Notes: a model not told the origin generated them from the letters alone. A stretch of DNA of 47,286 nucleotides from an uncultured Clostridia bacterium (GCA_947585965.1 CANPXK010000012.1:1-47286); one strand, 5' to 3'. Positions 1-47,286 are shown, numbered from the stretch's first letter. Numbers and translations are program-made.

Positions 1-23
1 ACGTGACGGATTGGTGGTAAGCG

Positions 24-1160
24 ATGAAACAGTTGACTTTTGCTATTAGTGAAATCAAAATTTCTTATAAAATTTTACTACTTGGTATTATGATTTCTGC
101 AGCAATTATCAGCACCTCGCTTATTTTTTATAATCTGACAGGCTATATTATGCCCGGACTCGTCTACCGGTATGACGCACAGTATGAAGATATGGTCGAG
201 GTTAATCTCAGCAATCTTAAAATCCGGAATGCGGACATACTTGATAATTATCAGACAGCAAAAGTTGATTTGACGGTTTATTCGGCAAAATGCTTCTACT
301 CCTCAAAATTTTTTCTGAAAGACGGTACTCAGCTTACAAACAGTTATATCTCTACCGGATGGGTTACCGATGGTTCCGATGTTTCGGGAATCAAGCTTGA
401 CAAAAGTTTCAATTATTCTAATAATGTCGTTGTCATTCAAGGTAATGATGATAACCGGGTTTATCATGTGGGCGATGAAATTACCGTACATAATCAGGAC
501 GATGAATTTGTCGGCACTTTCAAAGTGATCGGTATAGCTAAAGATACTGAAAATGATCAGACAACATTTTATATGCCTGCATCAACGATCATCGAAAGCT
601 ATGAAAAACAAAATTTTTATATCGATTACAAATTTTCCTGTAATTTCAAAAAGGTTTCGGAATATATAGACGCACGAGGTTCTCTTTTAAATCATGGTAT
701 TATTTGTGTTAGCCAATTTGACCGGATATTTGACCTTGTGACAACGCTGAATACTTTATTTGTCGTGATGACTGCTATTTTCGTTGTATTGTCTGTCTGT
801 GCAATTGCAGAAATATCCATTATACATATTAATACAAGGGAAAAAATGGTAGTGCTTTACAAGGTACTCGGTATGACTTCAGGCAGAATCGTTCTGATTT
901 ATTCGGTTATACTCGAATTCCAGATGATAATTTCAAATATTATAGGAAATATTCTGGGGTATGTGCTTACAAAGCATCTTATAACAGTTGTATGCAGTGC
1001 TTTTGATATAAACGCTTCAATTGATACGGGCATAGGAATATGGTCAGCACTTCTTCCTTCCATTCTGATTTCTCAGGTGGCACTGATACCGTTTTTGATG
1101 GTTATCACCGCCAGGATAAACCAAAGTGATGTTGTTTCTGTTATAAACAATAAAGATTAA
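24..1160 (+). CDS. ABC transporter permease, FtsX/MacB-like
   Basis: 378-aa ORF; N-terminal TM, extracytoplasmic domain, three C-terminal TM segments with FtsX-like 'INTREKMVVLYKVLGMTSGRIVLIYSVILEF'. Confidence 0.8.
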   Translation: MKQLTFAISEIKISYKILLLGIMISAAIISTSLIFYNLTGYIMPGLVYRYDAQYEDMVEVNLSNLKIRNADILDNYQTAKVDLTVYSAKCFYSSKFFLKDGTQLTNSYISTGWVTDGSDVSGIKLDKSFNYSNNVVVIQGNDDNRVYHVGDEITVHNQDDEFVGTFKVIGIAKDTENDQTTFYMPASTIIESYEKQNFYIDYKFSCNFKKVSEYIDARGSLLNHGIICVSQFDRIFDLVTTLNTLFVVMTAIFVVLSVCAIAEISIIHINTREKMVVLYKVLGMTSGRIVLIYSVILEFQMIISNIIGNILGYVLTKHLITVVCSAFDINASIDTGIGIWSALLPSILISQVALIPFLMVITARINQSDVVSVINNKD

Positions 1161-1183
1161 ATTTGTATTATTGGGAGATAAAA

Positions 1184-2545
1184 ATGAAATTTTCAGATGT
1201 TATCCGACTTTCATTTTTGAATATCAGATGCAATATAAAAATGGCTTTGTCTATTATCATAGGTCTAATAGTTATGCTTTTGGTCATATTGACATCTGTT
1301 GCCTACGGCTTCACCATGAATAATCATATCAGCGATATCATCAAAAACAACAGTTCTCTGACATACAATTCTACAAGTATGATGAAAACATTATCGGAGG
1401 CCGAAATTCAAAAGTTCAAAAATGACAGCCGTGTTGAAGGTATAAAATTATTATATATTTATCAATACGGCGAATATTGTGAGGATGTTTCAAACGGCAG
1501 CTATCAATTCAATAAGTATTCCCCTTCTGTCGATTTGGATCAAGCCGTTGTATCCTTTGACAATAATGAATATCAGGGTATAAACGATTATTCATTTGAC
1601 TTTAATGTTGAGGATGCCAAATTTGCTTCCAGAACACAAATGAGCGTCAACCTGAACATCAATGTGATGAATATTGATAATATACAATTTTCTTCCGGTG
1701 AACTTCAGGAGTTTCAAAATAAATTCCATTCTTCTGAAATTTTTGTTGCCGGCGGAAAGATGACAAAAAATAATCAGATAATGCTGTCCGAGTATATACT
1801 CTCAAAGTTTGGCATAACATACCCGCCTGAACAATGTATTGGAAAGAAACTGACTGTTTTGCTGAAAACCGAAAACGGCAATATTCCCGTTTTGAAGGAC
1901 TATGAAATTTGCGGTATTATTAAAACTGATTTCTTTAGAATTAATTCAAGAAAATCAACTTCACATATTATTGTTTCAAGTGCCGATATGAAATATTGTC
2001 ATTTATTGAGCCGGGAAATTTATTCCAAAAACTTTCGTGACGCGATAAGCTTTTATAATGATAATAGCAGCACCGGCAGTATCAATATGTCTGACGCTCT
2101 TAAGGAATTTTCAGAGATCGAAGCCCAGCAGCTGCTGTTTAATGAAGTTGTTATAGTGATAGGTTTTGTACTGATAGCCGCAGTTGTTTTGTTTGTATAT
2201 TTCGTGATATATTTTTATTTCAAAAAGCGAAACAGATATGTATGTATTCAAAAAGCAATAGGTCTGTATAATTTCAAGATATATGTCATGATATTTTTTG
2301 AACTCATCATGCTTGGAATATGCTCAATTATAATAGCTGTTCCCCTATATATTGTGCTTACGGAAATCCTTAACGGAATTTTTATAAATGCAGTTGCCTC
2401 CTCTTTTTTCATAACTCCTTATGCCTCTGTGATAGCCATTATTGCATCATTCGTATTTCTTGTTGTTTTTACGCTTATCATTTCAGCTGTGGAATTCCTT
2501 AAAACCACTGATTACAGCGTAGTTAACAGAGAAAAAATAATTTGA
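1184..2545 (+). CDS. ABC transporter permease, FtsX-like, partner of the preceding ORF
   Basis: ATG at 1184 preceded by GGGAGATAAAA; C-terminal multi-TM region 'KKRNRYVCIQKAIGLYNFKIYVMIFFELIMLG'. Confidence 0.75.
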   Translation: MKFSDVIRLSFLNIRCNIKMALSIIIGLIVMLLVILTSVAYGFTMNNHISDIIKNNSSLTYNSTSMMKTLSEAEIQKFKNDSRVEGIKLLYIYQYGEYCEDVSNGSYQFNKYSPSVDLDQAVVSFDNNEYQGINDYSFDFNVEDAKFASRTQMSVNLNINVMNIDNIQFSSGELQEFQNKFHSSEIFVAGGKMTKNNQIMLSEYILSKFGITYPPEQCIGKKLTVLLKTENGNIPVLKDYEICGIIKTDFFRINSRKSTSHIIVSSADMKYCHLLSREIYSKNFRDAISFYNDNSSTGSINMSDALKEFSEIEAQQLLFNEVVIVIGFVLIAAVVLFVYFVIYFYFKKRNRYVCIQKAIGLYNFKIYVMIFFELIMLGICSIIIAVPLYIVLTEILNGIFINAVASSFFITPYASVIAIIASFVFLVVFTLIISAVEFLKTTDYSVVNREKII

Positions 2546-2553
2546 CGGATTAG

Positions 2554-2581
2554 CCGCTGCCATTTAAGGCAGCGGTATTTT
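2554..2581 (+). terminator. Rho-independent terminator after the permease operon
   Basis: ccgctgcc-atttaa-ggcagcgg followed by tatttt. Confidence 0.75.
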
Positions 2582-2645
2582 CTGCACAGATGCCATGTCA
2601 TTTCAGACCGGTTTTTCTTGGCACAACATCATTTTTCCTGTTTCT

Positions 2646-2938
2646 TTAACGATAAAGTTTTCCGCGAAGTCTTTTTACGTGCTTCAGATGTACTTCATTT
2701 CCGTATATTATTTTTATCCCGTATTCTTCTTCACAGCATTGTACAAATACTGCAATATTTTACAATAGTCCCGCAAGATTCTTTGTTACTGCTTTTTTCA
2801 CACAAATGTATATTTATTTGCACATGATTCAATTTTTGTTCCATCAACAAATATATTTTCTCCTGATATTTCCCCGATCTCGTAAAGAAAATTACTCATC
2901 TGTGCCAACAGCTTTTCTATTTCGTTTGTTGTATAATC
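2646..2938 (-). pseudogene. IS1182-like transposase fragment with nonsense codons
   Basis: Minus-strand frame reads DYTTNEIEKLLAQMSNFLYEIGEISGENIFVDGTKIESCANKYTFV*KKAVTKNLAGLL*NIAVFVQCCEEEYGIKIIYGNEVHLKHVKRLRGKLYR*; shares 60/61 bp with 7131-7191. Confidence 0.8.
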
Positions 2939-2980
2939 TTTTTATAAGTAGTTGTGTCCGATCATACTTCTATTTACACC

Positions 2981-3017
2981 AACAGCCGGATTTTTCATAG
3001 TCCGGCTGTTATTTTTT
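2981..3017. terminator. Hairpin followed by a T-run
   Basis: aacagccgga-N10-tccggctgtt followed by attttttt. Confidence 0.65.
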
Positions 3018-3205
3018 TGATATTTTTTTGGGCTGCCGCTTTTCTTACTGCGACAGCCCCTTATTTATTTTTTCATGTGAGAATGGAGCGGCTGACACGA
3101 ACCGCATACTCCTACCGTTTCCTGTCGTTGACAAACTATTTCCAAATGCAACAGACAACTGCACTTCTACCCACCAAAACGCTTTGTTTTCTCAACCATA
3201 GCAGT

Positions 3206-6200
3206 TCAGTCATTTTGGCTGAACAGATCACGCAGAACCTTCATCATATTATCAACATCAATAGGTTTGGACAGGTGCCCGTTCATGCCGGCATCCAATG
3301 CCTTTTTTCTATCCTCATCAAAGGCATCGGCTGTCATAGCAATTATGGGAATATTTGCTAATTCGTGGTTTTCCATACGGCGGATAACACCGGTGGCGGT
3401 ATAGCCGTCCATAACAGGCATCTGGATATCCATCAGAACCAAGTCATAATAACCCGGCTTTGATGCACGTATCATATCACAGGCTTGCTGACCGTTCTCG
3501 GCACATTCCACCTCAAGACCGACCCCCGTCAGAATCTCAACGGCGATCTCCCTGTTAAGTTCAATGTCCTCGGTCAGCAGGATGCGTTTACCCGCAAAAC
3601 ATTCCTCAACATCAGGATTATCCTGTGCCTCGGCAACTTCTGCAGTCTGCCCCAGACTGCGTTCCAACGTCTGATGGAGCTCAGATGCGAAAAGCGGCTT
3701 GCTTATAAATCCGGTTGCACCTGCCTGACGTGCCTCCTGCTCAATATCTGCCCAGTCGTAGGCGGACATGAGGATAATGGGGGAATCGTCTCCGATGATT
3801 TTCCGGATCTGTCGTATAGTTTCGATTCCGCTCATTTCAGGCATTGACCAGTCCACAATATACACCTCAAAGGGGTCTGCCAATTCAATAGCTTCTTTGG
3901 TACGGATGACGGCCTCCTTGCCTGACAAGGCCCATTCCGCCCGCATACCAATCTGCCGGAGCATCTTTGATGCACTCTGACAACAAACAGTATCATCATC
4001 CACAACCAGCCCGCGAAGCCCGTTCAATTCCGTGATGGGTTCCATTTGCTGTTGGTCATCGGTGAAACGCAGCTCCAGATTGACTGTAAATGTAGTACCT
4101 TTGTTCTGTTCACTTTCTACCTCAATTGTTCCCCCCATCATATCCACAATATTCTTTGTGATAGCCATGCCCAGACCGGTACCCTGTATACCATTTACTG
4201 TGGAAGTTTGTTCACGGGTAAAAGGTTCAAATACCGTCTTTGCAAATTCCGGACTCATGCCAATACCGGTATCGCTGATACGGAACTCATAAATGCCCCG
4301 ATCCGTCGACCGGGAAGGCTTTTGAGTGACCCTGATGGACACCGAACCGCGAGCGGGCGTGAATTTAATGGCGTTTGAGGTCAGGTTCAGCAGCATCTGG
4401 TTCAGTCTCAGCCTGTCGCAGTAAATTCCCTCATTCGTGATATCCACAGTGTCTATAAACAATTCCTGACGCTTGGCGTGGATATCAGACTGAATTATGT
4501 TCCGGAGTCCTTGCAGGATTTCAGCCAGATTTTCGGGTCTTTCATTAATGGTGACTTTGCCGGATTCAATACGGCTCATATCCAGCACATCGTTGATAAG
4601 AGAAAGCAGGTGGTTGGATGCCTGGGCAATCTTGGACAGATAATCCTTGGTTTGCTCGTTGTTACCCGGATTAGCCGTAGCAAGTGCCGTGTAGCCTATG
4701 ATAGCGTTCATGGGAGTCCGAATGTCGTGGGACATACTGTTCAGGAATGTGGTCTTGGCACGATTGGCGGCATCCGCATCCTGCAGTGCGGCGGAAAGCT
4801 CATTTGTCTTGATTTTCAGATCTTCCGTAGCCCGGTTCACTTCTTTTTGGAGCTTGTGCTGGTTATGCGTTCGTACAACCAGCATTGCCACAGTAAAAAG
4901 GAGCAAAAGGATGACAGCGAGACCAAACACAAAGTATCCCGGGTGTTGATACAAAACAGACACAAGCGAGGCGTTCTTGTTACTCTGTGTTGCATCTACC
5001 TCTCTTGCAACGATAGCATCAAGTTCTTCAGAGGTAAGACTTTCAACACCCTTATCCAATATGGAAATCAGGTAACGACCGCCTTCAATGCTGTTGCTGA
5101 CAGCGTAGGAAAACGATGTATTTCCGAAAGTTACGGAGGACAAACGGTTACGAACATCCTCAGAGACATACCACTCGGAATTATAGGCATAGAGAATCGT
5201 GGCATCTGCCTCGCCATTCAGCACTGCTTCAACACAATCCTTCGATGATGCATACCGAATTAACTCATCATCAGAATATCGGCTGGCAATATAGTCACCA
5301 AGAGCCTCTGACCTATCGATCATAGCCAGTTTTTCCACATTGCCGTCAAAATCGGTCAAGGTCAGCCGAGCAAAATTGGTCTGAAAATAGGGTGCGGTTA
5401 TCTTACATTTCTCCTCCTCGGCCAGATAATAGTCACTGGTGAAATCAAGCACTATATCCGCCGTTCCCGATTCCCGAAGGACGAAGTATTCATCCCGGCT
5501 CTCTACCGGTATGAATTCATAATCCAGCGAAAACCGTTCTGCCATAATTTCAAAAATGGCAGGCAGAATCCCCCTCGCCTGACCATTCTGAAAGTAACAA
5601 TAAGGAACACGATCAGGGTTAAACAGCAGTTTTAACGGCCTGCCTGAGTTGCTTAGTTCATCCAGAAAATTGCGTTCCCCCGCATTCAGAACAATGGAGC
5701 CATCCTTATCCGTGGAATAATATGTATCGTGCAGTGTATCCCTCCAGTTGGGATAATGAAGATCCATCTCGTTGATGGCCTCATTTATTTCCTTCATGAG
5801 GTCTGTGCGATCTTTTCCGGTACAAATATAAAACGGGCTGGAGTCGAAAGACTCCAAAAGCCATTCATCATCCAACAAACGTAAGCTGCCGGAAACAGCA
5901 GCGTCCACTGTTCCGTCTTGGAGTGCCGCTGAGAGTTCATCCTGCTCTCCAAAATACACCGCATTGAAAGTAAAGCCGTGCTCCTCGGAAAAGCGCTTGA
6001 AATTCTCATTTTTAGAGTTATTCTTCAGCATTCCGACGTCTATTCCGTCGTAAGTGGTATAATCCCCCTCCACAATGTCCCTGTTGCCCGCCTTTACCGT
6101 AAATATCGTGGAGTTTACACCAATAGGTTGGTCTGAAAAAAGGAATTCCTGTTCCCGTTCCGGCGTTTTTGACACCGAGGTGACAACATCCACCTCACCG

Positions 6201-6469
6201 TTGCGAAGCATATTCAGAGAGTCAGCGTAGGAGTCCTCATAGCCGATATATTCGTATGTCCAACCTCCATAGACGGCAAGACGCTGGAGAAACTCATATC
6301 CGTATCCGCTACGGCGTCCGTTTTCACCAACAACGTGGTAGCCCGGAAACGCAAAAAAACCGACCCTAAGGACATCTGATGTCTGCGGAGCGGCAAACGC
6401 AATGGGGCATATTGATACAAAAAGCAATAGGATAAGGAGCCATGCACATACGCGGCGTAATATTTTCAT
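3206..6469 (-). CDS. Hybrid sensor histidine kinase/response regulator with tandem periplasmic solute-binding (SBP_bac_3-like) sensor domains
   Basis: Signal peptide; two SBP-like domains ('RSGYGYEFLQRLAVYGGWTYEYI', 'ARGILPAIFEIMAERFSLDYEFIPV'); TM; H-box 'FLNSMSHDIRTPMNAIIGYT'; HATPase 'GTGLGMAITKNIVDMMGG'; two REC domains ('VDWSMPEMSG', 'LMDIQMPVMDGYTA'). Confidence 0.95.
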   Translation of the reverse strand: MKILRRVCAWLLILLLFVSICPIAFAAPQTSDVLRVGFFAFPGYHVVGENGRRSGYGYEFLQRLAVYGGWTYEYIGYEDSYADSLNMLRNGEVDVVTSVSKTPEREQEFLFSDQPIGVNSTIFTVKAGNRDIVEGDYTTYDGIDVGMLKNNSKNENFKRFSEEHGFTFNAVYFGEQDELSAALQDGTVDAAVSGSLRLLDDEWLLESFDSSPFYICTGKDRTDLMKEINEAINEMDLHYPNWRDTLHDTYYSTDKDGSIVLNAGERNFLDELSNSGRPLKLLFNPDRVPYCYFQNGQARGILPAIFEIMAERFSLDYEFIPVESRDEYFVLRESGTADIVLDFTSDYYLAEEEKCKITAPYFQTNFARLTLTDFDGNVEKLAMIDRSEALGDYIASRYSDDELIRYASSKDCVEAVLNGEADATILYAYNSEWYVSEDVRNRLSSVTFGNTSFSYAVSNSIEGGRYLISILDKGVESLTSEELDAIVAREVDATQSNKNASLVSVLYQHPGYFVFGLAVILLLLFTVAMLVVRTHNQHKLQKEVNRATEDLKIKTNELSAALQDADAANRAKTTFLNSMSHDIRTPMNAIIGYTALATANPGNNEQTKDYLSKIAQASNHLLSLINDVLDMSRIESGKVTINERPENLAEILQGLRNIIQSDIHAKRQELFIDTVDITNEGIYCDRLRLNQMLLNLTSNAIKFTPARGSVSIRVTQKPSRSTDRGIYEFRISDTGIGMSPEFAKTVFEPFTREQTSTVNGIQGTGLGMAITKNIVDMMGGTIEVESEQNKGTTFTVNLELRFTDDQQQMEPITELNGLRGLVVDDDTVCCQSASKMLRQIGMRAEWALSGKEAVIRTKEAIELADPFEVYIVDWSMPEMSGIETIRQIRKIIGDDSPIILMSAYDWADIEQEARQAGATGFISKPLFASELHQTLERSLGQTAEVAEAQDNPDVEECFAGKRILLTEDIELNREIAVEILTGVGLEVECAENGQQACDMIRASKPGYYDLVLMDIQMPVMDGYTATGVIRRMENHELANIPIIAMTADAFDEDRKKALDAGMNGHLSKPIDVDNMMKVLRDLFSQND

Positions 6470-6799
6470 ATGATTGTCTCCTCTCTTGGCTTCATATTTT
6501 TCGCCCGATATTCAATCGGCGACATCTGTTTTTTTGACATACAGCATAGATGTTTAATAATTTTACATTCTTATCCTTCCGCATAACTTTCATCATGCTT
6601 CGCGTAAATAAATCCTATGACGTAACTCAAAGACTCTGATATCCGGATAAAGGACTTGTTTACAATATTTTCGCTCTTTTTTATCAACAAATTTAAAATA
6701 AATTGCTCAATCAGTAGGTTTATTATAACATAAACCTCACCTTTTTTTCAACCCTATAATAAAAAAAGACACCCGGCGGAAGCCTATTCACGATATGAA

Positions 6800-6822
6800 T
6801 AAATTCTCAAAGTAAATTCCAC
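6800..6822 (+). repeat. IS-end-like 23-bp repeat, left copy
   Basis: taaattctcaaagtaaattccac; identical to 15124-15146 and lies 45 bp upstream of the transposase fragment. Confidence 0.7.
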
Positions 6823-6866
6823 AGTAGAATTTGTGGTGGAATTTACATTGATAAAAAAGCGCTCCG

Positions 6867-7191
6867 GTGATTTTGCTGAGTCAGTATGTGGAGGAAATGG
6901 ATTTAACTGACTTGTATTCCACTTATGAAAGAATAAGGGAAAATCAGGCAACACCGAGACAGCTTTTAAAGATATTGCTATACGGATATATGAATCGTGA
7001 GTATTCGAGCAGAGCAATAGAAACAAGATGTAAACGGGATATCAATTTTATGTATCTGTTGGAGGATAAACCGGCTCCGGATCATGCAACAATAGCAAGA
7101 TTTCGCAGTATGCATTTTTCGTTGTGTGCTGAAAAGCTGTTGGCACAGATGAGTAATTTTCTTTATGAGATCGGGGAAATATCAGGAGAAA
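6867..7191 (+). pseudogene. N-terminal fragment of IS1182-like transposase
   Basis: 'LLSQYVEEMDLTDLYSTYERIRENQATPRQLLKILLYGYMNREYSSRAIETRCKRDINFMYLLEDKPAPDHATIARFRSMHFS' is typical of IS1182/IS5-type N-termini; homology stops abruptly after GEISGE. Confidence 0.85.
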
Positions 7192-7496
7192 TCGTTCTCA
7201 AGCTGCGCAATGTTGGCTTTCCTGTGAAATTGATTTGTGCTTCTCCCTTTCCCGGGCTTGATAGGTCTTGGTCGGACGATTGGAAACAGCGATACCGGCA
7301 GTTATCTGATGCAGCGGATCAAGTTTAATTTTTTTCACCCGCCTATCGTCTGTCGTGTTTCCGGGTGCGAAACGAGTGGATGGTCGATCATTCCGCTCTC
7401 GTTATCGCGGTCTATAACGGCACTCGTGGAGGAACGAATAATACCATAAAATATGCACAAAAATGTGGCGTATCGGTTTCAATCATTGATGGGTGA
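7192..7496 (+). pseudogene. C-terminal remnant of a SLOG-family (DUF1273/YpsA-like) protein, fused in frame to the transposase fragment and interrupted by one TAA
   Basis: Same frame as 6867: 'KLICASPFPGLDRSWSDDWKQRYRQLSDAADQV*FFSPAYRLSCFRVRNEWMVDHSALVIAVYNGTRGGTNNTIKYAQKCGVSVSIIDG*'; RNxWMVDHS and YNGTxGGTxxT are SLOG/DUF1273 signatures. Confidence 0.75.
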
Positions 7497-7590
7497 AATA
7501 ATGTGTATTTTCCATTATACCGTACAGATTTTAGAAGAAGATGAAAATTCGATTTTTTTGTTAAAAATCTTCGAGAATACGAATAAGCTA

Positions 7591-7618
7591 TTGTTTTTTG
7601 AAGATTGTGTGCTATAAT
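7591..7618 (+). promoter_or_regulatory. Sigma-70-like promoter for the regulator/BREX operon
   Basis: TTGTTT - 16 bp - TATAAT, 31 bp upstream of the ATG at 7650. Confidence 0.5.
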
Positions 7619-7649
7619 AGAAGACGAAATTGAAAGCGAGGCGAGGAGC

Positions 7650-7865
7650 ATGAAAATTTCATTCAACAAACTGTTCAAATTACTCATTGACCGAGGTATG
7701 TCCAAAAAGGATCTGCGCGAGGCTGCCGGCATCAGCCAAGGCTCGATGTGGAAGATGGGCAAAAATGAATTTGTCAGTCTGGATGTGCTGGTAAAAATTT
7801 GTAACACTCTTCAGGTTGACATCGGGGACATTATGGAGGTTATACTGAAAGAACCTCAAGGTTGA
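7650..7865 (+). CDS. XRE/Cro-like HTH transcriptional regulator
   Basis: 71 aa: MKISFNKLFKLLIDRGMSKKDLREAAGISQGSMWKMGKNEFVSLDVLVKICNTLQVDIGDIMEVI; RBS gaggag upstream. Confidence 0.9.
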   Translation: MKISFNKLFKLLIDRGMSKKDLREAAGISQGSMWKMGKNEFVSLDVLVKICNTLQVDIGDIMEVILKEPQG

Positions 7866-8014
7866 CACTTTTGCAGAAGGTAAGGAAGCGTGGATGCGAT
7901 GGTCGTTACAGCCGTTGATAACTATGACGAGGAGCGGCTGGCTTACGCACTGAAATCGACGCTGTCGGAAATGTGTCTCTGAAAATGAACACACGGACAT
8001 AAAGGAGATCGGGG

Positions 8015-8437
8015 ATGGGCAAAGTTATCAATCGCGTCTCCTTCGCAAGTGCCCAAAGCAGTGGTATCTTGAAGCCAATCATCTATTGTGGCGGTATTGC
8101 TGATACAGGACAAGAGGCCGAATCGATCAATATAGAACTGGCAAAAGAACTGGAGGCTCTAAGGCCAAAGCGAAGAACGATGCATCTGGAAATGTGCTTT
8201 AATCGCGTGCTGGATGGCTTGCCGGATAATGTGGTTATAAAGGATTTTGATGTCATATTTAATCCGGCTTACAAGGTAGATGTTTTAAAGATGTTTGTGG
8301 CAACATGTAAGAGAAAGCCATTCAGTGTGATCTGGCCGGGAAAGTATGAGGACGGGAAACTGTTCTATGCGGAGGAAGGATATCCGGATCACAAGGTATT
8401 CGATATAAACAATTATGACGTGACCTGCGTCATTTAG
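8015..8437 (+). CDS. brxF: BrxF-like BREX-3 protein with degenerate P-loop
   Basis: C-terminal 'VVIKDFDVIFNPAYKVDVLKMFVATCKRKPFSVIWPGKYEDGKLFYAEEGYPDHKVF' matches the BrxF pattern (D-hydrophobic-FDP..K.DPL..L..L.R...V..WPG.Y..G.L.YAEPGHPEY); sits directly upstream of brxC. Confidence 0.65.
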   Translation: MGKVINRVSFASAQSSGILKPIIYCGGIADTGQEAESINIELAKELEALRPKRRTMHLEMCFNRVLDGLPDNVVIKDFDVIFNPAYKVDVLKMFVATCKRKPFSVIWPGKYEDGKLFYAEEGYPDHKVFDINNYDVTCVI

Positions 8438-8449
8438 GAGGAAAGCCCC

Positions 8450-11400
8450 ATGAAATACTCTCAGTTAATCAGCTTTAATCTGATAGAGGACGTTATCCAG
8501 CTTGTGATGTCTGAAAATAAAGACAAGGCTCGCGAATATGTTAAAACCTATGTTATGTCTGATTCTATGGCAGACGCACTGCAGGCTCCAATGATCGACC
8601 AACTGCAGATGGATGAGGTTATAGATAATAAAGGTGTTCTTGTTGTTGGTAACTATGGTACCGGTAAATCTCATCTTATGTCCGTGATCTCTGCGGTTGC
8701 CACAGATGCAGATAATGTGCAGTACCTGCAGAATGAGAAGTTCAAGCAGCAGGCGCAGCCGATTGCCGGAAAGTTCGAGGTGCTTCGCATTGAGATCGGT
8801 GGTGTCGTTATGCCACTCTACGATGTCATTATGGGTTATGTTCAGGATGATTTTGACCGGCGAGGCATAGAATTTGAAGCACCTGATTACAGTAGTGTTA
8901 AGAGCATCAAAACCGTGATTCGGAATATGATGATGGCCTTTTCGGAAAAGTATCCGGATAAGGGTTATCTGATCGTGGTGGATGAATTTCTTTCCTATCT
9001 ATCCTCTCGTAATGAACGCGAGATTGTTCTCGACCTTGAGTTTTTCCGTGCACTTGGAGAGATGTGCTCAAAGTCCAAACTCCGCGTGATCTTTGGTATG
9101 CAGGAGAAGATCTTCGACAATCCTCGTTTCAGTTTTGTCGCAGATACACTGAAGCATGTCAGCGACCGCTTCACGCAGCTTATCATTACGAAGGAAGCAA
9201 CATCCTACGTTGTGTCCGAGAGAATATTAAAGAAATCTCCTGAGCAGAAAGCCTTGATCCGTAAACATCTGGAAAAATTCTGCGGTCTTTATTCGGGGAT
9301 GTCTTCTCGCTTGGAGGAGTTTGTCGATTTGTTCCCGATTCATCCTTCGTACATTGATGTGTTCAATAAGATTTATCTGATTGAGAACAGGCACATCCTG
9401 AAGAACATTTCTGTGACCATCAAGGAAATCTTCAACACTGAAGTGCCGGAAAACGCACCGGGTATCATCTCCTTCGATGATTATTGGTCTGCTATCAAGT
9501 CCAATGGTCTCTTAAAAAGCGATGTGACCATTAGCCGTGTTGTAAATGCCAGCCAGCAGCTGGAAGATATTATCAACCGCGCATTCCCGAAACCTGTGTA
9601 TAAGCCTCTGGCCATCAAGATAATCTATGCGCTGAGCGTTCACCGTCTGACGACCAATGGTCTGGATGTGCAGTTCGGTCTTACAGCAGAAAATCTGAAG
9701 GATGACCTTTGCCTCTATCTGCCAATGCCGGAGGAGGACGCTGACTTCCTGCTCTCACTGATTAAGACCACCCTGAAGGATATTATGACGACAGTCTCCG
9801 GTCAGTTCATTATTTATAACGATGCCAATAACCAGTACTACATCGATGTGGATAAGATTGTTGATTATGATGAGAAGATCAAGCAGAAAGCTTCCATCAT
9901 GGCAGACGGTGAGTTGAATCGCTATTTCTACGATGTGGTGTATCGTTGCCTCGAATGGGATGCCAAGCAGTACGTCACAAATTTCAATATATACGAATAT
10001 GACCTGAACTGGGATTCTCACAACATTTTCCGTGAGGGATATCTGTTTATGGGACTTCCGGGAGAGAGAAGCACAGCACAACCAGAACGTGATTTCTATA
10101 TCCACATCATGCCTCCGTATGATGTGTCTGGCACATCGGTTCAAAACCTTCCGGATGAGGTTTATTTGTACTTCAAGTCCACAGAGGAATTTCGGGAGAC
10201 AATGGGACTTTATGCTGCGGCAAACAGCCTTGCCCAGATCAGCGAAGGCAAGGACAGGGATGCATATCTGAATAAGGCTAATATGCTCCGCAAGCGCCTG
10301 ATCAAGTATCTAAGCGAAAATAAAAACACCTGCTTTGATGTGCTGTACAAGAAACAGAAGCGTCAGATGATTGAGGTGCTGAAAGGAAGATATAAGACAG
10401 ACCTCACATTTAAGGACACGATTGATCTGGCCGCGTCCCTGACATTTGATGAATATTTCAATACCAAGTATCCGGACTTCCCGGTGATGAAGACGAAGAT
10501 CACACGCCGGAACATGACAGACTGTGCACGTGCCGCTTTTGACCACTTTGCAGGCAGAAAGACGCAGCAGTCCACAGCCATGTTACAGAGCTTTGGTATT
10601 CTGGATGGTGAAAAAATCCGTCCGGAAGGATCGAAGTACGCTTCCTATTATATCGACCTTGTAAAGAATCTGCCGCCACAGGGTGTCCTGAATTACTCTG
10701 ATATGTTTGAGCAGCGTTTCATGGAGATGTATGTAGATAAGCAATTCCGGATCGAATTTATCTTCACCCCAATTATTTTCTTGTCGCTGGTTTACGGCGG
10801 CTACGCAGTCATTACGCTGAAGGACGGCAAGACCATAACGGCATCTAACCTCGATCAGATTCCGAAAATAGGTGTGATGGATCTGCGCGAGTTCAAGTAC
10901 TTGTCCAGACCCGCACAGATTTCAATGGCTGAGCTAAAGCATCTGTTTGATGTGATCGACCTAAATCCGGCTTTGCTGGATAATCCGAACGACCGTGAGA
11001 CAGGAGTGGCACAGCTTCTTGCGAAGGCACAGGAACTGAGCAATTCTTCGGTCATGGCTGCGAACAAGCTGAATAATGGCTTTGACCTCTGGGGAGAGCC
11101 TCTGGTTAGCACTACAGACTTGAATCGTCTGTGCGTCGCCTGCAATGCGGTTCGTAATGAGTTCAGCAACTACTCTGCTAAGTTCAACACTCCGGCAAAG
11201 CTGAATAATTTCAGCTTGTCGATGGACGAGGTGGACGAGCTGCAGGAACAAATTAAACTGATGATGCTAATCCCGCAGTATATGGATTTTAAGTCAGGCT
11301 GCGGAAATGTGGTGTCTTACATCCAGAACATCGAATACATATATCCGGGAGAGGCATTTAAGTCAGAAGTGGAGCAGGCAAAGAGCGAATTTCGCTCTAT

Positions 11401-12010
11401 CCGCGACAGCATTATGGATGGTGAGACCGGCGAAACGGCGGCACAGAAGGTTAATGCAGTTCTTGGAAAGGTCAAAGAAAAATACATCGATATTTACTTT
11501 GATGCACACAAGAAAAAGAGACTTGATATCACCGGTGCTCAGCGCAGAGGAAAGATTCAGGAGGGTAATGCATTGACTAACCTCCGAAAGCTGCGCTCGA
11601 TAGAAATTCTTTCTGTGGCAAAGCTCACCGATATTGAGACTGATATGTCCGGGCTGGTTGTCTGCTATGAGCTAACGCCGGAGGAACTGAAGACGACTCA
11701 CATTTGTCCGCATTGCCGGTGCCATCTTGACGACAAGGCCAAGAACATATATGGCCAGCTGGATAATATCGAAACCAGAATCGACAGCCTGTTGGATGAA
11801 TGGACACAGACACTGCTGAACACGATCTCCGATCCGATTGTTTCCAGCCAGAAGACCTTCCTTTCAGAAGACCAGCAGAAAGCTATCGACACCTTCATCA
11901 AATCCAGGTCGCTTCCGAAGCGCGTGGACGATTTCTTCGTGAAGGCTATAAATGCCTTGCTAAAGGGATTTGAGGAGAATCACTTGATGTCAAAGGCGAT
12001 GCCGTTATGA
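8450..12010 (+). CDS. brxC: BrxC/PglY-like ATPase (DUF6079-like)
   Basis: 1186 aa; Walker A 'GNYGTGKSHLMS', Walker B-like 'GYLIVVDEFLSYL', C-terminal 'ICPHCRCHL'; RBS aggaggaaagccccATG. Confidence 0.85.
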   Translation: MKYSQLISFNLIEDVIQLVMSENKDKAREYVKTYVMSDSMADALQAPMIDQLQMDEVIDNKGVLVVGNYGTGKSHLMSVISAVATDADNVQYLQNEKFKQQAQPIAGKFEVLRIEIGGVVMPLYDVIMGYVQDDFDRRGIEFEAPDYSSVKSIKTVIRNMMMAFSEKYPDKGYLIVVDEFLSYLSSRNEREIVLDLEFFRALGEMCSKSKLRVIFGMQEKIFDNPRFSFVADTLKHVSDRFTQLIITKEATSYVVSERILKKSPEQKALIRKHLEKFCGLYSGMSSRLEEFVDLFPIHPSYIDVFNKIYLIENRHILKNISVTIKEIFNTEVPENAPGIISFDDYWSAIKSNGLLKSDVTISRVVNASQQLEDIINRAFPKPVYKPLAIKIIYALSVHRLTTNGLDVQFGLTAENLKDDLCLYLPMPEEDADFLLSLIKTTLKDIMTTVSGQFIIYNDANNQYYIDVDKIVDYDEKIKQKASIMADGELNRYFYDVVYRCLEWDAKQYVTNFNIYEYDLNWDSHNIFREGYLFMGLPGERSTAQPERDFYIHIMPPYDVSGTSVQNLPDEVYLYFKSTEEFRETMGLYAAANSLAQISEGKDRDAYLNKANMLRKRLIKYLSENKNTCFDVLYKKQKRQMIEVLKGRYKTDLTFKDTIDLAASLTFDEYFNTKYPDFPVMKTKITRRNMTDCARAAFDHFAGRKTQQSTAMLQSFGILDGEKIRPEGSKYASYYIDLVKNLPPQGVLNYSDMFEQRFMEMYVDKQFRIEFIFTPIIFLSLVYGGYAVITLKDGKTITASNLDQIPKIGVMDLREFKYLSRPAQISMAELKHLFDVIDLNPALLDNPNDRETGVAQLLAKAQELSNSSVMAANKLNNGFDLWGEPLVSTTDLNRLCVACNAVRNEFSNYSAKFNTPAKLNNFSLSMDEVDELQEQIKLMMLIPQYMDFKSGCGNVVSYIQNIEYIYPGEAFKSEVEQAKSEFRSIRDSIMDGETGETAAQKVNAVLGKVKEKYIDIYFDAHKKKRLDITGAQRRGKIQEGNALTNLRKLRSIEILSVAKLTDIETDMSGLVVCYELTPEELKTTHICPHCRCHLDDKAKNIYGQLDNIETRIDSLLDEWTQTLLNTISDPIVSSQKTFLSEDQQKAIDTFIKSRSLPKRVDDFFVKAINALLKGFEENHLMSKAMPL

Positions 12011-12084
12011 CGCATGGCGGAATGTCGCTCGATGAGGTCGTGGTACCTTTTATCAAAATAAAGGCGGTGCAGAATAATGGCTAA
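11989..12084 (+). pseudogene. pglZ: 3'-terminal remnant of pglZ
   Basis: Frame overlapping the brxC 3' end reads VKGDAVMTHGGMSLDEVVVPFIKIKAVQNNG*; GDAVxxHGGxSLxEVVVPF is the PglZ/alkaline-phosphatase-fold C-terminal signature; its stop overlaps the brxA start (ATGGCTAA). Confidence 0.75.
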
Positions 12085-12787
12085 AATGGTCGGATTAAGT
12101 TTAGTTGTAAAACAAGGGTGGATGAGAAAGGCTGTGGCTTTGCTGGAAGAGGATCTTCCGGAGGCAGAATACAGAAAGCAGCTGGAGGAACATCTGTCCT
12201 ATGAAATAGATAGTCCTACGAACAGACGTAAAGCTCGTGAGATTCTGATGCGCATCTGGTATCTGAACTCAGAAGGTGTAGAGGTGCTTCAGGTGGATGG
12301 TAGAAGACTTATACAAAAATATCCTGAGAAGTTGACAGAGATTGGTTGGTGTATGATGCCATTGGCTTATCCCGTTTTCTTGGATATTAGCAGGCTTATG
12401 GGAAAAATGTTCGAGTTCGAGGATACCATTACAACCACGCAGATTCGCAAAAAGATGTTTGATGAATATGGTGAGCGTGGTACTGTGGATTATTCCACAA
12501 CAAAGATTATCTCAACCATGCGTGAACTTGGTGGCATAGAATCGTCCTCGGTAGGAAAACAGGCTCGCGTAAAGGTTGAAGTAACGAATCCAGAAATCGT
12601 AACTTTTATGACTAAGGTGGCAATGCACTTGGGAGGAAGCAGCTATTACACTTTCTCTGCCCTTACAGATTTCCCGTTCCTATTTCCATTTGAATACAAA
12701 CTGGCCAAGGCAGTGATCCTGCAGGACGAGGATTTTGTAACGACTAATTTCGGAGGAGAACTGTCGGTATCTCTTAAAAGCTGGTAA
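12077..12787 (+). CDS. brxA: BrxA-like (DUF1819-like) BREX protein
   Basis: 236 aa; BrxA-type layout 'SPTNRRKAREILMRIWYL ... YPVFLDISRLMG ... IRKKMFDEYGERGTVDYSTTKIISTMRELGGI'; directly follows the pglZ tail as in type 3 BREX. Confidence 0.65.
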   Translation: MAKMVGLSLVVKQGWMRKAVALLEEDLPEAEYRKQLEEHLSYEIDSPTNRRKAREILMRIWYLNSEGVEVLQVDGRRLIQKYPEKLTEIGWCMMPLAYPVFLDISRLMGKMFEFEDTITTTQIRKKMFDEYGERGTVDYSTTKIISTMRELGGIESSSVGKQARVKVEVTNPEIVTFMTKVAMHLGGSSYYTFSALTDFPFLFPFEYKLAKAVILQDEDFVTTNFGGELSVSLKSW

Positions 12788-12915
12788 GAGACGTTACTTA
12801 GGATTGCATTTTCATTATAAATTCTGCAAGAATATGGTATTGTTTAGATTTATTGCTGTAAAACGAAGCGACCAACCGACAGTATGGGTTTAGCGGAGTT
12901 TAAGGAGCATTTCTT

Positions 12916-13029
12916 ATGAAAAAGAAGAAAAAGCGTGAAGCGAAAAAGGCAAGAAAAGAAGCAAAGTTCCGAAAAAACTGGGGACTCCACGACGAATTTG
13001 ATTGGCGGCAAGATAATCAAGGCTTATGA
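12916..13029 (+). CDS. Small lysine-rich protein (37 aa)
   Basis: MKKKKKREAKKARKEAKFRKNWGLHDEFDWRQDNQGL; RBS aaggagcatttctt; not in the supplied ORF list. Confidence 0.5.
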   Translation: MKKKKKREAKKARKEAKFRKNWGLHDEFDWRQDNQGL

Positions 13030-13094
13030 GTACCGACTCATATATTAATCTACACACAAACCACTAATGACGGTAGAACACCACATAAGGAGGG

Positions 13095-15056
13095 TTGGAG
13101 ATGTCAGGAAAAGGCGGAGGCAATAAGGGCTTTTGGGACAGTTTCTTTGATAATCCGTTTGGAGGAATATTCGATTTCAACGGTGACGGCAAAGAAGACT
13201 TGGGTGAACAATGGCTCGGATTTAAGATTTTTGAGGAAGTTACAAAAGAGGAAGAAGAAAAGGATAGCGACATTTTAGGTGGCGGATCGTTTGCCCCTGA
13301 CGATGAGCCGGATCTTTTTTGGCGACTCACCTGTGAAGACGAATCAGAATATGGAATTGACCCCGAAGATTATACAACAGAGGAAGACTATGAAGAAGCT
13401 CTGAACGAAGCCAAATACGCATGGCGTGACAACTGTGCGGGTTTTGCTGAAACAGGCGTTGACCCGAACGATTATGAAACCGAGCAGGACTACGACGATG
13501 CCGTGCAGGAAGAAAAAGAGTTATGGTATCTTGATGCGGAGGACGGGTCGGATTTTGGGCTTGACCCGGAGGATTTCGATTCAGAAGAAGAATATACGGA
13601 AGCACTGGAAAACGCACAGTTAGGCGCCGAATTTAGTCCTGTCGTTTTTTCAAGCGGAGTCAGCCGTCCTCAAAAAAAGCAGAGAATAAAAAAAGCATCG
13701 GGTTATCCGAATAAGCGCAGATATAATGCCGCCTATGTTCTTACGGACATTGGGACGATCTATCTTAACGATGAGCTTGAAAAGAAAGAAAAACGATGTT
13801 GCAGATTTATCCTTGAAAAAGCGGATTCCATTCTTGCTGCAAACTATCTATCCCACGATTCGGGGTTCCTATACGCACAGGCTGTGAAAGACCACTTCAC
13901 GCTCATCATTTCGCTGCCCGATGAGGACGAGAAGCGGGAATACGAATTTGACGAGATGATTTTGAAAATTGCCAAACGGGATATTCCACTTTCCTTTGAG
14001 ATTTGGGAATGGTGCCTTGAGCAGTTCCTTCCCTATGCCGAATATGACAGTTTTGCTTTGAACGACATGACAACAGATGTTTTGAACACCTTATCCCGCT
14101 TCCCTGAAGATTACAGAACCCGGCTGGTTCACTATATGGATGAACACCCGGATTTCCGGGCAAAAATATTGCCCAAAAAAACTGAGTATTCCGTTGAACT
14201 CACAGAAATGATTGCAATAGCGATCCGTGAGGGACTGAAGGAAACGGCGCAGTTCATGTTTGACGCCGGGCTTGCGCAGACAAAAGGAAAATGGAAGGAG
14301 ATCAATGCCTTTGTCAGCTCCGTGATCCTCTATTGCAAAGACGGAGAAGAAGTCGAAACCATTGAATACTTCCGAGATAAAATGTTCGGAAAGATAAAAG
14401 AAATACAAAACGGTATGGTACAGGATGAGATCGGCGAATGGGAAAAGGAAATTGCTGATTACATCGAAAGCACGGAGCAGGAAAGCGACCGATATGCGTA
14501 TTCTCGCCGTAATGCCTGGCGCAAAACTGTACCCGATGGAAAACCGTATGGCTTAGACCCGGTATTCTTTTCTTCTGAGCAAGAATACATGAACGCCTTA
14601 GAGGAGGAAAGGCACGGCTGGCGACAATGGTATCAAGGTCGGGATAACGCCGGTCTTGATACCGCCGATTACGAAACGCAAGACGAATTTCGTAAGGCGT
14701 ACAACGAACAGGTGAAATTGCAGCGCCGAAAGGAGCAAGAGCGGCGAGAGAGTGAATGGAAAAAAGAACAGGAATTGAAAGAGCAGGAGCGTAAAGCAAA
14801 GAGAGCGGCTCTTGAAGCTGACAAGACCATTTATACTTACTGCGGCGTTCTTTTGCCATTTTCGGATCGTCCGTATTCATTTATTTCGGATGTGGAAGAC
14901 ATTCGGATTGGAGATACCGTTGTTGTGCCTGTTGGCGATGACGAGAAAGAAATTGAGGGCAAAGTTGTATCCGTGGGTCGATACTCTCGCCTTGGAGTTC
15001 CTTTTCCAGTGGAGAAAACAAAACATATCCGAATGGTGATTCCGAAGGAATTATGA
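13095..15056 (+). CDS. Large acidic repeat-containing protein of unknown function with a PriA-like C-terminal beta domain
   Basis: 653 aa; RBS aaggagggttggagATG; five copies of a [YFA]G[IL]DP.[DF][YF]..E.[DE][YF]..A...... motif; C-terminus 'RIGDTVVVPVGDDEKEIEGKVVSVGRYSRLGVPFPVEKTKHI'. Confidence 0.85.
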   Translation: MEMSGKGGGNKGFWDSFFDNPFGGIFDFNGDGKEDLGEQWLGFKIFEEVTKEEEEKDSDILGGGSFAPDDEPDLFWRLTCEDESEYGIDPEDYTTEEDYEEALNEAKYAWRDNCAGFAETGVDPNDYETEQDYDDAVQEEKELWYLDAEDGSDFGLDPEDFDSEEEYTEALENAQLGAEFSPVVFSSGVSRPQKKQRIKKASGYPNKRRYNAAYVLTDIGTIYLNDELEKKEKRCCRFILEKADSILAANYLSHDSGFLYAQAVKDHFTLIISLPDEDEKREYEFDEMILKIAKRDIPLSFEIWEWCLEQFLPYAEYDSFALNDMTTDVLNTLSRFPEDYRTRLVHYMDEHPDFRAKILPKKTEYSVELTEMIAIAIREGLKETAQFMFDAGLAQTKGKWKEINAFVSSVILYCKDGEEVETIEYFRDKMFGKIKEIQNGMVQDEIGEWEKEIADYIESTEQESDRYAYSRRNAWRKTVPDGKPYGLDPVFFSSEQEYMNALEEERHGWRQWYQGRDNAGLDTADYETQDEFRKAYNEQVKLQRRKEQERRESEWKKEQELKEQERKAKRAALEADKTIYTYCGVLLPFSDRPYSFISDVEDIRIGDTVVVPVGDDEKEIEGKVVSVGRYSRLGVPFPVEKTKHIRMVIPKEL

Positions 15057-15123
15057 TATGTATTGTGCGTTAATTTAAAGAGTGTAGGCATAAAAAGTTG
15101 ATTCCCGGCATATATGGTAGATG

Positions 15124-15170
15124 TAAATTCTCAAAGTAAATTCCACTGTGGAATTTACTTTGAGAATTTA
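15124..15170. repeat. Perfect 47-bp palindrome (two IS ends head to head)
   Basis: taaattctcaaagtaaattccac-t-gtggaatttactttgagaattta; the left arm equals 6800-6822. Confidence 0.85.
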
Positions 15171-15208
15171 CTTAATACACCTGAAAATAAAAAAATATAA
15201 AAAAGGTA

Positions 15209-15237
15209 TTGCATTTTTGAAATTAATATGTTATAAT
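15209..15237 (+). promoter_or_regulatory. tRNA promoter
   Basis: TTGCAT - 17 bp - TATAAT, 32 bp upstream of the tRNA. Confidence 0.7.
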
Positions 15238-15269
15238 TAGTATCGTTGTTGAGAGTTCAGCAATCAGGT

Positions 15270-15342
15270 GGGAGCATAGCTCAGCTGGGAGAGCATCTGC
15301 CTTACAAGCAGAGGGTCATAGGTTCGAGCCCTATTGTTCCCA
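15270..15342 (+). tRNA. tRNA-Val (anticodon TAC)
   Basis: Acceptor gggagca/tgttccc, D-arm gctcagctgggagagc, anticodon arm tctgc-cttacaa-gcaga, T-arm atagg-ttcgagc-cctat. Confidence 0.95.
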
Positions 15343-15351
15343 TACAAAGAA

Positions 15352-15380
15352 AACGTTCGGGTTTCTCCGGACGTTTTTTG
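15352..15380 (+). terminator. Terminator after tRNA-Val
   Basis: aacgttcgg-gtttct-ccggacgtt followed by tttt. Confidence 0.7.
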
Positions 15381-15446
15381 TATGTAAAATTAATACCCCC
15401 TGACTTTTTCCGGTTATGACATACGGTTAAAGCAGGGGATTTTTTG

Positions 15447-16073
15447 TTATATGATTGGGTGACGGATAACAGTTTTCAGTCTGTCCGGAGAAACCCTCCT
15501 TGCATCCGAAAGGTATATTTCGTGATGAAAACGTCTGTCTGAAATATCAAGCTTATATCCGTTCTGTTCCATGAATTCATGCATAAGCTGAATAGTTTCC
15601 GGCTCGGAATCATAGCTGCCGATGTGCATACATTGTACACAGAGTCCCTCGTTATATTTCAGAAACTCAACTTTTGAAAAGTCGCTTTTCTTCTTTGCGG
15701 AGGCTTCGGATATTGCCCAATCAAAGTCCTCTTTTTTTACAAAATCGGGCAATCGGATCAGTGATATCCATCGAAAGCTTTTTTTATTGTTGTAATCTAT
15801 ATCTTGTTTACCATCCTGCCACCAGAAACCCTCTAACGGCGGAACAACATAATCAAAATATCCCTCAATCTGCCGGGAGCCTTTTTTGCTCATTTTTATT
15901 GTAAAAGCAATGCCGTACAGCAGACCCATTGATTGTTTGTATTCGCCGTTTTCTTCATTTGGATCGCCACTTCCGCGAACTGCAATATAATTCATCGGCG
16001 GCACGGTTACAATCGTTGGCTTCTTTGGGGGCATATAAAATTCCCTGTATTCCTTTTTATAGTCGAACGGCAT
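15447..16073 (-). CDS. GyrI-like (SbmC/AraC effector-binding-like) domain protein
   Basis: 208 aa; 'YKKEYREFYMPPKKPTIVTVPPMNYIAVRGSGDPN...LYGIAFTIK', '...FHHEIYLSDARRVSPDRLKTVIRHPI'. Confidence 0.85.
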   Translation of the reverse strand: MPFDYKKEYREFYMPPKKPTIVTVPPMNYIAVRGSGDPNEENGEYKQSMGLLYGIAFTIKMSKKGSRQIEGYFDYVVPPLEGFWWQDGKQDIDYNNKKSFRWISLIRLPDFVKKEDFDWAISEASAKKKSDFSKVEFLKYNEGLCVQCMHIGSYDSEPETIQLMHEFMEQNGYKLDISDRRFHHEIYLSDARRVSPDRLKTVIRHPII

Positions 16074-16121
16074 ATTATCTCCTCCAATGCTTTATTATCC
16101 GGGCTCCCGAAATTTCAAATC

Positions 16122-16502
16122 TCATTCTTCTACGATTGGTATATACGGTGATAAGTAAACATCTTCAAGCTTGGTTACTTTTCCTTTTGCTGCTTTGTAC
16201 ACGCAAAAGCTGTTATAATTCTTTTTGTCCTCGTCATTATGAATGTAGAGTAACCCATATCTTTCGGGTGCAATTTCACTGATTTTATAAAAAAGTTCCA
16301 ATGTTTCCCTTACCTCCTGAGAAAAATGATTTGTAAACAGAGTATGTTCGAGGTAATATTCCCCATTTTTTACCTTGATCTTCATATCAGATAAGCGGTT
16401 ATCTTTAATTTTTTGATTTATTAATCAGATCTTATCGGATTTGTTTTCGTCATCAAGAAGCCAATGTTCACGAATGGTTATCCAAAAATGCAGTTCAACC
16501 AT
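16122..16502 (-). pseudogene. Imm7-family-like immunity protein with an in-frame TGA
   Basis: MVELHFWITIREHWLLDDENKSDKI*LINQKIKDNRLSDMKIKVKNGEYYLEHTLFTN...GLLYIHNDEDKKNYNSFCVYKAAKGKVTKLEDVYLSPYIPIVEE; the GLLYIxxDED and LSPYIPxxE patterns match Imm7; stop codon at 16425-16427 (minus). Confidence 0.6.
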
Positions 16503-16707
16503 TATTATCACTTCCAAATTGGGGTAAATGCCTGTTTTCATATATATGAGGTGTCCTATAAATAAACATAAATACGATCTCTGTTACAATTTTATCAGAC
16601 ATAATCATAGCTGTCAATATATCATGTGTAGTTTTGTGACTTCTTCTTTATTTTGGGATGTCCGTTATCCAATAACTTAAAGTAGGTTTTTGTTTTTTAG
16701 ATGAATA

Positions 16708-16736
16708 TTGCAAATATACTGTTCGGGTGGTATAAT
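16708..16736 (+). promoter_or_regulatory. Promoter for tyrA-aroB
   Basis: TTGCAA - 17 bp - TATAAT. Confidence 0.7.
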
Positions 16737-16792
16737 GTTCTTAGTTTATTGTAAGGGGGGAGCTTCGGGATCCTATATTCCGCAGCAAATTA

Positions 16793-17623
16793 ATGAAAAT
16801 TGTAATATACGGACTGGGAATTATCGGCGGGTCCTTTGCAAAGGCAATTAAAAAATACACAGATTGCTATGTTGTAGGTATAAATCGCAGTCGCAAACCT
16901 CTTGAGGATGCACTTGCCTGTGGTGCTATAGATGAAATAGGCAATACTGAGGCTCTTTGTGATGCAGATATGCTTATTCTCGGGACATTTCCGGGAGCAA
17001 TGATTAAATTCATAAAGGATAATGCACAGCTTATTCCCAAAAAGTGTATAGTAACGGACAGTGCGGGCATAAAGACCGACCTTTGTCGTGAGCTTACCGA
17101 TGTATCCAAGGAATACGGCTTCAGCTTTGTAGGCTGTCACCCGATGGCAGGAAAGGAGAAAAACGGCTTTTCCGCTTCCGAGGCTGATTTGTTTGTGGGT
17201 GCAAGCTGTGTAATCGTCCCGTGTGCTGCGGATAAGAGTGCGGTTGAAACCGTTGATAAGCTGATGAGAAAGCTAAGATTCGGACAGATAATGTATTCTA
17301 CACCTGAGGAGCATGACAGAATTATTTCCTTCACCTCTCAGCTTCCTCATGTTATAGCCTGTTCTTATGTTATGAGTCCGACCTGCCCTAAGCATACGGG
17401 ATTTTCGGCAGGAAGCTATCGTGATGTGTCAAGGGTTGCAAATATCAATGAAAAGCTGTGGGCGGAGCTGTTTCTTGAAAACAGAGAGCCGCTTATCAAG
17501 GAGATTAATATACTTACAGAAAATCTTAACAGCATAAAATCCGCAATACAAAACGGTGACAGAGAGGCTCTTGAGGAGCTTCTCGCAAAAAGCAGAAGGA
17601 TTAAGGAGAGTTTGGGAGAATGA
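16793..17623 (+). CDS. tyrA: Prephenate dehydrogenase
   Basis: 'IYGLGIIGGSFAKAIKKYT', 'FVGCHPMAGKEKNGFSASEADLFVGASCVIVP', 'FTSQLPHVIA'. Confidence 0.95.
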   Translation: MKIVIYGLGIIGGSFAKAIKKYTDCYVVGINRSRKPLEDALACGAIDEIGNTEALCDADMLILGTFPGAMIKFIKDNAQLIPKKCIVTDSAGIKTDLCRELTDVSKEYGFSFVGCHPMAGKEKNGFSASEADLFVGASCVIVPCAADKSAVETVDKLMRKLRFGQIMYSTPEEHDRIISFTSQLPHVIACSYVMSPTCPKHTGFSAGSYRDVSRVANINEKLWAELFLENREPLIKEINILTENLNSIKSAIQNGDREALEELLAKSRRIKESLGE

Positions 17624-18666
17624 AAATTATAAATGTAAAAACGAATGATAGCTATAATGTATATATTGAAAGAGGGATACTGTCCGAAACGGGAAAATAT
17701 GTCAGAAAGGTTTCCCGTGCGGTGCGTGCGGCAATAATAAGCGACAGTAATGTTGCACCGATTTATGCGGAGAGGGTCGAAAAATCTCTAAGGGAAAACG
17801 GTTTTGAAACCTCGCTGTTTGTATTTGAAGCAGGCGAGGAAAGAAAAAGACTTTCAACCGTTGAACAAATGTACGCACATTTCTTTGATAATGATATGAC
17901 AAGAAGCGATATAGTCGTTGCCCTCGGAGGCGGCGTTGTCGGAGATATGGCGGGATATGCCGCGGCAAGTTATCTCAGGGGGATAGATTTTGTACAGATA
18001 CCGACCAGCTTGCTTGCGCAGGTGGATTCCTCAGTTGGAGGAAAAACGGGAGTTGATCTTTCAGTGGGGAAGAATCTTGTCGGAGCATTTAAGCAGCCGA
18101 AAACGGTTCTTATCGATCCTGACACACTTGATACTCTGCCGCAAAAGTTTTTTAATGACGGTATGGGAGAGGTTATAAAATACGGCTGTATACGCAGCAG
18201 GACTCTTTTTGAAAGACTGGAAAAGGAAAATGCAATGGATTTCATAGATGATATCATATATGAATGTATTTCCATAAAGAGTCTGGTTGTTGAGCATGAT
18301 GCACTCGACACGGGCGAGAGGGCTATTCTGAATTTCGGGCATACCTTCGGTCATGCATTGGAAAAGCTTTATAATTACAGCGGCATAACACACGGTGAGG
18401 CTGTCGGACTCGGCGCTTATCTTATTACAAAAATTACCGAAAAAAAGGGTATTACCGAAGCCGGAAGTGCCGATAGGATATATAAGCTGCTCAAAAAATA
18501 TGATATGACTACAAGCACGGAATTTCCGATTGATGATATCGTCAAGGCGACCAGAGGGGATAAGAAAAGCAGCGGCAAGGGTATAAGCTTTATTTTCCTG
18601 AGAAGTATTGGTGATTGCTTTATATACAGAATAGAAAACAGTGAGGTAAAGGGATTTTTTGCGTAA
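17620..18666 (+). CDS. aroB: 3-dehydroquinate synthase
   Basis: 'VALGGGVVGDMAGYAAASYLRGIDFVQIPTSLLAQVDSSVGGKTGVDLSVGKNLVGAFKQP', 'NFGHTFGHALE'; 4-bp overlap with tyrA. Confidence 0.98.
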   Translation: MKIINVKTNDSYNVYIERGILSETGKYVRKVSRAVRAAIISDSNVAPIYAERVEKSLRENGFETSLFVFEAGEERKRLSTVEQMYAHFFDNDMTRSDIVVALGGGVVGDMAGYAAASYLRGIDFVQIPTSLLAQVDSSVGGKTGVDLSVGKNLVGAFKQPKTVLIDPDTLDTLPQKFFNDGMGEVIKYGCIRSRTLFERLEKENAMDFIDDIIYECISIKSLVVEHDALDTGERAILNFGHTFGHALEKLYNYSGITHGEAVGLGAYLITKITEKKGITEAGSADRIYKLLKKYDMTTSTEFPIDDIVKATRGDKKSSGKGISFIFLRSIGDCFIYRIENSEVKGFFA

Positions 18667-18906
18667 GAATAAAAAATGGGGCTGTCGAATCAGATTAAAA
18701 AAAGTCTGAGCGAAGCCCCTTCATTATTTTCAGAATTTTCAATTGACATTTTTCTTCATTTTGCAGTAGATTTACCAACGGTCAGGTAAGTCACATACTC
18801 TCCCGCCTGCAGAGGGGAAATTCTTGCTTATCAGGTTAAATGTTCTAGTCGATACTAAATAATTGAGGTTTGATAAACAGTTAAGAAGCATATCATTACT
18901 GAATGT

Positions 18907-19557
18907 TCAGGAAAATGAGTTACGGATTTTACTTATCCATAATGAAAAATGCTTACATTCAGAGAGCATTCTATCCATATCTATATGTTGAGCCACAAGA
19001 ATTCCCTGTCTTACTTTTGAATAACCGCTGATTATGCTTTGAATTCTCTTAGACGGTGATGTATCGGGGGAGTTGTTTATATGTTCCGGTGTTTCTGCAT
19101 TATCTCTTATATCCTGTAATTTTTTTACAGATTTGTTATCCGAAATTATGGCAAAAGCCTGTGGATCGGAAAATAACAATCCTTCAAATTCATGCAGTAT
19201 CAGATTGAATATCAAATTGTTGCAACCTATATCTTTTGTAATTGCTGTTTCAATGTATTCTATGCGTTTATAAATATCAACTTCTCTGTAATCAATTTCG
19301 GGAGTATCAGCAGGCATTCCATAGTAGTCCAGCATTGTAGTGACAATTGCATTGGGATTTTGACAAAGCCTGCGCAGTTCATCTTTTATAACATTATAAT
19401 TGCTTACCCCGCCTTTATAAGATTTGGTAGGAGTGCGTTTTGTCTTATGGATAATCGGTGTGGTATAAATACCCATTCTTGATAAATACGGGGAAAGGAT
19501 ATTATTTACAAAAGCCTCTTCTGTTTGACCTTCACAGTAGATATATAGAGTTTTCAT
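18907..19557 (-). CDS. DUF4276 family (TOPRIM-like) protein
   Basis: 'MKTLYIYCEGQTEEAFVNNILSPYL', 'TTMLDYYGMP', 'LILHEFEGLLFSDP' are DUF4276 motifs; ATGA overlap with the upstream AAA gene. Confidence 0.85.
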   Translation of the reverse strand: MKTLYIYCEGQTEEAFVNNILSPYLSRMGIYTTPIIHKTKRTPTKSYKGGVSNYNVIKDELRRLCQNPNAIVTTMLDYYGMPADTPEIDYREVDIYKRIEYIETAITKDIGCNNLIFNLILHEFEGLLFSDPQAFAIISDNKSVKKLQDIRDNAETPEHINNSPDTSPSKRIQSIISGYSKVRQGILVAQHIDMDRMLSECKHFSLWISKIRNSFS

Positions 19558-20651
19558 TTTGAGAGTCTGCCTCCCAAAATGTTTTTTTGCCACAAATCAC
19601 CTAATGAATAGTCTTCAAGCCAGATTTTAAGTTCATCTTCATTCAATCTGTTAAAAGTTGAAGCACCGTTTGCGTCTTTGTTTACAACAACAACATCTTC
19701 TGCGCTGAACTCGTTTAACAGTTCAACAGATTGAGTAGAAATAATTATCTGTTTCTTTTTGGAAATTTGTTTCACCATTTCGGCAAATATTGTAATTGCA
19801 TAGGGATGAAGTCCGAGCTCGGGTTCATCAACAATTATAGTCGCAGGCTGTAGGCTTGCAGGCTGCAGCAGCAATGTAGTAAGACAGATAAAACGCAAAG
19901 TTCCGTCCGAAAGCTGTGAAGCGTTAAAGATATCCTCGCAGCCCTTTTGATGCCATTTCAGAGTAATGAGCTCGTTATTTCCTTCTTTAGGTTCGAGCAT
20001 GAAGTCATCAAAATATGGGGCTATCAAGCGAATTGTTTCAACAATTTCATTGAAACTTTTTTCATAGTTTTTTTTGAGTCTGTATAAAAAAGCCGCAAGA
20101 TTGGAAGCGTCGAACATAAGCGATTGATTATTTGATATGTTATGTTCCTGCTTTACTTTAGCTGTTCGGCTTGTATCGTGAAAGTGATATACACGCCACA
20201 TTTTTTTCTCTAATATCGGAAAAACATAATTGTTTATTCCGTTAGAAACACCATTTTCCCACTTTGATTCCTCATGCGCCGTGGATACGGTGCTTTCATA
20301 AGTTCCCCGGCCGTAAAATTCTTTTTTAAAAATAATTCTGTTATCATCTGTTGGTACAAGATAGAAACCGTATGAATTATTATTGAAAAAGGCTTCAAAA
20401 TAGATTTCCTCCGTTTCCTTTCTGCCATTGTAGAATAAAGAGTTGATTCCGCACTGTTGAGTATACAGCTGTAATTCTTTCTTTAAAATGCTTTGGAGTA
20501 ACGTAAAAGCGGAAATAAAATTAGATTTTCCGGCGCCGTTGCTTCCAATCAGTAAATTTATGCTGTCAAGATTTAAGTCACATTTTTTTATAGATTTATA
20601 GCCGCTTATACATATCCGGCTTAATTGTCCGGATTTTATACTCATACTCAC
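19554..20651 (-). CDS. AAA family ATPase (AAA_21/OLD-like, SMC-type)
   Basis: 'NLLIGSNGAGKSNFISAF', 'QLSDGTLRFICLTTLLLQP', 'TIIVDEPELGLHPYAI', 'IISTQSVELLNEF'. Confidence 0.93.
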   Translation of the reverse strand: MSMSIKSGQLSRICISGYKSIKKCDLNLDSINLLIGSNGAGKSNFISAFTLLQSILKKELQLYTQQCGINSLFYNGRKETEEIYFEAFFNNNSYGFYLVPTDDNRIIFKKEFYGRGTYESTVSTAHEESKWENGVSNGINNYVFPILEKKMWRVYHFHDTSRTAKVKQEHNISNNQSLMFDASNLAAFLYRLKKNYEKSFNEIVETIRLIAPYFDDFMLEPKEGNNELITLKWHQKGCEDIFNASQLSDGTLRFICLTTLLLQPASLQPATIIVDEPELGLHPYAITIFAEMVKQISKKKQIIISTQSVELLNEFSAEDVVVVNKDANGASTFNRLNEDELKIWLEDYSLGDLWQKNILGGRLSK

Positions 20652-20768
20652 TCGTTCCTTTCTTTAACTCTATTCTTTCTGTCAGCTTATGCTCCGGTCT
20701 GTATGAAATCGGGAATAGTGAGTTTATAAATACGTCTTTCAGAGCCGTGCTGTCTTCAAGGATTGTTT

Positions 20769-21386
20769 TTATGAGTTTGTTACAGCGCCGTTGTTGTATT
20801 TTTCTTCCTCTTTCATAAGAGTGATAAATTTTTTCTTAAGCTCGATTGAAAGATAGGGTCTGAGCTTTTCAAGGGTCATTTTGTTGGGTGTAAACACAAG
20901 CAGGGCAGGCTTGTGCCGTATTTTATCATGTATGAGGACATAATAGGTCGAGTCGCTTGCATTATTTTCTTCTGCATGAAGTACAAGATTATGTTTTGAC
21001 GGTTCAACATTACGCTTGCCTGTTTCGTGATTGTAATATTTTCCGATATCATCAATACCCTTTATGTCAAATACCGTGATATTACGTCGTTTTGCTTTCC
21101 CCTTTATACGCTCTATACGCATTTCACCGGTTACAAAGGTGTATTCATATTCTATTCCCGAATTCTTCACAAGATAAACGGTAAGCCATATACCTAAACC
21201 GATAAGTATAAGGGCAACCGGTATCAGAAATGAGTATATTCCGGAAAAAAATATGCACAGTGCAATTATCAGGATAATGGCACATATTGAGCCTACAAGA
21301 CTTATCATCTGTTTTGCGGTGAATTTCTTTTTGACGATCTGTTCGTAGTAGTTATCCATCCTTGTTACATCTATCAATTTATCCAT
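20769..21386 (-). CDS. Membrane protein of unknown function (DUF6106-like)
   Basis: 205 aa, two TM segments then a PH-like soluble region; common clostridial gene pattern (family name recalled, not searched). Confidence 0.55.
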   Translation of the reverse strand: MDKLIDVTRMDNYYEQIVKKKFTAKQMISLVGSICAIILIIALCIFFSGIYSFLIPVALILIGLGIWLTVYLVKNSGIEYEYTFVTGEMRIERIKGKAKRRNITVFDIKGIDDIGKYYNHETGKRNVEPSKHNLVLHAEENNASDSTYYVLIHDKIRHKPALLVFTPNKMTLEKLRPYLSIELKKKFITLMKEEEKYNNGAVTNS

Positions 21387-21581
21387 AAATATACCTCCGA
21401 CATTTTTAAAAGAATATGGTTATTATACCACATATTGCACAAAAAATCAATTGATTTTTCTATATATTTTTCAGAAAATATATTATTATTATTATTTGAG
21501 GAACCTGTAAGTAAATGTAAAAATCGGGTATGCCCGGGTCGTTTCCGGGCATATCCGGTGTGCAAATCTATATAGGGGTAA

Positions 21582-22352
21582 TCACTTATCCTCTGTGCGG
21601 ATGGTAATTGAATTGATAATCGGTTGTTCGTTTTCGGGAATGGTTCCGTTGTCATCCGTGGGCTTTGCATCTTCACATACCTTATCAACAACATCCATAC
21701 CCTCGGTTACATGACCGAATCCGGCATAATCTCCGTCAAGGTGCTGACTGTCCTTCTGGACTATAAAAAATTGTGAGGATGCACTGTTCGGATCTGTAGT
21801 TCTTGCCATTGATATCGTACCTCTTGTGTGGGAAATTGTATTGTTATAGCCGTTTGAGCTGAATTCGCCCACGATTGTTTCCGGTTCCTCCATGCCTTCC
21901 TTAGCCTGACCGCCCTGCATCATGAATCCCTCCATGATCCTGTGGAATGTAAGACCGTCGTAAAATTTTGAATTTGCAAGCTTTACAAAGTTTTCTACGG
22001 TCTTAGGAGCGGACTCGGGGTCGAGCTCAACGGTGATTTTCCCGTAATCCTTTATATCAATGTCCGCATAATAAGTTTTGGTTTCGTCTATTATTGATTC
22101 GCCTGAGTCAAGTGAGCTTTGAGTGCTTTCCTCTGCGGAGGATTGTGAGCCGCTGCTGTCGTTTGACAATACAAGTGCAAGAATAAGCAATCCTACTATA
22201 ATTACTACAACAACGATTGCCGTTATTATGCCCGTTTTTAGCTTCTTACCCGTTTCCTTTACGTCAACAGCCGGCTGCTGCTTTTTTGGTGCGGGTGTTG
22301 TCGGAGTTTTTTTCCTTGGAGCCGGTCCTTTTTTCTTTCTGTTCTTAGCCAT
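21582..22352 (-). CDS. Membrane-anchored cyclophilin-type peptidyl-prolyl isomerase
   Basis: N-terminal TM; 'FHRIMEGFMMQGGQ', 'RGTISMARTTDPNSASSQFFIVQKDSQHLDGDYAGFGHV'. Confidence 0.95.
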   Translation of the reverse strand: MAKNRKKKGPAPRKKTPTTPAPKKQQPAVDVKETGKKLKTGIITAIVVVVIIVGLLILALVLSNDSSGSQSSAEESTQSSLDSGESIIDETKTYYADIDIKDYGKITVELDPESAPKTVENFVKLANSKFYDGLTFHRIMEGFMMQGGQAKEGMEEPETIVGEFSSNGYNNTISHTRGTISMARTTDPNSASSQFFIVQKDSQHLDGDYAGFGHVTEGMDVVDKVCEDAKPTDDNGTIPENEQPIINSITIRTEDK

Positions 22353-22780
22353 TGTTTCAAATCCTTTCTTTGCTGTATGATCTTACAGCCTGTTTTAAAT
22401 TCTTATATCCTGATCCGGATAACAATAAGACAATCATAACATATTATGCGTAAAAATTCAATTTATATTTTTGATAAATAAACTTGTTGCATGGAGGTGT
22501 ACGTTATGTCGGTAAATTACATTAAGATTACAATGTGGGAGAGTGGGAAAGCGGATATCGGTTTATGCGGGAAACGGAATATTAACGTATATCTTTTCCA
22601 TGTATGGCTCCCCCGTTTTTACCCCATATCCCCACATTGTCATTCAAAGATGTTTGTTAATTGTGTTCTATGTCAGATGGCTGCACCGGACTTTCCCTTA
22701 TCCTCCATACTTCACCTTGTTGCCCTCGTTTATTATATATTCTCTGTTTTAAAAAATATTTTTTATTTATTTATAAAAAG

Positions 22781-22808
22781 TTGACCTCTGCCGGTCAATT
22801 TTTTTTGT
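22781..22808 (+). terminator. Hairpin plus T-run just upstream of the phage-like cluster
   Basis: ttgacc-tctgcc-ggtcaa-tttttttt. Confidence 0.6.
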
Positions 22809-22840
22809 TTTCTTTCCTCCTGTTGAAAGGGGGTATAAAA

Positions 22841-23380
22841 TTGAATAAAAAAGAGAGGGGGCTTACTCCGAGAGAAAAACAGTTTTGTTGTGTTTATGCA
22901 AACAGCGGAAATTATAAGGAAGCTGCCTTATGTGCGGGTTTCGGCAATCCGGATAAAACAGGTGCCGCTCTTTTGCTAAGGGATGATATTAATGCGGAGA
23001 TAGAAAAAATATATAAATCCCGCACAAGAAATTATCGTCAAAGGGCAAGGGCAGGATATGAAAGACTTGCTTTCGGGAATGTTTCGGATGCTGTCAGGCT
23101 TATGTTTGAGGATAACCCATCGGAAAAAGCCCTTGAATCATATGATCTGTTCAATGTTGCGGAAATTAAAAGACCGAAGGATGGTGCGATGGAAATTAAG
23201 TTTTTCGACAGGATCAAGGCTCTTGAAAAGCTTGAATTTGCCGATGACAGCGAACAGAAAGGTATATCGGATTTTTATAGTGCCCTTATAGGCGGAATCA
23301 ACGGTTCTGATAAGAAAAACAGTACATCCGAAAATAAAGAATGTATTGAATCTGAAATTCCGGGGGATGAGATTATTTGA
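22841..23380 (+). CDS. Phage terminase small subunit
   Basis: TTG start after gaaaggggg; 'LTPREKQFCCVYANSGNYKEAALCAGFGNPDKTGAALLLRDDINAEI'; immediately upstream of the large subunit. Confidence 0.8.
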   Translation: MNKKERGLTPREKQFCCVYANSGNYKEAALCAGFGNPDKTGAALLLRDDINAEIEKIYKSRTRNYRQRARAGYERLAFGNVSDAVRLMFEDNPSEKALESYDLFNVAEIKRPKDGAMEIKFFDRIKALEKLEFADDSEQKGISDFYSALIGGINGSDKKNSTSENKECIESEIPGDEII

Positions 23381-24624
23381 AGTTCAGGACTTTTTCCGAA
23401 AAACAGCTTAAACTTCTGAGGTGGTGGTGTGACGGAAGTGAAAGTTCCGACTGCGACGGTATTATATGCGATGGTGCCGTCAGGAGCGGTAAGACCTTAT
23501 GTATGAGTGTATCATTTATTTCGTGGGCAATGCTTAATTTTGAAGGCGGCAGTTTTGCAATATGCGGAAAGACTATACGTTCGGTTAAGAGAAATCTGGT
23601 CGTTCCTCTGCTTAATGTATTGGCGGATCTGGGGTTTGAGGTCAGGGACAGGCTTTCGTCAAATATACTGGAGGTGCAGACAGGAAGCAGGAAAAACATA
23701 TTCTATCTCTTCGGAGGAAGAGATGAGGGCTCGGCGGCACTTATACAGGGAATAACACTTTGCGGAGTACTTTTTGACGAGGCTGCTCTTATGCCGAGGT
23801 CGTTTGTTGAACAGGCTGTGGCGAGATGCTCGGTTGAGGAATCAAAGCTGTGGTTTAACTGTAATCCTGAATATCCTCAGCATTGGTTCTGTACCGAATG
23901 GGTAAAAAAGGTCAGGGAGAAAAATCTTTTTTATATCCATTTTACTATGGAGGATAATCCTTCCTTGTCCGAGGCTATGCTCAGACGCTATCAGAAGCTT
24001 TATTCGGGCAGCTTTTATCAGAGGTATGTCCTCGGAAAATGGACGGCTTCGGAGGGACTTGTATATCCGTTTATGTCGGACGAAAAAATGCTGTATGATG
24101 AGCCGAAGGGCGGATTTGACGATTTTGTTATTTCCTGCGACTATGGTACTGTCAACCCGTCTTCGTTCGGTCTGTGGGGACTCAGCGGGGGTATCTGGTA
24201 CAGGATAAACGAATATTATTACAGCTCACGCAGGGAGGGCTCTTCACGCACTGATGAGGAGCATTATAAAGGCTTATGTGAACTTGCCGGGGAGAGGAAG
24301 ATATCGGAAGTGATTGTTGATCCGTCCGCGGCAAGCTTTATCGAAGTTATAAAAAGACATGGCAGATTCAGAGTGACGGCGGCAAAGAATAATGTAACCG
24401 ATGGTATAAGGCAGGTTAGCAGTGCACTTAAACAGGGGGATATAAGAATATGCCGCTGCTGTATTGATTGTATAAAAGAGTTCGGTATGTATCGTTGGGA
24501 AAGCGGGGGAAGAGATATTCCGATGAAAGAAAATGATCATGCTATGGATGATGTGAGGTATTTTGTTGCTACATATCTGAACAGATATGATGACAGCATA
24601 TATGCACTGGCTTCAATCAGATAA
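23377..24624 (+). CDS. Phage terminase large subunit
   Basis: Walker A 'CDGAVRSGKTLCMS', Walker B 'GVLFDEAALMP', nuclease motifs 'ISCDYGTVNPSSFGLW', 'EVIVDPSAASF', 'HAMDDVRYFVATYL'. Confidence 0.95.
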   Translation: MKFRTFSEKQLKLLRWWCDGSESSDCDGIICDGAVRSGKTLCMSVSFISWAMLNFEGGSFAICGKTIRSVKRNLVVPLLNVLADLGFEVRDRLSSNILEVQTGSRKNIFYLFGGRDEGSAALIQGITLCGVLFDEAALMPRSFVEQAVARCSVEESKLWFNCNPEYPQHWFCTEWVKKVREKNLFYIHFTMEDNPSLSEAMLRRYQKLYSGSFYQRYVLGKWTASEGLVYPFMSDEKMLYDEPKGGFDDFVISCDYGTVNPSSFGLWGLSGGIWYRINEYYYSSRREGSSRTDEEHYKGLCELAGERKISEVIVDPSAASFIEVIKRHGRFRVTAAKNNVTDGIRQVSSALKQGDIRICRCCIDCIKEFGMYRWESGGRDIPMKENDHAMDDVRYFVATYLNRYDDSIYALASIR

Positions 24625-24684
24625 TACCGACATAGCGGAGTCATATATACATAACCGTTTCATGCGGAAAAGAGGTGATAAGAA

Positions 24685-25833
24685 TTGGGTTGGTTCAGAA
24701 ATAAAAACAGAAATAAGACGAGCGGATTTGCCGTTCAGACGGCAGGGAGCGAGGGATATAATCACCCGTTTTCCTGTATCAGAAATTACAGCCCGCTTGG
24801 CTGCTTTGAAAAAAATCTGTATCGCTCGCTAAGGGAATCCATTCCCGTAATTGATGCGGCGATATACAAGATCATAAGACTGACAGGCAATTTTAAGGTT
24901 CAATGCTCCGATAAAAAAGCCGAAAGAAAATTAGAAGAATTTCTGAGAAATGTCAGGGTCAACGGAATATCCTATGGTGTTGACAGTTTTATATCACAGT
25001 ACCTTGAGCAAATGCTTACATACGGTACCGCCGTAGGCGAGATAGTACTCGGTGTGGACGGTAATATTGCGGCACTTTATAACAGCTCACTCGATAATGT
25101 AGAGCTTTGCTGCGGTGAGAATCCTTTTGATGTATGTATTAATGTCGTAGATGAAACAGGAGTGAAAAAGCCCGTAAGATACCCCGAGCTTATATTGTGC
25201 AGTGCAATTATGCCGGAGCCGGGGAAGCTGTACGGCACCTCCGTATTGAAGGGTCTCCCGTTTGTGAGCGATATATTCCTTAAAATTATCAATGCTATCG
25301 GGACAAACTGGGACAGAGTGGGAAATGTCCGATTTGCCGTCACATATAAGCCGACTGACGGCGACAGAGGAAGTACAAAGGAAAAGGCTATGCTTATAGC
25401 CTCGGAATGGAGCAAGGCTATGAAAAGCAGAGAGCCGAGGGATTTCGTGTCCGTGGGGGATGTCAGCATAAAGGTAATAGGTGCGGATAATCAGATACCC
25501 GACAGCGAGGTTCCTGTGCGGCAGATACTTGAACAAATCGTTGCCAAGCTGTCAATACCTCCGTTCCTTTTGGGACTTACATGGTCAACAACCGAAAGGA
25601 TGTCTTCACAACAGGCGGATATCCTCACAAGTGAGCTTGAATATTACAGGCGTGTGCTTAATGAAAGCATAAGAAAAATATGCCGTACATTTCTGCGGCT
25701 TAACGGTTTTAATGAACAGTGCGAACTTGTATGGGATAATATCAATCTTCAGGACGAGGTTGAGCTTGCAAAGTCAAGATTATATAACGCTCAGGCGGAG
25801 GAAATAGAAAATCGTATTAAAAAGGGAGAATGA
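24685..25833 (+). CDS. Phage portal protein
   Basis: TTG start after agaggtgat; 'VLKGLPFVSDIFLKIINAIGTNWDRVGNVRFAVTYKP', 'LSIPPFLLGLTWSTTERMSSQQADILTSELEYYRR'. Confidence 0.85.
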   Translation: MGWFRNKNRNKTSGFAVQTAGSEGYNHPFSCIRNYSPLGCFEKNLYRSLRESIPVIDAAIYKIIRLTGNFKVQCSDKKAERKLEEFLRNVRVNGISYGVDSFISQYLEQMLTYGTAVGEIVLGVDGNIAALYNSSLDNVELCCGENPFDVCINVVDETGVKKPVRYPELILCSAIMPEPGKLYGTSVLKGLPFVSDIFLKIINAIGTNWDRVGNVRFAVTYKPTDGDRGSTKEKAMLIASEWSKAMKSREPRDFVSVGDVSIKVIGADNQIPDSEVPVRQILEQIVAKLSIPPFLLGLTWSTTERMSSQQADILTSELEYYRRVLNESIRKICRTFLRLNGFNEQCELVWDNINLQDEVELAKSRLYNAQAEEIENRIKKGE

Positions 25834-26777
25834 ATGTGGAAAATGAAAACAGCAATCTGAAAGCAGGTGAACTGGAGCTTATCAACAGCTATACACGCAG
25901 ACCTCTTAAGGCTGATGAGGTATATGCCTTTTCCGTTGTTTTGTGTGATAACGAAATTGACAGGGATTTTGAAAAATTTTCTGATTCCGCACTAAAAAAA
26001 ATGGAAAAACTGTTTGTAGGGGTAACCGGAGTTCTTGACCATGACCCGAAGAGTAAAAACCAGACAGCAAGGATTTTTTCGTGCAGAGCGGAGGAAGTAT
26101 CGGGAAAAAAGACATTGGACGGGCATCAGTATATACGTCTTGCCGCAAGGGCATATATGCCGAGGACAGAGGGCAATAAGGATTTTATTATGCAGCTTGA
26201 CAGCGGCATAAAAAAGGAGGTAAGTGTCGGCTGCTCGATAGCTAAGAGGATATGCTCAATCTGCGGCTGCGAAAACGGCTCATGCGGACATATCAGGGGA
26301 AGAAGCTATGACGGTGAGGTGTGCCATAAAATACTCGAAGAACCGACGGATGCTTATGAATGGTCATTTGTTGCAGTCCCTGCACAAAAAGCGGCAGGCG
26401 TTATCAAATCATATAAAAAAGGAGAGAACGGTTTGGATATTGAAAAAAGACTTTTCAGCGGTGAGGCTGAAAGCTTCAGTGTTGACGAAATGAATATTAT
26501 AGCGGAAAAATTCCGCATATTGCAGGAAAAGGCTGCCGATGGTGAGGTATACAGAAGACGGCTTGAGGCTGATATAAATAAGCTTGCCGCCTTTACCCTT
26601 CCGCAGCTTAAAAGAGATGTGCTCGACTTCATTACAAGTAAAATGAATGCGGTGCAGCTTGAAAATCTCAAGAAGGCCCTTTCGGAGGGAAGGGAAAATA
26701 ATATGCCGCTTAAGCCCCAGCTTAGTGCGGCGGTAAAAAACATGAGAACGGATAATAATGCTTTTAAAAATATTTGA
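25830..26777 (+). CDS. Phage head maturation protease/scaffold (XkdF-like)
   Basis: 'IKKEVSVGCSIAKRICSICGCENGSCGHIRG...EEPTDAYEWSFVAVPAQKAAGVIKSYKK'; sits between portal and capsid. Confidence 0.7.
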   Translation: MNVENENSNLKAGELELINSYTRRPLKADEVYAFSVVLCDNEIDRDFEKFSDSALKKMEKLFVGVTGVLDHDPKSKNQTARIFSCRAEEVSGKKTLDGHQYIRLAARAYMPRTEGNKDFIMQLDSGIKKEVSVGCSIAKRICSICGCENGSCGHIRGRSYDGEVCHKILEEPTDAYEWSFVAVPAQKAAGVIKSYKKGENGLDIEKRLFSGEAESFSVDEMNIIAEKFRILQEKAADGEVYRRRLEADINKLAAFTLPQLKRDVLDFITSKMNAVQLENLKKALSEGRENNMPLKPQLSAAVKNMRTDNNAFKNI

Positions 26778-26789
26778 GGAGGATAATAT

Positions 26790-27122
26790 ATGAATGTTTC
26801 ATTTAACGGCTTCGGGGAAAATGTGGTTACATTTGAAACGGAGGGAAGCGTGAGTGCCGGTATGCCGGTTATGGTATCGGCAAGCGGAAAGGTTAAGGCG
26901 GCAAGCGGTGTATTCTGCGGAATATGTTTGGGTGTAAGAAACGGTTATGCCGCAGTGCAGCTTAGCGGATATGTTAAAACCGCTTATGATACCGCCCCGG
27001 CTGTCGGGTATACAAAGCTCGTCGGAAAAAACGGAAAAATAAGTACGGATGCATCGGACGGCAGGGAGTACCTTGTTGTTGATATTGATACCGTTGCCAA
27101 AACAGCGGGAATTATACTTTGA
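26790..27122 (+). CDS. Capsid decoration-like protein
   Basis: 110-aa beta-rich protein between protease and capsid: 'VSAGMPVMVSASGKVKAASGVFCGICLGVRNGYAAVQLSGYV'. Confidence 0.6.
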   Translation: MNVSFNGFGENVVTFETEGSVSAGMPVMVSASGKVKAASGVFCGICLGVRNGYAAVQLSGYVKTAYDTAPAVGYTKLVGKNGKISTDASDGREYLVVDIDTVAKTAGIIL

Positions 27123-27144
27123 TTTGAAGGGAGATTATTGATAT

Positions 27145-28155
27145 ATGGCATATTATGACACTATAAAGCCGGAAAAGGGTATGTACGGCAACGGTACAAA
27201 ATCCTTTACGCAGATTCTCGAGGAGCTTGACCCGTCGGAAAATTATAAGGGAAGTGAGCTTGAGGGATTGGACGCATATCAGCGTCAGCTTAAAAGATAT
27301 GATATCAGGGTAGGGGGAAGCAATTCGGATTGTGTGCAGAAATTTTTCCAAAGCTCGGACAGTGCGGCACTTTTTCCGGAATATGTATCAAGAGCGGTAA
27401 GGCAGGGTATTGAAAGGGCGGATGTTCTTTCGGATATTATTGCTGCTAAGACCGTGATTGACGGCATGGATTACAGATCCGTTGTTTCCGATCCCTCCGA
27501 TGACGATAAACAGCTTAAGCCTGTTGCGGAGGGAGCATATCTTCCGCAGACGACCATAAAAACAAGCGGTCAGCTTGTTAAGCTGCAAAAAAGAGGAAGA
27601 ATGCTTGTTGCATCTTATGAGGCAATTAAATTCCAGAAACTTGACCTGTTTACCGTAACACTCAGGCAAATAGGGGCACATATTGCCCGTGAACAGCTTA
27701 AGGATGCAGTGGAGGTTCTTATAAACGGCGATTCGACAACATCTGCTGCCGGTACTGTTTCCGCCGCGTCTGTCGGAAATATTTCCTATGATGATCTTGT
27801 AAAGCTATGGGCGGAACTTTCGCCTTATGAAATGAATACGCTTCTTGCACCGACAGCGGTTATGACAAAGCTTCTTTCAATGAGTGAAATGAAGGATTCC
27901 CGTGCGGGACTTGATTTCCACGGCAGCGGAAAAATGATTACACCGCTCGGGGCGAAGCTTTTACATATTCCATCAATTACGGGAAATAAGATTATAGGTC
28001 TTGATAAAAACTGTGCGCTTGAAATGGTACAGTCCGGAGATGTTGTGACCGATTATGATAAGCTCATAGACAGGCAGCTTGAAAGAGCGGCAATAAGCTG
28101 TATTACGGGCTTTGCAAAAATATTCCCTGATTCGGTTAAGGTGCTTACCTGTTGA
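27145..28155 (+). CDS. Phage major capsid protein (HK97-like)
   Basis: 336 aa; 'TVIDGMDYRSVVSDPSDDDKQLKPVAEGAYLPQTTIKTSGQLVKLQKRGRMLVASYEAIK...'; position after protease and decoration genes. Confidence 0.8.
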   Translation: MAYYDTIKPEKGMYGNGTKSFTQILEELDPSENYKGSELEGLDAYQRQLKRYDIRVGGSNSDCVQKFFQSSDSAALFPEYVSRAVRQGIERADVLSDIIAAKTVIDGMDYRSVVSDPSDDDKQLKPVAEGAYLPQTTIKTSGQLVKLQKRGRMLVASYEAIKFQKLDLFTVTLRQIGAHIAREQLKDAVEVLINGDSTTSAAGTVSAASVGNISYDDLVKLWAELSPYEMNTLLAPTAVMTKLLSMSEMKDSRAGLDFHGSGKMITPLGAKLLHIPSITGNKIIGLDKNCALEMVQSGDVVTDYDKLIDRQLERAAISCITGFAKIFPDSVKVLTC

Positions 28156-28170
28156 TTGGGGGAATGACGG

Positions 28171-28536
28171 TTGAATATGGAGGAAATAATGAGAATATTC
28201 TGCCGTCTGTCCGGTCTGGATTATGAGGAAGCGGCTGATTTTCGTTTTATGTGTGATACTGCACTGAGCTACATAATGTCGCGCATAAAACACGGCTCGG
28301 ATATAAGATGCTACGGCGGCAGGATCAATTTTGCCGCCGCCGCTCTTGCATATTACAGATACGTTTTATGGAGTCTGACCGATGGAGTTATAAATGAGAT
28401 AAATGTCGGGGAAATAAGAGTAAAGCACGGCGGATTCAGTGAGCTTGATGCGGCGGACAGACTTTGCAGAGAAGCTTTGGCGGATATAGGGGAAATTCTT
28501 GAAAGTGAGGATTTTGTATTTAATTCATTTTCGTAA
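28171..28536 (+). CDS. Putative head-tail connector
   Basis: 121-aa helical protein immediately downstream of the capsid gene. Confidence 0.5.
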   Translation: MNMEEIMRIFCRLSGLDYEEAADFRFMCDTALSYIMSRIKHGSDIRCYGGRINFAAAALAYYRYVLWSLTDGVINEINVGEIRVKHGGFSELDAADRLCREALADIGEILESEDFVFNSFS

Positions 28537-28551
28537 TATATAGGTGGTTAT

Positions 28552-28878
28552 ATGAAAAAGCTTATAGATAAGGCTATTGAGAGGTTGGGAAAGGTTTGCT
28601 ATATAAAAAGTAAAAAAGGCTGTGCCGTTATTTTTCCCGAGAGGTATTCTCAGAGGATAAACGGAGGGGTAAGTATTTCTCCTCACGGCAGAGGGGATCC
28701 CGAAAAATATTTTATATACTGCAATTTTGAGATAGGGAATGGTGTACAGTACGGCGATATTGTCAGTGATACGGAAAATGCATACTATATATTGTGGAGC
28801 GATGAGGTAAAAAGCAAATACGGAGATTATGTGAAGATCTGTGCAAGGAAAATAAAAAGGGGTGATAAGTATATATGA
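28552..28878 (+). CDS. Putative head-closure/neck protein
   Basis: 108 aa in connector-module position. Confidence 0.4.
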   Translation: MKKLIDKAIERLGKVCYIKSKKGCAVIFPERYSQRINGGVSISPHGRGDPEKYFIYCNFEIGNGVQYGDIVSDTENAYYILWSDEVKSKYGDYVKICARKIKRGDKYI

Positions 28879-29273
28879 CATTTGCTGAAGAAATGTATTT
28901 TAAGGCTTTGGATGATCCTGCATTTTCGGATATGAAGCCGGTGCTTGAAAAGTGTGCGGGGGAACTTCCGTTTCCTCTGGAAAAGCCATATGTAAGTTTC
29001 GGAACGGAATACGAAAACGGAAGCTGTCTTTTGGGGAGCGGTATGGTTGTCAGTGAGATTATGACGGTAAATGTTGCGGTGGATGAGGAAATTAACGAGG
29101 GATATTGCAGGGAATGTGCAAAAGCAGTGACGCTTGCCGTTATGAGTCTTGATACGGGGAAAAGAATAATCTCCGTATCGGCAGGCGGGTGTGAGTATAA
29201 TGATGCAGTCGGATGCTACAGCATAAAGCTTAAATTCGGACTTCGTGAGGTACTTCGGGACGGAGGTGACTGA
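28875..29273 (+). CDS. Putative tail completion/neck protein
   Basis: 132 aa, ATGA overlap with the previous gene; connector-module position. Confidence 0.4.
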   Translation: MTFAEEMYFKALDDPAFSDMKPVLEKCAGELPFPLEKPYVSFGTEYENGSCLLGSGMVVSEIMTVNVAVDEEINEGYCRECAKAVTLAVMSLDTGKRIISVSAGGCEYNDAVGCYSIKLKFGLREVLRDGGD

Positions 29274-29659
29274 TCATATATTCTGAAGAGGAGAGCCTAT
29301 GCGGCAGAGATGTAAATATATATATTGACGGGAAAAAGCTGCTTCAGGCAGAAAGTATGGAAATACGCAAAAAATCGGAAATACACAATATCCGTTCATG
29401 CTTTTTTGGAGATGATATCGCACACATAAGAAGGCGCTGCAGCTATAAGGCAACTATGACGGGACTTGAATTCAAAAAGCCGTTTGAGTGCTGTTGTTTT
29501 GCCGATCTTGATAATTTTACCATGACGGTTGAAATTGACAGGAAAAGATATACCCTTAAAAACTGTATTTGGGATGATTTTTATGCGGCGGCAGACAGGG
29601 AGAAATTCAGGGAACATATAAGTGTTATTGCTATGGATATGGAATCGGAGGATATATGA
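29270..29659 (+). CDS. Putative short tail (tube-like) protein; start codon uncertain
   Basis: Frame is open from 29270 with SD ggagg; '...GRDVNIYIDGKKLLQAESMEIRKKSEIHNIRSCFFGDD...'; first ATG only at 29357. Confidence 0.4.
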   Translation: MIIYSEEESLCGRDVNIYIDGKKLLQAESMEIRKKSEIHNIRSCFFGDDIAHIRRRCSYKATMTGLEFKKPFECCCFADLDNFTMTVEIDRKRYTLKNCIWDDFYAAADREKFREHISVIAMDMESEDI

Positions 29660-29811
29660 AGGAAATAAATCTTGAACTTACAGAGGATATGGCTGACGAG
29701 CTTGGAAGGGATAAGACGGCACAGCTGAGGGATATATCGGAAATGATAAGGTGCGATATGCTCAGGTACAATAAAATTCTTGATGTTGAGGAGGAGATTG
29801 ATGAGGACTGA
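29656..29811 (+). CDS. Small protein (51 aa) in the tail-chaperone position
   Basis: MKEINLELTEDMADELGRDKTAQLRDISEMIRCDMLRYNKILDVEEEIDED; ATGA overlap upstream, 11-bp overlap downstream; not in the supplied ORF list. Confidence 0.6.
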   Translation: MKEINLELTEDMADELGRDKTAQLRDISEMIRCDMLRYNKILDVEEEIDED

Positions 29812-30322
29812 CGGAAAAATGAGTTATAAGGATTATGTCTTCCCTGTTAATCCTTCGGTTATAAAAATAAGTCATGGCAGAAAAATTGCAAAAACCAATA
29901 TTCCTGACGGATATGATACGGTCAGTGATATGGGATCTTCATATCGGATAATAAGCGGAGAAGGAGAGTTTTTCGGCGAGAAATGTGTTGATGATTTTCT
30001 TGCCCTTAAAGCTGTTATGGATAAGGGCGGCGGGGGAATGCTTTATCTTCCCTCGCAAAAGCCTGTTTATGCAATGTTTGAGGAGCTGGAGCTTATTGCT
30101 GAGGACTGTGAGGGGGTTATACGGTATAAATTTAAATTTATTGAAAGTTTTGAAAAGCATTTTTCGGAGAGATATTTGTATTGCTATGGAAACGGGTGTG
30201 ATTGTTTATGGGATATTTCCTATAAATACGGGATACATATTGATATTCTGACGGAGTTTAATCCCCATATAAAAAGACCTGATATACCTGTACTTCCTTG
30301 GGAGAAGGTGAAGCTTTGCTGA
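29801..30322 (+). CDS. LysM-like baseplate hub protein (XkdP-like)
   Basis: 'DYVFPVNPSVIKISHGRKIAKTNIPDGYDTVSDMG...ISGEGEFFGE' and C-terminal LysM-like 'CDCLWDISYKYGIHIDILTEFNPHIKRPDIPVLPWEKVKLC'. Confidence 0.7.
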   Translation: MRTDGKMSYKDYVFPVNPSVIKISHGRKIAKTNIPDGYDTVSDMGSSYRIISGEGEFFGEKCVDDFLALKAVMDKGGGGMLYLPSQKPVYAMFEELELIAEDCEGVIRYKFKFIESFEKHFSERYLYCYGNGCDCLWDISYKYGIHIDILTEFNPHIKRPDIPVLPWEKVKLC

Positions 30323-31233
30323 AATACATATTAAAAGATATAAATGATGTTGAAACTGCATTTGAACATCCTCTCAGTATGAGTATTGTTTCATCGGAGG
30401 ATGCACCTGCCGACAGTTTCAGAGCTGTTTTTGCTGTGAGCGGAAAAATTCCGGAATTATATTCCGTCAGGGTGCTTGACGGAGGAGAAGTTGTTTTTTT
30501 CGGATTTGTTGACGAGCAGACGGAAACGGTGGCGGACAAGGGAATTTTGCTGGAAATAAGTGCGAGAGGTCCCGAGTCTGTATTGCTTGACAATGAAGCA
30601 ATGCCTCAGACCTATTGTATGCCGACGATGAAAATATTATTTGAAAGACATTTTGAACCGCTGGGTTTTAAGGGGGTCGTAGGAGGAGAAAGAGCCTTTC
30701 CGGGGGATCTTGTTATTTCAAAGGGAATGAGCGAATGGCAGGTGCTCAGCAATTACTGCGAAAAATTTTGTAAGTCCAGACCGGTTGTAAGAAGCGATCT
30801 TGTTATAGAAACGGGGGAAAACTCGCAGCCGGATACGATATATCTCGGAGAAAACAGCTCCATAATAAAAATCAGCAGGACGATAAGCAGAAATGCACCC
30901 GTATCTGACATATATGTAAGGACTTATTTTGCCGGGGGATATGAAATGTATGTCGGAAACGAAACGGCAAAAAAACACAGGATACAAAGAAAGAGGTATT
31001 TTAACTGTGCGGACAGCAAATACAGATCGGTGCTTTATGCGGATAATATAATAAAGAATTCCAACGGTAAATATGAAAGATATACCATAGACCTGAGCGG
31101 TATACTTGGCTGCAAGGTCGGAGATACCCTGATGGTGCGGAACAGGAGGGGAAAAATGAAGATTGACGAGCTTCACTATATACTTGACGGCAGTGGGGAG
31201 CATACGAGAATTTATGCGGAGGTGATTGTGTAA
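30298..31233 (+). CDS. Baseplate hub/late control protein (XkdQ/gpD-like)
   Basis: 'VRVLDGGEVVFFGFVDEQTETVADKGILLEISARGPESVLLDNEAMPQTY', 'GMSEWQVLSNYCEKFCKSRPVV'. Confidence 0.7.
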   Translation: MGEGEALLKYILKDINDVETAFEHPLSMSIVSSEDAPADSFRAVFAVSGKIPELYSVRVLDGGEVVFFGFVDEQTETVADKGILLEISARGPESVLLDNEAMPQTYCMPTMKILFERHFEPLGFKGVVGGERAFPGDLVISKGMSEWQVLSNYCEKFCKSRPVVRSDLVIETGENSQPDTIYLGENSSIIKISRTISRNAPVSDIYVRTYFAGGYEMYVGNETAKKHRIQRKRYFNCADSKYRSVLYADNIIKNSNGKYERYTIDLSGILGCKVGDTLMVRNRRGKMKIDELHYILDGSGEHTRIYAEVIV

Positions 31234-31589
31234 TGTGGATATCAAAAAATATTATTTCCCGCGGCAATGGCGGCACTGCTTCCAGCGGTGCTGTGGGTCA
31301 CAGTGCAAATATGAGGGTTTCTGCCACATCCGCGAGAGGGATAGAAAAATGTTCAATGATGACGCCCCCGGGGATTTACAGTCTTCCTACTAACAATCAG
31401 ACATCGGTTGTGCTGCAGACACAGAACGGTCCCGTTTGTCTCGGTATGAGAATGAACAGATATTACGGGATAATTGAACCCGGGGAGATTATTATGGAAT
31501 CTGAAGGGGGAGCTCAGATAAAGCTTTCAAATGACGGTATGGTCTATATAAACGGAAGGGGGTTTGCTTCGGATGGATACGGCGATTAA
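31233..31589 (+). CDS. Baseplate-associated (gp45/spike-like) protein
   Basis: 'TPPGIYSLPTNNQTSVVLQTQNGPVCLGMRMN...LEPGEI..ESEGGAQIKLSNDGMVYINGRGF'-like beta-helix pattern. Confidence 0.55.
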   Translation: MWISKNIISRGNGGTASSGAVGHSANMRVSATSARGIEKCSMMTPPGIYSLPTNNQTSVVLQTQNGPVCLGMRMNRYYGIIEPGEIIMESEGGAQIKLSNDGMVYINGRGFASDGYGD

Positions 31590-31908
31590 TCCGGGAGGTG
31601 ATTTTGATACCGATATAATTGGCAGACCTTATACGATTGACGGAACTGATGTGCTTCTGCAAAAAATATATATATGCCTGTCGGGACACAGGGGAGGTTT
31701 TATTTATGATCGTGAACTTGGCGGGGAACTGTATAAAATCGTACTTTCAGATGATAATGCGGAGGAACTTCTGGAGATTCGGGCAAGGGAGGCGGTCAAG
31801 GATATCAGGGAGGCGGAAGTATGCGGTGTACGGATAAGGGACGGGGCTGCATATGTTTTTGTCAATATAGACGACAGGATATATAATATTGCTTTGAGGG
31901 GGATTTAA
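31573..31908 (+). CDS. Baseplate wedge protein (XkdS/DUF2634-like)
   Basis: 'YTIDGTDVLLQKIYICLSGHRGGFIYDRELGGELYKI...AREAVKDIREAEVCGVRI'; upstream of baseplate J. Confidence 0.65.
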   Translation: MDTAINPGGDFDTDIIGRPYTIDGTDVLLQKIYICLSGHRGGFIYDRELGGELYKIVLSDDNAEELLEIRAREAVKDIREAEVCGVRIRDGAAYVFVNIDDRIYNIALRGI

Positions 31909-31909
31909 G

Positions 31910-32965
31910 ATGGCATACAGCTATGATGAAATACTTGAGAGAATGGAGAATAAATATTTTGAACTGACGGGGCATGAGGCGGAGGAATGTGGGGATATCG
32001 GAATAAGGTTAAAGTTGCTTGCGGGTGAGCTTTATTCCTTGGGAAGTAATTTCGATTGGCTGAAAAGACAGCTTCTGTTCACCACGGCAACAGGTGAGCA
32101 GCTTGATATGTATGCAATGCAGAGGGGAATAAAAAGAATAAGGGGAAATAAATCAAGCGGAGAATTGTTTATTGTACTTGATACTGCATTGGATTATGAA
32201 ATGGAGATTCCCGAGGGGACTGTATGTACGACTGCGGACGGAGGACTGAATTTTATTATAGATAAGGCGACGAAGGTGACGAAGGGAAGTGTAAGAACCA
32301 TATGTCATGCCTGTGCGGAGCATACGGGTAAAAAATATAATGTCGCAAAAAATACCATTACAACCATGGTTACATATTTTTCCGCAGGAATGTATATAGA
32401 GAACGGAACTGCCTTTACAGGCGGTACTGATGATGAAACCGATGAGGAACTGAGAAAAAGGATCGAAGCGACCTACAGAAATATATCCAATGGTGCAAAT
32501 GCGGCATATTATCGCAGACTTGCGGAAAGTGTGGACGGGGTTCAATCGTCAGCCGTTGTGGAGAGCAGTACGGGAGAAGAAGGTGCAACTATTTATGTTG
32601 CGGGCAGAGGTGCGGTGTGCAGCGGGAGTTGTATTTCAAAAGTTTATAAAATTATAGAAGAGGGGAGATGTATCGGTCATAAAATCAGAGTAGTTAATGC
32701 CGGCACAGCATTATATAATGTTGATGTCGGAATATCGGTGAAATCAGGTTATGACAGTCAGGAGGTTATGGAAAACGTCAGAAACAGCATAATAAATTAT
32801 TTTAACGCACTGAATGTCGGACAGGGGGTGATTCTTGCAGAGATAGGCTGTGCCCTTATGAATACCGATGGGGTAGAAAATTATGTATTCAATAATATGC
32901 AGGATAAAAGTGCGGCTGAGTCTGTACTTATAATTATTGGAAATCTTACGGTAAACACTATGTGA
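31910..32965 (+). CDS. Baseplate J family protein (XkdT-like)
   Basis: 'ATGEQLDMYAMQRGIKR', 'IPEGTVCTTADGGLNFIID', 'TGGTDDETDEELRKRIEATYRNISNGANAAYYRRLAESVDGVQSSAVV'. Confidence 0.93.
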   Translation: MAYSYDEILERMENKYFELTGHEAEECGDIGIRLKLLAGELYSLGSNFDWLKRQLLFTTATGEQLDMYAMQRGIKRIRGNKSSGELFIVLDTALDYEMEIPEGTVCTTADGGLNFIIDKATKVTKGSVRTICHACAEHTGKKYNVAKNTITTMVTYFSAGMYIENGTAFTGGTDDETDEELRKRIEATYRNISNGANAAYYRRLAESVDGVQSSAVVESSTGEEGATIYVAGRGAVCSGSCISKVYKIIEEGRCIGHKIRVVNAGTALYNVDVGISVKSGYDSQEVMENVRNSIINYFNALNVGQGVILAEIGCALMNTDGVENYVFNNMQDKSAAESVLIIIGNLTVNTM

Positions 32966-32975
32966 GGTGAGATAT

Positions 32976-33446
32976 TTGGGTGAATTTGAAATGATGTCAA
33001 AACGGCTTGCACAGACAGGTCTTTATGATATATCCGAGGGAAGCGGGGTATATGCTGAGCTGATGTCCTATGCTGTAGGATTGGATCTTTTTTTCGATGA
33101 ACTGGAGAAAATCAGGAGGGATATTTTTTTTGATATATCGGAGGGCAGTGAGGTCGGAATATATGAGAGGCTTATGTCTGTGTGTAATCTTGATAAATCT
33201 GCAGAGGGAAGAAAAAGGAGCATAATGAGTATGCTTTCGGTGACTGACAGAGATTTTACGCTTGAGGGGATTAAGAAGCTTTTGGGTATTTATAATATTG
33301 ACGGTGATGTTTCCGAGAACGGCAGATATATTAATATTAATTGTCGGAGCAGACTGAGCGAGAGTGAGGAAAAGGCAATAAACGATGATATACAGCGATT
33401 TGCACCTCTTCATACCAAAATATATGTATACGGTGCGGGTCAGTAG
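32976..33446 (+). CDS. Tail protein, XkdU/YmfQ (DUF2313-like)
   Basis: Directly follows baseplate J; 'AYAVGLDLFFDELEKIRRDIFFDISEGSEVGIYERLMSV'-type pattern; TTG start after aggtgag. Confidence 0.7.
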   Translation: MGEFEMMSKRLAQTGLYDISEGSGVYAELMSYAVGLDLFFDELEKIRRDIFFDISEGSEVGIYERLMSVCNLDKSAEGRKRSIMSMLSVTDRDFTLEGIKKLLGIYNIDGDVSENGRYININCRSRLSESEEKAINDDIQRFAPLHTKIYVYGAGQ

Positions 33447-33494
33447 GGTAAATTAAAGATTGTATCTTACATATACGAAAATAAATACAAAAAG

Positions 33495-33528
33495 AGGCTG
33501 TCCGTTTTTGGCGGACAGCCTTAAAATT
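33495..33528. terminator. Terminator between the phage-like cluster and a convergent surface protein gene
   Basis: aggctgtccg-N7-cggacagcct followed by a T/A-rich tract. Confidence 0.75.
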
Positions 33529-33554
33529 TTTGTTGTTTTACTGTTATCTAGGAA

Positions 33555-34355
33555 TTAGTCCTTAGAGGAAGCCTTCTTTGTCATAACAACAGCAGTGCCG
33601 AGAGAAGCAAGAACAACAGCTACAAGAGCTATAGCAGATGTTGTATCACCTGTTGCAGGTGTTGTTGTATCCGGATCAGTGGTTGTGTCAGCAGGAGTTT
33701 CAGCAGGTGTTGATTCTGCGGGAGTTTCAGCAGGTGTCGATTCTGCGGGAGTTTCAGCAGGTGTCGACTCTGCGGGAGTTGACTCTGCGGGAGCCTCATC
33801 GGTTACCTTTTCAAACTGATCATAACCTGCGTAGAGGAATTCCCACTCCACTTCGCTGGGATCGAGCTCAGCGTTCGGATCTGCTACAGCATCAGGGTTC
33901 ATCTGGTTTGTGTCAAGGAATACTCTGAACTTTATGTGGTCGCCTGCCTGTACATCCTCTTTGATTGCAAGGTTGCACTGGCTGTCAAGTACACGAACGT
34001 GCTCAGGCTCGTAGGTTGCCCAGTTTACATCCCAGCTATTGTCAAGACGAACCTTGAACTGGAAGTGCTGCTCACCTGTGGGCTTATCATCTTTGTTCCA
34101 GTCAGTTATCCAGTCAGCCTCAACGGAGGGAATATCAATCATAGCTTCCCAAATGCCATCTCCGTCATCATCACTCATGGGGATATCCTTACCTGCTTCC
34201 CAGTTCGTAAAGGTGCCGGAAACACCAACAGTATGACCTTCACTTGTGATCTTGTCACTTCCGGCCGATGCCGATACGCTTATTGCCGTAACAGCTGTCA
34301 AAGAAGCAACGAGTGCCGAACAAATAGCTACTTTAAGTATTTTTGAATTTCTCAT
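33555..34355 (-). CDS. Secreted, C-terminally anchored X25-like carbohydrate-binding protein
   Basis: Signal peptide; X25-like 'HTVGVSGTFTNWEAGKDIPMSDDDGDGIWEAMIDIP...FQFKVRLDNSWDVNWATYE'; TPAES linker; C-terminal 'TPATGDTTSAIALVAVVLASLGTAVVMTKK'. Confidence 0.75.
   Translation of the reverse strand: MRNSKILKVAICSALVASLTAVTAISVSASAGSDKITSEGHTVGVSGTFTNWEAGKDIPMSDDDGDGIWEAMIDIPSVEADWITDWNKDDKPTGEQHFQFKVRLDNSWDVNWATYEPEHVRVLDSQCNLAIKEDVQAGDHIKFRVFLDTNQMNPDAVADPNAELDPSEVEWEFLYAGYDQFEKVTDEAPAESTPAESTPAETPAESTPAETPAESTPAETPADTTTDPDTTTPATGDTTSAIALVAVVLASLGTAVVMTKKASSKD
33691..33771. repeat. 3 x 27-bp tandem repeat encoding TPAETPAES
   Basis: gcRggagtttcagcaggtgtYgaYtct repeated three times, plus a partial copy downstream. 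Confidence 0.9.
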
Positions 34356-34941
34356 TGTTAAAATCCTCCTAAAAAATATTTCGGATACACGTCGGTACCT
34401 TTATGACGATTGTATCATGTTTACAGCCAAAAATCAAGATATAATTAAAAAAATAATTATGTAAAATTTTGCATATGACATACTTCGGTGTGATTTTATG
34501 GAATAAATGAATATAAATATCACTTATATCGAGATAAATTTTTTAGAAAATAATTTGTTTTTGTTAATTACTTACATAAAAATCCGGCAAAGTATGTATG
34601 AAATAACCGTTAATTATTATTATATAGTAAAATATGAGGTATAATTATACAAATATCATATGAGTTACAGGTGATATTATGTGCAAAATGTATATAATAT
34701 CGCTATAAACAGCTATATTTCAATAAACCGTACTTTGAAAGCCGATTTTGATAAGAGAAATGATTTTCCGATACGGGAAAAATACGGAATGACAAACACT
34801 ACATTATTGAGCATACGGATCATACGGTTTAAATAAACCGTTTTCAGGATGAATTGTGAATATAGTATGGAAATCAGGGAATGATATTATTGCCGGTTTT
34901 AATGAAACGTATCGGTAATATAATGTTTGGAGGAACAGACT

Positions 34942-35106
34942 ATGAAGGATCCTAACAGAAGCATAGAGTGTACCGTTGATCAGTGTCAGTATCACTGCAC
35001 GGACTGCGATTATTGTTCGCTGAATACGGTAAGAATAGGCACGCACGAAAGCAACCCCACAGAGGAACAATGTGTTGACTGTATGTCATTCAGAGTAAAG
35101 GACTGA
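34942..35106 (+). CDS. DUF1540 domain-containing protein (54 aa)
   Basis: MKDPNRSIECTVDQCQYHCTDCDYCSLNTVRIGTHESNPTEEQCVDCMSFRVKD; RBS ggaggaacag; not in the supplied ORF list. Confidence 0.85.
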   Translation: MKDPNRSIECTVDQCQYHCTDCDYCSLNTVRIGTHESNPTEEQCVDCMSFRVKD

Positions 35107-35263
35107 TGCGGCAGCGGGGATGACGGAATTTTCTGTCGTTCTCAGGTGCTGCGGTCAAATATATTGCCCGAACGTTACATGATTTATGAATTATGCAGCG
35201 GTCGGGCTGTTTTTTATGAAATCACGGCAGGAAACGCTCTGTATGCGGATAACCGTGCACATA

Positions 35264-35785
35264 TCAGGAAAAGAAATTTTTGATGACTGCAATTATGAAA
35301 TCGGCAAGATAAACCGTAGCCGCAAGTATAAGCAGGAACCCGATAAAGGAAAGTATACGCACTAAGCGTGCTTTCCCCGGAGAAAGCTCCTCCTCCGCTT
35401 GTGCGGCTTCCTTTTCGTATTCGTTCAGTTTTTCTTTTTCGCCCTCATTAATTTCGGGTATTTTATCTTCTCCGATCGCACCTATTCCGACCAATATATC
35501 AACGGCATCGGAATAGGCACTCACGGGAACGAATACCTCGCAGTTTTCCGGCGGTGCGGAATTAAGTATTCTTATTCCTGTTTCCCTTTTTTCATTCTGA
35601 TAAGAATAGGGTATTCCCGCACTGTCAAGGGCGGCTCTTATTCTTTCAAGCTCAAAACCGTTTGCGGTTACAATATAAACGGGTGAAAAATGATTTGGAT
35701 TTTCTATTAATTTTCTGCCGCATGAAGGACATCTTGCATCCGCATAATCAAAATAAAGCTTTTTACATTTGGAACAATATTTCAT
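35264..35785 (-). CDS. Zinc-ribbon, DUF2007-like membrane protein
   Basis: 'MKYCSKCKKLYFDYADARCPSCGRKL', 'FELERIRAALDSAGIPYSYQ', C-terminal TM. Confidence 0.65.
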   Translation of the reverse strand: MKYCSKCKKLYFDYADARCPSCGRKLIENPNHFSPVYIVTANGFELERIRAALDSAGIPYSYQNEKRETGIRILNSAPPENCEVFVPVSAYSDAVDILVGIGAIGEDKIPEINEGEKEKLNEYEKEAAQAEEELSPGKARLVRILSFIGFLLILAATVYLADFIIAVIKNFFS

Positions 35786-36227
35786 CTTTGTTTCTCCGTT
35801 CGGGATCTGAATTTCTTTTTGGATTTATTATATAACAATTTGTATAAAAGTCAATGTTTTTACGGAACGGATTTCAACAGCGACACGAAAAAATGTTGAA
35901 AACAAGCCGTTCCCGACGAAAAAATTAAAACTTTGTAACGAAATAGTTACATATTAGAAAGAAAATATTACCAAAAATTAACCTTTGTTTATATTTAATA
36001 TGCATAATAAAAATTCTATTTAACATTTATTTCTGCAAAAAGCATTAAAAACAATTGGCAAAATGCACAAAAAATTACATTTCCGGAAACTAAATACTAA
36101 AAATAACCTTACTTTTAGCTTGCAATTTTAATTTTTACGTTGTATAATCAAGATAAAGTAAAATTGGTGGGGTGTTCTGCCCTGTTAGGTTTTACGAAAA
36201 AAATTTATTTTTAGGAGGACAAAAAAG

Positions 36228-38051
36228 ATGCAAACAAAGAAGATTATCAGTATTGCTTTGACAGCTGCTCTTGTTAGCTCGGTTGCTGCTGTTGCTACAC
36301 TGTCAGCATCTGCTGTTGACGTTCTGCCGGATGGATTTTCAAAGGCAGATCTCGATGGTCACACAATGGGTATCATCGGTATCAACGGATGGGAAGTAGA
36401 TGCAGCTGCTATGACAGATGCTGATGGAGACGGCATTTACTTAGGTGTAGTTGAGGATGTTGCAGCCGGAAGTTATGAGTTCAAGATTCGTCTTGACGGT
36501 GCTTGGGATTACAGCTGGGGTGTATACGAGGAAGCAGAGGATCGTACATTCAACAGCCAGACAAACTGCTCACTTACCTTGGGCAGCACTTCAGACGTAG
36601 TTGTAGTTCTTGATACAAACGGTGCGGATGCTAATGTTTGGTCAGTGGCTTATTTTGCACTTCCCGATGAGGGCGGCGACCAGAGCGGAGCTTTTGTAGC
36701 AGCAGATCATGCCTACAGTGCAATAGGTGACTTCAGCTCATGGGACGACGGCGATGTTGCCATGACAGAGATTGCAAAAGGAGTATATTGTGCTAACATA
36801 GGTGATGTAGCTGCAACTCAGGGCTTTAAGGTTCGTGCAGACGGTGCATGGGACTATAGCTGGGGCGTATACGAGGCAGCAGAGGATCGTACACAGAACA
36901 GCCAGACCAACTGCTCAATAGCAGAGGATGCTAAGAACGTACATCTTATACTTAACACAAACGGCGCTGACTTCCAGGTATGGCAGGTAGCTTATTTCTA
37001 TACTGCTCCGGACGGATCACTCAAGTTTGTAGATGTAGGTCCTAACGCTGCTACACCTGATGAACCGTCAACAGACGAGTCTTCAACAGATGAACCGTCA
37101 ACGGATGAGCCTTCAACAGACGAGTCTTCGACAGATGAGCCTTCAACAGACGAGCCTTCGACAGACGAGTCTACAGAGCCTTCAACGGAAGATCCGGACG
37201 AGCCGTCTATCGAGGAGAACTATACGACACAGATTTCAGATTATATTTTCTTTGATAACAGCGAAACAAAGTGGGAAACAGTACACGCTCATTGGTGGAA
37301 TTCTGACTATACAAAGATAGTTGACCTTGAGGGCAACCTTTGGCCGGCAGAGCCGCTTGATGAAAACGGTAATCAGGATTTCGCCAATGCTTGGCCGGGA
37401 ACTGAAATGACTAATATTGAGGGTACCGATATCTGGCAGGCAAGAGTTCCGTTCGGTGCTACAAAGATTATTTTCAACAATGGTAAGCTTGATGCTGAAA
37501 TAAACAATGAAGTTATTCCTGACGAGCAGGTTGAGGTATTGGCAAACGGTGACGTGACCATGGACAACCTGAATGCAGCAGGTGTTGGTGTTCAGACAGC
37601 AGATCTTGACTTCGATTCAACAGCTAATGCAGGTCAGATATACAAGCTCGATACTTCTGTACTTCCCACAGCTGCACGTGGTATTTATAAGAACAGAAAG
37701 TGGACATTCTCAGCAGAAGCAGGTACATGGGATGCTTACGTGGGTGAGTACATTTCCGAGTTACTTAACGAAGCTCCTGTAGTAAGTGAAGATCCTTCCG
37801 TAGATCCCGAGCCCAGTGACGACAGTGAAGAGCCCGGAGAACCCAGCGGTACAGATGTACCGGGCAATGGCACAAGCACACCTGGTGGCACAAATACACC
37901 CGGTGACGGTGGCAACAATAATGGTGGTTCAAGCACAGGTGACGGAGTAGTTTCAACAGGCGATACAGCAGTACCCGCAGTATTTGCAGTTATTGCTATT
38001 GCAGCTCTCGGTGTAGCTATTGTAGCAGCTAAGAAAAAAGAAAGAGCTTAA
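36228..38051 (+). CDS. Surface starch-binding-type protein: two X25-like modules, STDEP linker, CBM26-like module, C-terminal anchor
   Basis: Signal peptide; 'HTMGIIGINGWEVDAAAMTDADGDGIYLG...YEFKIRLDGAWDYSWGVYEEAEDRTFNSQTNCSL' repeated; 'YIFFDNSETKWETVHAHWWN...WPGTEMTNIEGTDIWQARVPFGATKIIFNNG' resembles CBM26; 'STGDTAVPAVFAVIAIAALGVAIVAAKKKERA'. Confidence 0.85.
   Translation: MQTKKIISIALTAALVSSVAAVATLSASAVDVLPDGFSKADLDGHTMGIIGINGWEVDAAAMTDADGDGIYLGVVEDVAAGSYEFKIRLDGAWDYSWGVYEEAEDRTFNSQTNCSLTLGSTSDVVVVLDTNGADANVWSVAYFALPDEGGDQSGAFVAADHAYSAIGDFSSWDDGDVAMTEIAKGVYCANIGDVAATQGFKVRADGAWDYSWGVYEAAEDRTQNSQTNCSIAEDAKNVHLILNTNGADFQVWQVAYFYTAPDGSLKFVDVGPNAATPDEPSTDESSTDEPSTDEPSTDESSTDEPSTDEPSTDESTEPSTEDPDEPSIEENYTTQISDYIFFDNSETKWETVHAHWWNSDYTKIVDLEGNLWPAEPLDENGNQDFANAWPGTEMTNIEGTDIWQARVPFGATKIIFNNGKLDAEINNEVIPDEQVEVLANGDVTMDNLNAAGVGVQTADLDFDSTANAGQIYKLDTSVLPTAARGIYKNRKWTFSAEAGTWDAYVGEYISELLNEAPVVSEDPSVDPEPSDDSEEPGEPSGTDVPGNGTSTPGGTNTPGDGGNNNGGSSTGDGVVSTGDTAVPAVFAVIAIAALGVAIVAAKKKERA
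37062..37191 (+). repeat. 15-bp-unit tandem repeat encoding (PSTDE/SSTDE)n
   Basis: ccgtcaacagacgag/tcttcaacagatgaa-type units repeated. Confidence 0.85.
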
Positions 38052-38098
38052 TTCATAAATTCTGAAGCGATTGCTTGGTTTTATATGATGTAAGTTTT

Positions 38099-38134
38099 CG
38101 GCGGACATTTCTTTTCGGAATGTCCGCCGTTTTA
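38099..38134 (+). terminator. Terminator after the surface protein gene
   Basis: cggcggacatt-N9-aatgtccgccg followed by tttta. Confidence 0.8.
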
Positions 38135-38215
38135 TTTTTGTTTTCATGTATAATTTTTCTTACAGATACAAAAGATATCATTGAGTAATAAATCAATTAA
38201 TAAGGAGTTTTATAT

Positions 38216-38752
38216 ATGAGAGCAACCGGAATTGTACGAAGAATAGATGATTTGGGAAGGGTAGTTATTCCCAAGGAGATACGCCGCACGTTAAGAATAC
38301 GTGAGGGTGATCCGCTTGAAATATACACGGATTCGGGCGGAGAAGTGATTTTTAAAAAATACTCACCAATGGGAGAAATGTCGAGCTTTGCGGAGCAGTA
38401 TGCCGAGGTTATAAACAGAGTATCAAAATGTCCTGTCATAATAACGGACAGGGATCATGTTGTTGCTGCATCGGGTGTATCTAAGAAGGAATATATTGAC
38501 CGCCGGATATCGGCTGATCTTGAAGATATGATAGAAAACCGCAGGAGTTTTACGGCGGAGAGAAATTCCACCGTACTCATGCCTGTTGAGAATATTGACA
38601 AATGTGCGTCCGTTGCATATCCGATTATATCAGCCGGTGACATAACGGGGGCGATAATCATGCTTCTCCCCGAAAGCGGAGCATTTCCCAACGAAGGTGA
38701 TATAAAGTTAATGCAGGCCGCTGCCGACTTCCTCTCCAAACAAAATGAGTAG
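38216..38752 (+). CDS. spoVT: Stage V sporulation protein T (AbrB-like regulator)
   Basis: 'MRATGIVRRIDDLGRVVIPKEIRRTLRIREGDPLEIYTDSGGEVIFKKYSP' plus C-terminal GAF-like domain. Confidence 0.95.
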   Translation: MRATGIVRRIDDLGRVVIPKEIRRTLRIREGDPLEIYTDSGGEVIFKKYSPMGEMSSFAEQYAEVINRVSKCPVIITDRDHVVAASGVSKKEYIDRRISADLEDMIENRRSFTAERNSTVLMPVENIDKCASVAYPIISAGDITGAIIMLLPESGAFPNEGDIKLMQAAADFLSKQNE

Positions 38753-38897
38753 CTCCGGTGTCCATTCGCATTTTCGCTCACTGCGTTCACTTTGACGGTT
38801 TTTATCGAAAGTATGTGTCCGCGTTAGTGAGTTTGCCTGTCGGAATGGGGCGGAAAGTGTCGGGAGCGGCTCCGCTTGTGACGGCAATTTATATAAC

Positions 38898-38952
38898 AAT
38901 GGTCTGCCTTATCAGGCATCAATAAACCTGATAAGGCAGACCATTTTATTTT
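38898..38952. terminator. Bidirectional terminator with a perfect 19-bp stem
   Basis: aatggtctgccttatcagg-catcaataaa-cctgataaggcagaccatt followed by ttatttt. Confidence 0.85.
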
Positions 38953-38993
38953 AGATGTATTTTTAAGTTACCTGTGTGTTGATGATAACTGCT

Positions 38994-40697
38994 TTATTTG
39001 TTGTCGTTCGGCTGGTTCTCGTCCCTTACTCTGACAGCTTCCTCGTCAGCGTGCCTTATCTGTGCCCTCTTTATCTTTCCGCCTATTGTTTTTGGAAGCT
39101 CGTCTACAAACTCAATCACTCTCGGATATTTATAAGGTGCGGTTGACTTCTTTACATGATCCTGCAATTCCTTGATAAGCTTCTCGCTTGGTTCGTAGCC
39201 CTTTTTAAGTACAACCGTTGCCTTGACAACCTGACCTCTTACAGGATCGGGAGTACCTGTTATCGCACACTCAACAACTGCGTCATGCTCAAGCATCGCA
39301 CTTTCAACCTCAAACGGACCTATGCGGTATCCCGAACATTTGATAACATCGTCATTCCTGCCGACAAACCAATAATATCCATCGCTGTCACGCCATGCCA
39401 TATCACACGTATCATAGAATTTTCCGAGAAGCAACTCGTTCGTCATTTCGGGATTTCTGTAATATCCCGTAAACAAACCGACAGGAGGATTGTTTTTTAC
39501 GTCCATAACACAAATAGAACCCTCCTCGCCGACTCCTACTTCGTTTCCGTCACTGTTAAGAAGCTTGATGTCATAAAGCGGCGAAGGCTTTCCCGTAGCA
39601 CCTATCTTAATTTCATCCCACTGAAAATCCGCCATAAGCACGCTGCCCTCGGACTGACCGAAGCCCTGATATATATTATGTCCGGTGAATTTGAACCATT
39701 TATTGTTTACCTCCGGATTAAGCGGTTCACCTGCCGTTGCCCAATGTTGAATTGAGGATAAATCATAGGATGCAACATCCTCCAACAGCATAAAACGATA
39801 CATTGTCGGCGGAGCACAGAAGGTTGTCAGCTTATATTCCGACATTTTTTCAAGCAGCTTTGCCGGAATGAATTTGTCGAAATCATAGGCAAATATGACA
39901 GCACCGCAAATCCACTGCCCGTATATTTTTCCCCATCCGAATTTTGCCCAGCCGGAATCCGTAACGCTCATATGCAGCTTGTTTTCCTGTACCTGCTGCC
40001 AGTATTTAGCCGTAACAATATGTCCGAGCGGATGTGAAAAGCTGTGCTGTACCATTTTCGGCATACCTGTCGTACCCGAGGTGAAATATACAAGCATGAT
40101 ATCGTCCTTGTTCGTAGCATCCACACCTGTGGGTCTTTCAAAAACATCCGACTGTTTCTCTATCTCATCCTCAAAAAATTCCCAACCCTCACGCTTTTCA
40201 CCGACAACTATATGATTTTTTATTGTCGGGCATTCGGGAAGTGATTTTTCAAACTGCGTTATTACGAAATCATCATTAACACAAACAACAGCCTTTACCA
40301 AAGCGGAATTTGCACGGTATATTACATCCTTGCTTGTGAGCTGGAGCGTTCCAGGTATTGTAACTGCGCCGAGCTTGTGAAGTGCGACGGCACATACCCA
40401 ATATTCCCAGCGTCTGCGAAGTACAAGCATAACCACATCGCCTTTCCTTATGCCTATACTTTTGAAATAATTAGCCGCCTTGTTTGAAAGAAGGCTGATA
40501 TCCTTGAATGTGAATGTTTTCTCCCCACCGTGGTCATCACACCACACAAGAGCCTTTTTGTTTTCGTCCTGCTTTGCCCATTCGTCAACAATGTCGAATC
40601 CGAAATTAAAGTTTTCGGGTACATTTACCTTGTAGTTTTTCTTGAAGTCTTCATACGAATCAAATTCGATGCGGGGTAAAAATCTGTCAAGCAGCAT
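38994..40697 (-). CDS. AMP-dependent acyl-CoA/acetyl-CoA synthetase
   Basis: 'LVYFTSGTTGMPKMVQHS', 'YQGFGQSEGSV', 'GRNDDVIKCSGYRIGPFEVESAMLEH', 'YKYPRVIEFVDELPKTIGGKIKRAQIR'. Confidence 0.95.
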   Translation of the reverse strand: MLLDRFLPRIEFDSYEDFKKNYKVNVPENFNFGFDIVDEWAKQDENKKALVWCDDHGGEKTFTFKDISLLSNKAANYFKSIGIRKGDVVMLVLRRRWEYWVCAVALHKLGAVTIPGTLQLTSKDVIYRANSALVKAVVCVNDDFVITQFEKSLPECPTIKNHIVVGEKREGWEFFEDEIEKQSDVFERPTGVDATNKDDIMLVYFTSGTTGMPKMVQHSFSHPLGHIVTAKYWQQVQENKLHMSVTDSGWAKFGWGKIYGQWICGAVIFAYDFDKFIPAKLLEKMSEYKLTTFCAPPTMYRFMLLEDVASYDLSSIQHWATAGEPLNPEVNNKWFKFTGHNIYQGFGQSEGSVLMADFQWDEIKIGATGKPSPLYDIKLLNSDGNEVGVGEEGSICVMDVKNNPPVGLFTGYYRNPEMTNELLLGKFYDTCDMAWRDSDGYYWFVGRNDDVIKCSGYRIGPFEVESAMLEHDAVVECAITGTPDPVRGQVVKATVVLKKGYEPSEKLIKELQDHVKKSTAPYKYPRVIEFVDELPKTIGGKIKRAQIRHADEEAVRVRDENQPNDNK

Positions 40698-40890
40698 TTT
40701 TTCTTCTCCTTACTTTAATAAATATTAGCCGTAATAGCATTTTACCGTGCATAATAGCACAATAATGACATTTATTTGCAAAATAATAATTTTATCGGCT
40801 TGCTAAATATGATAACACGTTGAGTTTTGTTTGTCAAGATTACTTTTATGCATAAAATAGTTATTATAGTATCATCGGAGTGCTGAGATA

Positions 40891-41382
40891 TTATACTGCC
40901 CTGTTTGCATCCCCCAAAGAAAACATTTTTCCGTTGTACTCTTTTTCGCTTATATCACAACCGATAACTATATCATTTTGTATAATGAGGTTGAGTAAGT
41001 CGCCTTTTCGACTTTCGGGAGAAATTATTTCGTAAGAATATAATGTGCAGTTCTGTCCCTTATATTTTTCGAGGTTAAGACCGATTTGTTTTTGAATGTC
41101 ATTATACTGCAAATAAATATCATTAAAGTTCGAGGGAATGATTATGTTTTTCACGCCGATGGGTTCATCGGCGATTTTCAGACCGAAAAAATCAGCAAAT
41201 CCGGAAATTTCCTCTTTTGAGCCGGCACGGAGGGAATATGTTTTTCCCTCAAATTCCGCAGTATAAGGGTCATCATGAAATATTACAAACATCAGAGTTG
41301 TAAGCACCATAATGAATGCTGCGAGAATTATAAAAAATATTTTGCTTTTAATAAGTTTTTCGGATACAGTAAAAATAACCAA
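40891..41382 (-). CDS. Hypothetical membrane-anchored protein
   Basis: 163 aa, single N-terminal TM; resembles DUF4830-type clostridial proteins (weak recall). Confidence 0.5.
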   Translation of the reverse strand: MVIFTVSEKLIKSKIFFIILAAFIMVLTTLMFVIFHDDPYTAEFEGKTYSLRAGSKEEISGFADFFGLKIADEPIGVKNIIIPSNFNDIYLQYNDIQKQIGLNLEKYKGQNCTLYSYEIISPESRKGDLLNLIIQNDIVIGCDISEKEYNGKMFSLGDANRAV

Positions 41383-41575
41383 AAATTTACTCCCCTTTTC
41401 TACACAATAAATTGATAAATTATCATAGATAACTTATGCATGATAATGAAAAATCATACAAACCGATTATACATATACGATTTAAGCACATAATAATTAA
41501 GTAATAATAATTTCATAGGTTATGAATTTTATTATTATGCAGGATTTCTGCGAAAGTTTATTGAGGTGAAAAACT

Positions 41576-41779
41576 ATGTCACAGGATAATTTTTACGAGG
41601 GCAGCTTCAGTGCGATAGGAACACCGTTTGATCCGTACGGAAGAGAGGATGAATGTTGTGTGTTTAATGGCAGGATAATGCCGTTCCAGTTCAGATTTCC
41701 TATTTATCCCTATGCATTTACGATGATAAGGAATACTGTATTGGACGATTCCGATAATCCGGAAGCCCCGAAGATGTAA
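41576..41779 (+). CDS. Hypothetical small protein (67 aa)
   Basis: ATG after ttgaggtgaaaaact. Confidence 0.5.
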   Translation: MSQDNFYEGSFSAIGTPFDPYGREDECCVFNGRIMPFQFRFPIYPYAFTMIRNTVLDDSDNPEAPKM

Positions 41780-41862
41780 TACGGAAAAACATAGTGTCTG
41801 TACTGTCTGCTGCAATACGGTGCGGACACTGTGCTTTATAGCAACATCTCATAAGGCAGTTG

Positions 41863-41891
41863 TTGACAGAGGAATCGGATTATTATATAAT
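41863..41891 (+). promoter_or_regulatory. Consensus sigma-A promoter for the SseB-like gene
   Basis: TTGACA - 17 bp - TATAAT. Confidence 0.8.
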
Positions 41892-41929
41892 TGATGTTGT
41901 AATATTATATTAGCTTCGGAGGATAAAAT

Positions 41930-43090
41930 ATGAGCAGGATTCAAGATTTGATAAAAGAATACGGTAAAAATAAAAACCGGAATACATACCGTGATATACT
42001 TGCGAAAATACAGACGGATGAGGTTTTGTATTCCGCATTTTCACCGAGAACAAGAGGTCACTTTGTTGATTATGTTGAGGGAATACCATCGGCGTTTCTG
42101 TTTTCCGAAAAGCAGTACTGTGAGGACTTTTGCCGTCATGTAAAGGAAAGCGGACATACCGTCGGCATTGCTGAATGTAACAGGGACAGCCGTCTCAGTA
42201 TGCTTTCGGATTATCACAGGAGCGGCATAGAATCCGTTCTCATTGATAACGGCAAGGCTCATATTCTCATACCGCTCAGCGATCTCATAAATGTTCCGGA
42301 TTTCTCAAAAATTCCCGAAAATCAGCGGCCTATAATAAATCCTGCCTTGGTGTGCAGTGCAAACAGATTTTTTCAGTGTATAGAAAATAAAACCGTGACA
42401 CCCGATAAGGAGATAAATTTTCTTTCGGATGCATATAATGCAAGGTATATCATACCGATAGAGGGAAAGCCGGAGGGTAATAAGGTAAATATACCGTCAA
42501 TCGGCAGGAGTGACGGGGAAAAGGTTATACCGTTCTTTACGGATATAAACGAGTACAGAAAGCTTGATCATGAGGGTAAATTTAATCCTGTACCTGCTAC
42601 CTTTGCACATATAGAAAATCTTTGCAATGAGGGTGAAATTGTCGTATTGAATCCCTTTGGCTTTAATTTTACAATAACAAAGGAAACCTGTGAGGCAATA
42701 CATAGGGCTGTTGAGCTTGCACCTCAGAGTGAGGGCGAACGTGCGGTTATTTATACACTCGAAAAAATGCCGGACGATATAACCGATAAGCTGAGTGAGT
42801 TATTTGACAATGACGGAAGAATTGTAAGGGCGTTTTTGAAGGGTATGAGGAAAAAAAGCGGAAGTGAACTGATTGTGTCGGTTGATTGCGGTGAGTTGGC
42901 GGAGGACGAGGTTAAGACCGTACTTGAGGAAATGAAGGCTGAAACGCAAAAATACACAGACAAGACCCTTAACTTTGTGTCAAGCCGCAGCTACATAGGA
43001 GGCCTTGCTTCAAGTGAAATAGTGCCGTTCTTTGAAAGATTTGTTATTGATGTAAGTATTCCGCCTGAAAATTTTGATATGGGGGAATGA
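41930..43090 (+). CDS. SseB-like protein (enhanced serine sensitivity family)
   Basis: 'KVIPFFTDINEYRKLDHEGKFNPVPATFAHIENLCNEGEIVVLNPFGFNFTI' (SseB N-terminal) followed by an SseB C-terminal-like region. Confidence 0.75.
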   Translation: MSRIQDLIKEYGKNKNRNTYRDILAKIQTDEVLYSAFSPRTRGHFVDYVEGIPSAFLFSEKQYCEDFCRHVKESGHTVGIAECNRDSRLSMLSDYHRSGIESVLIDNGKAHILIPLSDLINVPDFSKIPENQRPIINPALVCSANRFFQCIENKTVTPDKEINFLSDAYNARYIIPIEGKPEGNKVNIPSIGRSDGEKVIPFFTDINEYRKLDHEGKFNPVPATFAHIENLCNEGEIVVLNPFGFNFTITKETCEAIHRAVELAPQSEGERAVIYTLEKMPDDITDKLSELFDNDGRIVRAFLKGMRKKSGSELIVSVDCGELAEDEVKTVLEEMKAETQKYTDKTLNFVSSRSYIGGLASSEIVPFFERFVIDVSIPPENFDMGE

Positions 43091-43434
43091 AAATAAAACC
43101 TACGGGAGGCAGTGTATGGACGATATAAAACACAGGTTTTATATACCATAGATACCCAAAAGATACATGAACGCAGAAGATGTATTTTGTAAATCGGATC
43201 GTCACACTGATTCCTTGTTGCTGTGTACATACGGATGTTAAGTGATATAATTGATTCCGCATCATTATTTACGGATTCGGATGATGAATGAATTGTAAAA
43301 TAAATTTTGGAAAAAATCCCCGCTTATAATTGACTTATTATGCGTTTTGAATTATAATTAAGTGGTATCATTACATAATAATGCGGGATGTTGTTATTCC
43401 CACAGCGTAAAAATATAAATGGAGGCTTTAAAGT

Positions 43435-44520
43435 ATGAAAAGAGTTTACAATTTCTCGGCAGGTCCTTCTATGCTGCCGCAGTCGGTTCTTGAAAAGGCA
43501 GCGAGCGAAATGCTCGATTATCAGGGCAGCGGTCAGTCCGTTATGGAAATGTCACACCGTTCAAAGATTTACGGAACAATCATAGAGGGTGCAGAGGCAC
43601 TTCTCCGTGAGGTTATGAACATTCCCGATAACTATAAGGTGCTTTTCCTTCAGGGCGGTGCTTCAACACAGTTTGCGGCTATTCCTCTTAACCTCGGTGT
43701 AAACAGCGGAAAGGCCGATTATGTTATCACAGGTCAGTGGGCAACAAAGGCTCAGAAGGAAGCTGCAAGATACATAGATGCAAATATCGTTGCTTCTTCA
43801 AAGGACAAGACTTTCTCCTATATCCCGAAGCTTGATCCCGATACATTTACAAAGGATGCCGATTATTTCTATATCTGCATGAATAATACAATCTACGGAA
43901 CGCTTTACCATGAGCTTCCCGAAACAGGAAATGTGCCGCTTGTTGCGGATATCTCATCCTGTATTCTTTCACAGCCGATAGATGTTACAAAATTCGGAAT
44001 TCTCTATGCTGGTGCACAGAAGAATATGGCTCCGGCAGGTCTTACGGTTGTTATTATACGTGAGGATCTTATCGGTCATGCAAAGGATATAACTCCCACA
44101 ATGCTCAATTACAAGACACACGCCGATAACGGCTCAATGTTCAATACACCTCCGTGCTATACAATCTATATAGCTAAGCTCGTTCTTGAGTGGATAAAGA
44201 ACGATATCGGCGGTCTTGAGAAGATGAAGGAAATCAACGAGAAAAAGGCTTCAATCCTTTATAATTTCCTTGATAACTCCAACCTCTTCAAGGGTACGGT
44301 CGTTCCTGAGGATCGTTCACTTATGAATGTTCCGTTCATTACGGGAAACGAGGAGCTTGACGCTAAATTCGTTAAGGAAGCAACAGAGAATGACTTTGTT
44401 AATATCAAGGGTCACCGTTCGGTCGGCGGCATGAGAGCTTCCATCTATAATGCTATGCCTGTTGAGGGTGTAGAGAAGCTTGTTAAGTTTATGGGTGAGT
44501 TTGAGGCTCGCAATAGCTAA
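43435..44520 (+). CDS. serC: Phosphoserine aminotransferase
   Basis: 'VYNFSAGPSMLPQSVLEKAASEMLDYQGSGQSVMEMSHRSK', 'GAQKNMAPAGLTVVIIRED'. Confidence 0.98.
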   Translation: MKRVYNFSAGPSMLPQSVLEKAASEMLDYQGSGQSVMEMSHRSKIYGTIIEGAEALLREVMNIPDNYKVLFLQGGASTQFAAIPLNLGVNSGKADYVITGQWATKAQKEAARYIDANIVASSKDKTFSYIPKLDPDTFTKDADYFYICMNNTIYGTLYHELPETGNVPLVADISSCILSQPIDVTKFGILYAGAQKNMAPAGLTVVIIREDLIGHAKDITPTMLNYKTHADNGSMFNTPPCYTIYIAKLVLEWIKNDIGGLEKMKEINEKKASILYNFLDNSNLFKGTVVPEDRSLMNVPFITGNEELDAKFVKEATENDFVNIKGHRSVGGMRASIYNAMPVEGVEKLVKFMGEFEARNS

Positions 44521-44548
44521 TTAAAATTAATTATATAAGGTGATAAAA

Positions 44549-45712
44549 ATGTATAATGTTAAGACACTCAATAAGATTTCTTCGGTAGGGCTTTCACGTC
44601 TTGGAGAGAATTATACGGTAGGTGATGATGTTCAGAACCCTGAGGCAGTCCTTGTCCGTTCTGCGTCTATGCATGATATGGAGCTTCCTGAAAGTCTTCT
44701 TGCCATTGCAAGAGCAGGTGCGGGAGTGAATAACATTCCGCTTGACAAATGTGCGGAAAAGGGTATTGTAGTATTCAATACTCCGGGTGCAAATGCAAAT
44801 GCCGTTAAGGAGCTTGTTGTGACGGCTTTGCTTCTCAGCAGCCGTGATGTTATCGGCGGTGTAGAGTGGGCAAAGACACTCAAGGGCAACGGTGATGCGG
44901 TAGGCAAAATGGTAGAAAAGGGCAAGAGTCAGTTTGTGGGTCCCGAAATTAAGGGTAAGACACTTGGCGTTGTAGGTCTTGGTGCCATAGGCATACTTGT
45001 TGCCAATGCTGCTGTTGCACTCGGCATGGAGGTTATAGGTTACGATCCGTTCCTTTCTGTTGACAATGCACTCAGAATTTCTCACAAGGTTAAGCACGTT
45101 GTAACACTTGACGAGGTATTTGCGGCAAGCGATTATATAACCGTTCATGTTCCGCTTACTCCCGAAACAAAGGGTGTTATCAATGCGGAGAATATAGCAA
45201 AGATGAAGGACGGAGTTCGTATAATCAACTACTCCCGTGCTGATCTTGTTGTATCCGCTGATGTTATTGAGGCAGTAAAGAGCGGTAAGGTTGCAAATTA
45301 TACGACTGACTTTGCAACGGATGATATACTTGATGTAAAGGGCATTATCGTAACACCTCACCTCGGAGCTTCAACACCCGAATCGGAGGACAACTGTGCA
45401 AAGATGGCTGCCGATGAAATCAAGGATTATCTTGAAAACGGCAATATTAAAAATTCTGTTATTCTTCCGACTGTTTCAGTTCCTCGTACAGGTGCGGCAA
45501 GAGTTTGCGTAATACACAGAAATGTTCCGAATATCCTTACAACCGTCACAGCAGCTCTTTCAGAAACAGGAAATAATATTGAAAGTCTTGACAGTAAATC
45601 AAAGAAGGATTATGCATATACGATACTTGATACGGCAAATGCCGTTGATGCTGCGGCAGCGGATAAGATTGCTGCAATCGACGGCGTTATCCGTGTAAGG
45701 GTTATCGACTGA
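44549..45712 (+). CDS. serA: D-3-phosphoglycerate dehydrogenase
   Basis: 'RAGAGVNNIPLDKCAEKGIVVFNTPGANANAVKELVV', 'LGVVGLGAIGILVANAAVALGMEVIGYDPF', C-terminal ACT domain; ATG at 44549 after aaggtgataaaa. Confidence 0.97.
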   Translation: MYNVKTLNKISSVGLSRLGENYTVGDDVQNPEAVLVRSASMHDMELPESLLAIARAGAGVNNIPLDKCAEKGIVVFNTPGANANAVKELVVTALLLSSRDVIGGVEWAKTLKGNGDAVGKMVEKGKSQFVGPEIKGKTLGVVGLGAIGILVANAAVALGMEVIGYDPFLSVDNALRISHKVKHVVTLDEVFAASDYITVHVPLTPETKGVINAENIAKMKDGVRIINYSRADLVVSADVIEAVKSGKVANYTTDFATDDILDVKGIIVTPHLGASTPESEDNCAKMAADEIKDYLENGNIKNSVILPTVSVPRTGAARVCVIHRNVPNILTTVTAALSETGNNIESLDSKSKKDYAYTILDTANAVDAAAADKIAAIDGVIRVRVID

Positions 45713-45730
45713 TAAAAACAAAAGCATATC

Positions 45731-45764
45731 TGCACCCGAGGCAATCAGTTTCGGGTGCATTTTG
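45731..45764 (+). terminator. Terminator after serA
   Basis: tgcacccga-N11-tcgggtgca followed by tttt. Confidence 0.75.
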
Positions 45765-45841
45765 TAATTACGGATAATATATATACTATGGGTATATTAT
45801 ACTTTGGGTATAATGTATAGTGGAAAAGGGGAGAGAATAAA

Positions 45842-47286
45842 ATGTCAGATAAAAAGGTAAGAACCCGATTTGCACCAAGTCCGACAGGCTTTATGCACGT
45901 CGGAAATCTGAGAACGGCACTTTATGAATATCTTATTGCAAAATCGCTTGACGGTGATTTTATTTTAAGAATAGAGGATACCGATCAGGAGAGAAAGGTA
46001 GAGGGTGCGGTAGATATAATATATGATACTTTGAATATGGCAGGACTTAAACATGATGAGGGACCCGATGTGGGCGGTGAATACGGACCATATGTACAAA
46101 GTGAGCGGAAGGATATGTATGTACCGTATGCCGAGGAACTTATAAAAAAGGGCAAGGCTTATCGCTGCTTCTGCACAAAGGAAAGACTTGACAGTCTTAG
46201 GGAAAATGCGGACGAACCGGGAGCAGGTTATGACCGTCATTGCCGTAATTTATCGGACGAAGAGGTACAGAATCTGCTCGACAAGGGTACTCCCTATGTA
46301 ATACGACAAAAAATGCCGCTTGAGGGTACAACTATATTTGAGGATGCGGTATACGGTACTATTTCCGTTGAAAACTCAGAGCTACAGGACCAGATACTTA
46401 TTAAGGCTGACGGCTATCCCACCTATAATTTTGCAAATGTAATTGATGACCATACAATGAATATAACCCATGTCGTAAGGGGAAGTGAATATCTCTCTTC
46501 AACACCGAAATATAATCTTCTTTATGAGGCTTTCGGTTGGGAGATACCGACATATATACATCTTCCGCTTATTATGGGAAAAAATGATGACGGCTCCATA
46601 TCCAAGCTGTCAAAGCGACACGGAGCGACAAGCTTTGAGGATCTTGTAAAAGCGGGATTTCTGCCGGAGGCTATTATAAATTATATTGCTCTACTCGGTT
46701 GGGCCCCGAAGGATAACAGGGAGATGTTTACGCTTGCAGAGCTTGTTGAGAATTTCTCTATAGACAGAATAAGCAAATCGCCGGCGGTATTTGATTATGA
46801 TAAGCTGGAATGGTTCAATGCGGAATATATCAAGGCTATGACTGTTGAAAAATTTGCAGAGGCCGCAGAGCCTTATTTCGGAAAGGCACTTGGGGATAAG
46901 CCGCTTGACAGAGTTAAGCTTGCCGGAATTTTGCAGCAAAGAACCGTAAGGCTTACGGAAATTCCCGAAAAGATAGCATTTTTTGCCGAACAGCCGGAGT
47001 ATGATAAAGAATTGTTCATAAACAAAAAGAGCAAGACAAACCTTGAAAATGCCCCCGGACTTTTGAAAGCAGGTGTAGAGGCACTTGAAGCATTGACAGA
47101 ATGGAATCACGACAGCATACATGACTGTCTTATCGGTCTTGCGGAAAAATTGGGTGTAAAGAATGGCACGGCAATGTGGCCTGTCAGGATTGCAGCATCG
47201 GGAATGACGGTAACACCGGGCGGTGCGGTTGAAATACTTGATATACTCGGCAGGGACGAATCACTTGCAAGACTGCACAAGGGACT
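45842..47286 (+). CDS. gltX: Glutamyl-tRNA synthetase (3'-truncated by the window)
   Basis: 'VRTRFAPSPTGFMHVGNLRTALYEYLIAKS', 'FILRIEDTDQER', 'DGSISKLSKRHGATSFEDL'; open to the window edge. Confidence 0.97.
   Translation, partial: MSDKKVRTRFAPSPTGFMHVGNLRTALYEYLIAKSLDGDFILRIEDTDQERKVEGAVDIIYDTLNMAGLKHDEGPDVGGEYGPYVQSERKDMYVPYAEELIKKGKAYRCFCTKERLDSLRENADEPGAGYDRHCRNLSDEEVQNLLDKGTPYVIRQKMPLEGTTIFEDAVYGTISVENSELQDQILIKADGYPTYNFANVIDDHTMNITHVVRGSEYLSSTPKYNLLYEAFGWEIPTYIHLPLIMGKNDDGSISKLSKRHGATSFEDLVKAGFLPEAIINYIALLGWAPKDNREMFTLAELVENFSIDRISKSPAVFDYDKLEWFNAEYIKAMTVEKFAEAAEPYFGKALGDKPLDRVKLAGILQQRTVRLTEIPEKIAFFAEQPEYDKELFINKKSKTNLENAPGLLKAGVEALEALTEWNHDSIHDCLIGLAEKLGVKNGTAMWPVRIAASGMTVTPGGAVEILDILGRDESLARLHKG

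Follow-up and report, generated by a model that had tools for sequence, protein, structure and literature searches.

The 17 intact genes located between positions 22841 and 33446 on the plus strand of the window (the whole 47,286-nucleotide stretch of bacterial DNA that was analysed) form an operon of phage origin that encodes head and packaging proteins, connectors, a tail tube and a baseplate. There is strong support for the conclusion that this operon is an old, selected and vertically inherited particle cluster that has been domesticated. We consider it probable that its product, known here from its genes alone, is a particle that resembles a gene transfer agent (GTA) and packages host DNA. 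A packager of this kind was among the possibilities raised in an earlier note on this sequence, and domestication is backed by essentially single-copy occurrence throughout the host genus, conserved gene order, purifying selection, congruence with rpoB and fixed flanks. Another of those possibilities, a very short-tailed capsid that bears a baseplate, is compatible with a GTA-like particle and is joined to it in the model presented below.

Gene content of the operon

The host is a rumen or gut bacterium whose genome (2.87 Mb, 97.6% complete, 196 contigs) carries the cluster on a chromosomal contig, C12. The evidence suggests that the host genus belongs to the family Acutalibacteraceae.

The 10.6-kb cluster begins with TerS (22841 to 23380), which has a TTG start codon and matches Pfam Terminase_2 (7.9e-11) and PHROG 51 (1.8e-8). 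TerL (23377 to 24624; Pfam Terminase_6N, 9.9e-15; PHROG, 2.1e-47) and the portal (24685 to 25833; PHROG 30703, 2.4e-134) are next. The ATPase and nuclease motifs of TerL had been described as intact, and indeed the Walker A lysine, the Walker B DE and the nuclease residues D255, D315 and D391 are invariant in all 128 aligned loci. Downstream of the portal is a probable head maturation protease (25830 to 26777). This protein matches PHROG 16951 (3.1e-96), which is itself a family without an assigned function, and the probable role comes from gene position and from conserved Cys and His residues that are invariant among 138 aligned sequences. The head genes are completed by a decoration or head structural protein (26790 to 27122; PHROG 4588, 1.2e-16) and by the major capsid protein (27145 to 28155; Pfam Phage_capsid_4, 5.4e-19; PHROG 3922, 8e-95).

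Three connectors, a tail tube and a 51 amino acid protein come next and are discussed separately. The baseplate genes begin with an XkdP-like protein carrying a LysM domain (29801 to 30322; Pfam DNA_circ_N, 3.1e-5; LysM, 3.2e-4) and an XkdQ-like hub (30319 to 31233; PHROG 177, 2.2e-8), the reading frame of which is also open from a TTG codon at 30298. A spike-like protein (31233 to 31589) is assigned its role by position and matches PHROG 25991 (5.2e-8), another family of unknown function. It is followed by an XkdS/gp25-like protein (31564 to 31908), whose match to Pfam Sheath_initiator (1.9e-4) falls below the cut-off, by a baseplate J-like protein (31910 to 32965; Pfam Baseplate_J, 4.7e-38), and by an XkdU-like protein (32967 to 33446) that is named for its position, has no family match and is kept in nearly all genus loci. 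A terminator-like hairpin detected by a terminator scan on both strands (33494 to 33522) ends the operon.

Among the ORFs of the window, no sheath, integrase, excisionase, repressor, replication or lysis gene is present in or beside the cluster, which agrees with what had been noticed about sheath, integrase, repressor and lysis genes. A search of the whole genome for orphan sheath genes returned zero matches to PF04984, and there is likewise no sheath in the 20 other genus loci that were read. The only baseplate J gene in the entire genome is the one in the cluster.

Conservation, inheritance and selection

Of 64 genomes of the genus, 63 have the capsid gene, and the portal gene was found in 36 of the 37 that were searched for it. 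One genome (G011) has a portal without a capsid and another (G013) has a capsid without a portal, so that all 64 carry one or the other. The cluster is essentially single-copy, the exceptions being a few genes that are split across contig ends. Gene order is identical in all 20 other genus loci, with near-constant spacing, so that the arrangement is not due to chance. This uniformity together with the ORFs and their coordinates bears out the earlier description of an intact and streamlined phage-derived cluster. The genes for the 51 amino acid protein, the XkdS-like protein, the XkdU-like protein and the decoration protein were each undetected in one or two genus loci by single-sequence search. 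All four are among the smallest or fastest-evolving genes of the cluster.

Beyond the genus, a sample of the family yielded the hub in 46 of 135 genera, and a sample of the order yielded the capsid in 42 of 168 genera, which belong to six families. A class-wide sample gave only three matches outside the order, all of them divergent.

A tree built from TerL, portal, protease and capsid was compared with a tree of rpoB. The two have 13 of 27 splits in common, as against at most two in 500 label shuffles, and their distances are strongly correlated (Mantel r 0.90). None of the splits that conflict with rpoB has a support of at least 95, and eight have a support of at least 70. Given these eight conflicts, occasional exchange of the cluster between hosts is possible.

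The window was compared with its two nearest relatives to obtain values of dN/dS, which are approximate because synonymous sites are near saturation. They lie between 0.04 and 0.16 for most genes and mostly between 0.04 and 0.27 for the cluster, with 0.10 to 0.20 for TerS and 0.15 to 0.38 for the 51 amino acid protein, the spike and the XkdS-like protein. The neighbouring gene aroB has a value of 0.07 for comparison. Within the cluster, constraint is strongest on the genes for the head and for packaging. The earlier note had proposed this calculation, along with a check of boundaries and synteny in relatives, and had expected selection rather than decay. The rates are those of purifying selection, order and boundaries are constant and the host flanks are fixed within clades. 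Presence throughout the genus, constant order, purifying selection and congruence with rpoB together make decay, recent insertion, an active prophage or satellite mobility unlikely.

Connectors, tube and a probable shrunken tape measure

The three connectors (28171 to 28536, 28552 to 28881 and 28875 to 29273) are kept in all genus loci. By position, the first would be a head-tail adaptor and the second a stopper. The third is a probable tail terminator, because the homologous region of a fused relative in locus L184 matches gpU of phage lambda.

The tail tube gene (29276 to 29659) has a frame that is open from about 29276, upstream of an ATG at 29357, and homologues cover this upstream portion. 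The true start therefore lies upstream of 29357 and is probably a non-ATG codon. The protein modelled from 29276 by AlphaFold2 (pLDDT 86) has a confident tail-tube fold, and Foldseek matches it with probability 1.00 to the tubes of phage 812, monocin, diffocin, phiCD508 and RcGTA (6tba). The small tube-like protein that had been noticed is therefore confirmed in its fold but not in its start. The earlier note had proposed looking for cryptic folds between 28171 and 29811, an interval in which the tube fold was identified and in which connectors 1 and 2 have no family match.

The following gene (29656 to 29811) encodes only 51 amino acids, including the motif S-x5-D-x2-R-Y. The same motif is common to the C-terminus of proteins of 95 to 202 amino acids that occupy the same slot in sheath-bearing relatives. 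In one other family (L250 to L254), the tape-measure slot holds a protein of 163 to 202 amino acids ending in R-D-A/S-R-R-Y/F. Within the family to which the window belongs, a sheath is retained by three genera, two of which have a protein of 95 or 96 amino acids in the slot. In sheathless genera, including that of the host, the slot protein has about 34 to 56 amino acids, mostly with the S-x5-D-x2-R-Y motif. From its motif and position, the 51 amino acid protein is best read as a probable tape measure reduced to its hub-binding end, with the proviso that strong statistics are not to be had from such short sequences. The earlier statement that there is no tape measure is thus correct in that a long gene is missing, but a remnant appears to have been retained.

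Loci of other families carry a sheath of about 340 to 370 amino acids between the terminator and the tube. It had been proposed that sheath-bearing relatives would reduce the present arrangement to a simple deletion. Such relatives do exist in other lineages, but in these the sheath gene is inherited as one of the genes of the cluster itself. To judge from these loci, sheath loss is evidently old and common to the whole genus, and not a deletion in a single copy.

In 24 of 137 loci, as called by an ORF-length criterion, the terminator and the tube appear to form a single reading frame, and this state requires about nine changes on the tree. The fused protein of L184 was modelled with moderate confidence (pLDDT 78, pTM 0.51), and the model matches both the lambda gpU tail terminator and tail tubes. 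A fusion implies equal subunit numbers for the two proteins and therefore one tube ring, so that these loci would fit a single-ring tail. The most reduced loci are L240 to L244, which have nine genes of which the hub is the last, and L259 and L373, wherein the cluster stops after the connectors. The sheath itself undergoes seven changes on the tree by parsimony. An ordered reduction series is thus an interpretation, as the tree favours several separate sheath changes and not one line of descent.

A conserved leader hairpin

A scan for terminator-like elements revealed a hairpin on the plus strand at 22778 to 22808 (GTTGACC...GGTCAAT, then a T-tract), located about 23 nucleotides upstream of the Shine-Dalgarno sequence of TerS. 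The cyclophilin gene upstream (21582 to 22352, minus strand) points away from it, and therefore the hairpin is not the terminator of that gene. Terminator-like hairpins precede TerS in 17 of 21 genus loci, compared with 31 of 705 random windows. A different and more distant hairpin accounts for a few of these genus detections. Most of the remaining genus loci show the leader element by eye. Its sequence is TTGACC-N4-6-GGTCAA within the genus, and versions with TTCGACC or TTGCAT occur elsewhere.

There is evidence of covariation, as six of eight base pairs change on both sides among 40 sequences. These sequences were picked for having the hairpin, which biases the percentage of paired positions upward but leaves the constant distance and the variants unaffected. 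The element has no match in Rfam. Possible roles include those of an attenuator, an insulator or an operator. No SOS or LexA-like boxes were found upstream of TerS, and a scan of the window gave no sigma-70 promoter above shuffled background.

A model for the particle

In the model that we favour, the operon would be expressed in some cells, wherein the capsid would fill with a headful of mostly host DNA. The three connectors would link the capsid to a sheathless tube of one or two hexameric rings. Tape measures set tail length at 0.15 nm per residue, and the 51 amino acid protein would thus specify a tail of about 8 nm. Engagement of the cell wall by the baseplate, the spike and the LysM-bearing protein would make this a podovirus-like delivery particle, which would probably be released by unlinked lysis genes. 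The ancestor was probably a contractile phage with a PBSX-type XkdP to XkdU baseplate, with the sheath lost in the lineage of the host.

We also lean, if only slightly, towards a broader proposal in which an order-wide GTA family descends from a contractile-tailed phage whose tail was dismantled stepwise, fusion of terminator and tube gave a one-ring tail in several lineages, and the shared, covarying leader hairpin helps to control expression. The steps would lead from a sheath with a tape measure of 163 to 202 amino acids, to a sheath with about 95 amino acids, to a sheathless form with a tape measure of about 40 to 56 amino acids and a full baseplate. Later steps would leave the head and hub only, and then the head and connectors only.

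Several observations count against a GTA-like function. Neither lysis genes nor a regulator could be linked with the cluster: a genome-wide search for a lysis module with one holin family found nothing linked to it, and the matches belong to a separate siphophage-type prophage, which has a holin and an endolysin, and to orphan holins. In addition, a short fibre gene follows XkdU in sister genera, and this fibre is absent from all 64 genus genomes in a search run without a positive control. The missing lysis genes bear on release of the particle, and the missing fibre on receptor binding. The eight splits that conflict with rpoB at a support of at least 70 also count against this reading.

Alternative explanations

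The cluster might instead be a domesticated killing particle that harms competitors as PBSX does in Bacillus, in which case the packaged DNA would be irrelevant. PBSX is also kept vertically, packs host DNA and has the same XkdP to XkdU baseplate order. A killing role has been raised for the Faecalibacterium particle FpGTA (PMC12946183). We regard this as unlikely, because contraction-driven killing is not possible with no sheath and almost no tube, while the strongest constraint is on head and packaging genes and some relatives keep the head but lose the baseplate. The lack of any baseplate in reduced relatives counts in favour of a domesticated particle that delivers or stores cargo other than DNA, or that acts inside the producing cell, and transfer by the cluster is itself a prediction. 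Yet the cluster has retained TerS, TerL and the portal, and the catalytic residues do not vary, which makes such a role quite improbable.

Two further explanations have a smaller claim still. The lack of several usual phage modules could mean a defective prophage in decay that has lost its sheath, tape measure and lysis genes, but intact frames in essentially all genus genomes, identical order, purifying selection and congruence with rpoB mainly refute this. Equally improbable is a phage satellite that depends on a helper phage for tail or lysis parts; a satellite with borrowed tail parts had been considered in the earlier note. A candidate helper is at hand in the siphophage-type prophage of the same genome, but the cluster is no mobile, integrase-bearing element: it lacks integrase and replication genes, occurs at about one copy per genome and has a host-like phylogeny. 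It also has its own baseplate, and the genome lacks a contractile helper, a sheath gene and any second baseplate J.

Comparison with known systems

GTAs have been defined by caudoviricete-derived proteins, an endogenized genome, mostly vertical inheritance with co-diversification with the host, particles containing mostly random host DNA, a locus too long to be packaged fully, and delivery to other cells (PMC9662315). Three of these six features are open to a sequence test, and all three are found. The proteins are of caudoviricete derivation (terminase, portal, capsid and baseplate matches, and the tube fold), endogenization is full (flanks fixed within clades, no integrase, and presence in every genus genome), and congruence with rpoB indicates mostly vertical inheritance and co-diversification. 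On this basis, we say that the GTA-like cluster probably works like a GTA, and formal membership is not claimed.

The closest published system is FpGTA (I and II), which we liken to the cluster by description and which is probably its kin. Its particles are 40 nm, apparently tailless and described as podovirus-like, with about 9 kb of packaged DNA and a capsid capacity of 8.4 to 8.9 kb (PMC12946183), less than the 10.6 kb of the cluster. It comes from a Gram-positive gut relative, is near-ubiquitous in its genus as the cluster is in that of the host, and has an operon of about 10 kb with TerS, TerL, portal and capsid and no replication genes. However, that operon has ten ORFs, and its baseplate, fibre, holin and endolysin genes are located in a second operon, whereas the cluster has a full baseplate in its main operon and no linked fibre or lysis genes. 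No such second operon was found in the host genome, where a baseplate J search for it had no match outside the cluster; the same search gave a match in one of 11 other genomes. Loci L240 to L244, from another family of the order, have homologous head genes and a similar layout. The accession numbers of the FpGTA capsid and portal differ by two, as would be expected from the portal-protease-capsid order in L240 to L243. The main text of PMC12946183 makes no mention of a tape measure, a sheath or Acutalibacteraceae, and text searches found no paper on GTAs in Acutalibacteraceae or in the context of Oscillospirales prophages.

There is also a likeness to PBSX of Bacillus subtilis, a vertically kept particle that packs host DNA. 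Its genes run from portal, protease, capsid, connectors and tube to XkdP, Q, S, J (XkdT) and U, and the cluster has this common order, with the baseplate part as P, Q, spike, S, J and U and with some assignments being positional. A sheath, a long tape measure and linked lysis genes are all found in PBSX but not in the cluster, and PBSX kills and does not transduce. RcGTA and other alphaproteobacterial GTAs are likewise vertical phage-derived head-tail clusters that co-diversify with the host (PMC9662315), and one of the fold matches noted above is to the tail tube of RcGTA. Their tail differs in being siphovirus-like and in having a tape measure, the sequences showed no close relationship, and an independent origin is likely.

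The cluster would be a variant within known GTA-like particles, with probable kin in one recent paper. Very few GTAs have been characterized, and it was not until 2026 that one from the human gut was described. To judge from the cluster, GTA-like particles may be an ancient trait that has been retained across a large gut and rumen order and is not confined to one genus; if so, capsid-mediated DNA exchange may be routine there. The reduction series would document, as few other cases do, the ordered steps by which a contractile tail becomes a minimal delivery device, and it makes control of tail length by a tape measure of about 50 residues testable. Virus catalogues hold many such host genes as viruses.

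Flanking genes

Immediately to the right of the cluster is a gene for a secreted protein (33555 to 34355, minus strand) with weak matches to starch-binding modules, a homologue of which is the next gene downstream of the cluster in about 12 of 21 genus loci. In seven other genera, the downstream gene encodes a GTPase, which we take to be HflX-like from a reading of its sequence. A pair of ATPase genes is also found in the flank of the cluster, and these were the sole genes put through PADLOC.

Cluster copies in sequence catalogues

At least 372 IMG/VR contigs encode the capsid of the cluster (examples are loci L293-L372). Many of these contigs stop exactly at the cluster boundaries, running from TerS to the XkdU-like baseplate gene or to the fibre, the short gene that follows XkdU in sister genera; they are GTA-like host loci that have been filed as viruses. 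GenBank record MT835508.1 (L373), which is titled 'Bacteriophage sp.', carries a reduced, tail-less version of the cluster wherein the connectors are the last genes. Judging from its gene content, this record looks like a bacterial chromosome; the genes read by eye include several rnf-like ones and those for a ribosomal L17-like protein and an RNA methyltransferase-like protein.

Head module

Among 138 sequences of the protease (gene at 25830-26777), the cysteines C135, C142, C145, C152 and C165 and the histidine H154 are invariant. This set of residues resembles a zinc-binding insert. Two loci have a rearranged order of head genes. In L252, a locus of a sheath-bearing family, the genes for the decoration protein and the capsid come before those for the portal and the protease; in L244, one of the reduced loci ending at the hub, the capsid comes before the protease.

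Genomic surroundings

A candidate two-gene anti-phage defence system of type HEC-01 (18907-20651, minus strand), composed of an AAA ATPase (3.6e-144) and a DUF4276 protein (2.3e-77), is located 2 kb ahead of the cluster on its upstream side. In the sister genome G021, this pair is missing from the interval between aroB and the 20769 gene. The cluster is also flanked by two secreted starch-binding-type proteins, one encoded at 33555-34355 (minus strand) and another, with X25 and CBM26 domains, at 36228-38051 (plus strand). Homologues of the former are found directly downstream of the cluster in approximately 12 of the 21 genus loci.

Elsewhere in the genome to which the window belongs, a siphophage-type prophage lies on contig C23 (L383); its genes include a tape-measure-like one of 1119 aa, a holin, a glycosidase-type endolysin, excisionase-like genes and an integrase. 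Two near-identical orphan Holin_4_1 genes are found on contig C88 (L384; 3037-3549 and 7252-7740), in surroundings that read like a sugar-nucleotide/capsule cluster, and a third, partial copy is present on contig C173 (L385; 3-212).
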